Source: Pseudomonadota bacterium (GTDB lineage: Bacteria > Pseudomonadota > Gammaproteobacteria > Pseudomonadales > Azotimanducaceae). Taken from it: 64,000 nt of DNA. The position numbers were made by a program, and so were the translations under genes. Shown piece after piece: positions 1-64,000 of the stretch. The DNA lies in assembly GCA_027624035.1 (NCBI GenBank), contig JAQBUI010000015.1, positions 1 through 64,000 of the forward strand. Reading direction: 5' to 3'. Below the pieces are notes generated by a model. It was not told the DNA's origin. It searched no databases and saw only the letters and a list, made by a program, of their open reading frames with translations. Positions within the stretch are counted from its first letter, which is position 1; each line of letters begins with the position of its first letter.

Positions 1-13
1 CGCAAACACCCTG

Positions 14-65
14 GCATTGCAGTACTTGACCCGCACCAGGAAAAGACCCATTGTTTTACCTATCC
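14..65 (+). repeat. Dispersed repeat family A, copy 1 (GCATTGCAGTACTTGACCCGCACCAGGAAAAGACCCATTGTTTTACCTATCC)
   Basis: Aligns without gaps over 52 bp to 15950-16001 and over 47 bp to 19814-19860, same orientation. Confidence 0.85.
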
Positions 66-129
66 GCCGTGGCATCTCCGGGTATCGATCACTGCCGTTT
101 TTAGATAAGTATCGTCATCCTCGGATGTG

Positions 130-350
130 CCCATATCTCGAGTTTTGTCCGCATCTTGTCCACCTCGACAGGTTTGCACCCGCCTGTGGCAGCCCAATCT
201 CTGCCAGCGCACCGGCAAAACCGAGACCATGCAGCAGGCCGAACACGAATGTGATCAACCACGGTTTTCGATGAATCAGGCTGGTGTCTGGGCCGATGAA
301 ATGGGCGCAGCAAAAACCAATGCGCTAAACAGCAGCCTATTGATAGTCAA
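130..350 (-). pseudogene. HupE/UreJ-family membrane protein remnant (signal peptide plus short C-terminal core, frameshifted and truncated)
   Basis: Minus strand: MKLTINRLLFSALVFAAPISSA signal peptide, stop, then in another frame SLIHRKPWLITFVFGLLHGLGFAGALAEIGLPQ (HupE/UreJ core motif), then unrelated sequence. Confidence 0.65.
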
Positions 351-897
351 CTTCATACTGGTCCAGCAGTTCCTCGTAGTAGTTCTCAAGGGACTGCTCG
401 CGGCGCTGGTGCAACAGGTCCGCAACCGCCTCGTACTGATTGGTATCGTTGAAGTAGATCTGTGACAGGCTGTATTGAACGGGTCGCGTGTAGTCAGCGA
501 TGCGCTCCTGATAAAAGGTCTGCACGTCTTCGCGAGTGACGGACTCCTCATCGACTTCCCGGGCGAGAAAACCGAGTTTCTGAACCAGTCGCCGGCGAAT
601 GATGGTGTCATTGCGGTCGAGACCCAACCGTAATGCTTCTCGATAAAAGACCTCCTGACGGACCCAATCGTGGACCAGGGATTCAAGTTCGTCGTCGCTG
701 GGTTGTTTACCCATCTGGGTTTCCCAGAGCGCTGCAATCTGACTGCGGACCGCGTCGTTGACAACAATTGCGTCGGGCGACCGAAAGTGATCGGCTGTAA
801 ACAGTAATCCGCCGATCAGGACGAACCATAGCAGGGGTTCTTTCACTCCGGTTCTCGTTAGAAAACCCGGGTGCGGCCGGGTCGCAGTGCGACGCAA
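337..897 (-). CDS. PpiC/SurA-type peptidylprolyl isomerase-like membrane protein
   Basis: 186-aa ORF with N-terminal TM and parvulin-associated N-domain pattern (DELESLVHDWVRQEVFYREALRLGLDRNDTIIRRRLVQKL). Confidence 0.7.
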   Translation of the reverse strand: MRRTATRPHPGFLTRTGVKEPLLWFVLIGGLLFTADHFRSPDAIVVNDAVRSQIAALWETQMGKQPSDDELESLVHDWVRQEVFYREALRLGLDRNDTIIRRRLVQKLGFLAREVDEESVTREDVQTFYQERIADYTRPVQYSLSQIYFNDTNQYEAVADLLHQRREQSLENYYEELLDQYEVDYQ

Positions 898-901
898 AGA
901 A

Positions 902-1771
902 TCAGCTGCTGACGGAACGGCGACCGACGCGTTCCCGGTTCCGGTCGATCAGTGCCGCGGCTGCGGGTTGCGGGTCGACGTTACCAAGGGTGAGGTGAAC
1001 CCTGTACCCGATACGACGCAACAGTGCGTCCGGCATCGCGGCGATGGTTTCATCGGACAAGGAGACGGCCATGTTTTCCTGTTGACGCAGCCAGGGCCGG
1101 CACCAGTAGTTGAGCAGCCCCACGCGAGAGTCGTCCGACGATGTGTTCGGCCCGGTACCATGCCAGACGCGACCATCGAACACGCACGCGGTGCCAACAG
1201 GACCGGTCAGCGAAACACACTCGTCAAAATCGAATGGCTTGTCCGGCACCTGATTTCGCAAATGGCTCTTCGGAATCAGGTAGGTACCGCCATTCTCCTC
1301 GGTGTAGTCGGTCAGCATCCACATGGTGTTACAGACCACGGCGTCCGTGATCGGGATGTCGACGTAGCCCTGGTCAGAGTGCAGCGGCATGGGCTGACCG
1401 CCAGGATGGGTGATGTTGGCAGTGACGCTGGAGGAGATGACGTTTTCTCCCAGCAGATGGCAGATGATCTCGTCGACGATCGGATGCAGCAACAGTTGCC
1501 AGAATTCCTCGCCTTTATCGAGCAGGTTCATCACGCGCTGGTTGGGCGCAATCTTCGGCAGATCGTTTTGCCAGGGCATGGGGCCACCGTCCCGGAGCGC
1601 CACGCCATCCGCGCGTTCTGCCTCGGCCTGATCAAGCAGTCGGGCTTTGATGGCAATGACCTGTTCTGGTGACAATGCATCGGCCATCAGGCAGAAGCCA
1701 TATTCGTCCAGGTCGGATCGCATCTGGTCGAAAGAGGTGGTTGGGATGGGCAGTGAGTCACTTGTGTTCAT
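902..1771 (-). CDS. Phytanoyl-CoA dioxygenase (PhyH) family protein
   Basis: MNTSDSLPIP... internal start of the 368-aa ORF; HSDQGY..., WMLTDYTEENGGTYLIPKSH..., FDGRVWHGTGPN iron/2OG-binding pattern. Confidence 0.85.
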   Translation of the reverse strand: MNTSDSLPIPTTSFDQMRSDLDEYGFCLMADALSPEQVIAIKARLLDQAEAERADGVALRDGGPMPWQNDLPKIAPNQRVMNLLDKGEEFWQLLLHPIVDEIICHLLGENVISSSVTANITHPGGQPMPLHSDQGYVDIPITDAVVCNTMWMLTDYTEENGGTYLIPKSHLRNQVPDKPFDFDECVSLTGPVGTACVFDGRVWHGTGPNTSSDDSRVGLLNYWCRPWLRQQENMAVSLSDETIAAMPDALLRRIGYRVHLTLGNVDPQPAAAALIDRNRERVGRRSVSS

Positions 1772-1903
1772 GATGCAGAGGCTTTTGTGGTGTTCATGGG
1801 CGGTGCAGTTTAACGTTTTTGGACGGGCCCAGGGGTTGCTCTCAAGATGTTGCGGATTGACGCAACGACCGATGCTGGCCGAACAGCCTGGAGAGCTAAA
1901 TAG

Positions 1904-1958
1904 GTCAATATTAGTTGACTTTTTCACATCTTGACGATAAAAGTCAACGTTAATTGAC
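1904..1958. promoter_or_regulatory. Two GTCAA-N6-TTGAC palindromes upstream of hipB (putative HipB operators)
   Basis: GTCAATATTAGTTGAC at 1904-1919 and GTCAACGTTAATTGAC at 1943-1958; also a GTTGACTTTT/AAAAGTCAAC inverted repeat at 1914-1923/1939-1948. Confidence 0.7.
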
Positions 1959-1976
1959 ATACCTCTCGCCCAACCC

Positions 1977-2213
1977 ATGATGCTTCCCGAGATCGGTGCG
2001 CTCATCAAGGCCCACCGTAAAGCCCTTAATCTGACCCAGAAGCGCCTGGCGGACCGAGCCGGTATCAGCCGCTATACCCTGATCAAGCTGGAATCGGGTA
2101 CAACCAGTGATATTCAGTTTAAGAGCCTGCTAGCCATTCTTGCGGAACTGGCGTTAACCATCGAAGTCAAGGAACGAACTCACACAGGCGTGCCGGTTCT
2201 CGGGGATGACTGA
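1977..2213 (+). CDS. hipB: XRE/HipB-like antitoxin
   Basis: 78-aa HTH protein (LNLTQKRLADRAGISRYTLIKLESG), overlaps hipA-like start. Confidence 0.85.
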   Translation: MMLPEIGALIKAHRKALNLTQKRLADRAGISRYTLIKLESGTTSDIQFKSLLAILAELALTIEVKERTHTGVPVLGDD

Positions 2214-3388
2214 TGAGTGAACAATTGGATGTCTGGGTGTCTGGTACGCGGGTGGGTCGACTCACTCAGGAAAACTACGAGTATTTCTTTCAGTACGATG
2301 ACATAGCAGGTCTGGAGTCTGACCGTCACCTGGTTTCCCTCACCATGCCTGTCCGTGTCAGGCAGTACGAAACGATGGTTCTCATGCCACCCTTCCAGAC
2401 GTCACTGCCTGAAGGTGCGTTGCTCGAAAACCTGAGAAGCAGCTTCAGCAAGGTGATGGATATCTACAACGACATGGTGCTGTTGGGTCTTGTCGGTAAC
2501 AACACGATCGGCAGGGTCAGGTTCTCGCAACCGGACAAACCGGTTGAAGAGATCAAGGAGGCGAGCGAATCGCTCTCAGATCTTCTGACCTATCCGGAAA
2601 CGGAGGAACTGTTTGTTGATTTGCTCGAACGATTCTCAATCCAGTCAGGTGTCTCAGGCGTTCAGCCAAAGGTCTTGTGGAGCGAGCAGGGCAAAAAGAT
2701 AACGTTGCCTCACGAGAACTACATTCTGAAAAGCGCAGGCAGGGATTTCCCGGGTCTGGCAGTCAACGAGTTTTTCTGCCTGACGGCGGCAAACAAGGCA
2801 GGTCTGAAAACGCCGGAATTCTACTTGTCTGACAACGGGAAACTCCTGATCGTGAAACGGTTCGACGTCACTGAAGACGGCAAAGCGCTCGCTTTTGAAG
2901 AAACGTGTGCCTTGTTGAACAGGCCGAACCACGGCAAATACACGGGTAGCTATGCAGAGGTCGTCGATATTATTCAGAAGGTGCCATGCGTGCCCGTGGG
3001 GGAGACCAATCGTGACTTGTTCAAGGCAATCGCATTCAGCATGCTCATCAGAAACGGCGACGCCCACTTGAAGAACTTTGGCATTACCTATGACAAGGCA
3101 ACTGAGGTGTCACTGGCGCCTTTCTATGACCTTGTCAATACGACGATCTACTTGCCAAAAGATCAACCGGCACTGACATTCAACGGGACCAAAACCTGGC
3201 CGACTGATGAGTCCCTGACGGCATTTGGCCTGGGCGTCTGTGGGCTTAGAAAAAAGGAGACACGACGTTTGCTGGATGAGTTAAAGACCGGGATCAGCGC
3301 TTCTCTGGCAGACATTGAACAATACGGCCGCGACAACCCGCAATATGAGACGCTGTGCAAGGGTCTGACAAAAGTGTATCAGTCCTAA
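2213..3388 (+). CDS. hipA: HipA-family serine/threonine kinase toxin
   Basis: HipA N-terminal couple domain and kinase motifs IRNGDAHLKNFGI and LAPFYDLVNTTIY. Confidence 0.9.
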   Translation: MSEQLDVWVSGTRVGRLTQENYEYFFQYDDIAGLESDRHLVSLTMPVRVRQYETMVLMPPFQTSLPEGALLENLRSSFSKVMDIYNDMVLLGLVGNNTIGRVRFSQPDKPVEEIKEASESLSDLLTYPETEELFVDLLERFSIQSGVSGVQPKVLWSEQGKKITLPHENYILKSAGRDFPGLAVNEFFCLTAANKAGLKTPEFYLSDNGKLLIVKRFDVTEDGKALAFEETCALLNRPNHGKYTGSYAEVVDIIQKVPCVPVGETNRDLFKAIAFSMLIRNGDAHLKNFGITYDKATEVSLAPFYDLVNTTIYLPKDQPALTFNGTKTWPTDESLTAFGLGVCGLRKKETRRLLDELKTGISASLADIEQYGRDNPQYETLCKGLTKVYQS

Positions 3389-3392
3389 TGAA

Positions 3393-3827
3393 AATCATGC
3401 CGAGATCGGCAGTGCGAACGACATTGCGTCAGCGCGGGGCATGGCCAGGATCATGGCGGTCCTCGGCAATGGCGGCAGTAGCGCGGATCATTCAGTCACC
3501 CTGCTGACACCGGCGGGCATGGCCAATTCGCTGGCGGACCCCGTGGTGAAACCCATGACCGGGCTTGGTGATTCAGCGTTTGTTGCCGGCGGCTGGAACG
3601 CGCCATGTATCAGTGGATTCAATGGCGCACCGATTGGCCGTACCCGACGGTGGTACGGCGAATCCGGCAGCTACGGATGGAGTGGCCACGGCGGTTCGCT
3701 TGCCTATTTCAACACCCAACACAACCTGGGTATCGGCTGGACCATCACCGGGATGGCGCTATCAGCTCGCAGCTACGACAAACGGGCCCAGATGGCGTTG
3801 ATGGACGTGCTGCAGGCACTGGAGTAA
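3393..3827 (+). pseudogene. 5'-truncated beta-lactamase-family serine hydrolase
   Basis: Frame open from just after the hipA stop: NHAEIGSANDIASARGMARIMAVLGNGG...YGWSGHGGSLAYFNTQHNLGIGWTITGMALSARSYDKRAQMALMDVLQALE; lacks the N-terminal SxxK portion. Confidence 0.75.
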
Positions 3828-3982
3828 TAGCCTGTACACTGGTCACCTACGTTGTCAATCGTGGCAACTGTTCGCCCGATGAAGTCGAAACCATCGGCCA
3901 GCGATCCTTGGATGCAGAAAATCAGATGGGTGGTGGATCGGTTGACACCCGACCTCCCGATCACTACATTAGTCACTTTATC

Positions 3983-3996
3983 ACTATATGTGTAGT
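3983..3996. promoter_or_regulatory. Putative BlaI-type operator ACTATATGTGTAGT
   Basis: ACTA-N6-TAGT palindrome just upstream of the BlaI-like start; second ACTA-N3-TAGT at 3963-3973. Confidence 0.45.
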
Positions 3997-3997
3997 T

Positions 3998-4366
3998 ATG
4001 AAGAAGCTCTCTCCGCTCGAGCTGGAAGTCCTGCAGTACATCTACGAGGCCGGAACCACGACTGCCCCCGACGTGCACGCACAGATTGCGAAGAAACGAC
4101 AGACCGCGTATTCGACGATCAAAACCGTGTTCGACCGGCTCGAGAAGAAAGGGGCCATCTACCGGAAATCTCAGGTGGGCCGTACCAGCATCTACGCGCC
4201 GAAGGAGACGGAAACGAGCGTGCAGACATCGCTCCTGCGAGATTTCGTGACCCGAGTGTTCCCCAAGGACAAGACGCCGCTGTTCAACACCCTCATTCGC
4301 GATACGTCGCTGTCCGAAGAGGAAGTCGTTTACCTCGAACGGCTGCTGGAGGAGAAACGCAAGTGA
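3998..4366 (+). CDS. BlaI/MecI/CopY family transcriptional regulator
   Basis: MKKLSPLELEVLQYIYEAGTTTAPDVHAQIAKKRQTAYSTIKTVFDRLEKKG winged-helix signature. Confidence 0.88.
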   Translation: MKKLSPLELEVLQYIYEAGTTTAPDVHAQIAKKRQTAYSTIKTVFDRLEKKGAIYRKSQVGRTSIYAPKETETSVQTSLLRDFVTRVFPKDKTPLFNTLIRDTSLSEEEVVYLERLLEEKRK

Positions 4367-5583
4367 TGTCCATCGAGCAGATCGTCCTCAGCATCGTGGT
4401 CAATGCGGTTGGCCTCGGTTGCGTCCTCGTGATGCGATCCGCGCCGCCGCGCCTCGTGCTGTGGGTGTGTCTGACGACGATGGCTGCGGTTTTCGTGCCA
4501 TGGGAGGCGCTGGGTACCTGGGTTGCCAATCTCGTCCCGTTGCCGCAATACGCCCTCACGCCCGGTCTGTTGTCGCTAGCGTCCGAGGTAGACCCGTCGG
4601 CAGGTGGCAGGCTGGATACGTCTGACCTATTGCTCGGGGTTTGGCTCGGCGTTGGCATCACTTGGATTGCGCTCGCACTGTTTCAGTCCGTCGGCACGAC
4701 GATGAAATGGCGGTCGAACGCGACGGCCGCCGCCCTGCTTGCCCAGCACGCGAACCCCTGCTTTGCCCTTCGGGTACCGATCCATCGAATTCCGGACAGC
4801 AGTGTGATCGCGACCACCGGCCTGTTTCGGCCGGAGATCTGGATCGGTGATCGCGTTAGTGACGACGCGCAGATTATGACGGCAATCAATCACGAGCTGT
4901 GCCACGTCAGTGCGGGGGATCAATACACGCTCTTCCTGATCGTCGTGCTCGAACGATTGCTGTGGTGGAACCCATTGATCTGGCTCCTCGGGCGTCACGC
5001 GCGGCGGCACATGGAGTACGCGTGCGACGCCCGTTGCAGGACGCTCATGGATGTCCAATCCTATCGCCGCTCGCTGGCCGAGCTCTTCCTGGCGGACCGG
5101 GCGCCGCATACGGCGCTCGCCATCGCCCCCGCACGATCCGAGGTCGTCAACCGATTGGAGAGACTCCAGATAACCACCGCATGGAGCATCAAACACGCCA
5201 TCGGATTGGCCGCCGGGGTTGCGGTGATCGCGGTTGCGAGTGGCAGCCTGTCCATCCGCGCCGCCGAGTCGAGCGATGCCAAGAAGGCCGAAGTCATGCG
5301 CCGTGCCGAAGCCCAGATGAGGCCATACGTGGAATCCGGAGAGATAACACAGACGCAGATGGACGCACGCCTGGGGGAGCTGGAGATGCACCTGTCTGAC
5401 GATGATCGCACCGACGAGGACGCGAGCGCCGAACGGTTGCAGACGCATGAAGAAAAGGTGGCGTATTACCGTCGCGTCGAGGCGGAGATGAACGAAGTCT
5501 TGAACGCTGGCCAGATCACGCCGGCCGGTATGCAAGAGCGACTGATCATGTTGCGGCAAAGGCTATTTGAAGGGTCACGCTGA
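4366..5583 (+). CDS. M56 family (BlaR1-like) membrane metallopeptidase, without PBP sensor domain
   Basis: MSIEQIVLSIVVNAVG... TM helices; zinc motif NHELCHVSAGDQ; overlaps the blaI stop (ATGA). Confidence 0.85.
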   Translation: MSIEQIVLSIVVNAVGLGCVLVMRSAPPRLVLWVCLTTMAAVFVPWEALGTWVANLVPLPQYALTPGLLSLASEVDPSAGGRLDTSDLLLGVWLGVGITWIALALFQSVGTTMKWRSNATAAALLAQHANPCFALRVPIHRIPDSSVIATTGLFRPEIWIGDRVSDDAQIMTAINHELCHVSAGDQYTLFLIVVLERLLWWNPLIWLLGRHARRHMEYACDARCRTLMDVQSYRRSLAELFLADRAPHTALAIAPARSEVVNRLERLQITTAWSIKHAIGLAAGVAVIAVASGSLSIRAAESSDAKKAEVMRRAEAQMRPYVESGEITQTQMDARLGELEMHLSDDDRTDEDASAERLQTHEEKVAYYRRVEAEMNEVLNAGQITPAGMQERLIMLRQRLFEGSR

Positions 5584-5591
5584 CGCACGCC

Positions 5592-8306
5592 ATGAGACAG
5601 GCGACCCTCCTCACGATGATGTTACTGCTTGTTGCATGTAACGAACTCCCCTTCATCGGGACAGCCGCACCCTCCAACTGCGACCGTGTCACTCGCGACG
5701 GCATCTGCGAGGCACTGACAGCTATTCCCTCGTTGCCTGGCGAGTTGAGGGGCGGACATACCAATTTCATGTCACCGCATTTCCGACCGATTACATACCA
5801 CGGAAGCTTCGTCTACGTGGCCAATACACCCGCGGGCACGGTGGATGTGATCGATGTTCAAAGCACGAGCGTGGTTGCCCGTATCCTCGTCGGCATTGAC
5901 CCGGTCAGTGTCGCGGTGCGACCCGGCGGCAAGGAGCTCTGGGTGAGCAACCACGTATCGGATAGCGTGAGCGTGATTGACATTGACCCAGGTAGCGCCT
6001 GGCAGCACACAGTGATTGCCACGATCCAGGATGTCGACGACGAAGGCGTCACGCGTTTCGATGAGCCGGTTGGGATCGCCTTTGCCGATGGCGAGAAAGC
6101 CTATGTTGCGCTCTCCACAGATAATCAGATTGCCGTGGTGGATGCTCAAACCCGTCGGGTGGCCCGCTATCTGGATTTGCATGCCCAGAATCCCAGGGCG
6201 CTGGCCGTCCAGGGTGATCGACTTTACGTCGTCGTCTTTGAATCGAACAATCAGACCGAGATGGCGAGCGGCGACATCGTCCGCAATCCGGCCGTACCCG
6301 ATCGTGACCTCTTTGTATTCGACACGCTAACTGATGAACGGGTGGATACGGTGCAGGGCATCGGCACGATGCTCTATGGTATTGCGGTAACCGATAGCGG
6401 ACGTGTCTTCGTGACCAATACGGAAGCACGTAACGATGCCAACGGTCTGGTCAGTGAAGGAGACACGCTGGCGGACCTCGACAATCGGGCCTTTCTGAAT
6501 CGCGTCAGCATGGTGAACTGTGGGTCTGCGAAGTGTGAGGCACCGGTGCACTTCGAACTGGAGCCGTTGCCACCCGCACAGCCTGACCGTAGCGATGCGC
6601 TGGCAACGCCCTACGCGATTGAAGTCAGCAATCGTGGGAGTTTTCTCATCGCAAGCGCGGCAGGGTCGAACAGGCTCTTCACCCTCGACATGGAGAGCGG
6701 CGACGTATTGGGGCGTATCGATGTGGAATCGGTACCCCGTGGCATTGCCCTCGAGAGCTCGCGCTCGTGGCTGCTGAATGTCGTTGAAAACAGTGTGTCC
6801 CTTGTTGGGCTCGATGATCCACGCGAGCCAAAGCTTATCCGGACGATCCGCCTTGACGACCCCACTCCCGATATCGTCAAGCAGGGGCGCAAACATTTTC
6901 ACAGTGCCGCCGCGTCGACCACGGGCACCTTCTCCTGTGAGAGCTGCCATCCCGACGGCCATACGGACCAGGTGCTCTGGGTTCTCGATACGCCTAAGTG
7001 CGAGTATTGCGAACAGATACCGTTGCGCAGCACGTTGTCGCTACGCGGACTTCCCGGCACTTTCCCACTGCACTGGGATGGCGTCCCCGGCGACCCATTT
7101 GGCGGGGTCAACGGCACCACGAGTCAGCCGGTTGCGCCTAATTGTGATGAGCAGAACCCGGCTAGTTGCACCAGGAACCTGGTGGACGGGTCGCTCGCCA
7201 CAACGATGTGCGCGGTGGATGATTGTGGCGAGAATGACGTGGGCCAGCCAGGGGCACTGTCAGATTCGGAACGAAATGAACTGGCCACGTTCCTGCTGAC
7301 CATTGCTGTGCCCCCCGCACGCGGTCGCTCCCTCGACAACCAGGTCAACGAGAAGGGTATGACGGGCTTTCGCGAATTCCACGTGGGATTCGACAATGGC
7401 GAATTCAACCTGGCCTGTGGCGACTGTCACCGTATGCCATTCTGGACCAGCACCAACGCCGCTGAGGGCGGTTTTGACGCCCCCACGTGGCGCGGCGCCT
7501 ATGACAAGTGGCTGGTGTTTGCCGACGGCAATCGAAATCAGCTGTCCATCGTGCCTGGTGCGGCAGATCGCGGATTCCCGGAGTTCGAGATGTGGGGGTC
7601 TGCCAATCCCGAGGTGAACATGGACGTCGTCTGGCAGATGGTGCTGCAGGGGAGCACCGGTTTTCCCGGCGGATTCGCACGCCAGATCACGCTCAACACC
7701 CGGACGGCCGGAGATTCCGTCGTGAGTTCGCGACTGGCTTTACTAAATCAGCAGGCCAGCGCGGGCGCCATGGCGCTCAGATTGTCTGGCGCCCATATGG
7801 TCGATGGCAAGGTGCGGCACCTGGTTGGCCTGTTCGACGGCGTGGCTCAGCAGTTCAGAACCCAGGAACTCAGCAACGACGTGGAATCACCTGGGCTCGT
7901 CTTAACGCAGGAGCAACTGCTCGATATGGCAAAAACCGGGGCATTCGTGGGCACTATTACTGGTGTCAGTGGTGACAAGGTCACTGACCTGACACCACAG
8001 CCTATGCTGTGGACAAACAGCCACATTGCCAATCAGAGCGGCCGACAGCGATTTCCGCTTGTTGAGAGTGACTATCTGAGGATGCATGTACGGGGCCGAC
8101 ACATTCATCCCGGCGCACACCTCTATATCAATGGCCAGCGCGTGGTCGATGCCACCGTTAGATGCAGGGCGGGGAGTCTACCGGACTGCACCGATGAACG
8201 TCTTATCGTGGAACTGAGCCGACTACCAGAAGACGGAATGCATCTGCTCCAGGTGCAGAACAACGCAGGGCTGTTCAGCAATGAGCTGATTTTCTTTGCG
8301 CAATAA
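5592..8306 (+). CDS. Lipoprotein with YVTN-like beta-propeller and diheme cytochrome c / MauG-CCP-like domain
   Basis: Lipobox LLLVAC; propeller repeats (VYVANTPAGTVDVIDVQSTSVVARILVGIDPVSVAVRPGGKELWVSN); two CxxCH motifs (CESCH, CGDCH). Confidence 0.8.
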   Translation: MRQATLLTMMLLLVACNELPFIGTAAPSNCDRVTRDGICEALTAIPSLPGELRGGHTNFMSPHFRPITYHGSFVYVANTPAGTVDVIDVQSTSVVARILVGIDPVSVAVRPGGKELWVSNHVSDSVSVIDIDPGSAWQHTVIATIQDVDDEGVTRFDEPVGIAFADGEKAYVALSTDNQIAVVDAQTRRVARYLDLHAQNPRALAVQGDRLYVVVFESNNQTEMASGDIVRNPAVPDRDLFVFDTLTDERVDTVQGIGTMLYGIAVTDSGRVFVTNTEARNDANGLVSEGDTLADLDNRAFLNRVSMVNCGSAKCEAPVHFELEPLPPAQPDRSDALATPYAIEVSNRGSFLIASAAGSNRLFTLDMESGDVLGRIDVESVPRGIALESSRSWLLNVVENSVSLVGLDDPREPKLIRTIRLDDPTPDIVKQGRKHFHSAAASTTGTFSCESCHPDGHTDQVLWVLDTPKCEYCEQIPLRSTLSLRGLPGTFPLHWDGVPGDPFGGVNGTTSQPVAPNCDEQNPASCTRNLVDGSLATTMCAVDDCGENDVGQPGALSDSERNELATFLLTIAVPPARGRSLDNQVNEKGMTGFREFHVGFDNGEFNLACGDCHRMPFWTSTNAAEGGFDAPTWRGAYDKWLVFADGNRNQLSIVPGAADRGFPEFEMWGSANPEVNMDVVWQMVLQGSTGFPGGFARQITLNTRTAGDSVVSSRLALLNQQASAGAMALRLSGAHMVDGKVRHLVGLFDGVAQQFRTQELSNDVESPGLVLTQEQLLDMAKTGAFVGTITGVSGDKVTDLTPQPMLWTNSHIANQSGRQRFPLVESDYLRMHVRGRHIHPGAHLYINGQRVVDATVRCRAGSLPDCTDERLIVELSRLPEDGMHLLQVQNNAGLFSNELIFFAQ

Positions 8307-8348
8307 CAGGCTTGAACAAACCCATCAAACCCAGGGGGTCATCTAAAC

Positions 8349-8888
8349 ATGAAACATAGTTTCCTTTCGCTGATTGCGACGTTGTTGTTTTCGGTCTTCA
8401 TGTCAAACGCCGACGCAAGCGATGAGGCGCGCAACACGGCGGACGATATTGAGGACGAGGGGCGCACGTTCCCGGTACCCGCTCGAACCCAGATTTCTGG
8501 TATTGAAGGCGGCGTCAACGTTGTCGACGGGTCAGCCAACGGCTACATCAAGGTCATTGTCATCGATGTGACCATTCGCGCTCCGGTGTGTGAGTGGACA
8601 GTGCCTATTCAGGGCGTTCCCGTTGATGTACAGAGTGGTCCGCCTGATCTAGCGCTTGCGGTCACCTTCCCGGTTCAGAACATGGACGTGAAGCTCGAGA
8701 AGAACTGCAGCCGCGCGCACGTCAAGGATCACGATCTGTCGCTGGCGCCCGATGCCATTGAAGGACAGCAGCTGACCATCGGTTTTAGCGCCGATCAGAT
8801 GTACATCGTTCATGACGATCGCTGGACTGCAGTGGCGAGGCGTCGGCACGACCCGCGCCATGAGTATGGCTGGTCGACCTGGGAGTAG
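8349..8888 (+). CDS. Secreted protein of unknown function
   Basis: 179 aa with signal peptide MKHSFLSLIATLLFSVFMSNADA; 42 bp after the preceding ORF. Confidence 0.7.
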   Translation: MKHSFLSLIATLLFSVFMSNADASDEARNTADDIEDEGRTFPVPARTQISGIEGGVNVVDGSANGYIKVIVIDVTIRAPVCEWTVPIQGVPVDVQSGPPDLALAVTFPVQNMDVKLEKNCSRAHVKDHDLSLAPDAIEGQQLTIGFSADQMYIVHDDRWTAVARRRHDPRHEYGWSTWE

Positions 8889-8957
8889 GCGCTATGTTTT
8901 CGACTGACGAGCTCGCCAAGGCGTGAAGACATTATTTCGAAGCAATACCAGAAGGAG

Positions 8958-10628
8958 ATGAGCATGACTCATGAAATCGTGATTCGAGGTGGCACCATCG
9001 TCGACGGCACCGGTAACGAGTCGTTCACCGGCGACGTCGCTGTTGACGGTGATGTTATTACAGAAGTTGGTCACGTCACGGAAAAGGGCGTTCGTGAGAT
9101 CAACGCGAACGGCGCGATAGTGTCCCCGGGATTCGTCGACCTCCACACCCACCTCGATGCCCAGATAGGCTGGGACCCGATGTTGACACCCATCTCGTGG
9201 CACGGTGTGACCACGGTGTTAATGGGCAACTGTGGCGTGACCTTTGCGCCCTGTAATCCGGGTGACAAGCAGTTTCTCGCCGAGATGATGGAAACTGTCG
9301 AGGACATTCCCCGGGAGGTCATCCTGGCGGGGCTGCCCTGGACGTGGACCAGCTACGGTGAGTATCTCGACACGGTAGAGAAATCCGAATTGGGAATCAA
9401 TGTGATGGGCATGGTCGGTCATGCGGCAGTTCGCTATTACGTGATGGGCGCAAGGAGCATTGACGAGAACCCGACGCCGGCGGAGATTGCCGACATCGCG
9501 CGAGTCGCAGGAGAATCTGTGCGCGATGGCGCTGTAGGTTTCTCCACCAACCGGCAACCCGCTCACAGGGTACCGGATGGGCGGCCCATCCCGGGCACCT
9601 TTGCCGAACCGGAGGAACTCGCGGCCATTGCCCGTGCCGTGGGTCAATACGGGGGCATCATGCAGACCGTGCCTCACTATGGCCGTCCGGATACGACCAA
9701 ACGAGACCTGGAACTGCTGGCCATGGAAGCACGAGAGGGAAACATCCGCATTCTGTTTACCTGTAATGAAACGGCTTCGTGGGGGTATGACGACCCACAC
9801 CAGATCATCGAGGATTATCTGGAAGAAGGACTTGAGATCTACGGCAACACGACGCCACGGGCGGCGGGCGCTCTTTCCGGGCTTGGCAATGACATCATGT
9901 TCCCAGCGTTTGGAAAGCTGCGTGAAATCGAACTGGAGAAGCGATTAGAGGCGATTCAAGACGAGGCTTTCAGGAATCAACTGATCGAAGCAGCGAGGGC
10001 TGATGACCGTAACATGCAGTTCTCGAAGAATCTGCACTGGCTTGGCAACGCGGCCCAACCCAACTATCTCTACGATCCCGGCGACACGCTCTACAAGCAA
10101 TCCCGGGAAACCGGTGAACATCCTGCAGAGATATGGCTGCGCGTCATGCTGGAAAACAACGGTCAGACATTTTTCCACATGCCATTTGCCAACAGGGATA
10201 TTAAGGAGACAGCGAAACTGCTGCAGCGAGACTGGGTCGCCCCGGGCATCGGCGATGCCGGCGCCCATGTCTCGATGATAATGGACGCGGACTGGGCGAC
10301 CTTCACGCTCAACCACTGGGTGAAAAAAGAGGGGCTGTTGACGCTGGAAAATGCCATCGCGAAGATGACAGGCAAGGCAGCCCGGGCCATCAATCTGACC
10401 GATCGCGGGGAACTCGCGCCGGGCCAGCGGGCCGATATCAACGTATTTGATCTTGACCGATTGGCGCACTGTCAGCCGGAAGTCGTGCGAGACTTCCCGC
10501 TTGGGAAGGCCCGGCTTACCCAGCGCGCCGAGGGTTACATCAACACACTGGTGAATGGCCAGGTGATGCTGGAGGGCGGTGAACATACGGGTGCCCGAGC
10601 CGGCCGGGTGATCCGCAACAACGCGTAG
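8958..10628 (+). CDS. Amidohydrolase family protein (N-acyl-D-amino-acid deacylase-like)
   Basis: RGGTIVDGTGNESFTGDVAVDGD..., SPGFVDLHTHLDAQ, GDAGAHVSMI. Confidence 0.88.
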   Translation: MSMTHEIVIRGGTIVDGTGNESFTGDVAVDGDVITEVGHVTEKGVREINANGAIVSPGFVDLHTHLDAQIGWDPMLTPISWHGVTTVLMGNCGVTFAPCNPGDKQFLAEMMETVEDIPREVILAGLPWTWTSYGEYLDTVEKSELGINVMGMVGHAAVRYYVMGARSIDENPTPAEIADIARVAGESVRDGAVGFSTNRQPAHRVPDGRPIPGTFAEPEELAAIARAVGQYGGIMQTVPHYGRPDTTKRDLELLAMEAREGNIRILFTCNETASWGYDDPHQIIEDYLEEGLEIYGNTTPRAAGALSGLGNDIMFPAFGKLREIELEKRLEAIQDEAFRNQLIEAARADDRNMQFSKNLHWLGNAAQPNYLYDPGDTLYKQSRETGEHPAEIWLRVMLENNGQTFFHMPFANRDIKETAKLLQRDWVAPGIGDAGAHVSMIMDADWATFTLNHWVKKEGLLTLENAIAKMTGKAARAINLTDRGELAPGQRADINVFDLDRLAHCQPEVVRDFPLGKARLTQRAEGYINTLVNGQVMLEGGEHTGARAGRVIRNNA

Positions 10629-10645
10629 GGATAGGGGAGAGAGCT

Positions 10646-11494
10646 GTGTCCAGTCAGAGCATGCAACATCTGTTGACGAAGAGTGAACGAGACGCCTTCA
10701 ACCGTGATGGTTTTCTGGTGGTGCCCGGCGCCCTCGAACCGGACCACGTGGACCAGTTGGTGACGGCGCTGGACCCCATTGAAGCGAAGTACCGGCAGGA
10801 GTCCGGGCTGAAGCCATACCAGGAACTGAACCGGCTCGACGTGATCGGTGAGGATGACTCACTGCTGGAGTTGATCGACTGGCCGACGACGTTCCCCAAA
10901 GTGTGGGGTATCCTCGGCTGGCATATCGCCCTGTATCACTCACACTACATTTCCAAACCGCCCTTACCCAGACACTATGAGAAGCGTCGACTGGGCTGGC
11001 ACCAGGACAGCGGCCGGCTCAATGTCGACATCGAGACCGAGCCGCGACCGCGCATATCACTAAAGGTTGGCTTCTTTCTTTCTGATGCCAGCCAGCCTGA
11101 TCGTGGCAACTTCCATGTCATCCCGGGAAGCCATCTTCGCAATAGCATCGACTTCCCTGACGATCCGAAGCAAGACCACCCGGATGCCGTCCCGGTGTTG
11201 GTCAAACCCGGCGATGCCGTCCTGTTTGATCGACGCATCTGGCACGCGGGTGGGCAGAACTGTTCAGAGGTGACGCGCAAAGTACTGTTTTTTGGATACG
11301 CCTATCGGTGGCTAAAGCCGCGTGACGACATGACGGTGGAACACTACCTTGCGCGAACCGAAGACCCTGTGAGACGCCAGTTGCTCGGCGCAAGCCCAAA
11401 CGGTGGTTTCGGCTTTACGTCACCGGCTGAAGAAGATGTGCCACTCAAAGCGTGGATCAGGGATCACATCGGCAAGGACGCGGTCGTCCCGTGA
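10646..11494 (+). CDS. Phytanoyl-CoA dioxygenase (PhyH) family protein
   Basis: GWHQDSGRLNVD, GNFHVIPGSHLRN, LFDRRIWHAGGQN. Confidence 0.87.
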   Translation: MSSQSMQHLLTKSERDAFNRDGFLVVPGALEPDHVDQLVTALDPIEAKYRQESGLKPYQELNRLDVIGEDDSLLELIDWPTTFPKVWGILGWHIALYHSHYISKPPLPRHYEKRRLGWHQDSGRLNVDIETEPRPRISLKVGFFLSDASQPDRGNFHVIPGSHLRNSIDFPDDPKQDHPDAVPVLVKPGDAVLFDRRIWHAGGQNCSEVTRKVLFFGYAYRWLKPRDDMTVEHYLARTEDPVRRQLLGASPNGGFGFTSPAEEDVPLKAWIRDHIGKDAVVP

Positions 11495-11757
11495 TTTCCC
11501 GGCACTGCCGTCAAGTCAACTGATGGGCATCCCTCATTTGCGTCCGTGCCAGTCAGGTTGTTGAGTCCGCCATTGAGCACAATCACAGGGAGACTGTCGA
11601 TGCATTCGGTCAGACGACCTGCTGTATCTGAATGCAGCTCCAATCGTGCGGATCTCTCATGCTTAAGGGCGCCCAATATCGCATCGCAACGCTGGTTCTG
11701 ACGAATCGGGTATCGGGCGTCCCGGTGGCTTCAACGCAGCTCAAGGTTTGGCGCCGT

Positions 11758-12513
11758 CTAACCGATCGCCTTGTGCGCGCGGTCCATAAAGTCCTTCGCT
11801 CCTGCAGAGATCCAGGGGCCAGTGGCCGTGTAGAAGAAGCGAACGCCCATGGCCGCGTATTTCTCAACGTTACCGGCAAACGCAAGGGTGCCGGCATGTC
11901 GACCTGCAGCGACGATGCGGGACAGGGCGTCGTCGATTTTAGCCTGCACGTCCGGATGGCTCACCTCGCCAATGAGTCCCATTGACGCGGCGAAATCAGA
12001 GGGTGCGACGAATAGCACGTCCAGACCCTCGACCTCCAGAATCGAGTCGAGGTTTTCCCACGCCTTGATGTCTTCAATCAGAGCAACCAGCAGGGTTTCT
12101 TCGTTCGCCCGTTCCAGGAAGTTCCTGGTGCCGTAGCCCTGCCGTGACGTGAACAGGCCACGCTTGCCCAGGGGCGCAAACTTACCACCGTTGACCACGT
12201 TCTGCGCCTCCTCAGCCGTGTCGACGTGCGGCACGATGACGCCCTGCGCGCCCCGGTCAAGAGTACGGTAGATGAGGCCCTGGTCGTTCTTGTTCACGCG
12301 TACTACAGATGTCATTCCCCAGATGTCACAGGCGCGTGTGAGATTGCCGAGGTCTGCGGCATCGACCGGGCCATGTTCGCCCTCAAGCCAGACACCATCA
12401 AAGCCACAGGGGCCAAAGGCATCGATATCATCGGCATGGGTAAAGCCGCTGCAAACGAAAGCCTGTTCGCCTGCATCCAGTTTTCGACGTACACGGTTGG
12501 GTCGCATTTCCAT
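11758..12513 (-). CDS. HpcH/HpaI aldolase/citrate lyase family protein
   Basis: GFDGVWLEGEHGPVD, RGAQGVIVPHVDTAEEAQ, GLDVLFVAPSDFAASMG. Confidence 0.87.
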   Translation of the reverse strand: MEMRPNRVRRKLDAGEQAFVCSGFTHADDIDAFGPCGFDGVWLEGEHGPVDAADLGNLTRACDIWGMTSVVRVNKNDQGLIYRTLDRGAQGVIVPHVDTAEEAQNVVNGGKFAPLGKRGLFTSRQGYGTRNFLERANEETLLVALIEDIKAWENLDSILEVEGLDVLFVAPSDFAASMGLIGEVSHPDVQAKIDDALSRIVAAGRHAGTLAFAGNVEKYAAMGVRFFYTATGPWISAGAKDFMDRAHKAIG

Positions 12514-12770
12514 CTGGTCTTCCAATAGTTCGAGTAACGTTAGACTCTCGCATTCTGCAGCAGCAAGCAAGCAGATGATGCCTGACCACGGCTCTGGCCT
12601 TGGCCGCACTGAATGTCAGCGATCAGAACCAGGTGCAATCCATACACAGCCCGCCCCTGTGCTCATCTTGAACGGTAGTTGCGCAGGTGCCGTTATTTCA
12701 CCCGGATGGTCTCTTGCTGTGGCTAGCACGAGTTCCACCATCTCCTGTGTCTGTTGTGCGCGCGTTTGAC

Positions 12771-14336
12771 CTAGAAAGCCTTCTTTCGTCCACGCAGCGT
12801 ATCGTCAAATCGCCGCGCCATCAAAAAGTCCAGGGCGCATTCTGTTGCAGACGGGGTGCCGATCCTGCGCAGCAACTCGACCGAAATCGCACTCACATAG
12901 CCACAACGATCGGCCAGCGCCAGCCGCGCAAGACGCTCCAGTGCCTGACAGTCGGTGCCATTGTACAGCCCACTCAGCATCAGCTGCGCGGCGTTCATTC
13001 GCACCTGATCCTGGGCAGACCAGCCTCGCCCCACCAGTTCCTGCTGCCAGCGCGGGTGTTCAGTTGTCAGAAGCTGATCAACGCGTGGCAACGCCGCGTC
13101 GACGGACCGGCCCATCAGTGCCAGTGCATCCAGCGTCTGGCGTACGACGGTCGATTCATCTGACGCCAACAACGAAACCATTTCGGGGATGGCCACTGCT
13201 GCAGGTGCACCAATTTCGCCCAGCGCGAACACGGTATTGATTTGAACCCAGGGGTCCGGGTCCGAAAGCAGTTCGTGCAGTGCCGGTACTGCCCGGGCAC
13301 CTGCTGCCGCCAGGCTGTACGTCACATCCTCCATCACGACCGCGCGTTCGTTCCATCGCCTTGGATACGGCTTGACCGAATCGACCGGGAGCACCTTGCC
13401 GTCGGTGGAGGTATGCAGCACGCGCTCGTGCAGGTTCAGGCCTGCGCGTTTACGCAGTGTCGCGATGAGGTCGTCTATGTTTGCCGTCGCCGCATCCCGG
13501 TAGATGGCGGATAACGCATGAAAAGGGCTGTCTTCACTGTTGCCGTCAGCGGTATTGAGGTCGACGGGTGGCCAGGCCTCGCCACGTAGCCAGGACCAGA
13601 GGTACGACCACGCAAGATCACCATCATCGTCAGGTATACAGCCATCAGGTCGCTGCCAGGCGGATACCCGGTTGTCCCACATTGGTTCGGTTGGCGGGCT
13701 CGTCCTCGCGAACACGAACTTCACCATATTGCGATCAACTTCCGTGTAGTTCGGGAACGCAGCATGGACCATGTCGAAGTGGAGCAGCACAAAGCTGCCC
13801 TGCGGCATCCGCTCCGGTAACACCACGTGCCGGGCCGTCGATGGATGGGGATATAGGTAACTGCCGGCCTGGACACGAGTTGGCCCCATCTCTCGCGGCG
13901 TCTCCCGGGGGAAATAGAAACCGATCAAAAATCGTGGGAGATGATGCCTTGCCCGCGCCAGAGGGCTCTGCGCGTCCTGATGCCATCCGGACCCGGCATT
14001 GGATCCCTTACCCATCACGGGACCATTTTCCCCCTTGTCATAGCGAACGGATCGATCCTCGATCGGCGTACTGTGATGAATCGCCCGATGCGGATGGACC
14101 AGGTAGTCCGTTCCGGCCAATGCACCGATGGCACTGTCAATCACCGGCGAGCGGACAATTTCGAATAACGCCGGAATACGTGCGCCGATGTTGTTACCGA
14201 ACCAGCCCTCGTCGGTAAACGCGGCCTGTATCTGACGGTCGATACCGACATGGGTTTCGGGTGCCACATCCGGTTGCAGAACGATGAACCCGTTGGTGAT
14301 GAACCGGCGGACCTGTTCGTCCGAAAGTTGTGTCAT
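12771..14336 (-). CDS. PhyH-domain protein with C-terminal HEAT-like repeats
   Basis: GSGWHQDAQSP, MGPTRVQAGSYLYP, LLHFDMVHAAFPN; then PWVQINTVFALGEIGAPAAVAIPEMVSLLASDESTVVRQTLDALALMG. Confidence 0.82.
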   Translation of the reverse strand: MTQLSDEQVRRFITNGFIVLQPDVAPETHVGIDRQIQAAFTDEGWFGNNIGARIPALFEIVRSPVIDSAIGALAGTDYLVHPHRAIHHSTPIEDRSVRYDKGENGPVMGKGSNAGSGWHQDAQSPLARARHHLPRFLIGFYFPRETPREMGPTRVQAGSYLYPHPSTARHVVLPERMPQGSFVLLHFDMVHAAFPNYTEVDRNMVKFVFARTSPPTEPMWDNRVSAWQRPDGCIPDDDGDLAWSYLWSWLRGEAWPPVDLNTADGNSEDSPFHALSAIYRDAATANIDDLIATLRKRAGLNLHERVLHTSTDGKVLPVDSVKPYPRRWNERAVVMEDVTYSLAAAGARAVPALHELLSDPDPWVQINTVFALGEIGAPAAVAIPEMVSLLASDESTVVRQTLDALALMGRSVDAALPRVDQLLTTEHPRWQQELVGRGWSAQDQVRMNAAQLMLSGLYNGTDCQALERLARLALADRCGYVSAISVELLRRIGTPSATECALDFLMARRFDDTLRGRKKAF

Positions 14337-14443
14337 GGCTCCTGCCTCGCCCGTTGCGAAGTTGTCATGGTAAACCTTGCCAGATCGATTCCAGACAGAT
14401 CAAATAGATGTTTTGCTCAACTTCGGGCCGATCAGGAAAGCAT

Positions 14444-15163
14444 ATGCCTTACTTCAAACGTGACGATATCTCGATCTACTATGAAATTCATGGGGAAGGA
14501 TACCCTATCCTGCTGTTAGCTCCTGGCGGCATGCGCTCATCCATCCCCGTCTGGACAAGTGGTTCTGAATGGAATCCGATCACCTCACTGTCACCACACT
14601 ACCAGGTGATTGCGATGGACCAGCGCAACGCGGGTCAGTCCAGTGCGCCCATTTCCGGAAATGACAACTGGTCGACCTATACCAATGACCACATCGCGCT
14701 CCTGGATCACCTGAACATCGCGCAATGTCACGTATTGGGTGGTTGCATCGGCGGCCCGTATTGTCTTGGATTGATGGAGGATCAGCCGGGGCGGGTCACG
14801 TCAGCAGTCCTGCAGCAATCGATCGGTGCGGACAATAATCGCGATACGTTCTACGACTTGTTCGACAGCTGGGCCGATGCGCTCAGGCCTGACCGACCTG
14901 AAGTCCCGGAGGAAGATTGGGTTCAATTCCGCAGCAACATGTTTGATGGCGATTTTGTCTATAACGTCACACGTGAATTTGTGGCTGGCTGTGAGATACC
15001 CATGCTTGTACTGATGGGTACCGACGTCTACCACCCGGAAGTGACTTCCCGTGAAATCGCGTCACTCGCGCCCAATGCCATATTGATAGAAAAGTGGAAG
15101 GACCCGGAGAAAGACAATACGGTGGAGAATGTGTTGGCGTTTCTTGCGGCGCATACGCCGTGA
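14444..15163 (+). CDS. Alpha/beta hydrolase with Cys in nucleophile elbow (GGCIGG)
   Basis: MPYFKRDDISIYYEIHGEGYPILLLAPGG...MDQRNAGQS...CHVLGGCIGGPYCLGL. Confidence 0.85.
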   Translation: MPYFKRDDISIYYEIHGEGYPILLLAPGGMRSSIPVWTSGSEWNPITSLSPHYQVIAMDQRNAGQSSAPISGNDNWSTYTNDHIALLDHLNIAQCHVLGGCIGGPYCLGLMEDQPGRVTSAVLQQSIGADNNRDTFYDLFDSWADALRPDRPEVPEEDWVQFRSNMFDGDFVYNVTREFVAGCEIPMLVLMGTDVYHPEVTSREIASLAPNAILIEKWKDPEKDNTVENVLAFLAAHTP

Positions 15164-15276
15164 ACTGTGCTGCAGCGCTCAACGCCGGAGATCCCTCGGC
15201 CACGCTCTGGAGACAGATCGGTGGTCTGGGCCTGACATCGCTCGACAAGCTCGGGACGACCGGCCCACGGTCCTGG

Positions 15277-15657
15277 TCACTTTGCCCACTCGGCCTCACA
15301 GACCATCACCGAATACCCGTTCAGATCCCGCATTGTGAACTCGTGCATGTGGGCAATCTCGTTCCACCCGAGGTCGGAGATGATCTCCGCACCCTGCGCC
15401 TTTGCCTGATCCACCGCCGCCTGCGCATTCTCCACGTACACGACCACCACCACACCATGACCAAGCGGGTCTTTCAGGTTCACGCTATGATCATGATGGT
15501 CGTCATCGATCTTGTGCAGTTGCATGATCACGTTGTCACCCGCAAGCAACATATCGAACTCAGCACCACCATGTCCCGATACAACACCAAGGACTGATTG
15601 ATACCAGGCGGATGTTGCCTCGACATCCCGAACAAACAACATTGTGACCGCGTGCAT
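15277..15657 (-). CDS. VOC (glyoxalase/bleomycin-resistance fold) family protein
   Basis: MLFVRDVEATSAWYQSVLG...FTMRDLNGYSVMVCEAE. Confidence 0.85.
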   Translation of the reverse strand: MHAVTMLFVRDVEATSAWYQSVLGVVSGHGGAEFDMLLAGDNVIMQLHKIDDDHHDHSVNLKDPLGHGVVVVVYVENAQAAVDQAKAQGAEIISDLGWNEIAHMHEFTMRDLNGYSVMVCEAEWAK

Positions 15658-15949
15658 TCAGTTCTCCCCGTGATGGTTCACGACGCTGGCCTGTCAGTAT
15701 GCCACGACAGGTGTCCGTCTTGTGAGTGCGCCACACCATGACCAATCGACCCTTCGAACCCCGCGGCCGCGGTGAGTCTGCGAACTTTCCGTCGAACCGG
15801 TGTGCCGGTGATACTCCCGTGTGGATTGCAGGCGACGGCCAAGGGCCTATGCGCCCAATGAATCTCACCTTCCCAACTGTTCTTCCCCGGTAGGACCTAA
15901 ACCACCTGACTCTCGCGCAGACCTAGGACCCGGGGTCGCAAGCCCCCTG

Positions 15950-16001
15950 ACATTGCCGCACTTGACCCTCACCAGCAAAAGACCCATTGTCTTGCCTATC
16001 C
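15950..16001 (+). repeat. Dispersed repeat family A, copy 2
   Basis: ACATTGCCGCACTTGACCCTCACCAGCAAAAGACCCATTGTCTTGCCTATCC. Confidence 0.85.
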
Positions 16002-16018
16002 ACAGAGGGGCCCGCTGG

Positions 16019-17164
16019 ATGGTCAGATATCTTCCCATAGTCTGGTCGGCATTACGCCGCAAGCCCGTCCGATCCGTCGTTACGGCTTTGTCGATTGGCG
16101 CAGCGTTCATGTTGTTCGGTCTGTTGAAAGGCATGACCTTAGGCTTTGATGCCTGGCTCGCCGAAATGTCGGAGACCCGTCTCTACGTGCAGAACCGCAC
16201 GCTGTCTTCGTACGGCATGCCGATCACCTACGTGCAGCAGGTCAAGGAGATCGAAGGCGTTGAGATGGCCCTCACGATGAATGGCATGGGCGGCTACTAC
16301 CAGGATGAGAAAAACACCTTCGGCATCCCGGCGGTGATGGAAGGATTCTTTCAGATGTTTCCGGAGGTGCAGCTTCCTGATGGAGCGGAGGCCGAATTTT
16401 GGACGCTGCGAACAGCCGCCATCCCGGGGAGGTCTTTGGCCGAGAAGTACGGCTGGCAGGTAGGCGATCACATCCCCGTGATCGGAATCCCCAGGGTCGA
16501 TGGTTCCACAACGTGGGAATTCGACATCGTCGCGATCTTCGATACCGACGACGTATCCGCCGGCCTGCAACAGCAGATGATCATGCAGTACGAGTACCTG
16601 AACCAGAGTGCGTCCAATACGCCTGACACGATCTACACCGTGTGGGTAGAAGCCGCACCGGGTCGTGCCAACGAGATCTCACAGCGCATCGACGATCACT
16701 TTGCGAGTTCAACATCGCCGACCAGTACGCAGACCGAGCGGGAAAACGCAGAGAATCAGCTGCAGCGCATCGGTGACATTGAGTTCTTCGTGAACGCTGT
16801 CGTCGGTGCGTCGCTCTTCACGATCCTCATCGTTACCGCCGGAACGATGGTCCAGTCGATGGTCGAACGCATTCCGGAGTTTGCTGTGCTCAAGTCCTTC
16901 GGCTTTGAGATAAAAGCGCTGGCCCTGATTACCTTGCTTGAGTCATTCGGGTTGTGTTTGGCAGGTGCCATCCTGGGTGTGTCGGCGGCCTATGCAGCCG
17001 CGCCGTGGGTACTGCCATTGTTGAATCCCATTGTGACGCAACTCCCCTTGTCCCTGACCTGGAATGCGCTCGGCGTTGTGCTGCTGATGTCAGCCATCTG
17101 TGCCATCTGGCCCACCTATCGTCTGGCCCACAACAGCGTCGTCGACGGACTGGCGGGCCGATGA
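16019..17164 (+). CDS. ABC transporter permease, FtsX/MacB type
   Basis: MVRYLPIVWSALRRKPVRSVVTALSIGAAFMLFGLLKGM...; C-terminal FtsX domain. Confidence 0.85.
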   Translation: MVRYLPIVWSALRRKPVRSVVTALSIGAAFMLFGLLKGMTLGFDAWLAEMSETRLYVQNRTLSSYGMPITYVQQVKEIEGVEMALTMNGMGGYYQDEKNTFGIPAVMEGFFQMFPEVQLPDGAEAEFWTLRTAAIPGRSLAEKYGWQVGDHIPVIGIPRVDGSTTWEFDIVAIFDTDDVSAGLQQQMIMQYEYLNQSASNTPDTIYTVWVEAAPGRANEISQRIDDHFASSTSPTSTQTERENAENQLQRIGDIEFFVNAVVGASLFTILIVTAGTMVQSMVERIPEFAVLKSFGFEIKALALITLLESFGLCLAGAILGVSAAYAAAPWVLPLLNPIVTQLPLSLTWNALGVVLLMSAICAIWPTYRLAHNSVVDGLAGR

Positions 17165-18327
17165 AGCAGGCGATCGCGGTGACGTGGATCAACCTGCAGT
17201 CGATTCCCCGGCGAATCGGAGCGACCCTGGTCATGGTAGTCGGCATTGCCGGTGTGGTTGGTGTACTCAGTGCCATGCTAACGCTGACACAGGGGCTCGC
17301 CGGGACGCTGATGAATTCGTCCAGCCCGTTACGCGCCGTGATGCTCAGCGAGGGTGCCCACTTTATCGGCGTCAGCAGTCTGAGCCCGGAACACATTCAG
17401 GTAACCGAGACCGCGCCGGGTGTCGCCCGGCTTGCCGACGAGAAACCGGCGGTCTCCAGGGATGTTCGAGTCTCCGTAACCCTTGTGGGCAAAGAAGATG
17501 GCATTCGAAAGGGTGTTGTGATCCGTGGGCTGTCGCCTTCGTTCTTCGAGATGCGTACGGACGTTCAGCTCACCGGTGGACGCATGTTCCGTTCAGGTCT
17601 GAACGAGGCGATCATCGGCGAGCAGGCTCAGCGCCAGTTTGCAGGCACGGACATCGGCGACACGATAGACGTCACGGGCCATCCGCTCCAGATTGTAGGT
17701 ACCTTCACCAGCGGCGGCGACTGGTACGAGTCGGGCTTCATGATGGATGCGCAGACCCTGAATGCGGCTCGCAAGACGACGTCCGTACATAGTCTGATCA
17801 TCTGGCTCGAGAGCGAGGCCGCATTCACCGAGCTCAACGATCACGTAATGGCGCACCCGACACTCAAGTTTCAGGCGCTTCGAGAACCAGACTACTACCA
17901 GCGATTGGATGATGCCTGGTCCACCATGCGGCGCCTGCTGATGATCGTCGGATCAATCATGGCGGTCGGCGGGCTATTCTGCGCCTTCAACGTGATGTAC
18001 TCCGCCGTCTCAGCCAGGGAGGTAGAGATCGCCACGTACAAGGCGCTGGGCTTCGGAGCGAGCGGAATCCTTGTCTCGGTCGTGGTCGAGTCTGTTGTAG
18101 TGGGTGGCCTTGGCGCACTTCTCGGCACCGGTGTCACGTGGCTCCTCTTCCAGGGCAACACGGTAACCACGGGCGGCTGGGATGCTTCGGTCGTTCACAC
18201 AATGGACGTTTCCTTATGGGTTCTGGTTCAGGGGCTTGTCGCTGCCGTCGGCATTGCGGTGCTTGGCGCTATCATTCCCGCCTGGCGTGCAGTGCGGCTA
18301 CCGGTCACGGAGGCGCTGCGGCATTGA
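17161..18327 (+). CDS. ABC transporter permease, FtsX/MacB type
   Basis: MKQAIAVTWINLQSIPRRIGATLVMVVGIAGVVGVLSAM...; overlaps upstream permease. Confidence 0.85.
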   Translation: MKQAIAVTWINLQSIPRRIGATLVMVVGIAGVVGVLSAMLTLTQGLAGTLMNSSSPLRAVMLSEGAHFIGVSSLSPEHIQVTETAPGVARLADEKPAVSRDVRVSVTLVGKEDGIRKGVVIRGLSPSFFEMRTDVQLTGGRMFRSGLNEAIIGEQAQRQFAGTDIGDTIDVTGHPLQIVGTFTSGGDWYESGFMMDAQTLNAARKTTSVHSLIIWLESEAAFTELNDHVMAHPTLKFQALREPDYYQRLDDAWSTMRRLLMIVGSIMAVGGLFCAFNVMYSAVSAREVEIATYKALGFGASGILVSVVVESVVVGGLGALLGTGVTWLLFQGNTVTTGGWDASVVHTMDVSLWVLVQGLVAAVGIAVLGAIIPAWRAVRLPVTEALRH

Positions 18328-18554
18328 GTAATCCGATATGCGCGCGGGCAATCCGAACCACCAAGAGCAGTTTCTGAAAATGCGCGGCCCTCTTGATGCC
18401 TGGATAGCTGACACTGATGGTAGAGGACAGTATCCGAAATGGCCTTGGCGATAGAGGAAATCACTGACCGCTCTGCAGATTGGCTGAGGAACCGACACCG
18501 GGTGGACGCCGCCGCACCTTAAAAAACGCAGGTTCGACCTTGAGCAGCTGAGGC

Positions 18555-18729
18555 GGGGTGGCCGTCGTCACTGGGGGCCTCTGGAATCGGCAAAGGCGTC
18601 GCCCGACACGCCGCGCTGCAGCTCGGGCTGCGGGTCTGCGTGGTGGACATTCGGGCGGCGGCCGCGCGGGTTGTAATGGGAGAGGCCGAGCAGGCAGTGC
18701 GTGCGCAGGTAAAGGCCCGGAAAAACTGA
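18555..18729 (+). pseudogene. Short-chain dehydrogenase/reductase N-terminal remnant (frameshifted)
   Basis: GVAVVTGG in one frame and ASGIGKGVARHAALQLGLRVCVVDI in the next, giving the SDR TGxxxGIG Rossmann motif across a frameshift. Confidence 0.65.
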
Positions 18730-18878
18730 AGGACCCGACGACAACAATACCGAGTAATCCCGATGAAGACCGTTGGACTGGCATTTGCGCCCTGGGTGGG
18801 AGTTATCCATCAGGTAAATCCGGTTTCTTTTGCCTCCGCATCAAGGACGCGGAGGGGAGAACGCTACCCTCCTGATGG

Positions 18879-19700
18879 CTACCGGGCGGGAGGGCCCTGT
18901 TCGATTCGGCGGATCAGCTTATCGTGGGCGTCAACGTCGAACTGGATGTCCCACTGGCTCTCGATCCACCAGGTGCCGCCACACTCCTGCCATCGCCTGA
19001 CCTCGGCGGCGGCCGCAGCGACATCAGCACCATCGGTTTGTCCTTCCACGATGATGTCAAACCCGGCATCCACACCCAGTGCGTCGAGTTGTCTGCGTGC
19101 GGTAGTGATGTCGTTAGGTGCCAATGGCCTCGATTCGCCGGTCTCGCTGCGTACGGAGGGAAGCAAACCCTGATACCGAGTCGCGCGACCGAACGATTTT
19201 CGGTTGGATAGCAGACCGACAACCCAGATGGTCTTCTGTATCGGCGTGGGTGGCACGTGGGGAAAGTCCGTAGGGGTGAGCTGATAATGTTTGCCGGTAA
19301 ACTCGTATGGCTGGCCTTGCCAGAGCCCGGTGATGATCTCCAGTGACTCGTCCATCAGTTCGGCGCGCCGCCGCACATCCGTCTCTTCCCCGAAAGAATC
19401 AAAGCCCGTATCCACCGCGCCCAGACCCACGGAGAGTATGGTCCGGCCGCCGTTGAAGTGATCCAGCGTCGCGTATTTGGCGGCAATATCCCAGGGTCGC
19501 ATCCGCGACAGTGGGGACAGCAACGTCCCCAGACGTATGGTCTTCGTCGCGGTGGCTGCGGCTGTGAGGCTGATCCAGGCATCGGTGCCCCATACGCCGT
19601 CCCAGACAAAGAAACCGTCCCAGCCGCTCGCTTCTGCCCGGGCGGCAGCTTCCATTGCCTGGGATACGTCGCCCCTGGGCAGCACAATGCCGCACTTCAT
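18879..19700 (-). CDS. LLM class flavin-dependent oxidoreductase
   Basis: MKCGIVLPRGDVSQAMEAAARAEASGWDGFFVWDGVWG...TIRLGTLLSPLSRMRPWDIAAKYATLDHFNGGRTILSVGLG. Confidence 0.87.
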   Translation of the reverse strand: MKCGIVLPRGDVSQAMEAAARAEASGWDGFFVWDGVWGTDAWISLTAAATATKTIRLGTLLSPLSRMRPWDIAAKYATLDHFNGGRTILSVGLGAVDTGFDSFGEETDVRRRAELMDESLEIITGLWQGQPYEFTGKHYQLTPTDFPHVPPTPIQKTIWVVGLLSNRKSFGRATRYQGLLPSVRSETGESRPLAPNDITTARRQLDALGVDAGFDIIVEGQTDGADVAAAAAEVRRWQECGGTWWIESQWDIQFDVDAHDKLIRRIEQGPPAR

Positions 19701-19813
19701 GCTGGCCGTCTTTGGTTGGAGTCAATCATCTGTTCCACCGCAGCACCGACGTTCAACGCATGCCCCGTCTGCAGCAGAAATCCGCTGGCGAGTGTTGGTG
19801 GCAGGCAATTGGT

Positions 19814-19860
19814 ACATTGCCCTACTTTAACCGCGCCAGGAAAAGACCCATTGTATTGCC
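19814..19860 (+). repeat. Dispersed repeat family A, copy 3
   Basis: ACATTGCCCTACTTTAACCGCGCCAGGAAAAGACCCATTGTATTGCC. Confidence 0.85.
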
Positions 19861-20164
19861 ATGAAACCATCGGCGTGCCGTTCGCTCCACTCAGCTGAGG
19901 TGAATGGCTCAGGCGGGTATTTGATACTGACATCACAAACTGCCTCTGCTGTGTTGGCCGCCTACGAGTTATCGACGTCACCGATCTCGAAATCATCCGC
20001 AAAATCCTGGATCACGTCCAGTGGCGTGGACCACGACAAGCAAACGACCCCAGGCAAGCCCTGCCCATCCATTAATGTCCTCCCGGACCAAGGGGCTTTT
20101 GCGGGCGCCCACGTAGGCATCCGCGGCCGTGAAGGGTTCGCCGACAATATCCGGAGTTGAACCG

Positions 20165-20761
20165 TCAACTGCTGAGGGACATTCGACACCCGACCAGACA
20201 GGACTGGTTGCGCAGACCCCGGCTCGTATCGCCCACAGCGGCTTCGTCGTGAAACAGCAGCACATGCAGGGTTGGAAACAGCGTCAGCAGTTCATTGGGT
20301 CGTAGCAGGAAGTCCGGATTGCCTGGTCCGCCCGGCACCACCCTTTCCCGGGTGAATGTCTGATAAAAGAGGATGCCGCCCTCGGTTAACGCGGCGGAGA
20401 TTGGCCCGGCAAGTGATCGATCCAGAAAGCGGTTCACAACAATAAGGTCCCAGGCCCCGGCAGCAGGTAACGTTTGATTGAGATCGACCTTGCGGGTGTT
20501 GATCTCCAGCCCCTTCGTCCGGGCGGCAGCTGTCAGCTGCGTCAGGGCAACCCCGGAGATATCCCAGGCATCGACTTTGAGTCCCCGGGCGGCAAGCCAG
20601 AGTGCGTTGCCGCCCACACCGCAGGCAAGGTCAAGCGCCCTGCCTTGAGTTGGCAGAAGATGGTCGACCGACACCAGCGTGGGGTCGGGTTGGGGGTAGT
20701 CCTTCGGTCGACCCGAGTAGGTTCTGTCCCATCTCGACTCGTCGCTTTCATTTCTCGACAT
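20165..20761 (-). CDS. Class I SAM-dependent methyltransferase
   Basis: RALDLACGVGGNALWLAARGLKVDAWDIS...GGILFYQTF. Confidence 0.8.
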   Translation of the reverse strand: MSRNESDESRWDRTYSGRPKDYPQPDPTLVSVDHLLPTQGRALDLACGVGGNALWLAARGLKVDAWDISGVALTQLTAAARTKGLEINTRKVDLNQTLPAAGAWDLIVVNRFLDRSLAGPISAALTEGGILFYQTFTRERVVPGGPGNPDFLLRPNELLTLFPTLHVLLFHDEAAVGDTSRGLRNQSCLVGCRMSLSS

Positions 20762-22210
20762 CTACTTTTTCCAGAACATCGCGGTAAACAACACCAGCAG
20801 GGTAAAGATCTCCAGCCGGCCCATGATCATCGCAAGGCACAGAATCAGCTTGGCAAGGTCATTGATCCCGCCATAGTGTGCTGCCACATCGCCCAGGCCG
20901 GGTCCCAGATTGTTGATGGTTGCACCGACTGCCGAGAATGCGGTCAAAAAATCCATTCCGAGCGCGACCATCACGAGGTGCATACACAGAAACAGAATCA
21001 CATAGACCGAGAAGAACCCCCACACCGCGTCGATGACATTGTTAGAGACCGAGCGGTGATTCAGCTTGATCGGGAACACCGCGTTTGGATGGATCAGACG
21101 GCGGATCTCCCGGTGTCCCTGCTTCAGGATCAGCAGCACCCGCATCACTTTCATTCCGCCGCCGGTCGAGCCAGCACAGGCGCCGGTGAACGCGCCAAAG
21201 AATACGAGGTACGGAAGCATGCTTGGCCAGGCGCTGAAGTCAGCCGTTGCAAATCCCGTGGTAGTGAAAATCGATACCACCTGAAACGCGGCCATACGAA
21301 GGGATTGTGCACCACTGTAAGTCTGGTAGCCGATCAGGAAGACCGTCGTGATCACGATGGCGGTCAGCAGTATGACCAGATAAAGGCGGGCCTCGTCATC
21401 AGCAAGATACTGTTTCAGCGACAGGCTCTTGAAGGCGAAAAAATGTAACGAGAAGTTCATGCCGGAAATCACCATGAAGACGATTGCGACAAATTCGATG
21501 GCGGGGGAGTCAAAAAACCCAAGGCTGGTGTCATGGGTCGAAAAACCGCCGATGGCAACCGTGGAAAAGCTGTGACAGACGGCATCAAAAAACGTCATGC
21601 CAGTGATCCAGTAGGCGAGGCAGCAGGTGGCGGTGAGGCCGACATAGATCGACCACAGGGCGAGTGCGGTCTGGTGGATGCGAGGCGTGAGTTTGCTGTC
21701 TTTCATGGGCCCTGGTGTTTCTGCCCGGTATAGCTGCATGCCGCCAACGCCCAGCATGGGCAGGATGGCAACGGCCAGCACGATGATCCCCATACCGCCA
21801 AGCCACTGTAGCTGGGCACGATAATACAGGAGCGACGCTGGCAGGGTATCAAGACCCGTGATGACGGTAGCGCCCGTCGTGGTCAGCCCTGAGAATGACT
21901 CGAAGAACGCGTCCGGTAACGACAGCCCAATGCCGAGGCCGTCTGCAAAGGGGATCGCGCCAAATGCACCCAGCGCCAGATAAAACATCACCGTGACCAG
22001 AAAGCCATCCCGTATCCGCATTTCTCTCTGGTTGGCTCGAAACGGCAGCCAAAGCATCAGCCCGGCGAAGAAGGTATAGGTGAGTGCATTGAGGAAGACC
22101 TGGGTCATGCCATCTTCCAACATCACCGCGAGCAGTAGCGGCGGCACCATGGTGACGCTGAACATCATGAGCAGGTTGCCCAGGATGCGGATTGAAATCT
22201 GAAGATGCAT
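20762..22210 (-). CDS. trkH: Trk system potassium uptake protein TrkH
   Basis: Multi-TM; SFSGLTTTGATVITGLD, AGSTGGGMKVMRVLLILKQG. Confidence 0.93.
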   Translation of the reverse strand: MHLQISIRILGNLLMMFSVTMVPPLLLAVMLEDGMTQVFLNALTYTFFAGLMLWLPFRANQREMRIRDGFLVTVMFYLALGAFGAIPFADGLGIGLSLPDAFFESFSGLTTTGATVITGLDTLPASLLYYRAQLQWLGGMGIIVLAVAILPMLGVGGMQLYRAETPGPMKDSKLTPRIHQTALALWSIYVGLTATCCLAYWITGMTFFDAVCHSFSTVAIGGFSTHDTSLGFFDSPAIEFVAIVFMVISGMNFSLHFFAFKSLSLKQYLADDEARLYLVILLTAIVITTVFLIGYQTYSGAQSLRMAAFQVVSIFTTTGFATADFSAWPSMLPYLVFFGAFTGACAGSTGGGMKVMRVLLILKQGHREIRRLIHPNAVFPIKLNHRSVSNNVIDAVWGFFSVYVILFLCMHLVMVALGMDFLTAFSAVGATINNLGPGLGDVAAHYGGINDLAKLILCLAMIMGRLEIFTLLVLFTAMFWKK

Positions 22211-22237
22211 TTGTATCTTTTTCGCTACTTTTTTTCG

Positions 22238-23620
22238 CTAAATGAAGCTAAGAGGTGCCTGGAACAACCGCTCAACATCCTTGACGCGATTCTTGTCTAC
22301 CAGAAAGATGATGAGATGATCGTTCGGTTTGACCACGATGTCGTCATGGGCGATCACCACCTCATTGCCTCGCACCAGGGCGCCAATGGTCGCGCCGACG
22401 GGCAGGTTGATCTCGCCGAGCGACCGGCCAATGACTTTCGAGGTGGACTCGTCGCCGTGGGCGATAGCCTCGATGGCTTCCGCGGCACCCTTTCGAAGCG
22501 AGTGAACATTGACCACATCACCGCGCCGGATGTGTCTTAAGATGGTACCCAATGTCGCCTGCTGGGGAGAGATGGCAATGTCGATCTCGCCGTCCTGGAT
22601 CAGGTCGACGTAGGCCGGATTATTGATCAGCGTGATGACCTTGCGTGCGCCCAGGCTCTTGGCCAGCAATGAGGACATGATATTCGCCTCGTCATCATTG
22701 GTCACCGCGCAGAATACGTCGGTCTCTTCAATGTTCTCCTCGACCAGCAGGTCACGGTCCGAGGCGTCACCGATCAGGACAATCGACCGGTCAAGCCGTT
22801 CAGACAGTTCATAGCCCCGCTCCCGGTTCTGTTCAATGATGCGTACGCCGTACTTTCGCTCCAGAGATTCTGCCAGACCGCGGCCAATGTTGCCGCCACC
22901 CGCGATGACAATTCGTTTGTTGGGCGGCTCGGCCCGGCGCAGCTCGCTCATGACAGTCTGGATATCCCGGGATGCCGCGATGAAGAAGACTTCATCATCG
23001 GCTTCGATTACCGTATCACCCGTCGGAATGATGGGGCTGTTTTTCCTGAAAATCGCAGCGACGCGAGTGTCGACCATGGGGATGTGTTTGCGGAAGTAGC
23101 GCAGCTCCTGGTCCACCAGGGGTCCGCCGTAGTATGCCTTGATGCCGACCAGCTGGACCTGCCCGTCGGCAAAATCCATGACCTGAAGGGCGCCTGGGTT
23201 CTCGATGAGCCGGTGAATATCGTCCTTGATGATGGCCTCGGGGTTCACCGTGAAGTCTACGGGCATGGCGTCGTCTCGAAAGATACTGCCACCGGCAATG
23301 CCGGAGATATAGGCGCTAGAGCGGACCCGGGCGATCTTCGTTGGCGTATTGAAGACCGTATAGGCGACCTGGCAGGCAACCATATTGACCTCATCGCTGT
23401 TGGTGACCGCGATCAGCATATCGGCATCCTCGGCGCCGGCGGCCCGCAGCACGTCGGGGTGCGAAGCCATGCCGCGAATCGTTCTGATGTCGTATCGGTC
23501 CTGAAGGTCCCTCAGGCGGTCTGCGTCGATATCCACAACCGTGATGTCTGATGACTCCTTGGTGAGGTTGTGGGCCAGATTACCGCCGACCTGGCCGCCG
23601 CCAAGAATGATGATCTTCAT
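22238..23620 (-). CDS. trkA: Trk system potassium transporter TrkA
   Basis: MKIIILGGGQVGGNLAHNL; duplicated RCK domains. Confidence 0.95.
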   Translation of the reverse strand: MKIIILGGGQVGGNLAHNLTKESSDITVVDIDADRLRDLQDRYDIRTIRGMASHPDVLRAAGAEDADMLIAVTNSDEVNMVACQVAYTVFNTPTKIARVRSSAYISGIAGGSIFRDDAMPVDFTVNPEAIIKDDIHRLIENPGALQVMDFADGQVQLVGIKAYYGGPLVDQELRYFRKHIPMVDTRVAAIFRKNSPIIPTGDTVIEADDEVFFIAASRDIQTVMSELRRAEPPNKRIVIAGGGNIGRGLAESLERKYGVRIIEQNRERGYELSERLDRSIVLIGDASDRDLLVEENIEETDVFCAVTNDDEANIMSSLLAKSLGARKVITLINNPAYVDLIQDGEIDIAISPQQATLGTILRHIRRGDVVNVHSLRKGAAEAIEAIAHGDESTSKVIGRSLGEINLPVGATIGALVRGNEVVIAHDDIVVKPNDHLIIFLVDKNRVKDVERLFQAPLSFI

Positions 23621-25008
23621 GTAGCAGATACCTTGCGCAGCCGGGCAACGTAAAACCCGTCGTGACTGTTGATTTGTGGCAGTAGCTGGTGGCCCGGATT
23701 GTTCTCTCGCTCCAGCGCAACGTCCCAGGGACCCCTGGTTGCATGACCATTGGCTGCAACGCTGTTGACGGCTGCGCGCTCCGAAGTTGCCACATTCTGA
23801 GCCGCGCCATTGCCGAAATTGACCGCCAGCACCTCGGCATCATCCCGCGTTCGCAGGAAATTCCTGACGACACGTTCGTTCTCCTGGGGCAGGATTGAAC
23901 AGGTGGCATAGACGACCATGCCGCCGGGCTTGAGCAGTTGCCAGGCATGTTCGAGCATCGACGTCTGGGTACGACAGAGTCTGGCAATATCGGCCGGCTG
24001 ACGCAGCAGCTTGATATCCGGGTGGCGCCGGATGGTGCCGGTCGCGGAGCAGGGAGCATCCAGCAGTATGGTGTCGAATAATCCCCCGGCGTCACGAGCT
24101 GACAGGGTTAAGAAGTCGCATATCCGGGTTTCACAGTTTGCGCCCAGGCGGCGAAGATTGTCCTGGACCTGGGTCAGCCTGGAGGCGTCACGATCAATGG
24201 CGAGTAACCTGATTCCTGGTTCAATCTCAAGCAGATGACAGGTCTTGCCTCCCGGTGCGGCACAGGCATCCAGAATCCGCTGCCCTGAAGACGGTTCCAG
24301 CAATGGCGCGATCAGTTGAGATGCCTCATCCTGCACGCTGACCTGACCTTCGCGAAATCCCGGCAGTGATTCCACCGGAACGGATTCATGTAACTGAATA
24401 CCATGAGGTGCCTGAAGTGGGTCTGCCGCCATTCCACGATCGGCCAGTATTTGAAGATAGCGGTCTCGCTCGCTTCGCTGTTGGTTGACCCGCAGCGTCA
24501 TGGGTGCCTGGGTGTTATTGGCCAGGATGATATTGCGCCAATCGTCTGGCCAGGCGGTCTTGAACTGATCGATGAGCCAGGCTGGATGATTGGTGGTCGT
24601 CTGACCATCGGCCTTGCCTGCATCGATTTCCAACTGGCTGCGTTTTCGTATGAAGTTGCGCAACACCCCGTTGACGAGTCCGGTAGCCCAGCTCTTGCCC
24701 ATCGACTTCGCTGCCTCGACGGTGGCGTTCACACTGGTGTGTGCAGGGCGGTGCAGTGAACAGATGCTGTACAGGCCGCACAGAAGCAGCAGGGCCAGAT
24801 CAAGATGTTTTTCCGGCAACGGCTTTTTCATCAGCGCATCGCGAACAAAGCACAGGCGATAGTAATCCCGCAGCACCCCATAGCCGAGTTGTTTGGCGAG
24901 CGGGCTGTCTCCCGGCTCGAACTGAAGCTGGCGGCCATTCAATACCCTGTCCAGGGCACGAACGGCGGCCTGGTAATCCTGAGTGGGCTGGTTCGACGGG
25001 TTCGACAT
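23617..25008 (-). CDS. rsmB: 16S rRNA (cytosine-967-C5)-methyltransferase
   Basis: NusB-like N-terminus; DACAAPGGKTCHLLE, DAPCSATGTIRRHPD. Confidence 0.94.
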   Translation of the reverse strand: MSNPSNQPTQDYQAAVRALDRVLNGRQLQFEPGDSPLAKQLGYGVLRDYYRLCFVRDALMKKPLPEKHLDLALLLLCGLYSICSLHRPAHTSVNATVEAAKSMGKSWATGLVNGVLRNFIRKRSQLEIDAGKADGQTTTNHPAWLIDQFKTAWPDDWRNIILANNTQAPMTLRVNQQRSERDRYLQILADRGMAADPLQAPHGIQLHESVPVESLPGFREGQVSVQDEASQLIAPLLEPSSGQRILDACAAPGGKTCHLLEIEPGIRLLAIDRDASRLTQVQDNLRRLGANCETRICDFLTLSARDAGGLFDTILLDAPCSATGTIRRHPDIKLLRQPADIARLCRTQTSMLEHAWQLLKPGGMVVYATCSILPQENERVVRNFLRTRDDAEVLAVNFGNGAAQNVATSERAAVNSVAANGHATRGPWDVALERENNPGHQLLPQINSHDGFYVARLRKVSAT

Positions 25009-25009
25009 A

Positions 25010-25939
25010 TCAGATGAACCGGGCGCCGGGCGCGAACAACTCGCGTCTGGAATTGAGGATGTCGCGACCGGTCTGAACGGACCCCTTTCCTATCGGCAAC
25101 TGTAGTTTCGTCAGGGTCAGGCTACCTTCGCCACATGCGACCCGAATGCCCTGGCTGGTCAGTTCCAGAATCGTTCCGGGGTTGGCAGTCACCGGCCCTG
25201 GATCAGGGGCCGCGGCCCAGACTTTCAAACGCATGTTATCGAACAGGGTGAACGCGATCGGGTCAGGGTTGAACGCCCTGACCGCCCGGTTGATGGTCTC
25301 GGCAGACAGTTCCCAGTTGATTCGTGCTTCCTCCTTATCAATCTTGGTGGCGTAGGTGACGCCTTCGCCCGGTTGCGCCACGGCGACCGCCGATTCGGTC
25401 TCCAGTGCGTCAAGGGTATGCAACAGTGCACCGGGGCCCACTTTGTTCAGTTTTTCGATCAGCGTACCGGTGGTGTCGCTCGGGTCGATCCTGACTGGCT
25501 CACGGGTGAAGACGGGACCGGTATCGAGCCCTTCCTCCATCCGCATGATGCAGACTCCCGTGGTTTGATCCCCGGCGAGGATTGCCCGCTGGATGGGTGC
25601 AGCACCGCGCCACCGTGGCAACAGCGACCCGTGGACATTGATGCAACCGTATCGGGGCAGCGTCAGCACATCCAGACCCAGAATCTGGCCGTAGGCGACC
25701 ACGATCATCACATCGGCGGCGACATCGCAAAGGTCGCCTGCCTTCACCCGGGCAGGTTGCCGGACCGGAACGTTCGATGACATTGCTGCCACTTTCACTG
25801 GCCCGGGTACGGGCTTGCGGCCACGTTTGCCTGGCTGGTCAGGTTGGGTGATGACAACTGCTACCTCGTGTTTGCTGGCTTGCAGCGCCTGAAGGTAGGG
25901 CACTGCAAACGCTGGTGTTCCGGCGAATACTACGCGCAT
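25010..25939 (-). CDS. fmt: Methionyl-tRNA formyltransferase
   Basis: MRVVFAGTPAFAVPYLQAL; CINVHGSLLPRWRGAAPIQRAI. Confidence 0.96.
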   Translation of the reverse strand: MRVVFAGTPAFAVPYLQALQASKHEVAVVITQPDQPGKRGRKPVPGPVKVAAMSSNVPVRQPARVKAGDLCDVAADVMIVVAYGQILGLDVLTLPRYGCINVHGSLLPRWRGAAPIQRAILAGDQTTGVCIMRMEEGLDTGPVFTREPVRIDPSDTTGTLIEKLNKVGPGALLHTLDALETESAVAVAQPGEGVTYATKIDKEEARINWELSAETINRAVRAFNPDPIAFTLFDNMRLKVWAAAPDPGPVTANPGTILELTSQGIRVACGEGSLTLTKLQLPIGKGSVQTGRDILNSRRELFAPGARFI

Positions 25940-25940
25940 G

Positions 25941-26444
25941 TCAGGCCCGTTGCTTCTGTTGCTTGAGCAGCTTCTTGCGGATCATCTGTCGCTTTGTGTT
26001 AGAGAGGTAGTCGACGAACAGTTTCCCCTGCAGATGGTCCATCTCATGCTGGATGCAGACCGCCAGCAGGCCCTCGGCGGTCATCGTGAACTCATTGCCA
26101 TCACGGTTGACTGCCTGTACCTGGACTTTCTCGGCCCGGGTTACCGGCTCATAAAAGCCCGGTACGGACAGGCAGCCTTCTGCCGTTTCGAGTTCGCCTT
26201 CATCATCAATGATCTCGGGATTGATCAGCACGATCGGAGAATCTTTCTTCTCGGATACGTCGATCACCAGAAGCGCCCGGTGCACGTTGACCTGGGTTGC
26301 CGCCAGGCCAATTCCTGGTGCCTGATACATGGACCGGAGCATGCGGTCGGCAAGCTCAACCAGCTTTCCATCCACTTCGGCGACGGCTTTGGCAGGGGTT
26401 CGCAGTCTGGGATCCGGGAATTCCAGTATCTCTAATGGCGCCAT
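25941..26444 (-). CDS. def: Peptide deformylase
   Basis: [37 protein letters not shown]. Confidence 0.96.
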
Positions 26445-26584
26445 GGTGCTGGTTCTACCTCTAGTAATTACGTAACTTGTGCTGCTAAGATTATGATCAA
26501 CTTGAAAAATCAGGTCATCCCGACCGTGCTAATTCGGCCTGGAGAACCGTCCATTGTACCTTTTTTGAAGACGGGATTCGCCCA

Positions 26585-27655
26585 ATGAAGAAAAGCCTGG
26601 CATTCCTTATGATGCTCCTGGTGTGTCTGACGGTATCCGCGGAAGAGTCTATCCTGCGGGAGGATCATCCTGATCAGTACATTGTGAGGGAAGGCGATAC
26701 GCTCTGGGAAATCGCATCCATGTTCCTGACGGATGCCTGGCTATGGCCGGAGATCTGGCATGTCAATCCGCGAATCGAGAATCCACACCTGATTTACCCG
26801 GGCGATGAGATCGTTCTGAGCTATGTTGAGGGTGCGCCACGCCTTTCTGTCAATCGAGGCGAGGCCTCAAGAACGGTCCGGCTGGGCCCGGAGCAGCGCG
26901 TCCGCAAGGGGGACCGTTTCGTCAAAGTTGAACCGAAAATCAGGGTCTCTGCGCTGGCGAATGCCATTCCGGCAATTCCGCTGGATGCGATCGCCAATCT
27001 GCTGACCACGGGCAGTATTGTCGAGCAATATCGGCTCGCAGAGGCGCCCTATATTCTGTCCGGTACGGGTGATCGACTGTTGTTTGGCCCTGGTGATCAG
27101 CTCTACGCTCGTGGGAACTGGGGTGAGGATACTTCAGTCTACGGCATCTTTCGCAAGGGAAATGTCTACATTGATCCCGAGACCAGTGAAGTGCTGGGGT
27201 TCGAGGCCATCCAGGTGGGTGCCGCCCGGGTCGAGTCCCGAGAGCGGGACATCGTAACGCTGCAACTGACCCAGGTCACCGAGGATGTACGAATTGGTGA
27301 TCGCCTGATGGCCACCGAGGAACAGAGGGTCGAGTCCACCTTCTTTCCGAAGCCACCCAAGCGGGATGTGAACGGCGTCATCATGACGGTATTGGGAGGC
27401 GTGACACAGGTCGGACGAAATTCGGTGGTCGCGGTCAATCGCGGCCTGACTAGTGGCCTGGATGTGGGTGATGTGCTTGCTGTCTATAAGAGTGGCAACA
27501 TCACCCGAGATCGGGAGCGGGGCGAGCGAGTCCGGCTTCCGGCCGAGCGAGCGGGATTACTGATGATCTTTCGCAGTTTCGAGAAGATGTCCTATGGTCT
27601 GGTGCTACAGACGGAAGAACCGCTCCGTGTGGGTGACGTGGTACGAAATCCGTAG
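26585..27655 (+). CDS. LysM peptidoglycan-binding domain protein
   Basis: Signal peptide; QYIVREGDTLWEIASMFLTDAWLWPEIWHVNP; upstream of dprA. Confidence 0.9.
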   Translation: MKKSLAFLMMLLVCLTVSAEESILREDHPDQYIVREGDTLWEIASMFLTDAWLWPEIWHVNPRIENPHLIYPGDEIVLSYVEGAPRLSVNRGEASRTVRLGPEQRVRKGDRFVKVEPKIRVSALANAIPAIPLDAIANLLTTGSIVEQYRLAEAPYILSGTGDRLLFGPGDQLYARGNWGEDTSVYGIFRKGNVYIDPETSEVLGFEAIQVGAARVESRERDIVTLQLTQVTEDVRIGDRLMATEEQRVESTFFPKPPKRDVNGVIMTVLGGVTQVGRNSVVAVNRGLTSGLDVGDVLAVYKSGNITRDRERGERVRLPAERAGLLMIFRSFEKMSYGLVLQTEEPLRVGDVVRNP

Positions 27656-27730
27656 CAAGGCGGGTCAATCTCGGTCCTGATCTCGGGCCGATGACTCTGC
27701 CGTTTCCCCGGTCGAGGGGCTAAGTTCTCC

Positions 27731-27816
27731 TTCCAGGAGAATCCATGATTCTCTTCCAGGAGAATCCATGATTCTCTTCCAGGAGAATCCATGATTCTCT
27801 TCCAGGAGAATCCATG
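27731..27816 (+). repeat. Tandem 23-bp repeat (TTCCAGGAGAATCCATGATTCTC), 3 full plus one partial copy, ending at the dprA start codon
   Basis: Copies at 27731-27753, 27754-27776, 27777-27799, 27800-27816; each full unit carries AGGAG-N5-ATG. Confidence 0.95.
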
Positions 27817-28941
27817 CCCGACCATGATCTACTGCTATTGCATCGTTTGCTGGCGCGCCAACCGGGCCGCCTGCTACCCCTGCTCAGGCGATTCGAGAGT
27901 GCCTCGGCCGTTATCGATCTCGGAGCCCGCGGACAGTTGAGCGATGACGATTCAGGTCTGAATCCAGACCGGAATCCGGGCCCAGGCACGAGGCTCAGTC
28001 AGGACGACTTCAGTCGATGCCGGTCGGAAGGGTCCGCGCTGCTTAGACGTGATCTCGCCTGGCTGCAACAGGATGGGCACCACCTGCTGACCTATTGTGA
28101 CCCGGAGTATCCCCGCAGCCTGAAGGAAATTCCGGATCCTCCTGCTCTGTTGTTTGCAGCGGGTGACCTTGCCGCTTTGGACCAGCCACGCCTGTCCATG
28201 GTAGGCAGCCGCACGCCCACCCGGCTGGGCCTGCGTACGGCCCATCGTATGGCAGCCGATCTCGCCGACCAGGGATTCGCCGTTGTCAGCGGCCTTGCGC
28301 TTGGAATCGATGCTGCCAGCCATCAGGGAGCGCTTGATGCGGCTGGTTCGACCATTGCCGTTCTCGGCACGGGATGCGATCGATGTTATCCGGCCAGACA
28401 TCGGCCGCTGGCTGAACAGATCGTCAAATCAGGCTTGCTCCTGAGTGAATTCCCTCTGGGAACCACGCCGAATGCATGGCACTTTCCCCATCGCAATCGC
28501 ATCGTCACCGGTTTGTCACGAGGGACCATCGTCGTTGAGGCCAGATTGCCCAGCGGTTCGCTGATCTCCGCCCGACTTGCGCTGGAACAGGGCAGAGAGG
28601 TCTTCGCAGTCCCGGGGCCCGTCACCAGTACGACCAGTCACGGTTGTCACCAGCTGATTCGTGATGGTGCAACGCTGGTTGAATCAGCGGCTGATGTGCT
28701 GGCGGAGTTTGAGGTTTATATTCATTCACACCCGATCGGCGAGGTGTCGCCACCAGCCAGCCTGAACCAGCACCAGGAGACGTTGTTTGGCCTTATTGAC
28801 AGCCAGCCGCAGACGGTGGACGAACTGGTGGCGGGCTGTGGCCTCTCCGCGGAAGTGGTTCTGGGTGCGTTGGTGGAGCTGGAGATCATGGGCCTGATCT
28901 GCGGTGAAAAAGGGGGGTACAGCAGGGCTTCGGCATCTTGA
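27814..28941 (+). CDS. dprA: DNA-processing protein DprA
   Basis: MVGSRTPTRLGLRTA...VSGLALGIDAASHQGAL...GSLISARLALEQGREVFAVPG. Confidence 0.94.
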   Translation: MPDHDLLLLHRLLARQPGRLLPLLRRFESASAVIDLGARGQLSDDDSGLNPDRNPGPGTRLSQDDFSRCRSEGSALLRRDLAWLQQDGHHLLTYCDPEYPRSLKEIPDPPALLFAAGDLAALDQPRLSMVGSRTPTRLGLRTAHRMAADLADQGFAVVSGLALGIDAASHQGALDAAGSTIAVLGTGCDRCYPARHRPLAEQIVKSGLLLSEFPLGTTPNAWHFPHRNRIVTGLSRGTIVVEARLPSGSLISARLALEQGREVFAVPGPVTSTTSHGCHQLIRDGATLVESAADVLAEFEVYIHSHPIGEVSPPASLNQHQETLFGLIDSQPQTVDELVAGCGLSAEVVLGALVELEIMGLICGEKGGYSRASAS

Positions 28942-28995
28942 ATCGGCCCAACGTCTGGGGTACGGTCCGATTCCTTTGGTCGGAGGTTTCGCATT

Positions 28996-29484
28996 ATGAC
29001 GTTTGTTGCAATTCTTATGGGTTCCGATTCGGACCTGCCGGTGATGGAGTCAACCATTGGGGTGCTGGACTCGCTCGGTATCCGTCATGAAGTACGGATT
29101 ACATCGGCACATCGTACACCGGAGGACACCCGCGCCTATGTTCACGATGCCGAGGCCAGGGGTTGCGTGGTTTTCATCGCTGCTGCGGGGATGGCCGCTC
29201 ATCTGGCTGGCGCCGTGGCGGCCCAGACCGTGAAACCAGTGATCGGTGTGCCTATTGATGCAGGTTCTCTGGGTGGCATGGATGCGTTGCTGTCGACGGT
29301 ACAGATGCCCGGCGGCTTGCCAGTCGCGACGGTCGCGATCGGTAAGGCCGGTGCGAAGAATGCCGGCTATCTGGCCGCCCAGATGATGGCGCTGTCAGAT
29401 GCTACCCTGGCCGATGCACTGGTGCGTGACCGTGAAGACAATGCCGAGTCAGTGCGGAGAAAGAACGACAATCTCAATGCCTGA
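28996..29484 (+). CDS. purE: N5-carboxyaminoimidazole ribonucleotide mutase
   Basis: [35 protein letters not shown]. Confidence 0.95.
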
Positions 29485-30067
29485 TCGAACGCCTGATCAA
29501 GCCCTGCCCCGCTGGCGACTGGATTTGATTGCTGCCAGGTTGTGGGAGGGCGCCGTCATCGCTTATCCAACCGAAGGCGTCTGGGGTCTTGGCTGTGTGC
29601 CGACTAATGAGGAGGCAGTCGCTCGGCTGCTGGCGATGAAGGACCGGCCCTGGGATATGGGCCTGATCATGGTTGCCGCGAATGTGGCGCAGTTAATGCC
29701 ATTCCTTGAGGGTCTGAATGACGCTCTCCTTGACGAGCTGGACCGGACCTGGCCTGGCCCCGTCACCTACCTCGTTCCGGACAACGGCACGGCGCCAATG
29801 TGGGTCAAGGGCCAGCACTCCCGCGTCGCCCTGCGGGTTCCGGATCATCCGATTGTGTCCCAGTTGTGCACTGCACTGGATGCACCCCTCGTATCGACAT
29901 CAGCGAATCCCACCGGCCGGGCGGCGGCCAGATCTGCCCTGCGGGTGCGACAATACTTTGGAAAGAGCCTCGATCTCGTGGTTCCAGGCCAACTGGGAGA
30001 TTTGAACGGTGCGTCGGAAATTCGTGATCTCGTGACCGGTGAAGTGATCCGGGGTCGAACCCGGTGA
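29477..30067 (+). CDS. tsaC: Threonylcarbamoyladenylate synthase, TsaC/YrdC family
   Basis: VIAYPTEGVWGLGC, WPGPVTYLVP, SRVALRVPDHP, STSANPTG. Confidence 0.92.
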   Translation: MPDRTPDQALPRWRLDLIAARLWEGAVIAYPTEGVWGLGCVPTNEEAVARLLAMKDRPWDMGLIMVAANVAQLMPFLEGLNDALLDELDRTWPGPVTYLVPDNGTAPMWVKGQHSRVALRVPDHPIVSQLCTALDAPLVSTSANPTGRAAARSALRVRQYFGKSLDLVVPGQLGDLNGASEIRDLVTGEVIRGRTR

Positions 30068-30882
30068 CGACGGCCCGATTGGCGGTCTTTGGTAACCCGA
30101 TTGGCCATAGCCGGTCCCCGGAGATCCACCATCAGTTTGCGGCGCAGCACGGCCTGGACATCGAGTACAAGCCGCTGCTGGTCCCAGTTGACGGATTTGA
30201 TCGTTACGCCCGGACGTTTTTGACCGATGGTGGCCTCGGATTCAACGTCACCGTACCCTTCAAGCAGGATGCGTTTCGTTTTGTCCAGAGCGCATCACCC
30301 GCCGCCACGATGGCGCAGGCCGTCAATACGGTCAGTATAAATGAGCAAGGTATGGTGACCGGGGACAATACCGATGGTGCTGGCCTGGTGACTGATCTGG
30401 TCAACAATCTCGGCTGGGAGCTTGAAGGCAGGAGAATACTGATACTCGGTGCTGGTGGTGCCGTTCGTGGCGTGCTTGCTTCGCTTTTATCGGGCGACCC
30501 GGCATCAATCAGTCTTCTGAACAGAACGACATCCCGGGCCCAGGTAGTGGCATCCCACTTTGGCGATCAACGGCTGGGCGTAGTCGAGGCTCACCTTGAT
30601 GGCGCCCCGTTTGACATTGTGATCAACGGAACCTCCGCAGGTCTGAACGGAGAACTACCCGACCTGCCGTCCCACGTGATAGGAGCCGGTACACGTTGTT
30701 ACGACATGAGCTACGGTAGCACCAGGACACCGTTTCTGGCCTGGGCAATGCGTTCAGGTGCAGTCTCGCTTGCCGATGGCCTGGGTATGCTGGTCGAGCA
30801 AGCTGCAAAGTCGTTTGAGATCTGGTTTGGTCTGCCGGTCACCACGGCACCCGTGATCGAACGGCTGCGGACGAGCCTGTGA
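30064..30882 (+). CDS. aroE: Shikimate dehydrogenase
   Basis: AVFGNPIGHSRSPEIHHQFA, GFNVTVPFKQ, NTDGAGLVTDL; GTG start. Confidence 0.95.
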   Translation: MTTARLAVFGNPIGHSRSPEIHHQFAAQHGLDIEYKPLLVPVDGFDRYARTFLTDGGLGFNVTVPFKQDAFRFVQSASPAATMAQAVNTVSINEQGMVTGDNTDGAGLVTDLVNNLGWELEGRRILILGAGGAVRGVLASLLSGDPASISLLNRTTSRAQVVASHFGDQRLGVVEAHLDGAPFDIVINGTSAGLNGELPDLPSHVIGAGTRCYDMSYGSTRTPFLAWAMRSGAVSLADGLGMLVEQAAKSFEIWFGLPVTTAPVIERLRTSL

Positions 30883-31091
30883 GGGACCAGCGCCGGTTCA
30901 TTGCCGGGGTCACCTGTCCGGCGTGTGGTGAGACAGACAAGACAATCGTATGGGAATCTTCCGCTGGCATGCACCGACAGTGTGTCGCCTGCGGAATGTC
31001 AGAACAGTTGGAGCCTGCTGCGGGCGATCCGAATTCACTGAGCGAGTGGCAGCCTGTCCGGATTGCGGACCCGCCGGAGGACAAAAGGTAA
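30879..31091 (+). CDS. YheV/DUF2387-like small zinc-ribbon protein
   Basis: 70 aa, RRFIAGVTCPACGETDKTIVWES...CVACGMSEQL; overlaps aroE stop. Confidence 0.75.
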   Translation: MRDQRRFIAGVTCPACGETDKTIVWESSAGMHRQCVACGMSEQLEPAAGDPNSLSEWQPVRIADPPEDKR

Positions 31092-31128
31092 TGTGATTGG
31101 GAAGCGATTGAACCCGGACATCGGCCGG

Positions 31129-31156
31129 TTGAGAAAAGTGGCTTCGCTGCTATAAT
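31129..31156 (+). promoter_or_regulatory. Putative sigma70 promoter for the cox operon (TTGAGA-N16-TATAAT)
   Basis: TTGAGA 31129-31134, TATAAT 31151-31156. Confidence 0.55.
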
Positions 31157-31524
31157 TGCGGCGCCCAGGCGCCTAATGGACCTGGTCCTGGATGTGGACG
31201 ACCTGGCTGGCTCATTGCCTCGTTGCTCCACTGTCTCATTGAGAGGGGTGTACAGGGGCAGCCTGTGTGTCGGTTTGTGTGGGCAGCGGGAAATTGAAGT
31301 ACAAAAAAGGAAGCCGAGAAAAAAGAAATACAAGAAGAATAAGTACAAGAAGAATAAGTACAAGAATAGAACAAGCATAGGAAGAAATAGTACAAGTAGA
31401 ACAAGAAGAACGCAGCGTCACATAAAAGCAGCGTCACATAAAAACAGTTTCCTGTACGCAGTATCTGTTTGGAGGTCCCCTGGTTCCCTGCCGGACCACT
31501 TCTTTACATAGTTGGAGTCTCTTG

Positions 31525-32670
31525 ATGATTAGAGCAAAAAGCAGTCAGTGGATTACTGGCTTGTTCCTGTTGCTGTCGGGCCATGCTGCGTTTGCGGGAT
31601 GGGGCGATCTGAATATGACCAGGGGCGTGACAGAGATCAGTCGCGAGGTCTACGACCTTCATATGATCATCTTCGGTGTCTGTGTCCTGATCGGCATCGT
31701 GGTCTTCGGCGTGATGATCGTCTCGATGCTGATGCACCGGAAATCGCTGGGCGCCAAGCCTGCGACTTTTCACGAGAATACGAGGCTTGAGTACCTCTGG
31801 ACCATCATTCCGATCGTCATATTGATCGGCCTTGCCGTCCCGGCGACCGGTACGCTGCGGGCGATGTACGATGCCGGAGAGTCCGATCTGGATATTGAGG
31901 TCCGCGGCCTGCAATGGAAATGGCAGTACACCTATCTGAATGAGGATCCGACGAGGGAGGTCAAGTTCGTCAGCAATCTGCTTACACCGGCAACTGAAAT
32001 CAACAATCAGGCGGACAAGGGTCAGTTCTATTTGCTTGAGGTCGATGAGCCACTGGTTATTCCAGTGAACAAGCGCATCCGTTTCCTGATCACATCTGAA
32101 GACGTGATTCATGCCTGGTGGGTTCCAGCCTTCGCGGTCAAGAAGGATGCGGTTCCCGGGTTTGTGCACGAGTCCTGGGCCATCGTTGAAGAACCCGGTG
32201 TGTACCGGGGTCAGTGTGCAGAACTTTGTGGCAAGGATCATGGCTTTATGCCCATTGTGGTCCACGCCGTAGAGCAGAGCGAGTATGAAACCTGGCTTGC
32301 CGGGAAGCAGGAGGAGGCCCGGCTGGTCTATGAAACGGTCGGAAAGGAGTGGACAAAGGATGAGTTGATGGCGACTGGTGAGGATGTCTACGCCAGGGTC
32401 TGTCAGACATGTCATCAGGCCAATGGTCAGGGGATTCCACCGGCGTTTCCGTCACTGGTCGGCACGGGTCTGTCTGTGGGGCCGATCGACGCCCACATCG
32501 ATATTGTCGTCAACGGCAAAGCGGGTACGGCAATGCAGGCATTTGGCTCACAGCTCAATCCGGCCGAGCTGGCCGCTGTCATCACTTACGAGAGAAACGC
32601 CTGGGGCAACGACACGGGTGACGTGTTGCAGCCCAGTCGGGTCAATGAAATGCTAACCGGTGGCCAATAG
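31525..32670 (+). CDS. coxB: Cytochrome c oxidase subunit II with C-terminal cytochrome c domain (caa3 type)
   Basis: CuA motif VYRGQCAELCGKDHGFMPI; C-terminal CQTCH. Confidence 0.95.
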   Translation: MIRAKSSQWITGLFLLLSGHAAFAGWGDLNMTRGVTEISREVYDLHMIIFGVCVLIGIVVFGVMIVSMLMHRKSLGAKPATFHENTRLEYLWTIIPIVILIGLAVPATGTLRAMYDAGESDLDIEVRGLQWKWQYTYLNEDPTREVKFVSNLLTPATEINNQADKGQFYLLEVDEPLVIPVNKRIRFLITSEDVIHAWWVPAFAVKKDAVPGFVHESWAIVEEPGVYRGQCAELCGKDHGFMPIVVHAVEQSEYETWLAGKQEEARLVYETVGKEWTKDELMATGEDVYARVCQTCHQANGQGIPPAFPSLVGTGLSVGPIDAHIDIVVNGKAGTAMQAFGSQLNPAELAAVITYERNAWGNDTGDVLQPSRVNEMLTGGQ

Positions 32671-32679
32671 GAGATTTCG

Positions 32680-34278
32680 ATGAGCGCGGTTATTGAAGAA
32701 CATCACGACGACCATCATCACGGCCCCGACAAGGGGATCATGCGTTGGGTCCTGACGACCAATCACAAGGACATCGGGACCCTGTATCTGTGGTTCAGTT
32801 TCATCATGTTTCTGACCGGTGGCGTCATGGCCCTGGTCATTCGGGCGGAACTGTTCCAGCCCGGTCTGCAGCTTGTGCAGCCGGAATTTTTCAATCAGAT
32901 GACGACCATGCACGGTCTGATCATGGTGTTCGGAGCGGTCATGCCCGCTTTTGTTGGCCTCGCCAACTGGCTGGTACCCATGATGATTGGCGCACCGGAC
33001 ATGGCATTGCCCAGAATGAACAACTTCAGCTTCTGGATACTGCCATTCGCGTTCGCGATGTTGCTGTCTAGTCTGCTTATGGAAGGTGGTGCTCCGAACT
33101 TTGGCTGGACATTCTATGCGCCACTGTCCACCGACTACGGTCCACCGAGCACGACCTTTTTCATCTTTGGTGTTCACCTGATGGGGATCTCTTCGATCAT
33201 GGGTTCCATCAACGTGATCGTGACCATTCTTAATCTTCGCGCCCCCGGGATGACCCTGATGAAGATGCCACTCTTTGTGTGGACCTGGTTGATCACGGCT
33301 TACCTGCTGATTGCGGTCATGCCGGTTCTGGCAGGTGTTGTGACCATGATGCTGATGGACATTCACTTTAATACTGCATTTTTCAACGCCGGGGGCGGTG
33401 GTGACCCCGTCCTGTTCCAGCACGTATTCTGGTTCTTCGGACATCCTGAGGTCTACATCATGATCCTGCCGGCGTTTGGTGTGGTGTCGGCGATCATCCC
33501 GACGTTTGCCCGCAAGCGCCTGTTTGGCTACGACTCCATGGTGTATGCCACCGCGTCCATTGCGTTCCTGTCGTTCATCGTGTGGGCCCACCACATGTTC
33601 ACGGTGGGTATTCCCATCGCCGGTGAGCTCTACTTCATGTACGCGACGATGCTGATTGCCGTTCCGACCGGCGTGAAGGTGTTCAACTGGGTGGCCACCA
33701 TGTGGCAAGGCTCCATGACGTTTGAGACCCCCATGTTGTTTTCCATCGCGTTCGTGATTCTGTTTACGATTGGAGGCTTTTCGGGACTGATGCTAGCGAT
33801 TGTGCCGGCAGATTTTCAATACCACGACACGTACTTTGTGGTAGCCCATTTTCACTACGTGCTGGTCCCTGGCTCGGTGTTCTCGATAATGGCTGCAGTC
33901 TATTACTGGCTACCCAAGTGGACGGGCAACATGTACAACGAGACGCTGGGCAAGACGCACTTCTGGCTGTCGTTTATCGGCGTGAATATCACGTTCTTCC
34001 CGCAGCACTTTACCGGTCTGGCAGGTATGCCGCGACGTATCCCCGACTATGCCCTGCAGTTCGCGGACTACAACATGATCTCCAGTTGCGGTGCCTTCCT
34101 GTTTGGCTTCAGCCAGCTTCTGTTTCTGTTCATCGTGATTCGCACGATCAAGGGCGGCAAGAAGGCGACGGATCAGGTCTGGGAAGGGGCGCACGGTCTG
34201 GAATGGACGATTCCCTCCCCGGCCCCGTACCATACCTTCTCGACGCCACCGAAGGATCTTTCCGAGGCTCACGGATAG
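32680..34278 (+). CDS. coxA: Cytochrome c oxidase subunit I
   Basis: HVFWFFGHPEVYIMILPAFG, VWAHHMFTVG, FHYVLVPGSVFSI. Confidence 0.97.
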   Translation: MSAVIEEHHDDHHHGPDKGIMRWVLTTNHKDIGTLYLWFSFIMFLTGGVMALVIRAELFQPGLQLVQPEFFNQMTTMHGLIMVFGAVMPAFVGLANWLVPMMIGAPDMALPRMNNFSFWILPFAFAMLLSSLLMEGGAPNFGWTFYAPLSTDYGPPSTTFFIFGVHLMGISSIMGSINVIVTILNLRAPGMTLMKMPLFVWTWLITAYLLIAVMPVLAGVVTMMLMDIHFNTAFFNAGGGGDPVLFQHVFWFFGHPEVYIMILPAFGVVSAIIPTFARKRLFGYDSMVYATASIAFLSFIVWAHHMFTVGIPIAGELYFMYATMLIAVPTGVKVFNWVATMWQGSMTFETPMLFSIAFVILFTIGGFSGLMLAIVPADFQYHDTYFVVAHFHYVLVPGSVFSIMAAVYYWLPKWTGNMYNETLGKTHFWLSFIGVNITFFPQHFTGLAGMPRRIPDYALQFADYNMISSCGAFLFGFSQLLFLFIVIRTIKGGKKATDQVWEGAHGLEWTIPSPAPYHTFSTPPKDLSEAHG

Positions 34279-34284
34279 TCAACA

Positions 34285-34857
34285 ATGGCCGAGCCGATTC
34301 GCGACCCGACCAGCCGTCCCGTCAGCCACAGGGGCACCATTTTCCGCCTCATCGGTGTGACGGTCGGGATGTTTGCCTTTGGCTTTCTGCTGGTGCCGCT
34401 GTACGACATTATCTGCGATGTGACCGGGCTCAACGGCAAAACCGGCGGGCCCTATGCGGCTACCGGTGAACTGGTGGAGGACCTTGATCGTGAGGTGACG
34501 GTGCAGTTCATCACCAATAATAACGCGGGGATGCCCTGGGAATTTCGGCCGATGGTTCGTTCGGTGACCGTCAACCCGGGCAAGATGACCACGGCGGAGT
34601 TTTACGTTCGCAATCCGGTGGATAGAACGATCGTTGCGCAGGCTGTGCCCAGTGTCACGCCGTTCCACGCGGCCGAGTATTTCCACAAAACAGAGTGCTT
34701 CTGCTTCGAGCAGCAACAGCTGGTGGAGGGGCAGGACCTGATGATGCCACTGCGTTTCGTTGTGGACCCGGCTATTCCGAAGAACGTCACCACACTGACT
34801 CTGTCCTATACCCTTTTTGATATTACCAGGGACGCGGGCTCGCTCGCGGCCAATTAG
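34285..34857 (+). CDS. ctaG: Cytochrome c oxidase assembly protein CtaG/Cox11
   Basis: FGFLLVPLYDIICDVTGLNGKTGG, HKTECFCFEQQQL. Confidence 0.95.
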   Translation: MAEPIRDPTSRPVSHRGTIFRLIGVTVGMFAFGFLLVPLYDIICDVTGLNGKTGGPYAATGELVEDLDREVTVQFITNNNAGMPWEFRPMVRSVTVNPGKMTTAEFYVRNPVDRTIVAQAVPSVTPFHAAEYFHKTECFCFEQQQLVEGQDLMMPLRFVVDPAIPKNVTTLTLSYTLFDITRDAGSLAAN

Positions 34858-34875
34858 CGCATTACGGAGACTACG

Positions 34876-35787
34876 ATGTCTGACACCAACTCTGCCACAC
34901 ATTACGAACCCTATTACGTACCCCACAATAGCCGACTGCCGATTTTTGCCTCCATCGGGATTTTCCTGACGGTATTTGGTATCGGCCATATTCTCAACGC
35001 AATGACTGCCGGCACCAGTGGCAGCCTTGGGGTCACCATCCTTTTGATCGGTGGGCTCGTGATGGGCTTTACGCTGTTCAGCTGGTTCGCTGTCGTGATT
35101 CGTGAAAACCATGAGAAGTTGTACAGTGATCAGATGAATCGCTCCTATGTATGGGGAATGAGCTGGTTCATCTTTTCAGAGGTCATGTTTTTTGCGGCGT
35201 TTTTTGGTGCGTTGTTCTATGTTCGTGTCTTCGTGGTTGACTGGCTGGGCGGCGTTGGGGACCGGGGTCCATCCGGCATGCTGTGGCCGGAGTATTCGCC
35301 AGAATGGCCGATGCTGAACACCCCCGATGAGGCCAGATTTCCTGGACCTGAGTCGACCATTCCTCCTTTTCAGCTGCCGTTGCTCAATACGATACTGCTC
35401 GTGACATCAAGCTTCACGGTGACCTTTGCGCACCACGCCATCAAGGAAGCCAATCGAAAGAAGCTGATTGGATGGCTCGGACTCACGATCGCCCTTGGAC
35501 TGATCTTCCTGTTTGTTCAGGCCTATGAATACCATCACGCTTATGTGGACCTGGGTCTGACGCTGGGTTCCGGCATCTATGGCACGACCTTTTTCATGTT
35601 GACCGGCTTCCACGGTGCCCATGTCACCCTGGGCACGATCATGCTGATCGTGATGTTTGGCCGCGCCCTGAAGGGCCACTTCAGCGGCGATGATTGCTTT
35701 GGATTTGAGGCGGCAGCCTGGTACTGGCACTTCGTGGATGTGGTCTGGCTCGGTCTGTTTGTCTTTGTCTACGTCCTCGGTAGCTAG
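34876..35787 (+). CDS. coxC: Cytochrome c oxidase subunit III
   Basis: WGMSWFIFSEVMFFAAFFGALFY, FHGAHVTLGTIML, YWHFVDVVWLGLFVFVYV. Confidence 0.96.
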   Translation: MSDTNSATHYEPYYVPHNSRLPIFASIGIFLTVFGIGHILNAMTAGTSGSLGVTILLIGGLVMGFTLFSWFAVVIRENHEKLYSDQMNRSYVWGMSWFIFSEVMFFAAFFGALFYVRVFVVDWLGGVGDRGPSGMLWPEYSPEWPMLNTPDEARFPGPESTIPPFQLPLLNTILLVTSSFTVTFAHHAIKEANRKKLIGWLGLTIALGLIFLFVQAYEYHHAYVDLGLTLGSGIYGTTFFMLTGFHGAHVTLGTIMLIVMFGRALKGHFSGDDCFGFEAAAWYWHFVDVVWLGLFVFVYVLGS

Positions 35788-35964
35788 GGCGGCGCGTTGG
35801 ACACGAGGTTCACTGGAAGGACGCGCACCCTGAACGAGTGCGCTATCCGCCTGTTAGGACGTGCCCCGGCACACTGATCATCTCCGGCAGGTCATGAACC
35901 CAGCACCAGTCTGGAGACGGTGATCGGCTCGTATGCCGATCAATCCATTTGTCTGGTCCGTGTC

Positions 35965-36192
35965 TCAGGCGGCGTGAACGGCAGACCAGGGTGCATTCAG
36001 GCCCAGGTCGCCGGACCAGAAACCATAGGCGATGAACAGCAGCAGGAGCGCCGCGAGCGATACCCTGACCAGCAGCATTCTAGCCGTTCGTTTACCCCCA
36101 CGGCCCTGATCCACGAGCAGCGTGTACAGGGCACTCCCCAGCGCTACGAGGTTGCCGATGAAGAGCAGGACGATGATGATTTTAAGCCACAT
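35965..36192 (-). CDS. DUF2909-like twin-TM protein in cox cluster
   Basis: MWLKIIIVLLFIGNLVALGSALYTLLVDQGRGGKRTARMLLVRVSLAALLLLFIAYGFWSG. Confidence 0.85.
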   Translation of the reverse strand: MWLKIIIVLLFIGNLVALGSALYTLLVDQGRGGKRTARMLLVRVSLAALLLLFIAYGFWSGDLGLNAPWSAVHAA

Positions 36193-36262
36193 TGCGCGAA
36201 CCGTTGCTGTCGGCGCTGAATTGTCGCTCGAAAGGCCCGCCGACACCACCCGGTAATCAGGC

Positions 36263-36967
36263 ATGTATGTCCTGTTCAACTGGAAGGTCACCGCCTTCAG
36301 CCTGACGTGCGTGCTGGTGTTTGTTCACCTCGGCCTGTGGCAGCTTGAACGTGCCGGGGAAAAGGAAGTTCTGATCATCGAGCAACAGGCGATTGCCGGG
36401 TCCGATCCGTTACCGGGGTCCATGCTGACCCATGAAACGCAAAATGGTACGCCTGTGCATCTGAGGGGCCGCTTTGATACTGAGCGTGTATTGCTACTGG
36501 ACAACCGAATCGTCGATGGTGTCGTGGGGTATGAGGTCCTGATGCTGTTTCGTGATGTTTCACTGCCTGATCCTGTTCTGGTGAACAGGGGCTTTTTGCC
36601 AATGGGCAGGACCCGGAGCGATCTTCCACGGATTCCGGAACTTGTGAGATTGGATATGGCTGAGGGACGCCTGTACTGGCAATCCGAGGGCAAGCCGGTG
36701 TTTCCGGTATCGGGCTGGCCCAAGGTCATCCAGGCAACGAACCCTGTTGAAATCGGCAACATCATGGATGAGTCGATCTACCCTCACGTGGTTCGACTCA
36801 GCGAAAGTGACCCCAACGCGTTGCCCAGAGACTGGCCCCTTACGGTCATTCGCCCGGAGAAACATCTGGGCTATGCAGTCCAGTGGTTCCTGATGGCGAC
36901 TGCAGTGGTGATCGCGTATGGTTTCTTTACACTGCGTCGAGGCAGGGATCATGGAGATGAGGATTGA
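36263..36967 (+). CDS. SURF1 family cytochrome oxidase assembly protein
   Basis: FVHLGLWQLERAGEKE, GRFDTERVLLLDNRI, YAVQWFLMATAVVIAYGFFTLR. Confidence 0.9.
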   Translation: MYVLFNWKVTAFSLTCVLVFVHLGLWQLERAGEKEVLIIEQQAIAGSDPLPGSMLTHETQNGTPVHLRGRFDTERVLLLDNRIVDGVVGYEVLMLFRDVSLPDPVLVNRGFLPMGRTRSDLPRIPELVRLDMAEGRLYWQSEGKPVFPVSGWPKVIQATNPVEIGNIMDESIYPHVVRLSESDPNALPRDWPLTVIRPEKHLGYAVQWFLMATAVVIAYGFFTLRRGRDHGDED

Positions 36968-36969
36968 AT

Positions 36970-37530
36970 ATGGATGAGTCAGCACAGGCAGAGGCCACCA
37001 CTGCCAGCCGGGGCAAATTTCTGCTACTCGTCTGTATTGCGTTTGTGCCGATTGTGACCGCTTACCTCATGTATTTCTATATGCCGGACGTGGTCCCTGA
37101 TGGCAGAACCAACCAGGGCCAGTTGATGACGCCACCGGTTCGCATCGATACCATTGCCGGGGCCTTGTCTGATGGCCGCTGGGTCCTGCTGCAATTGGTG
37201 GATGCACCGTGTGAACGGAGGTGTGAAGAGACCCTGCACCTCTCACAACAGCTACGTACCGCGCTCGGCAAGGATTCGTCACGCGTCAGCCGGGCCGTTG
37301 TGGTTGCTCGGGCCGAGGACGCGTCGGATTTGTCCGACGGCAATATCGAAATCGTCGTCGACGCAGTGGGGTTCGAGTCCCTGGCGAAGGTGATCGGTGG
37401 CCCGCCGTCAAACCACATCTTCCTGATGGACCCCAATGGCAATATCATGATGTGGTATTCTCCCGATCAGGTCGGCAAGCCCCTGCTGAAGGACCTGAAG
37501 CACTTGCTTCGAATTTCCAATATCGGGTGA
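36970..37530 (+). CDS. Cox-cluster membrane-anchored thioredoxin-like protein
   Basis: Single N-terminal TM; WVLLQLVDAPCERRCEETLHLSQQLRTALGKD; conserved genomic position. Confidence 0.7.
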   Translation: MDESAQAEATTASRGKFLLLVCIAFVPIVTAYLMYFYMPDVVPDGRTNQGQLMTPPVRIDTIAGALSDGRWVLLQLVDAPCERRCEETLHLSQQLRTALGKDSSRVSRAVVVARAEDASDLSDGNIEIVVDAVGFESLAKVIGGPPSNHIFLMDPNGNIMMWYSPDQVGKPLLKDLKHLLRISNIG

Positions 37531-37590
37531 CCTTGTGGCATCAGCTTATGTAGAATCCAATTTCGTCCTACCCGCAATCATCATTGGATC

Positions 37591-38499
37591 GTGACCGAAC
37601 TGACACATAGCCAGACGATGTCATCGCCTTCCTGGCGAGACTATCTAGAGATGTGCAAACCACGCGTGGTTCTGCTGATGCTGCTGTGCACTCTGGTCGG
37701 TATGTTTCTAGCCACCTCCGGGGGAGTGCCCTGGAATATCCTGCTGTTTGGCAACCTGGGTGTGGCCCTCGTGGCCGGTTCTGCGGCGGCATTGAACCAT
37801 CTGCTGGATGCCTCCATCGACGCCAAAATGGCCAGGACCCACAATCGGCCCATTGCCCAGGGCAGGGTCAGTAGTCTTCAGGGTGGTATCTTTATTGGAG
37901 TAACAGGTATTGCCGGTGTCGCGATACTGGCGCTGCTGGTCAATCCATTGACGGCCTGGCTGAATGTCGCGTCCTGGATTGGATACGGGGTCATCTATAC
38001 CGCGTATCTGAAGCGGGCGACGCCCCAGAATATCGTCATTGGGGGCCTGTTTGGTGCGGCGCCGCCGCTGTTTGGCTGGACGGCGGTCACGGGAAGCATT
38101 GATGGCGGCGGGCTGCTCCTGGTTCTGATCATCTTCGCCTGGACCCCGCCACACTTCTGGGCGCTGGCCATTGACCGGATTGAAGATTACCGGAACGTGG
38201 ACGTCCCGATGCTGCCAGTGACCCACGGCGAGCAATACACGAAGGTGCACATCCTTCTGTATACGATCATCATGATTCTGGTGTCATTGCTGCCGTATGT
38301 TATCGGCATGAGCAACCTGTTGTACCTGGCGTCCGCGGTGGCGCTCGGCGCGGGCTTTCTGTACTGGAGCATCGTGTTATTGAAAGGGACCCATCCGAAT
38401 GCCCCGATTGAGACTTTTCGCTATTCGATCTTCTATCTGATGGCGCTCTTCGTGGCGCTGCTGGTGGACCACTATCTGCTACCTGTCGGTTATCTCTAG
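37591..38499 (+). CDS. cyoE: Protoheme IX farnesyltransferase
   Basis: WRDYLEMCKPRVVLLMLLC, NHLLDASIDAKMARTHNRPI, WTPPHFWALAI. Confidence 0.95.
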   Translation: MTELTHSQTMSSPSWRDYLEMCKPRVVLLMLLCTLVGMFLATSGGVPWNILLFGNLGVALVAGSAAALNHLLDASIDAKMARTHNRPIAQGRVSSLQGGIFIGVTGIAGVAILALLVNPLTAWLNVASWIGYGVIYTAYLKRATPQNIVIGGLFGAAPPLFGWTAVTGSIDGGGLLLVLIIFAWTPPHFWALAIDRIEDYRNVDVPMLPVTHGEQYTKVHILLYTIIMILVSLLPYVIGMSNLLYLASAVALGAGFLYWSIVLLKGTHPNAPIETFRYSIFYLMALFVALLVDHYLLPVGYL

Positions 38500-38510
38500 C
38501 ATGGTTCGCG

Positions 38511-39122
38511 GTGGATAGCGGCGTTCGAAACACGCTCCTTGTCACCCTGGCGCTCATCGCGATGGTGTTGGGTGCCCTGGTGGCGAGCGTGATGCTACGG
38601 GGCCCCTCCGAAGATGAACTGCGGTCGCTTGGTTACTATCGCCTGGAAACGCCGAGGCCGATAGCGGACTTCTCGATGCGGGATGACGAGGGCCGTGTCG
38701 TCTCCAGGACTGACCTGGAAGGCAGGTGGTCGCTGCTGTTTTTCGGCTTCACCTTCTGTCCGGACATTTGTCCAACCACGCTGTCCGTTCTCAATGAAGC
38801 GCGGCGCAGGATGTCCGAGCCGCCAAACATCGTGATGGTCAGCGTAGACCCTGACAGGGATACGCCGGCCGTACTGGCCCGCTACGTGAAGAGCTTCAAC
38901 CCGGAGTTTGCAGGTTTTACCGGCAGCTTTGATGAAACCGTTTCGCTCGCCCAGCAGCTCAACGTCGCGTTTGGCAAAGTCCCGGGGCCGGACCCCGGCA
39001 GTTACCTCGTTGATCACACTGCGAGCCTGGTGGTGATTGACCCCCAGGGGCGGTATGTCGGATTCATCAAGCCACCTCACCGGGCAAGCAATATTGTCGC
39101 CATTACGGAAACGTTCCGTTAA
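38511..39122 (+). CDS. SCO1/SenC family copper chaperone
   Basis: FFGFTFCPDICPTTLSVLNEA, VSVDPDRDTP. Confidence 0.92.
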   Translation: MDSGVRNTLLVTLALIAMVLGALVASVMLRGPSEDELRSLGYYRLETPRPIADFSMRDDEGRVVSRTDLEGRWSLLFFGFTFCPDICPTTLSVLNEARRRMSEPPNIVMVSVDPDRDTPAVLARYVKSFNPEFAGFTGSFDETVSLAQQLNVAFGKVPGPDPGSYLVDHTASLVVIDPQGRYVGFIKPPHRASNIVAITETFR

Positions 39123-39158
39123 GCCCGGACGTTCCGGTGGCAAGCCGCGGCTTCTCAG

Positions 39159-40085
39159 CTATTCATTGAAATGGCGAAGCAGTGCCAGGAATTCTTCGGG
39201 ATCTTTCAATGGTTCGCCGGGCTCGCCGCTCAGTAGCCTGGTGACCGCAAATCGAGCCGCCGCAAACTTTTGAAACAGAGGCAGGTATTCGACCTCGGCA
39301 TCAGACAGTTCCCGCTCGCTCTGGTAGCCGTCCAGCAGCGCCTGACGTTTGTCCGGCTCGATACGCCCGTCGTCGCCCGTGCACCAGGCGTTGATACAGA
39401 TTGCAACGTCCTGAATCAGGAAGTCGGTGCACGAGTGGTAGAAATCCAGCACGCCGGTGAGTTCATCGCCGGCAAACAGAACATTGTCCTTGAAGAGATC
39501 GCCGTGAATGATTCCTCTTGGCAGCGCGAGTTCCTGGGCCGCCTCATATTCACTGGCGAGTAGTTGCAGGGTAGTTCTGTCTGCGTCCGACAGACTGGTA
39601 TCGTCCGGCAGCCCGGTTGCCAGCGTGTCGGACATCCACTGGTCTGAATATGGGTTATCACGGTGGGCATCCTCCGTCGCGAGCGTGGCGTGCATCGTGC
39701 CGAGGATCTGTCCGACCTGGCGGCAATGTCTGGCCTCGGCGGCGTCAATATGGGTCCCTTCAAGTCTGGGAAACAGCATCGTTGGCTTGCCGCAGAAAAT
39801 AGTAGAGGTCATGCCATCCAGGGTCTGCTTCGGAGCCGAAACGGGTAGCCCGAAGTAAAACAGGTGACGCATGATGCGGCTGAAAAATGGGACTTCGGCG
39901 AACGAGTGATTCTCGATAATCGTCAGCACGAATTCGGCGGGCTCTGAATCCTTTGCCAGGGTCACGAAGTAGTTGGAGTTTTCGATTCCAGCACCGATAG
40001 CCTCAAAGGAGACCAGTGTCCCCAGGCCATACATGGTGAGGTAACGTTCAAGAGCCGACTGCTCAAAGTGGGTAAATACTGCCAT
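39159..40085 (-). CDS. thrB: Homoserine kinase (type II, aminoglycoside phosphotransferase fold)
   Basis: MAVFTHFEQSALERYL, GIENSNYFVTL, GIIHGDLFKDNVLF. Confidence 0.9.
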   Translation of the reverse strand: MAVFTHFEQSALERYLTMYGLGTLVSFEAIGAGIENSNYFVTLAKDSEPAEFVLTIIENHSFAEVPFFSRIMRHLFYFGLPVSAPKQTLDGMTSTIFCGKPTMLFPRLEGTHIDAAEARHCRQVGQILGTMHATLATEDAHRDNPYSDQWMSDTLATGLPDDTSLSDADRTTLQLLASEYEAAQELALPRGIIHGDLFKDNVLFAGDELTGVLDFYHSCTDFLIQDVAICINAWCTGDDGRIEPDKRQALLDGYQSERELSDAEVEYLPLFQKFAAARFAVTRLLSGEPGEPLKDPEEFLALLRHFNE

Positions 40086-40110
40086 AGTGCGTTCAATCTG
40101 TTTCCGGTTA

Positions 40111-40284
40111 AGAGCCCTCAGCGTGCCCGGGTCGGCCACGCCGTTGTCGTGCCGGGAAGTTTTCCTTACGGCACAGCGTGCGGCCAGAACTTCCATGAGA
40201 GCCCTCAGCGTGCCCGGGTCGGCCACGCCGTTGTCGTGCCGGGAAGTTTTCCGGACGGTACAGCGTGCGGCCAGAACTTCCATG
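40111..40284 (-). repeat. Tandem 87-bp duplication of interspersed repeat family B
   Basis: AGAGCCCTCAGCGTGCCCGGGTCGGCCACGCCGTTGTCGTGCCGGGAAGTTTTCC... at 40111-40197 and 40198-40284. Confidence 0.92.
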
Positions 40285-40289
40285 AAAGA

Positions 40290-40604
40290 CTACCATTCCA
40301 CAATAACCCACTTCGGGTAGAGATGCCTGTGGCCCTCTAGACCCTCATAGTGGGGCGAGCCATCGGCGGGTGCCAGGTAGTACGGCCTGCCCTTTTTCGG
40401 TACCACCTTGATCAGCATCAGGATACCGTTACGGCGGTATTCGTAGACGGTTCGATCCTTGCCCTCGATGATTTCAATGTCGTCGGAGGCCGACCTGGCG
40501 TTGCGACTGTCATCTTCATAGCCAGCGCCCAGGCATGACGGAGCGCCCGTGACGCCTGCCGTAATTGCCCCGGCGAGAGTCATTGAAATAAGCGTTCTGT
40601 TCAA
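40290..40604 (-). CDS. DUF2782-like periplasmic protein
   Basis: Signal peptide; EIIEGKDRTVYEYRRNGILMLIKVVPKKGRPYYL; divergent from polA. Confidence 0.85.
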   Translation of the reverse strand: MNRTLISMTLAGAITAGVTGAPSCLGAGYEDDSRNARSASDDIEIIEGKDRTVYEYRRNGILMLIKVVPKKGRPYYLAPADGSPHYEGLEGHRHLYPKWVIVEW

Positions 40605-40653
40605 AGCTTTTCGTTCAAAGTATGGTGGCGACGTCAGACCTTGGGAATTCGCG

Positions 40654-43329
40654 ATGCAAGACCATTACCAACTCGTGCTAATCGACGCGTCATCGTACCT
40701 TTTTCGGGCATTCCATGCACTACCGTCACTGACCACTTCAGGCGGCCAGCCAACAGGTGCCATCAAGGGCGTGATCAGCATGATCAGGAAGTTGATGAGC
40801 GACTTTCCGGACAGCCATATCGCCTGCGTATTCGACGCCAAGGGGAAGTCTTTCCGTAACGATCTGTACCCGGAGTATAAGGCCAACCGGACCGCCATGC
40901 CGGATGAACTAAGACAGCAGATTACGCCGATTCACGAGATCATCCGGCTGATGGGCGTGCCCATCCTGATGGAAGACGGCGTTGAGGCAGACGACGTGAT
41001 CGGTACCCTCGCCAGCCAGGCAATCGGTGAAGGCATGAATGTGCTGATCTCGACCGGCGATAAGGACATGGCCCAACTCGTCAACGCCAACGTCACGCTG
41101 ATCAATACCATGACAGAGAGTGTCATGGACGAGACCGGTGTGGTCGATAAGTTTGGCGTTAAGCCCACCCAGATTGTCGACTACCTGGCGCTAGTGGGCG
41201 ACACCTCCGACAACATCCCGGGTGTACCGAAGTGTGGCCCCAAGACCGCAGTGAGGTGGTTGCTCGAGTATGAATCCCTGGGCGGTGTGATGGAGCACGC
41301 CGATGAGATCAAGGGCAAGGTTGGTGAGAATCTACGAGAATCACTCGATCATCTGCCCATGTCCTATCAGCTAGCCAGTATCCGGATGGATGTGCCCCTC
41401 ACGCATACCCTGTCGGAGCTGACGCTGGGTGCCCCGGACAAGGATGCCCTGCTGGACGTCTTCAAGAATCTTGAATTCAAGACCTGGGTCGATGAGCTGA
41501 GCACCGGGGAGGATTCGACCGTCGAACCCGCGCGGGTGCAAGTGCAGGTTCTGGATTCCCCGGAACTGGTACGGCAGTGGGCGGAAGGCTGCCCGGGGCC
41601 CGCCGCGCTCGCCGTCGCCGTGCACACCGCGGGCAGCGTCTACATCGACGCCAGTCTTGCCGGGCTCTCGCTCTGTTACGAATCGGGTGCTGCGGCCTAT
41701 GTGCCACTTGGCCATGAAGGTTGTGATGCCGCCACCGGCCAGGTGCTTCTGCAGGTGTTGCAGCCAGTGCTGGAGGCGCCGGGGCGGCAGATTGTGGGTC
41801 ACGATCTCAAGTACGCCTTGAATGTACTGGGCGAACGGGGGGTCAATTTCCGGCCAGGCTTTGACACCATGCTGGCCTCCTACGTCCTGAACTCTGTGGC
41901 TTCCCGGCATGGACTGGAAGACCTCGCGTTGAAACACCTTGGCCGCCACGTTCGGACCCTTGAGGACGTGGCTGGCAAGGGCGCCAAACAGACACCGTTT
42001 GATCAATTGTCGGTAGATTCCGCTGCGGGTTTTGCTGCCGAGCAGGTCGCAGCCTTATTCGAACTGCACACTGTCCTTCGGCACAAGCTGGACGAGGTTC
42101 CTTCACTGGCAGTCGTCTACGACGACATCGAGCTTCCTTTGACGGCGATCCTGTCCAGGATGGAGCGTCACGGCGTGCTGCTGGATTCAGAATTGCTGAC
42201 GAATCAGAGTGGCGAGTTGGAATCCCGGCTGGAGGAGCTGACGAGTCAGGCGTATGACCTCGCGGGCGAGACATTCAATCTGGGTTCCACCAAACAGCTA
42301 CAGGAGATCTTTTTCGACAAGCTTGGCCTACCGGTACTGAAAAAGACGCCAAAGGGCGCGCCGTCGACAGCGGAACCGGTTCTGGCTGAACTGGCTCTGG
42401 ACTATCCTCTGCCCCAGGTCATCATGGACTATCGGGGCCTGTCCAAGCTCAAATCCACCTATACCGATCAACTTCCGAAACAGGTGCAGCCCTCGACTGG
42501 CCGGGTTCATACGTCATACCATCAGGCGGTGGCGGCGACCGGTCGCCTGTCCAGCACGGACCCCAATCTGCAGAACATTCCCATCCGGACAGAGGAAGGC
42601 CGTCGTATTCGCAAGGCTTTCATTGCCCCGGAGGGCATGGTGCTGGTGGCGGCAGACTACTCCCAGATCGAGCTGCGGATCATGGCTCATCTTTCCGGAG
42701 ACGATGGTTTGATTGATGCCTTCAACAACAGACTCGACATCCATCAGGCAACCGCGGCTGAAGTATTTGGTCTTCCTCTTGAAGAGGTCAAGGACTATCA
42801 GCGACGAAGTGCCAAGGCCATCAATTTTGGGTTGATCTACGGCATGTCAGCCTTCGGACTGGCACGACAGCTGGGCATCGCCCGCAATGATGCCCAGGCC
42901 TATATCGATCTGTATTTTGACCGTTACCCGGGAGTGCGAGCGTATATGGACAGCGTCCGTACGCTCGCGGCAGAGCAGGGTTATGTGGAGACCATTTTTG
43001 GGCGACGGCTTTATTTGCCGGAGATCAACGCCAAGAACTTTCAACGGCGTCAGGCTGCAGAGCGAACGGCCATCAATGCCCCCATGCAGGGCAGCGCAGC
43101 GGACATCATCAAGCGGGCCATGCTTGCCGTGGACGCCTGGCTTGAGGCTGCCGATGTTGATGCGCGCATGATCATGCAGGTTCACGATGAACTGGTGCTG
43201 GAGGTGGCCGAGGGTCTTGAGACCGAAGTGACGGATGAACTGGTGCGGAGAATGACGTCTGCAGCAGACCTGCGAATTCCCCTCGAAGTAGATACCGGTA
43301 GCGGCAGAGACTGGGATGCCGCTCACTGA
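40654..43329 (+). CDS. polA: DNA polymerase I
   Basis: 5'-3' exonuclease, 3'-5' exo-like and Pol A domains (VAADYSQIELRIMAHLSGD, RRSAKAINFGLIYGMSAFGL, IMQVHDELVLEV). Confidence 0.97.
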   Translation: MQDHYQLVLIDASSYLFRAFHALPSLTTSGGQPTGAIKGVISMIRKLMSDFPDSHIACVFDAKGKSFRNDLYPEYKANRTAMPDELRQQITPIHEIIRLMGVPILMEDGVEADDVIGTLASQAIGEGMNVLISTGDKDMAQLVNANVTLINTMTESVMDETGVVDKFGVKPTQIVDYLALVGDTSDNIPGVPKCGPKTAVRWLLEYESLGGVMEHADEIKGKVGENLRESLDHLPMSYQLASIRMDVPLTHTLSELTLGAPDKDALLDVFKNLEFKTWVDELSTGEDSTVEPARVQVQVLDSPELVRQWAEGCPGPAALAVAVHTAGSVYIDASLAGLSLCYESGAAAYVPLGHEGCDAATGQVLLQVLQPVLEAPGRQIVGHDLKYALNVLGERGVNFRPGFDTMLASYVLNSVASRHGLEDLALKHLGRHVRTLEDVAGKGAKQTPFDQLSVDSAAGFAAEQVAALFELHTVLRHKLDEVPSLAVVYDDIELPLTAILSRMERHGVLLDSELLTNQSGELESRLEELTSQAYDLAGETFNLGSTKQLQEIFFDKLGLPVLKKTPKGAPSTAEPVLAELALDYPLPQVIMDYRGLSKLKSTYTDQLPKQVQPSTGRVHTSYHQAVAATGRLSSTDPNLQNIPIRTEEGRRIRKAFIAPEGMVLVAADYSQIELRIMAHLSGDDGLIDAFNNRLDIHQATAAEVFGLPLEEVKDYQRRSAKAINFGLIYGMSAFGLARQLGIARNDAQAYIDLYFDRYPGVRAYMDSVRTLAAEQGYVETIFGRRLYLPEINAKNFQRRQAAERTAINAPMQGSAADIIKRAMLAVDAWLEAADVDARMIMQVHDELVLEVAEGLETEVTDELVRRMTSAADLRIPLEVDTGSGRDWDAAH

Positions 43330-43373
43330 CTCGCGCCGCGTTGTGGAATTCCAAAAAAAAGTTCGGCGACCTG

Positions 43374-43400
43374 GAACTTTGTTCCGCTGGCCTAGTCTTA
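43374..43400 (+). promoter_or_regulatory. Putative RpoE/AlgU-type promoter GAACTT-N16-TCTTA
   Basis: GAACTT 43374-43379; TCTTA 43396-43400. Confidence 0.6.
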
Positions 43401-43406
43401 AATATC

Positions 43407-43527
43407 GTACGTAGTATGACTAAGTAGTGTTTAGCAGCAACTTCGGTGAGTTTCCCCCCAAATGAACCGAAGCCCCTGGGTCCTGATCATATCATCCCCA
43501 AGAGTGGTCAGGGCCCAATCTTTTTTT
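43407..43527 (+). ncRNA. Candidate trans-acting sRNA at the polA-engB (Spot42/ErsA) locus
   Basis: sigmaE-like promoter; CTTCGGT/ACCGAAG hairpin with C-rich loop TTTCCCCCC; strong Rho-independent terminator; conserved sRNA locus. Confidence 0.65.
43478..43527 (+). terminator. Rho-independent terminator
   Basis: GGGTCCTGATCA ... TGGTCAGGGCCC (12-bp stem with two G-U pairs) followed by AATCTTTTTTT. Confidence 0.85.
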
Positions 43528-43579
43528 GGTGCAGGGTGCGAAATTTACACGCTCTTTTGGTTCATCCTTTCCGCGTTCC

Positions 43580-44290
43580 TCACGGTCCATGTTTGACAGG
43601 GCCAGCCTCGTGTTGTCCAACTGGTTCTTCTGATTCCATTTGGTCCTGGAACCCCTGATCGAGTGCCGGAAGCCGGGCCAGTAGCCGTGCGGTGAGGACC
43701 TCCCGTGCCTCTTCGATGCCAATATGAATGAGCGCCGAAAACAGCTGGGACGTGACGCCAGCGGGCAACTGTCGACGAAGCTTGAGCAGGACTGACTGAC
43801 GCGCTCCGTTTGACAACTTGTCGGCCTTGGTAAGCAGAATGTGCAGTGGCATTTGACGGTCTGTACACCAGCGGATCATCATTTCGTCAAAGGCCTTGAG
43901 GGGGTGGCGGATGTCTACCAGCAGGACGAGCCCCACCAGCGAATCCCTGCCTCGCAGGTAACTGTCCAGATTGCGATGCCAGTCGTCCTTTACCTTGTCC
44001 GGAACCCGGGCGAAACCATAGCCGGGCAGATCAACGAGGCGAGCATCCGCTGCGAGCGCGAAGAAATTGATCAGCTGCGTACGCCCGGGGGTCTTACTGG
44101 TTCTGGCAAGCTTTCTCTGGCTGGTAATCTCGTTGATGGCGCTGGACTTCCCTGCGTTGGAGCGACCACAGAATGCGATTTCGGCGCCAGTGTCCGGCGG
44201 ACAGTCGCTGAGCCTTGCCGCACTCTTGATGAAGTGTGTCTGCTGGAAATTCACGGATACCTCAAACGGGCTTGGGCAGGGCCCGGTCAT
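43580..44290 (-). CDS. engB: Ribosome biogenesis GTP-binding protein YihA/EngB
   Basis: [42 protein letters not shown]. Confidence 0.95.
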
Positions 44291-44340
44291 TTAATATATA
44301 ATCCTGCGACGATTTTAGCACCGTAGTAAGAGTCGGACCT

Positions 44341-44961
44341 ATGAAGTCACCTATAAAACCACTATCAGGATGGTTGATGATCGCTGCCTTGCTCGCTGCC
44401 GGGCAAACGGTTGCCGAAGGCAACGCGGAACGGGGTAAATCCCTCAATGGAACCTGTGTCGCATGTCACGGCGAAGTGGGTAATAGCCTCGCGGGCTCAT
44501 TCCCCAACATTGCCGGTCAGAATGAACTGTACCTTCTAAAGCAACTTCGAGACATTCAAACCGGTGCCCGCGAGGCGCCGTTGATGACGGGAATGCTGGA
44601 TAGTCTGGATGATCAGGACCTTGAAGACCTGGCTGCTTTCTATGCCGGTCAGCAGCCCAGCATGGGTGCGGCCGACCCTGCCCTGGCGGACCTGGGAGAA
44701 CAGATTTACCGTGCCGGGATTTCCAGGAAGGGTGTAGCGGCATGTACCTCGTGTCATTCCCCGACCGGCCAGGGGAATGCGCTGGCAACTGTGCCTTTGT
44801 TGTCGGGCCAGTGGCCGGAATATACGGTGGCCCAGCTCAAGGCGTTTCGTTCCGGAGCGCGCATGAATGATGGTGATGCCAGGATGATGAGACTGAGCGC
44901 GATGGACCTCTCGGACCGTGAGATCGATGCGCTGGCCACCTACGTCTACGGACTTCATTGA
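44341..44961 (+). CDS. Diheme cytochrome c4
   Basis: Signal peptide; CVACH and CTSCH; LAAFYAGQQPSMG. Confidence 0.92.
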   Translation: MKSPIKPLSGWLMIAALLAAGQTVAEGNAERGKSLNGTCVACHGEVGNSLAGSFPNIAGQNELYLLKQLRDIQTGAREAPLMTGMLDSLDDQDLEDLAAFYAGQQPSMGAADPALADLGEQIYRAGISRKGVAACTSCHSPTGQGNALATVPLLSGQWPEYTVAQLKAFRSGARMNDGDARMMRLSAMDLSDREIDALATYVYGLH

Positions 44962-44996
44962 AGATTTCATTGAAGATTTCATTGAGGAGTGCCGCC

Positions 44997-45662
44997 ATGC
45001 GAACAGGTTTGATGTTCCTGACTCTTGCTTTCTTCGTGACGCCAGGCTTCGCTGAAACCGGTCACCTCTATGAGGAAGGAACTCATTACGTTGAACTCGA
45101 GATCCCCATCGCCACCAGGACGCCCGACCAGGTTGAGGTCATGGAGTATTTTTCCTACGGCTGCCCGCACTGCTATCGATTCGACCCCATGATCAATAGC
45201 TGGAAAAAGACGCTCGCTGATGATGTGGTCTTCAAGCGAACGCCTGCTGTATGGAACGATGCCTATCAAGTCTATGCCCAGACCTACTATACCGCCGAGG
45301 CGTTGGGCGTCCTCGATGATGTTCATAGTGTCCTGTTCGAGGCGATTCACTCGGAACAGCGACGGCTGACCGACCCTAAAGCCATGGCCATGTTTTTTGC
45401 CGGGTTCGGTGTTGATGCAATTGATTTCGCCAAGGTCTATAACTCGTTTGGCGTACGAGCCAGTGTGCAGCAGGCCATTGCCCGTGGTCGGGGCTACCGG
45501 GCCGGCGGTGTCCCCGCGATTATCGTCAATGGGCGGTATCGGGTTGAGGGTAACATGGCTGGAAGCAATGCAGACATGCTGAGGGTCACCGATTATCTGA
45601 TCTCGCTGGAGCGCAAAAAGCTTGCCGAAGCCACGTCGGCCCAGGCCCCTGACGTTCAGTAG
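44997..45662 (+). CDS. dsbA: Thiol:disulfide interchange protein DsbA family
   Basis: [32 protein letters not shown]. Confidence 0.93.
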
Positions 45663-45982
45663 ACCCGTTCTTCGGCGTCCTCTTCCGGCGAGTCCTCACG
45701 GGAGGCATCCACACGGGTTTTGAGTTGCTTGCCCGGTTTGAAATGCGGTACGTATTTCCCCGGTTTGTAGATCCCCACTTCACCGGTCTTCGGGTTCCTC
45801 ACGCTGCGTGGCTTGCGATAGTGATTTGAGAAGGTGCCGAATCCGCGAATCTCGATGCGCTCGCCTGTGGCGAGACTGTCAGCCATGATGTCCAGCATGG
45901 CATGGACGGCCATATCGACATCTCGGGCAGACAGTTGGTCAAGCTTGTCAGACATCCTTTTGATGAGTTCCGATTTATTCAT
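45656..45982 (-). CDS. ihfB: Integration host factor subunit beta (HU/IHF family)
   Basis: [33 protein letters not shown]...[27 protein letters not shown]. Confidence 0.9.
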
Positions 45983-46009
45983 GTCACGCAACGGCCAGAT
46001 CTGCCAGCT

Positions 46010-46037
46010 ATATTACAAGATTATTTTGTTCTTTCAA
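46010..46037 (-). promoter_or_regulatory. Putative sigma70 promoter for ihfB (TTGAAA-N16-TAATAT)
   Basis: Minus-strand TTGAAA (46037-46032) and TAATAT (46015-46010). Confidence 0.5.
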
Positions 46038-46500
46038 CAAGTTATAAAATAAAACTAAAGTATTTAGTTAATTCGTAAAGTCTGTTAGATTGGGACTTCG
46101 CCCGTGACCGGACGAAGCGATGTCTCGAAAAAAGACCCTCACGAAGCCCTCAGGAGATGGCGTCTGTCGCGCCATCAGTCGTACGACGGCGTTGCGCGTA
46201 AAGGTTCTCAAGTCATTTGAGAAGCGGCAGGCAACCCCACCTGCTGCGCCACCACCAACCCGATTGGCTGATCCTCCGCCGCGCCAGGCGTCTGGTATTG
46301 CTACGGGTAAGTCGGAATCCCGGCCGACGCATTGAATCGCGTCAAGTGTTCGCCTAGAATTCGCCATGGCGTCGCTAGGTACATTTTTCGAACCGATCAT
46401 ACGCCATTCCCCTGCCCGCTCAGGCATCCCCCAGAGACCCCATTATCCAATCACGATGGCGAACCGAGGTCGGCTCATAGTCGGCCCAACGGAGTAATCA

Positions 46501-48021
46501 ATGGCGACAATACTCAAAGACACATCACGTACCTTCAGTGAATACCTGCTGATTCCCCGTTTGACTCGAAAGAGCCAGACAGCCGATGGCGTTGATCTGA
46601 CCACGCCACTGTCAGCCGTGGAAAGCAATCAGCTACCCCGATTCAGCATCAATGTGCCGGTGGTTTCAGCTTGCATGCAGGCAGTGAGCGGGACCAAATT
46701 GTCCATTGCACTGGCCCGGTCTGGCGGTCTCAGCTTTATCTTTTGCTCACAGCCAATCGACGAACAGGCCGAAATGGTCCGGCAGGTCAAAATGCACAAG
46801 GCCGGCTTTGTGCGGAGCGATACGAACACCACCCCGGATGCAAAGCTCGGCGAGGTGATTGAACTGATGAATCGATCCGGGCACTCCACGGTCCCGGTGA
46901 CCAGCGACGGGTCCGCCACGGGCAAGTTGCTCGGACTGATTACCGACCAGGATTTCTGGGAGTTTGAAGATGACCTGAACAATCGGGTCAGCCAGCATAT
47001 GACACCCCGGGAGGAGGTGATCTATGGAGACGACGGGATATCGCTCCGCGGTGCAAACCAGTTGCTGCACCAGCACAAGAAGGACTGCCTGCCGATTCTG
47101 GATGCCAGCGGTAATCTCGTCGCACTGGTATTCAAGAAGGATTATGAGGACCATCAGAGGCACCCGATGGAATTGCTCGATGACTCCAAGCGCCTCTGTG
47201 TTGGCGCTGCAATCAACACCCATGACTATCGGGAACGGGTCCCGGCACTCATTGAGGCTGGTGCCGATTGTCTTTGTTTTGATTCATCTGACGGTTTCAC
47301 AGAGTACCAGATGGAGGGCATGAGCTGGATCCGTCAGCAATATGGCAATCAGGTCGTGGTGGGTGGCGGCAACGTCGTTTCTGCCGAGGGGTTCGACTAC
47401 CTGGTGGAGAACCATCTGGTGGATTTCATCAAGGTGGGTATGGGTGGTGGTTCCATTTGCATCACCCGCGAACAGAAGGGTATCGGTCGTGGTCAGGCGT
47501 CAGCCCTGCTGGATGTGGTTGAGCGTCGTGATGAGTACTTCCGGGACACTGGCCGATACATCCCAATCTGCTCCGATGGTGGCCTTGCCAATGATACCCA
47601 GATCGTCATCGCGCTCGCCATGGGTGCGGACTTCGTGATGATGGGCCGTTACTTTGCCATGACGGAGGAAAGCCCCACCCCGAAGACCTCCATCAATGGT
47701 CAGATGTACAAACCCTACTGGGGTGAAGGGACCCGACGTGCCCAGAACTGGCAGCGCTACAGCGATGGCATGAGTTCCCGCCGGATGATGTTTGAGGAAG
47801 GTGTCGATGCCTATGTGCCGCTGGTTGGCCCCCTGTCTGAGGTAATGGAAACGACGCTGTACAAGCTGCGCAGCACGATGGTCAATGTGGGCGCAGATTC
47901 CCTGTCGGAATTCCGGGAACGGGCCATCCTGACCATGGTATCGGAGCAGTCGGTGGTAGAGGCCGGGACATCCACCGTGTTTCAGTTCTCCTCCAACCGT
48001 GAACTGGATCGTCTGGACTGA
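46501..48021 (+). CDS. IMP dehydrogenase with CBS domains, divergent clade
   Basis: IGMGGGSICITREQKGIGRGQASALLDVVERRDEYFRDTGRYIPICSDGG-type active-site region; CBS insert. Confidence 0.87.
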   Translation: MATILKDTSRTFSEYLLIPRLTRKSQTADGVDLTTPLSAVESNQLPRFSINVPVVSACMQAVSGTKLSIALARSGGLSFIFCSQPIDEQAEMVRQVKMHKAGFVRSDTNTTPDAKLGEVIELMNRSGHSTVPVTSDGSATGKLLGLITDQDFWEFEDDLNNRVSQHMTPREEVIYGDDGISLRGANQLLHQHKKDCLPILDASGNLVALVFKKDYEDHQRHPMELLDDSKRLCVGAAINTHDYRERVPALIEAGADCLCFDSSDGFTEYQMEGMSWIRQQYGNQVVVGGGNVVSAEGFDYLVENHLVDFIKVGMGGGSICITREQKGIGRGQASALLDVVERRDEYFRDTGRYIPICSDGGLANDTQIVIALAMGADFVMMGRYFAMTEESPTPKTSINGQMYKPYWGEGTRRAQNWQRYSDGMSSRRMMFEEGVDAYVPLVGPLSEVMETTLYKLRSTMVNVGADSLSEFRERAILTMVSEQSVVEAGTSTVFQFSSNRELDRLD

Positions 48022-48129
48022 GTCGACCGGCACGAGCTCAGATCGGGCTTCAAGTCCCGATGGTGGCGTATAGAGATTGACCTGTGGTTAGGTATAATTG
48101 CGCCTCGTTTCAGCTTCGGTGAGAGATCA

Positions 48130-48564
48130 GTGATCAACATTCAAAACCAACTCAAGCTGGCTCTGGCAGCCACTGCGCTGCTGGCGTCTGTTTCCATGAA
48201 TGCGGACGTCAATGATGAGATTGCGGATCGAATCAAGCGAGTGGGTTCTGTCTGTCTCCAGGGGGCAGAGTGCGGCGTGACGACCCCTTCTGCAGCCAGT
48301 TCAGGCACCGAGGCCAGCGGCGGTGGTGTCGAGGACAACTACAACAAGTCTTGCGCTACCTGCCATGCCGCCGGCATTGCCGGTGCACCGAAACTGGGTG
48401 ATGCAGCTCAATGGGCGTCGAGGGTTGAGAAAGGCATGGATGTGCTCTACAGCAGCGCCATCAACGGCATGCCCCCGGGCATGCCAGCCAAGGGTATGTG
48501 CTTCCAATGCTCCGATGACGACCTCAAGGCGCTGGTGGATTACATGGTTGAAACCGCGCAATAG
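48130..48564 (+). CDS. Cytochrome c5 family protein
   Basis: Signal peptide; CATCHAAGIAGAPKLGD; NGMPPGMPAKGMCFQCSDDDLKALVDYMV. Confidence 0.9.
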   Translation: MINIQNQLKLALAATALLASVSMNADVNDEIADRIKRVGSVCLQGAECGVTTPSAASSGTEASGGGVEDNYNKSCATCHAAGIAGAPKLGDAAQWASRVEKGMDVLYSSAINGMPPGMPAKGMCFQCSDDDLKALVDYMVETAQ

Positions 48565-48638
48565 CATCATAAGTGTGCCCGTATCCTGAACGCCTGGCTT
48601 CCATTGCAAGGCAGGCCCCGATCAGCAGCAACAAATGA

Positions 48639-50153
48639 TCACGGGCGATACCGATCCAGTTGACGAAAGCCGATTGCCTCGGTGAGGTGGCGGGTCGCGA
48701 TGCGTGTTTCGTCCTCCATGTCCGCAATCGTTCTGGCCAGTTTGAGTATCTTGAAATAGCCCCTGGCGGAGAGCCCAAGCGCTTCCATCGCCCGGTCCAG
48801 TAGCCGCTGATCCTTTGGTTCGAGCTGGCAGTGGATTTCCATGTCGCGCTGCTGCAGCGCAGAATTCGGTTTGCCGGCTCGGGCCAGCATCCTCGCGTGC
48901 GCATCGGCGACCCTCTGAACGGCTTCTTCGTGCTCACCTGGCTGTGGAGAATGGTTGGGGTCCGACAACACACCGGCCGCCAGGGCGGGGACATCCACGT
49001 GCAGATCGATGCGGTCCATGAGCGGGCCCGACACCCGGCCACGGTACTTTTGAATTCGGTCCGAGGTGCACTCACAGCGGCTGCTGCCGTCACCATAGTA
49101 GCCGCAGGGGCAGGGATTCATCGCTGCAATCAGTTGAAAATTCGCTGGAAAACAAACCTGGTGATGGGCTCTGGAGATGATGATCCGGCCTGACTCCAGG
49201 GGCTCCCGGAGGACCTCAAGGACATGTCGCGGGAATTCGGGCAACTCGTCCAGGAACAGTACACCGTTGTGGGCCAGTGAGATCTCCCCGGGCCGGGGCG
49301 GACTGCCGCCGCCAACCAGGGCCACGGCTGATGCCGTATGGTGAGGTGACCGGAATGGGCGCATTCCGAATGTATCGGGATCAAAACTGTATTTGGAAAC
49401 TGAATGCACCGAAGCGGTCGCGATCGCCTCTTGCCGCGTCATGGCGGGGACCAGTGAAGGCAACCGACTGGCCAGCATTGTCTTGCCACTGCCCGGAGGG
49501 CCAATAAAGACGATGTTGTGGCCGCCTGCGGCGGCGAGCTTCAGTGCTCTTTTGGCCAGACTCTGACCGCGAATGTCCGCGATCGTGATTTCAGCAAACG
49601 GCGCGGCGCTGTCTGCGGATCGTTGCACGGCTTTTAGCGGCTGGTCTGTCTGCAGGTGCTGGACAATCTCCCGCAACTGCCTGGCCTGGAATATATAAGG
49701 CGAGCCTACCAGTGCGGCTTCGGGACCATTGATTGCGGGCACCACCATGCTTCGATCGCTTGTTGCATTTTGCAGGGCAGCGGGAAGTACTCCGGACACC
49801 GGGCGGAGTTCACCATCGAGTGATAACTCTCCCAGAAACTCATAAGCGGCAATGGCATCAACAGACAGATGTCCCAGGCTCGCCAGAATGCTGATGGCGA
49901 TCCCAAGGTCATATCGGCCGCCGTTCTTGGGAAGATCCGCCGGAGACAGGTTGATCGTGATACGCTTGCCCGGCAAATCGATACCGGCGTTCGCGAGGGC
50001 CGCCTTCACCCGGTCCTTGGCTTCCTTGACCGCCGTCTCTGGCATGCCAACGATGATGATCTGTGGCAGGCCGTTGGACATGTCGGCCTCGATGGTGATC
50101 AATGGTGCCTCCACGCCAATGGCGGCGCGAGAATAGGTTACGGCGACGGTCAT
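48639..50153 (-). CDS. comM: YifB/ComM family Mg chelatase-like AAA ATPase
   Basis: VGMPETAVKEAKDRVKAAL; FIGPPGSGKTMLASRLPSL; FRSPHHTASAVALVGGG. Confidence 0.94.
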   Translation of the reverse strand: MTVAVTYSRAAIGVEAPLITIEADMSNGLPQIIIVGMPETAVKEAKDRVKAALANAGIDLPGKRITINLSPADLPKNGGRYDLGIAISILASLGHLSVDAIAAYEFLGELSLDGELRPVSGVLPAALQNATSDRSMVVPAINGPEAALVGSPYIFQARQLREIVQHLQTDQPLKAVQRSADSAAPFAEITIADIRGQSLAKRALKLAAAGGHNIVFIGPPGSGKTMLASRLPSLVPAMTRQEAIATASVHSVSKYSFDPDTFGMRPFRSPHHTASAVALVGGGSPPRPGEISLAHNGVLFLDELPEFPRHVLEVLREPLESGRIIISRAHHQVCFPANFQLIAAMNPCPCGYYGDGSSRCECTSDRIQKYRGRVSGPLMDRIDLHVDVPALAAGVLSDPNHSPQPGEHEEAVQRVADAHARMLARAGKPNSALQQRDMEIHCQLEPKDQRLLDRAMEALGLSARGYFKILKLARTIADMEDETRIATRHLTEAIGFRQLDRYRP

Positions 50154-50482
50154 TGCGGCAGTCTGCCACAGAGCATGCGTCGGTTAAGGGCGAGTTCGCT
50201 GTGATTGCTGTAGGCCATTGCCGCATCTCGACTGTAATTCCAGCTCAGACTATTGGATACGGGATACTTCTCAGCACCAAACGGCATGTCTGACACGCTG
50301 GTGGCTTTGCCCTCAGTTGGTGCGATGACGATTTGTGCAGGCACTATTGTGGTGCTGGCTGACACGATGAGGCACCAGGGGATCCACGTAATTAACTGAT
50401 TTAATGATAGTTTTTTGACTTGGCATGGTCGATGCTCTTAACCTTGAACCTGGCGCGAACCGTCGCCACTCAGGAGACAGAG

Positions 50483-51144
<662 letters not shown>

Positions 51145-51269
51145 CGACCTGACGTCAAAAGGGGGCGTTCCGCGTCCTTTGGGAGCCCTGTCCAGGGTTT
51201 CCCTGTTCTCCGGTATGCTTTGGTTTCGGCGCAGAATATAATCCGCCGCACCGAGTTGTTGGCAGGATA

Positions 51270-52643
51270 ATGAGATACCAGAGTACCCGGGGACGTGTCG
51301 ACAATCTGACGTTTCGTGAGGCCGTAATGATGGGCCTGGCGGTAGATGGCGGGTTGCTCGTTCCACATCAGATTCCAGACGTTCGGGCAGTGATGGGTGA
51401 CTGGCATGGTCTTGACTATGCCTCGCTCGCGTTTGAAGTCATGCGACTGTTCATTGATGACATAGACGACGAAACCCTGCGCGATGTCATCGAGCGGAGC
51501 TATGGAACCTTCGACGACCCCGCGGTCACCCCGCTTCGCAGCGTGGGTGATGTTTCGATTCTGGAGCTGTTTCACGGCCCTACCCTGGCGTTCAAGGATG
51601 TGGCACTACAGTTTCTTGGCAACGTATTTGAACTGATCCTGTCGGAAAGCCAGTCCCATCTGAACATCCTGGGTGCCACCAGCGGTGACACCGGAAGTGC
51701 AGCGATTGCCGGTGTCCGTGGCAAGGACCGGATCAATATCTTTGTGCTCTACCCCGACGGCAAGACCAGCCGGCTTCAGGAGCGGCAAATGACCACGGTA
51801 CTCGAGGACAATGTTCACAACATCGCGCTTCGGGGTAGCTTTGACGACTGTCAGACGCTGATGAAGTCCGTCTTCTCCGATCTCGACTTCAAGGAGAAAT
51901 ATCATCTGGGTGCCGTCAATTCGGTGAACTGGGCCAGGGTGCTGGCACAGATCGTGTACTACTTCTCTGCCTGGCATCAGCTTGGTATGCCTGCAAAATT
52001 CAATGTGTCGGTACCGACGGGGAATTTCGGTGATATCTTTGCCGGATATCTGGCGCTTCGGATGGGGCTTCCCATCCACCGGTTGATACTCGCCACCAAC
52101 AGCAACGACATTCTTGCACGGTTTTTCAACTCCGGTCGGTATGCCCGGGGCGAGGTGAGCTATAGCGAGAGCCCTGCCATGGACATCCAGGTCTCCAGTA
52201 ATTTTGAAAGATACCTGTTCTACCGGCTTGGAGAATCCGGGGATAAGGTGGCGGATTTCATGCAGTCGTTCTCAAATGAAGGTGCTGTGAACCTTCATTA
52301 CAACACCCCCAGGGTGGACGAGCACTTTCGAGCGGCGTCCGCGAGCGACGAGCAGACCCTTAATACCATTGCAGCGGTCTATCGCGATCACCAGTATCTG
52401 GTGGACCCCCACACTGCCGTGGGGGTTCATGTGGGCAGACGCCTCCACGAAGGTGACATTCCCCTGGTCTGTCTCGCCACCGCCCACCCTGCCAAATTCG
52501 ATGCCGCGATGTCACGGGCTTTGCCGGGTGTTGAAGTGTCCCATCCCACGTTGACGGCGCTGAGCGGTCTGCCGGAGCGAAAGCAGGTCATGGAGGTGGA
52601 TGAGGACCGGGTGAAGGGGTATCTGGTGGCGCATTCCGGGTGA
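51270..52643 (+). CDS. thrC: Threonine synthase
   Basis: MRYQSTRGRVDNLTFREAVMMGLAVDGGLLVP; HGPTLAFKDVALQFLG; GATSGDTGSAAI. Confidence 0.96.
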   Translation: MRYQSTRGRVDNLTFREAVMMGLAVDGGLLVPHQIPDVRAVMGDWHGLDYASLAFEVMRLFIDDIDDETLRDVIERSYGTFDDPAVTPLRSVGDVSILELFHGPTLAFKDVALQFLGNVFELILSESQSHLNILGATSGDTGSAAIAGVRGKDRINIFVLYPDGKTSRLQERQMTTVLEDNVHNIALRGSFDDCQTLMKSVFSDLDFKEKYHLGAVNSVNWARVLAQIVYYFSAWHQLGMPAKFNVSVPTGNFGDIFAGYLALRMGLPIHRLILATNSNDILARFFNSGRYARGEVSYSESPAMDIQVSSNFERYLFYRLGESGDKVADFMQSFSNEGAVNLHYNTPRVDEHFRAASASDEQTLNTIAAVYRDHQYLVDPHTAVGVHVGRRLHEGDIPLVCLATAHPAKFDAAMSRALPGVEVSHPTLTALSGLPERKQVMEVDEDRVKGYLVAHSG

Positions 52644-52667
52644 TTGGGGGGGGTGCATGGAGATGGG

Positions 52668-53103
52668 CGCTCTCGCGATTTCTTCGAAATCGCTGCCGCT
52701 ACTTTGTGGCTGGTCGGTTTGCGAATGTTGCTGCGCAACATTCGTGGTCTCGCGATTTCTTCGAAATCGCTGCCGCTACTTTGTGGCTGGTCGGGCTTGC
52801 GAATGGTTGCTTCGCAACATTCTGGGGTGCGCGACATTCTGGGGTGCGCAACATTCTGGGTCTCGGCGCTCTCGCGATTTCTTCGAAATCGCTGCCGCTA
52901 CTTGGTTGCTGGTAGGGCTTGCGAATGGTTGCTGCGCAACATTCGCTGCTGCGCAACATTCTGGGGTGCGCAACATTCTGGGTCTCGGCGCTCTCGCGAT
53001 TTCTTCGAAATCGCTGCCGCTACTTGGTTGCTGGTAGGGCTTGCGAATGGTTGCTGCGCAACATTCGCGGCTGCGCAACATTCGCGGCTGAGCAATATTC
53101 GTG
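52668..53103. repeat. REP/BIME-like array of hairpin repeats
   Basis: Four perfect GCGATTTCTTCGAAATCGC palindromes at 52675, 52752, 52874, 52996 alternating with GCGAATG(G)TTGC-TGC-GCAACATTCG hairpins; last two spacings both 122 bp. Confidence 0.93.
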
Positions 53104-53106
53104 AAG

Positions 53107-53796
53107 TCACTTGTTGATGGAGCGGATAGCGGCGGGTAAATCTTCAAGGTGCTCGATGGTTTCATCGGCTATGGTTCGGCCCGGCGGCTTGTTGCGGCTG
53201 TTCACCCACACCGTTCGCAGGCCGAGTTCATTGGCAGTGTCAATATCGAGTTGTGGGTCGTCCCCCACGTAGATCATTTCGTGTGGCCGGGCGGAGGTAT
53301 GGCTGAGGGCCTTGTGAAACAGGTCAGGCTCTGGCTTTGGGGCCCCGACATCCTCGGCGGAGAACGCGAATGAGAAGTATGTGGCGAGCCCCAGTCTCGT
53401 GATGTCTGCGTTGCCGTTGGTCAGTGCGCCCAGGGTATAGTCCTGCGCCAGTGTCCTGATCGCAGGCAGGGCGCCGTCGAAGAACTCTATCTGATTGCGA
53501 GCATGCAGGAACGTTTCCATGGCGTCAGTCGCGAGCTGCCTCGCTCGCCTGGCATCTATGCCACTCTGGACCATGGCGGTTTCGATGATGGTGCGTCGGA
53601 GCGCGGTGACCTGATGGGCGAGTTCCGGACGCTGGCTGACAACCTCTTCCCGGAGACCACGCATGCTGGTGACGTCGTGGATCATGTCCGGGACTTCTGC
53701 CTTCAGCCAGGCATCCAGCTGCTGTTCCGCTCTGATGATGATGGGCCGGACTGCCCACAGGGTATCGTCCAGATCAAAACCGATGACCTTAATCAT
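53107..53796 (-). CDS. HAD family hydrolase
   Basis: MIKVIGFDLDDTLWAV; ALTNGNADITRLGLA; GAPKPEPDLFHKAL; YVGDDPQLDIDTANELGLRTVWVN. Confidence 0.92.
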   Translation of the reverse strand: MIKVIGFDLDDTLWAVRPIIIRAEQQLDAWLKAEVPDMIHDVTSMRGLREEVVSQRPELAHQVTALRRTIIETAMVQSGIDARRARQLATDAMETFLHARNQIEFFDGALPAIRTLAQDYTLGALTNGNADITRLGLATYFSFAFSAEDVGAPKPEPDLFHKALSHTSARPHEMIYVGDDPQLDIDTANELGLRTVWVNSRNKPPGRTIADETIEHLEDLPAAIRSINK

Positions 53797-54745
53797 GCTT
53801 GCCACGAGTGGTGGGGTCGTGCCGACGACGCTGGTGATGGGCTCGTGGATGGGCTTTGTCATAGACCTCGGCGAGATGCTGAAAGTCGAGATGGGTGTAG
53901 ATCTGAGTGGTGCTGATATCGGCGTGGCCCAGCAGTTCCTGGACCGCCCGCAGATCGCCGGATGACTCAAGCAGATGGCTCGCGAAACTGTGTCGCAGCA
54001 TGTGGGGGTGCACATTGCCCGCGATGTTCTGGGTCCGGGTCCAGTGTCTTATCCGTGCCTGCACGTTGCGCGGGCTGATCCGGTTGCCCCGCTCACTGAC
54101 GAACAGCGCATCGGGGTCGAGGCGCTGCCGGTATCGCTCAGCACTTCGGGTTGTTTCCGTGCCCTGATCACGTACCGCGAGCCACTTATCAATTGCCTCG
54201 ATGGCTTTTCTGCCGACCGGCAGCACCCGTTCCTTGTTTCCCTTGCCTCTGACCTTGATCATGCCCTGATCTATGTCACCGAGGTTGCTGCCGACCAGCT
54301 CGGCCAGGCGCAGGCCCGACGAATAGAACAGTTCAAGCATTGCCCGGTCACGAAGTCCGTGCCAGCGGTTGTCCCCGGTTTCAAGCAGACGGCTGACCTG
54401 GTCTGTGTCCAGGGTCCCGGGCAGCTTCTGGCTGGTCCTCGGTGCCGACAGTTGTGCCGCCGGGTTTGCCGTGGCCAGTCCTTCCCGATTCAGGTAGCCG
54501 TAGAACGACCGGACTGCCGACAGCCAGCGTTGTTGCGATCGCCCGGACAGTCGCCCCCTCTGTCCGGCGAGGCAGCGTCGTAAATCATGGGCCGCCAGCT
54601 TGTCCCAACGGCCAATACCGGACCCCTCGCAATATCGCTCGAGTGATTCAATGTCGCGTCGATAGGCCTTGATCGTATTGACTGACAGGGCGCGTTCGTC
54701 CCTCAGATGCCCGAGAAACTTCTCGACCCACTCGGATTCCATCAA
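53789..54745 (-). CDS. xerC: Tyrosine recombinase XerC
   Basis: GLRLAELVGSNLGDID; VHPHMLRHSFASHLLESSGDLRAVQELLGHADISTTQIYTHLD. Confidence 0.96.
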   Translation of the reverse strand: MMESEWVEKFLGHLRDERALSVNTIKAYRRDIESLERYCEGSGIGRWDKLAAHDLRRCLAGQRGRLSGRSQQRWLSAVRSFYGYLNREGLATANPAAQLSAPRTSQKLPGTLDTDQVSRLLETGDNRWHGLRDRAMLELFYSSGLRLAELVGSNLGDIDQGMIKVRGKGNKERVLPVGRKAIEAIDKWLAVRDQGTETTRSAERYRQRLDPDALFVSERGNRISPRNVQARIRHWTRTQNIAGNVHPHMLRHSFASHLLESSGDLRAVQELLGHADISTTQIYTHLDFQHLAEVYDKAHPRAHHQRRRHDPTTRGKHD

Positions 54746-55428
54746 CTGTGCTGCAGTTGGCGGGGTAACAGAACGGCCAGCACGTCTGCCAGGAAGCCAA
54801 CAAAGAGTGTGCCCAGGGCCGGTTTGAAGTAATGTGGGTCATCACTGCCAATTGCCAGCAGGGCAATGAGGTGGTCCGATCGAACCGCCAGAACGGCGGC
54901 TGATGACACTTTGCCGCTACTGTGACGAAACAGAAAGTCCTGTTCAGAGGGTCGCAGGATGCCCAGCGTCGGTTCGCTGGCACGCATCAATGCGCCCACG
55001 TACTGCGCCGCACTGGACTCCGGCACGACGCTGGTAAAGTGATTGATCTGCCTTGGTTCTTCGTCAAAAGCAATGAGGCTGTAGGCGGTACATCCAAAGT
55101 CCTGAGTGAAGCTGCTTTCGAGGGCCGCGAAGAACTGGACTGGATCTTCTCGCCTGATCAGCTCAAGGACGAGCCGCCGACACTTGTCAAAGATCTCGTT
55201 GTTACGGGTGGCGGCCTTGAGCACTTCATCGAGCCTCGCCCGTGTGGCCGTGTTGCGCTCCCGCAGCAACGTCATCTGACGCTCCACGAGAGAGACGGTT
55301 CCACCACCTTCAAGGCCGAGTTCCATCGACTGAAGCAGTCCGTCGTGATCTTCAAAAAAGTGAGGATGATCAGCAAGATAAGCGGCAATCGCTTCCGCCG
55401 TCATGGCAATCCCATGCTGTTTGTTCAT
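54742..55428 (-). CDS. DUF484 family protein
   Basis: AYLADHPHFFEDHDGLLQSMEL...GGGTVSLVERQMTLLRERN. Confidence 0.93.
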   Translation of the reverse strand: MNKQHGIAMTAEAIAAYLADHPHFFEDHDGLLQSMELGLEGGGTVSLVERQMTLLRERNTATRARLDEVLKAATRNNEIFDKCRRLVLELIRREDPVQFFAALESSFTQDFGCTAYSLIAFDEEPRQINHFTSVVPESSAAQYVGALMRASEPTLGILRPSEQDFLFRHSSGKVSSAAVLAVRSDHLIALLAIGSDDPHYFKPALGTLFVGFLADVLAVLLPRQLQHS

Positions 55429-55459
55429 GGTCGCTGGCTCTTCGTGATGGTCCTGTCTG

Positions 55460-56320
55460 TCATATTTGCAATCGACCTTCATAGACCCGGGAGGCTGCAC
55501 CGGTCATGTAGATGTCAGTGTCGTTACCCTCCCAGCGGATACAGAGCTGGCCGCCAGGCAGCCTGACCTCTACCCGCTCGTCCATTAGCCCCTGGAGCCT
55601 GCCGGCGACAACGGAGGCACAGGCGCCTGTACCACATGCCAGTGTTTCGCCAACGCCCCGTTCAAAAACCCGCAGGGCGATCTCGCTTCGGGAGATGATC
55701 TGCATGAAGTTCACGTTGACCCGCTCTGGAAACCGATCATGGGACTCAATCAGTCGTCCGAGCTTTTCCACGGGAGCGGTGGAGACATCTGGCACCACCA
55801 GTACGGCATGGGGGTTACCCACATTGATGGCGGAAATGCACACGGTCTCTGGCTCGCACGGGTCTGCGATCAGGCCTTGCCGGGGGACTTCAAGCGAATA
55901 GGTGATCTGGGCGTGATCTGCCCGGAACGGAATGTGGTCCGGTTCCAGCCGGGGCGGACCCATGTTTACCGTGATGAGTCCGTCCTTTTCCAGTTTGCAC
56001 TCTATGTTTCCATTCCGGGTTTCCAGCGTGATCCTGGTCTTGGTGGTCAGACCACGGTCCCGGACGAATCGGGTGAAGCAGCGGGCACCATTACCGCATT
56101 GTTCGGCTTCAGTGCCATCAGCGTTATAGATTCGATAGCGGAAATCCACGTTCGGGTCCCTCGGTGGTTCCACGGTGAGTAACTGATCAAACCCAATTCC
56201 CTGGCGGCGGTCCGCGAGTGCACGAATCTGATCTTCCCGAAGATGGAGGCTCTGGGTGATCAGGTCGAGCAGCACGAAGTCGTTCCCGAGACCGTGCATT
56301 TTGGTGAATCGTATCAGCAT
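55460..56320 (-). CDS. dapF: Diaminopimelate epimerase
   Basis: MLIRFTKMHGLGNDFVLLDL; AEQCGNGARCF; GVGETLACGTGACASV. Confidence 0.96.
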   Translation of the reverse strand: MLIRFTKMHGLGNDFVLLDLITQSLHLREDQIRALADRRQGIGFDQLLTVEPPRDPNVDFRYRIYNADGTEAEQCGNGARCFTRFVRDRGLTTKTRITLETRNGNIECKLEKDGLITVNMGPPRLEPDHIPFRADHAQITYSLEVPRQGLIADPCEPETVCISAINVGNPHAVLVVPDVSTAPVEKLGRLIESHDRFPERVNVNFMQIISRSEIALRVFERGVGETLACGTGACASVVAGRLQGLMDERVEVRLPGGQLCIRWEGNDTDIYMTGAASRVYEGRLQI

Positions 56321-56368
56321 GACGCTAGTATCCGGGCTCTCGGCCCTCCATTTCAAGGTGGATCATCC

Positions 56369-56462
56369 AAACAGCCAGGATCGCGTCCGTGTTCGACATG
56401 CCGTCGTCATGCGGGGAAACGTTCCGGACCGCAAACGTCTGGGCCGGAAATTCCATGAAAGC
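56369..56462 (-). repeat. Interspersed repeat family B, diverged copy (dapF-lysA intergenic)
   Basis: CGTCCGTGTTCGACATGCCGTCGTCATGCGGGGAAACGTTCCGGACCGCAAACGTCTGGGCCGGAAATTCCATGAAAG aligns to 40201-40288. Confidence 0.75.
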
Positions 56463-56622
56463 CCGCCAGATACCGACGACAGTGTTGTCGTGTCCGGCAT
56501 CGGGCAGCCATGACCGGTTCCAGTCCGCAGGCCAGGTCCCCGCAAGCCCAATACCGCTGACTGCCGCTGGTTCCCAACCAGAACTCCCCGACTTGTCACA
56601 ACAAGATTACTGGAAGAGCGTT

Positions 56623-57879
56623 CTAATACAAGTCTGCCGGCAACGGGCTCTCCAGGGCGAGTAGATCTTCGATGGTCTCTCGTTTCCTGATGCAGAAGCT
56701 CCGGTCCCGGGACACCAGAATCTCGGCCGGACGCCCACGGGTATTGTAGTTGGAGCTCATAACAAATCCATAAGCCCCTGCGGTATGGATGGTGATCAGA
56801 TCGCCCGCAGCCAGGCAGAGTTCCCGGTCCCTGGCAAGGAAATCACCAGTCTCGCAGACCGGCCCCACCACAGAGTAGTTCTGCCTGCTGCCGCCCCCCG
56901 GGTTCACTTCGCTGACCTTCTGCCAGGCGTTGTACAGTGATGGACGCATCAGGTCGTTCATAGCTGCATCGACCACGGCGAAATGACGTTCACCATTGCG
57001 TTTGACCAATTGAACCTGTGACAACAACACGCCGGCCTCGGCGGCAATGAAGCGGCCGGGCTCGAACAACAGCTTCTGGGGTCGATTTCCTAGCGTCTGA
57101 AGAATCGCGCCGGCGTAGGTGTCCACATGGAGTGGGTCCTCGTCGTGATAACGCACGCCCAGTCCGCCCCCAAGGTCAATGTGTTCCAGCACAATGCCGC
57201 TGGCGCCCAGTTCATCCACCAGTTCAAGTACCCTTTCCATGGCGTCGATAATGGGCCCCAGTTCGGTCAGCTGAGACCCAATGTGGCAATCAATGCCCAC
57301 AATCCTGAGCCCATCCGTGGCGGTGGCCCGATGATACAGTTCACTGGCAGTGGTGCGATCAACACCAAACTTGTTCTCCTGGAGCCCGGTGGCGATGTAG
57401 GGGTGGGTTCGGGCGTCCACATCCGGGTTGACGCGAATCGAGATCGGTGCGACGACGTTCTTGCTGACGGCAATGGACGCCAGCAGCGTCATCTCGGCCT
57501 CGGATTCCACGTTGAAGCAGCCAATGCCCGCCTCAAGGGCCATCGTCAATTCCCAGCGCTGCTTGCCAACACCGGAGAAGACTACCCGTTCAGGGTCTCC
57601 ACCTGCTTTCAGGACCCGAGCCAGTTCCCCGCCGGACACGATGTCAAAGCCCGAGCCCAGACGGGCGAGCATTTCCAGTATGGCGATATTGGAGTTGGCC
57701 TTGACCGAATAGCAGACCAGATGGGGGTGCCGGGCAAACGCGTTGTCGAAGGCCCGGTAGGCTTCGATAAAGGCAGCATGGGAATACACATACGTCGGGG
57801 TACCGTATTGTTCCGCAATCTGTGCCAGCGGTATGTCCTCGGCATATAGCTCACCGTCCCGGTATTCAAAGCTAGACAT
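56623..57879 (-). CDS. lysA: Diaminopimelate decarboxylase
   Basis: YGTPTYVYSHAAFIEAYRAF; YSVKANSNIAIL; HIDLGGGLGVRYHDE; GPVCETGDFLARDREL. Confidence 0.96.
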   Translation of the reverse strand: MSSFEYRDGELYAEDIPLAQIAEQYGTPTYVYSHAAFIEAYRAFDNAFARHPHLVCYSVKANSNIAILEMLARLGSGFDIVSGGELARVLKAGGDPERVVFSGVGKQRWELTMALEAGIGCFNVESEAEMTLLASIAVSKNVVAPISIRVNPDVDARTHPYIATGLQENKFGVDRTTASELYHRATATDGLRIVGIDCHIGSQLTELGPIIDAMERVLELVDELGASGIVLEHIDLGGGLGVRYHDEDPLHVDTYAGAILQTLGNRPQKLLFEPGRFIAAEAGVLLSQVQLVKRNGERHFAVVDAAMNDLMRPSLYNAWQKVSEVNPGGGSRQNYSVVGPVCETGDFLARDRELCLAAGDLITIHTAGAYGFVMSSNYNTRGRPAEILVSRDRSFCIRKRETIEDLLALESPLPADLY

Positions 57880-58123
57880 CGCCATCAGGGTCCTGGATAG
57901 CCGTGTTCGTGCCCGCGTCAGGCAGGCTGTAGTCGTCCTGGAAGGCTTCCTGCACAGCAAAGCGCGGGGCCGGAAATGACATAGGAACTGGCATAGGAAC
58001 TGCCACAAAAGCCTGCTCGCTGGCGGGTGGCTCAGGTGGGAGAAACAATACCCCCTTCTGACCACAGCCGGCGACCATGATCATGATCAACGCAAGGCTG
58101 GCGCGCCTGATGGCATCATTCAT
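57872..58123 (-). CDS. lptM: LptM/YifL-like small lipoprotein
   Basis: [30 protein letters not shown] lipobox plus GQKGxLxLP motif; between argH and lysA. Confidence 0.85.
57893..57980 (-). repeat. Interspersed repeat family B copy embedded in the lptM 3' coding region
   Basis: CGTGTTCGTGCCCGCGTCAGGCAGGCTGTAGTCGTCCTGGAAGGCTTCCTGCACAGCAAAGCGCGGGGCCGGAAATGACAT aligns to 40111-40284 units. Confidence 0.7.
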
Positions 58124-59501
58124 TGATGCGCTTCCTGGCTGCCGCAATGGCGGATCTCACCTGGGAAGGTGCCGTCCCCCCGAGATGATTGCGTGAATTG
58201 ACCGAGCCTTCAAGGGTGAGCACGTCGAGCACATCGGCGCCAATGGTCTGGCATTTCGCCTGCATGACGTCCAGTGGCAGCTCCGAAAGGTCCAGACCCC
58301 GGCTGATGGCTTCTGCGACCATATTACCTACAATCTCATGGGCATCGCGGAACGCGATCCCCTTTTTGACCAGGTAGTCGGCGAGGTCTGTTGCTGTGGC
58401 GTGGCCCTTAAGGGCGGCCTGGCGCATCTTGTCTCGCCTCGGGCGCATTGCGGGCACCATGTCTGCGAACGCCGTCAGGCTGCCGACCACTGTGGTGACG
58501 GTATCAAACAGCGGTTCTTTGTCTTCCTGGTTGTCCTTGTTGTACGCGAGCGGTTGGCCCTTCATCAACGTCAACAATGATGTCAGTGCGCCAAATACCC
58601 GCCCTGTCTTGCCCCGTACCAGTTCCGGGACGTCAGGGTTTTTCTTCTGAGGCATGATGGACGAGCCCGTACAGAAGCGATCCGGCAGTTCGATGAAGTC
58701 GAACTGGGGCGATGACCACAACACCATTTCCTCGGACCAGCGGGACAGGTGCATCATCAGCACGCTGGCAGCGGCTGCAAATTCGATGGCGAAGTCGCGG
58801 TCACTCACAGCATCCAGAGAATTCGCCGCCACGGTGTCAAATTCGAGGAGTTCCGCCGTGATGGACCGGTCGATTGGATAGCTGGTGCCAGCCAGTGCGG
58901 CTGCCCCGAGTGGCATTGAATTGACCCGGCCGCGACAGTCCATCAGCCTTGCGTGGTCCCGGTCAATCATCTCGAACCACGCCATCAGATGATGTCCGAA
59001 AGTCACGGGCTGGGCGACCTGAAGATGGGTACTCCCCGGAAGGATGGTGTCCGCCTCCGCTTCTGCGAGGTCCAGCAGGCCGGACTGCAGCTTGCGAATC
59101 AGCAGGCAGATCCTGTCGATCTCTTCCCGCAGATACAGCCGAATGTCAGTGGCGACCTGATCGTTTCTGGATCGGCCCGTGTGCAGCTTCTTGCCCGTGT
59201 CCCCGATACGCGCCGTGAGTGCAGATTCGATGTTCATATGAACGTCCTCGAGCGCCACGGACCAGTCAAAGTGACCGGCCCTGACGTCCTCGTCGATCCC
59301 GGTGAGCCCATCGACGATCTCCCGGCATTCCGATTCCGAAAGGACCCCGACCCGCTGCAACATGGTGGCATGTGCGATCGACCCACGGATATCGTGGTGA
59401 GCCAGTTGCTGGTCGAATTCGACCGACGCGGTAAACGCCTCAACGAATGCATCGGTTGCCTCGGTAAAGCGCCCATCCCAGAGCTTTTGCTTGTGATTCA
59501 T
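58116..59501 (-). CDS. argH: Argininosuccinate lyase
   Basis: [39 protein letters not shown]. Confidence 0.97.
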
Positions 59502-59533
59502 CTCGAGTGGATTGAGCCTGTCAGAAGGGGCCG

Positions 59534-60655
59534 GTGATTATAGCAGTTGATATGAAGAAGAAGGCTATAATCCCGGGGAGTGGCAATGTAGGTCCCTTGG
59601 CCGAGACAGAAGACCAGTTTTTCCTGCCAGATCTCTGTGAATCGCAAAGAATACTGTTCCTTGTGCTGATCACAGAGCTGCTTGTATTCGTTCTGGCAGT
59701 ATTTGAATCGGGTCTGATTGAATTCGACTGGGGTGAACTCGGCCTGATGTCTTTGTATGTGCAGTGGCTTGTACTGGCTTCCGCGGCTGTCCTTTGTAAC
59801 CTGCGTTCCTGGCTCGTCCACCGGTCCATGGTGATGGGCGTGATCATCAGCTATGGCGTGATCCTCATCATTACCCTCGTGGGCAGCATCATTGCCCGAT
59901 TTGTGGTGGACGGAGGCATCAGTGAGTCCGCCGCTCAGGGCAAAGTGGTCAGGGACCTTCTGATTGCGGCGATCATGTCTGGTATCGCGTTCCGGTACCT
60001 CTATGTCCAGGCGAGGCTCCGTCGCCAGGAACAGGCAGAGCTGAATTCCCGTATTCAGGCACTTCAGTCCCGAATTCGCCCCCATTTTCTTTTCAACAGC
60101 ATGAACATCATTGCCAGCCTGATCAGTGTTGAGCCCGAGCTGGCCGAGCAGGTAGTCGAGGACCTCTCCGAATTGTTTCGGGCCACCCTGCATGACACCT
60201 CCGATGAGCCGGTGCTGTTGTCGGAAGAACTTTCGCTATGCGAGAAGTACGTACACATCGAGAGCCTGCGACTCGATGAGCGACTTCGGGTGGAATGGAA
60301 TGTGGAGGTGGACCCGGACTCTGTGCGCATTCCCCTGCTGACCCTGCAGCCGCTGCTGGAGAATGCGATCTACCACGGGATTCAGCCACTCGCTGGCGGC
60401 GGCGTGGTGCACGTATCCATACGACGTAATGGGCCGATGCTGGAGATCGTGATCAGCAATCCCCTGGGGCCTTCCGCCCAGCCCCATGTAAAAGGTAACC
60501 GCATGGCACTGGAGAACATCCGACATCGACTCGAGGCGACCTATGGTCCCGGTGCAGAGCTGATTACCCGACGGGAGCAGGGGCTGTTCCACACCACGGT
60601 GAGGTATCCATCAGATAGAAGTTCACCTAATCCTGAGTCCCGGAACATTGGATAA
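59534..60655 (+). CDS. algZ: AlgZ/FimS-like (LytS family) sensor histidine kinase
   Basis: [37 protein letters not shown]; exact start uncertain (59534 or 59552). Confidence 0.88.
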
Positions 60656-60839
60656 CGCAGGCGGTTGATGTCCAGGTGGACGGTGATTTGACCATTTCTT
60701 TCTCAAGAATGTGCACTACGTCGCAGTTTTCTGGCAAGAAACCCGTAATTTACTCCTCATGGCGTCCCTTCGGCCCCGAAACGGGGACGAGAGCGCCGAC
60801 ACTACGTGACACGAAGTGGAAACATGGAGAGAGATGACA

Positions 60840-61583
60840 ATGAAAGTTCTGGTTGTAGATGACGAAAAACTTGCTCGTGAACGTCTCCGACGGATGGTAT
60901 CGACCCTGGATGGCTATGAAGTTGTGGCGGAAGCGGGGACTGGACAGGAAGCTGTCCGCAGGGCCGTGGAACTCGATCCGGACATTGTGCTTCTGGATAT
61001 CCGGATGCCGGGCAGCGATGGCCTCGCGGCAGCCGGAGAACTCACGGCGCTGTCTTCACCCCCTGCCGTGATATTTTGTACGGCCTTCGCGGACCATGCC
61101 GTCGACGCGTTTGATGTGCATGCGTCAGGCTACCTGCTCAAGCCCATTCGCCGGGATGCGCTCCGGGATGCGCTTTCAAAGGTCGGACAGGTCAATTCAG
61201 TTCAGCGGCGAGCCATAACCGGCGATGACGCCAATGAAGCGCGCCACAATGCCCGGACTCACATCAGCGCCAGGACCAGGCGTGGGATTGAACTGATTCC
61301 CATTTCCGAAGTGCGCTTCTTTCAGGCAGATCACAAGTACGTGACGGTGCGTCACGAAGGTGGTGAAGTCCTGATTGACGATACCCTGCGGGAACTGGAA
61401 GACGAATTTGGCGAGAAGCTGGTTCGGATTCATCGAAACGCCCTCGTGATGACAGACCATCTCGATGGACTTGAGCGCGACCCGTCCGGGCATTATCGAG
61501 TCCGAATGCGGGGAGTCGCGGAGCGCCTGGATGTGAGCCGCAGACACGTTTCAGGTCTCCGTCGCCTGGTTCAATCGCTCTGA
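60840..61583 (+). CDS. algR: AlgR-like LytTR response regulator
   Basis: MKVLVVDDEKLARERLRRMV; IVLLDIRMPGSDG; LytTR domain VRFFQADHKYVTVRHEGGEVLIDDTLRELEDEF. Confidence 0.93.
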   Translation: MKVLVVDDEKLARERLRRMVSTLDGYEVVAEAGTGQEAVRRAVELDPDIVLLDIRMPGSDGLAAAGELTALSSPPAVIFCTAFADHAVDAFDVHASGYLLKPIRRDALRDALSKVGQVNSVQRRAITGDDANEARHNARTHISARTRRGIELIPISEVRFFQADHKYVTVRHEGGEVLIDDTLRELEDEFGEKLVRIHRNALVMTDHLDGLERDPSGHYRVRMRGVAERLDVSRRHVSGLRRLVQSL

Positions 61584-61585
61584 CC

Positions 61586-61640
61586 GCCTTGAGCGTGCCC
61601 GTATCAGGCACGCCGTAGACGTGCCGGGAAGTCCCGGACT
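61586..61640 (+). repeat. Interspersed repeat family B, short copy (algR-hemC intergenic)
   Basis: CTTGAGCGTGCCCGTATCAGGCACGCCGTAGACGTGCCGGGAAGTCCCGGACTGG. Confidence 0.7.
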
Positions 61641-61738
61641 GGTACATACCTGCACTCTCGCTTGCCGTCTGGTTTGCGCTCTGGTTTGCAGTTCGGGATA
61701 TGGGATAATCTGACGTCATTGTTTGACGGGGCGGCAGA

Positions 61739-62683
61739 TTGGACCAGGCACTTAGAATTGCCACACGGGAGAGCGCACTGGCCCTGTGGCAGGCTCATTT
61801 CATTCGCGATTCACTCCAGTCTGCCCATCCCGGGCTGACGGTGGAAATCATCGGCATGACCACAGCCGGTGACCGCAACAAGAAAGACCCGCTCAGCCGT
61901 CTTGGTGGCAAGGGTGTGTTTGTCAAGGAACTGGAACAGGCTCTGCTGGAAAACCGGGCTGATATCGCGGTTCACTCGATGAAGGATGTCCCGGGTGAGT
62001 TGCCCGCGGGTCTGACACTCTCAGCCATCTGTCGGCGGGCGGACCCAAGGGACGCGCTGGTGATCAGGAACGGCCAGGTCATTGGCGACCTGCCCGCCGG
62101 GGCGATAGTGGGTTCATCAAGTCTCAGACGCCGGTTTCAGCTTCGCAAGCACTATCCTCAGTTCGACTACCGCGACCTTCGAGGCAATGTCGATACCCGT
62201 CTGGGGAAGCTCGATTCCGGAGAATTCGACGTCATCGTACTGGCCGCATCCGGCCTGGACCGGCTGGGGCTCTCCGGTCGGATCAGCGCCCTTCTGGAAG
62301 CACCGGTCTGCTTGCCTGCAGCAGGTCAGGGCGCGTTGGGAATCGAGTGTCGTGAGGCGGACCACAGGACACGGGCATTGCTGGACGTACTCAATGATGC
62401 TGATACCTATGACTGTGTGAACTCAGAGCGTCGCGTGACGGTCGCCCTTGGCGCCACCTGCAATCTTCCCATTGCAGCCTTTGCTGAGCTTGAAGGGGAT
62501 CAGATGCGGCTGCGGGCATTTGTTAGTGACGAGGCTGGCGAACATCATCTTGAAGACGAGGTTGCCGGGCCCCGCATCCAGAACATGCAGTTAGCCACGA
62601 CGCTCGCAGAACGGCTCCTTGATGCAGGTGCAGCCGAGCTGATCGGCCACAGCGGAGCAGACGGAGGGGAGGTCAATGGCTGA
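61739..62683 (+). CDS. hemC: Hydroxymethylbilane synthase
   Basis: LRIATRESALALWQAHFI; VHSMKDVPGELPAGL; probable TTG start. Confidence 0.95.
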   Translation: MDQALRIATRESALALWQAHFIRDSLQSAHPGLTVEIIGMTTAGDRNKKDPLSRLGGKGVFVKELEQALLENRADIAVHSMKDVPGELPAGLTLSAICRRADPRDALVIRNGQVIGDLPAGAIVGSSSLRRRFQLRKHYPQFDYRDLRGNVDTRLGKLDSGEFDVIVLAASGLDRLGLSGRISALLEAPVCLPAAGQGALGIECREADHRTRALLDVLNDADTYDCVNSERRVTVALGATCNLPIAAFAELEGDQMRLRAFVSDEAGEHHLEDEVAGPRIQNMQLATTLAERLLDAGAAELIGHSGADGGEVNG

Positions 62684-63440
62684 CGGGTTGGTCGTATTGA
62701 CGCGCCCGAATGGTGATAACGACAGCTTGTCGGAACGATTGCGCGCCGATGGACATTCGGTGCTGATCAGGCCCCTGCTGGAGATCAGGCCACTGCCTCT
62801 TGAACCAGCGGGTCGGCAATGTGCGATGGCCCTTGACCGATTTGATGCGGTCATTTTCGTCAGCCGCAATGCCGTCAGGTATGGCATCGCGGTTCTGGAA
62901 CAGTTCTGGCCCCAGTGGCCGCTTTCTACCGATTGGTACGGCGTCGGCAAACAGACCGCGCTGGAACTTTCCCGGCACGGCATTGATGCCCGGTACCCTG
63001 AATCATCGGGTAGCGAGGGCTTGATCCGAATGGTAGATTGGCAACAGACAAAGCGCGTCCTGATCATTCGCGGCCGGGGCGGCCTTGCTCTCCTGCAAGA
63101 GTATCTGGAGGACCAGGGCGTCGAGGTCAGCTATCTGGAGGTCTACGAAAGGGCCCCGCGTTGCTGGCCGGAGTTGGGTGACGAGATCACCCCTGGCAGT
63201 GTGATCGTCCTGGCTTCGGGTGAGGCTGTTGCAGCGCTCAGGGGATCTATCCCGGCAGGCTCCGGGAAAGGGATGACTAACCATAGCGCCCGACTGGATG
63301 GCGTGACCCTGATCGTCCCTTCGGGTCGTGTTCGATCTATTGCAGAAGAACATCAATTCGAGCGCATCGTCGTTGCCAATGATGCCGGTGACGAAGGTAC
63401 TCTGGAGGCATTGGCGAGGATGGCAGGTGACCATGGCTGA
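62676..63440 (+). CDS. hemD: Uroporphyrinogen-III synthase
   Basis: VVLTRPNGDNDSLSERL; FVSRNAVRYGI; position after hemC. Confidence 0.92.
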   Translation: MADGLVVLTRPNGDNDSLSERLRADGHSVLIRPLLEIRPLPLEPAGRQCAMALDRFDAVIFVSRNAVRYGIAVLEQFWPQWPLSTDWYGVGKQTALELSRHGIDARYPESSGSEGLIRMVDWQQTKRVLIIRGRGGLALLQEYLEDQGVEVSYLEVYERAPRCWPELGDEITPGSVIVLASGEAVAALRGSIPAGSGKGMTNHSARLDGVTLIVPSGRVRSIAEEHQFERIVVANDAGDEGTLEALARMAGDHG

Positions 63441-64000
63441 CGACGACAAACGGAACGCGGCTTCGACCGGGAGCAACGGGGAGGGTCATCCTGATCCCTC
63501 CGCGGATGGCAACGATTCTGACGTGCAGTCAGATGAGCAGCCAGGCGTGCGGTCAGACGCGCAGCCGGATGCGCAGAATACGGACGGCGGCGCGGGTGAG
63601 CAAAGTGCAACCGGGCATTCACGGCAGGCAGATGACGTTGCACCCCCTGCGCTGTCATCCGGGCCCCCTGCTGATGTCGCCAGGGCGACGCCCCGAAAGA
63701 ACGTGACCGGTGGGCTGGCCCTGCTTCTGGCGCTTGTCGCCATTGGTCTTGCTGGCTACCCCAGTTACCAGGCGTACACGGGTTCGCTGAATCAGTCAGT
63801 TGCAACGTCAATGGACGCGAGTGGCCGGGCGGAGCTGGACAGCCTGCGTCAGGAACTGGAGACCCAGTCTGCCCGAGTGACAGACCTGAGTCGCCGCTTC
63901 ACTCAGACTGGCACGACCCCGCAGAGAGTGTCCGATGAAGCAGTTGCCGGGCTGACCGAACAGCTCATGGCCTCCCGCCAGGAACTCGATCAACAGCTCC
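63433..64000 (+). CDS. hemX: HemX-like protein (partial, runs off window)
   Basis: Acidic N-terminus, single TM GLALLLALVAIGLAGYPSYQ, coiled coil; downstream of hemD. Confidence 0.85.
   Translation, partial: MADDDKRNAASTGSNGEGHPDPSADGNDSDVQSDEQPGVRSDAQPDAQNTDGGAGEQSATGHSRQADDVAPPALSSGPPADVARATPRKNVTGGLALLLALVAIGLAGYPSYQAYTGSLNQSVATSMDASGRAELDSLRQELETQSARVTDLSRRFTQTGTTPQRVSDEAVAGLTEQLMASRQELDQQL

Follow-up and report, generated by a model that had tools for sequence, protein, structure and literature searches.

The gap between the genes for DNA polymerase I (polA) and the GTPase EngB/YihA (engB) in the DNA analysed here, a stretch of 64,000 nucleotides which we call the window, holds a conserved sRNA gene, which has a promoter of the stress type and encodes a C-rich loop. 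Its promoter motif, structure and terminator are conserved among relatives, it forms a unit independent of its neighbouring genes, and its similarity to the Pseudomonas RNA ErsA is found in both directions of model comparison. We consider it quite probable that the gene encodes a stand-alone, trans-acting sRNA of about 120 nt, of a divergent ErsA type, which is transcribed by RpoE/AlgU and pairs with G-rich translation starts. The source genome comprises 4.8 Mb in 171 contigs and is 92% complete; its family is represented by at least 37 genera among the genomes examined. The identical string GGAACTTATATTACCACGTGTTGTCTCA was seen near five of its contig ends and probably belongs to a mobile element or another kind of repeat at which the assembly broke. 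The two flanking genes converge on the sRNA element, and the locus is composed as follows (positions in the window; R1 is the covariance model introduced below):

40654-43329, plus strand: polA, DNA polymerase I, flanking gene (Pfam DNA_pol_A and 5_3_exonuc)
43373-43400, plus strand: sigmaE/AlgU-type promoter, GGAACTTT-N14-GTCTTA, a motif conserved upstream of RNA-model matches
43374-43379 and 43396-43400, plus strand: -35 element GAACTT and -10 element TCTTA, separated by a spacer of 16 nt
43407-43527, plus strand: predicted sRNA of about 121 nt, based on its fold and on matches to R1 and the ErsA model
43426-43437, plus strand: AGTGTTTAGCAG, single-stranded and resembling the AGUGUUGGCAG stretch of ErsA in the ErsA model alignment
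43441-43472, plus strand: stem-loop 1, CUUCGGU/ACCGAAG with an 18-nt loop, proposed pairing site (fold, conservation)
43477-43527, plus strand: intrinsic terminator, stem 43477-43490/43504-43517, T7 at 43521-43527
43580-44290, minus strand: engB/yihA, GTPase, flanking gene (Pfam MMR_HSR1)

An earlier note on this DNA had described GAACTT-N16-TCTTA, a CTTCGGT/ACCGAAG hairpin, a terminator and a T7 run, and all of these parts were recovered in place. From the position of the promoter, transcription is predicted to start at about 43406-43408. The 7-bp arms of stem-loop 1 (CTTCGGT, 43441-43447; ACCGAAG, 43466-43472) enclose the 18-nt loop GAGTTTCCCCCCAAATGA, which holds TTTCCCCCCAAA and includes UUUCCCCCCAAA with six consecutive C at 43454-43459. 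A second C-run of the sRNA, CCCC at 43496-43499, lies in the loop of the terminator, which went unreported in a simple terminator scan admitting loops of 3-8 nt only. The window also encodes algZ/algR-like genes, as had been noted (His_kinase PF06580, 59552-60655; Response_reg plus LytTR, 60834-61583), and their link to the sRNA is only one of co-occurrence within the window.

The element folds more stably than expected from shuffled sequences, with -40.4 kcal/mol (z -4.47) for 43403-43528 and -38.9 kcal/mol (z -4.91) for 43407-43527, and none of 200 shuffles was as stable as the native fold. In an alignment of 38 copies, the terminator stem shows compensatory changes on both sides at 11 of its 12 pairs, and the overall covariation of 0.393, compared to 0.217 (sd 0.010) in shuffles, was abolished when the pairing partners were slid against each other. 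For stem 1, 94% of the alignment cells are paired and there is hardly any variation, so that its sequence itself seems to be constrained; in the loop, the central C columns show little or no variation. The conservation of hairpin and terminator in relatives with polA-engB synteny, on which the earlier note had made its proposal depend, was thus borne out, the hairpin being kept and the terminator stem covarying. The AGTGTT...GCAG (AGUGUU) box was dropped as a conserved element, the full box being present in just 5 of 56 copies from relatives.

The same 38 copies were used to build the covariance model R1, which includes no promoter; the training copies had been selected with a promoter requirement. 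On the window, R1 matches 43423-43521 with 79.4 bits. Among genomes of the family, the element was detected in 13 of 151 by DNA search and in 24 of 81 by R1, flanked by polA and engB in nearly every locus that could be checked; orthologs of engB are present in 187 of 201 family genomes. In same-family genera with a distant EngB, the RNA is often absent or strongly diverged but promoter-bearing, which suggests that loss and rapid change are common. A scan of 85,462 species genomes with the exact pattern yielded 23 stretches, all of them from MAGs of uncultured gammaproteobacteria or proteobacteria, including one with the label OM182 clade; on this basis, we tentatively place the source organism in an OM182/Pseudohongiella-like marine group. 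A second copy in the source genome was considered and rejected, as the sole other R1 match there (contig C131, 16.3 bits) adjoins a tRNA-like stretch. Two other genomes carry, beside a histidine-kinase gene and far from polA, an additional, weaker RNA that resembles the polA-engB element in build, with a hairpin, a C-rich terminator loop and a T-run (1501-1606 in both locus L016 and locus L200), which is possibly a paralog; it scores 29 bits with R1 and, on L016, 33 bits with the ErsA model RF01719. Similar weak R1 matches were seen in four genomes; none of this type was found in the genome of the window, where the C131 match has nothing in common with these RNAs.

The promoter string by itself was rejected as evidence, being at chance level genome-wide with 27 matches versus 29 for a reversed-pattern control; the motif is significant by virtue of its conservation at the polA-engB position. 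The pattern GAACT[TA]-N14-17-TCNNA was found within 170 nt upstream in 41 of the 50 best R1 matches at polA-engB loci, compared to an expectation of 0.2 from Markov shuffles, but the selection of the training copies means that such counts in near relatives are not independent. Outside the training family, the motif accompanies 15 of 22 R1 matches in the order. Independently of R1, it occurs on the sense strand in 40 of the 64 polA-downstream gaps and on the antisense strand in none of them. Motif and positional conservation thus support the assignment of the promoter to the sigmaE/AlgU class made in the earlier note. The genome encodes Hfq as well as RpoE (305 bits), the latter followed by rseA/rseB-like genes. 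A promoter at its own rpoE was dropped as a line of support, as none of the GAACTT type was found near this gene, upstream of which lies a repeat block; this counts against the proposed sRNA model. The short repeat '..ARCAVRKTSRHDNGVADPGTLRAL..', which occurs twice at the 5' end of a 374-aa ORF at 39159-40283 (window 40100-40340), is also present upstream of rpoE and is an interspersed repeat of this genome.

With regard to known RNAs, ErsA (RF01719) was the sole Rfam family matching 42500-44500 at E up to 10. Its model aligns end to end with 43414-43530 at 18.4 bits, far below the Rfam gathering cut-off of 50, and no match at gathering level was found anywhere in the window. Intermediate loci in the order score 30-46 bits with RF01719 and three genuine ErsA loci 134-139 bits; R1 in turn recovers the same three ErsA loci with 25-31 bits and E-values of 3e-7 to 2e-5, which are rough because of a short calibration. 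Based on the weak full-length alignment, the intermediates and the recovery of true ErsA loci by R1, the predicted RNA is, as far as sequence models tell, a divergent relative of ErsA and, by Rfam score, not a member of that family. It shares with ErsA (Pseudomon-1) of Pseudomonas the position between polA and engB, the orientation in the direction of polA, the GAACTT...TC promoter class, here a sigma22/AlgU-type promoter as judged from motif and conservation, and the succession of a hairpin and a terminator with a C-rich loop. The sequence of stem 1 and its loop differ from those of ErsA, and most relatives of the window RNA lack the AGUGUU box. Targets that ErsA regulates in an Hfq-dependent manner include algC, oprD and anr. 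In another family of the order, we observed at least two tandem ErsA-like units away from engB and adjoining an msrA-like gene (locus L015); no such RNA is present between polA and engB in that genome, which indicates that the ErsA-like gene has moved.

The element follows polA immediately in the same orientation and is closed by a strong terminator, as would be expected if it were the polA terminator and 3' UTR only, without a transcript of its own. In relatives, however, copies that each comprise a promoter, a hairpin and a terminator are arranged head to tail: four in two of the loci, three in two and two in five others. One relative carries the element on the opposite strand of the polA-engB gap (L010), and in another it is away from polA (L015). 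Together with the conserved promoter motif and the invariant hairpin and C-run, for which a bare terminator has no need, this makes the 3' UTR explanation quite unlikely. The tandem copies and the inverted copy argue for a transcription unit of its own and, at the level of sequence, support the element as a predicted independent, terminated sRNA gene. A gene for a small protein is extremely improbable, even though two ORFs overlap the element (44 aa from an ATG at 43462 and 70 aa from a GTG at 43446) and the spf gene of E. coli encodes SpfP: both frames read through the terminator, the ATG is absent in relatives, loop indels are not multiples of three, and the pattern of conservation is that of base pairing, not of codons. 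These ORFs were rejected, in agreement with the earlier view that none is convincing here.

That note had also placed the RNA with both ErsA and Spot 42 and had suggested a scan with the two Rfam models. The kinship with ErsA holds on the two-way similarity, though at 18.4 bits the match stays below the cut-off, whereas the Spot 42 half did not hold up: Spot_42 (RF00021) did not match 42500-44500 (E up to 10) or any of 39 related loci (E up to 1). A Spot 42 ortholog that has kept the polA-engB site would account for the same gene gap in E. coli and for the weak 18.6-bit match of R1 to the 3' part only of E. coli spf, but this identity was rejected for lack of a Spot_42 model match and we regard it as very improbable. 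To our knowledge, the promoter of Spot 42 is not of the sigmaE class. Rather unlikely, too, is that the RNA acts as a decoy for Hfq or another RNA-binding protein instead of pairing with mRNA. Stem 1 is kept in both sequence and structure, as a protein site would be, and Pseudomonas has such an Hfq decoy in CrcZ (PMC8575079); on the other hand, the window RNA has one short C-run, unlike the repeated A-rich site of CrcZ, and the nearest relatives with a tested function act by pairing.

For a trans-acting, ErsA-type sRNA, we propose the following mechanism. The envelope-stress sigma factor RpoE/AlgU would transcribe the sRNA from its own promoter in the polA-engB gap, and the transcript would stop at its own terminator. 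A rigid hairpin with almost no sequence variation would expose a pure-C patch in its loop, alongside the second C-run in the terminator loop. The UUUCCCCCCAAA loop and the CCCC of the terminator loop would pair with G-rich stretches around translation starts, probably assisted by Hfq, and such starts would be repressed during envelope stress. We infer that the RNA is transcribed under sigmaE in this organism, forms C:G pairs and acts as a repressor, the C-rich loop being the likely active site. The proposed pairing is drawn from analogy with sX13, ar14 and ErsA: the C-rich loops of sX13 repress mRNAs with G-rich motifs (PMC3771888), rhizobial ar14 RNAs act through anti-Shine-Dalgarno loops (PMC7143759), and ErsA, under AlgU control, acts on oprD and anr together with Hfq (PMC7264166, PMC8575079). 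The predicted site of ErsA for anr is a U-rich single-stranded region and not the C-rich loop (PMC8575079), which counts against pairing by the C-rich loop. A crude search for targets with TTTGGGGG shortly before an ATG gave 10 sites versus 4 in the control, with no coherent gene set among the 10 and one plausible gene for a predicted secreted protein of 385 aa; this prediction was set aside as too weak to serve as evidence of a regulon.

In whole-genome searches of 232 species across the gammaproteobacterial class, R1 matched 23 additional genomes (E up to 0.001). In 19 of the 23, the match adjoins polA, engB or both (binomial probability about 5e-48 for a neighbourhood of 6 kb in 3 Mb), and the remaining four matches rank among the weakest. 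The promoter motif lies at or just before the match in 12 of the 19 loci. One locus is sX13 by Rfam (L242; 117 bits, 30.9 bits with R1) and two beside polA/engB score as anti-hemB (58 bits for L247, 52 bits for L248), the Burkholderia RNA 7 (RF02837). Many others stay just under the Rfam cut-offs, several matching the ErsA, sX13, anti-hemB and ar14 models together, the ar14 matches being weak. The sX13, anti-hemB and ar14 models found nothing in 42500-44500 itself (E up to 10). Like the window RNA, sX13 (RF02232) of Xanthomonadaceae adjoins polA and has C-rich loops, but three instead of two, and is Hfq-independent (PMC3771888). The alphaproteobacterial ar14/NfeR1 and cuckoo-type RNAs are hairpins with unpaired anti-Shine-Dalgarno C-rich loops and occur in multiple copies, the NfeR1 promoter being of the sigma70 type, unlike that of the window RNA (PMC7143759). 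In one distant gammaproteobacterium (L257), four consecutive R1 matches lie in the polA-engB gap, a tandem growth of the locus outside the family of the window as well. We lean slightly towards the view that a single ancient family of C-rich-loop sRNAs, linked to polA/engB and mostly controlled by envelope-stress sigma factors, comprises ErsA, sX13, anti-hemB and many unnamed RNAs, as well as the window RNA, as its branches; the family would have been duplicated in tandem, inverted and moved repeatedly, and its members filed as if they were unrelated RNAs of single genera. C-rich sRNAs may instead have converged at one permissive site; one old family is the simpler reading. A literature search retrieved no paper joining ErsA with sX13 or anti-hemB; a report on the cuckoo family, possibly relevant, lay outside this search.

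The authors of the sX13 study raised the question of whether sRNAs acting like sX13 are also found at the polA locus in other bacteria (PMC3771888). The finding that R1, applied blindly to whole genomes, places 19 of 23 matches beside polA/engB answers the first half of this question. The window RNA extends the ErsA type of stress RNA from Pseudomonas to uncultured marine gammaproteobacteria, below the detection level of Rfam. The recurrent tandem copies represent natural dose variants. If these RNAs form one family, results on ErsA and sX13 can be combined, and the link to envelope stress becomes testable in many species.
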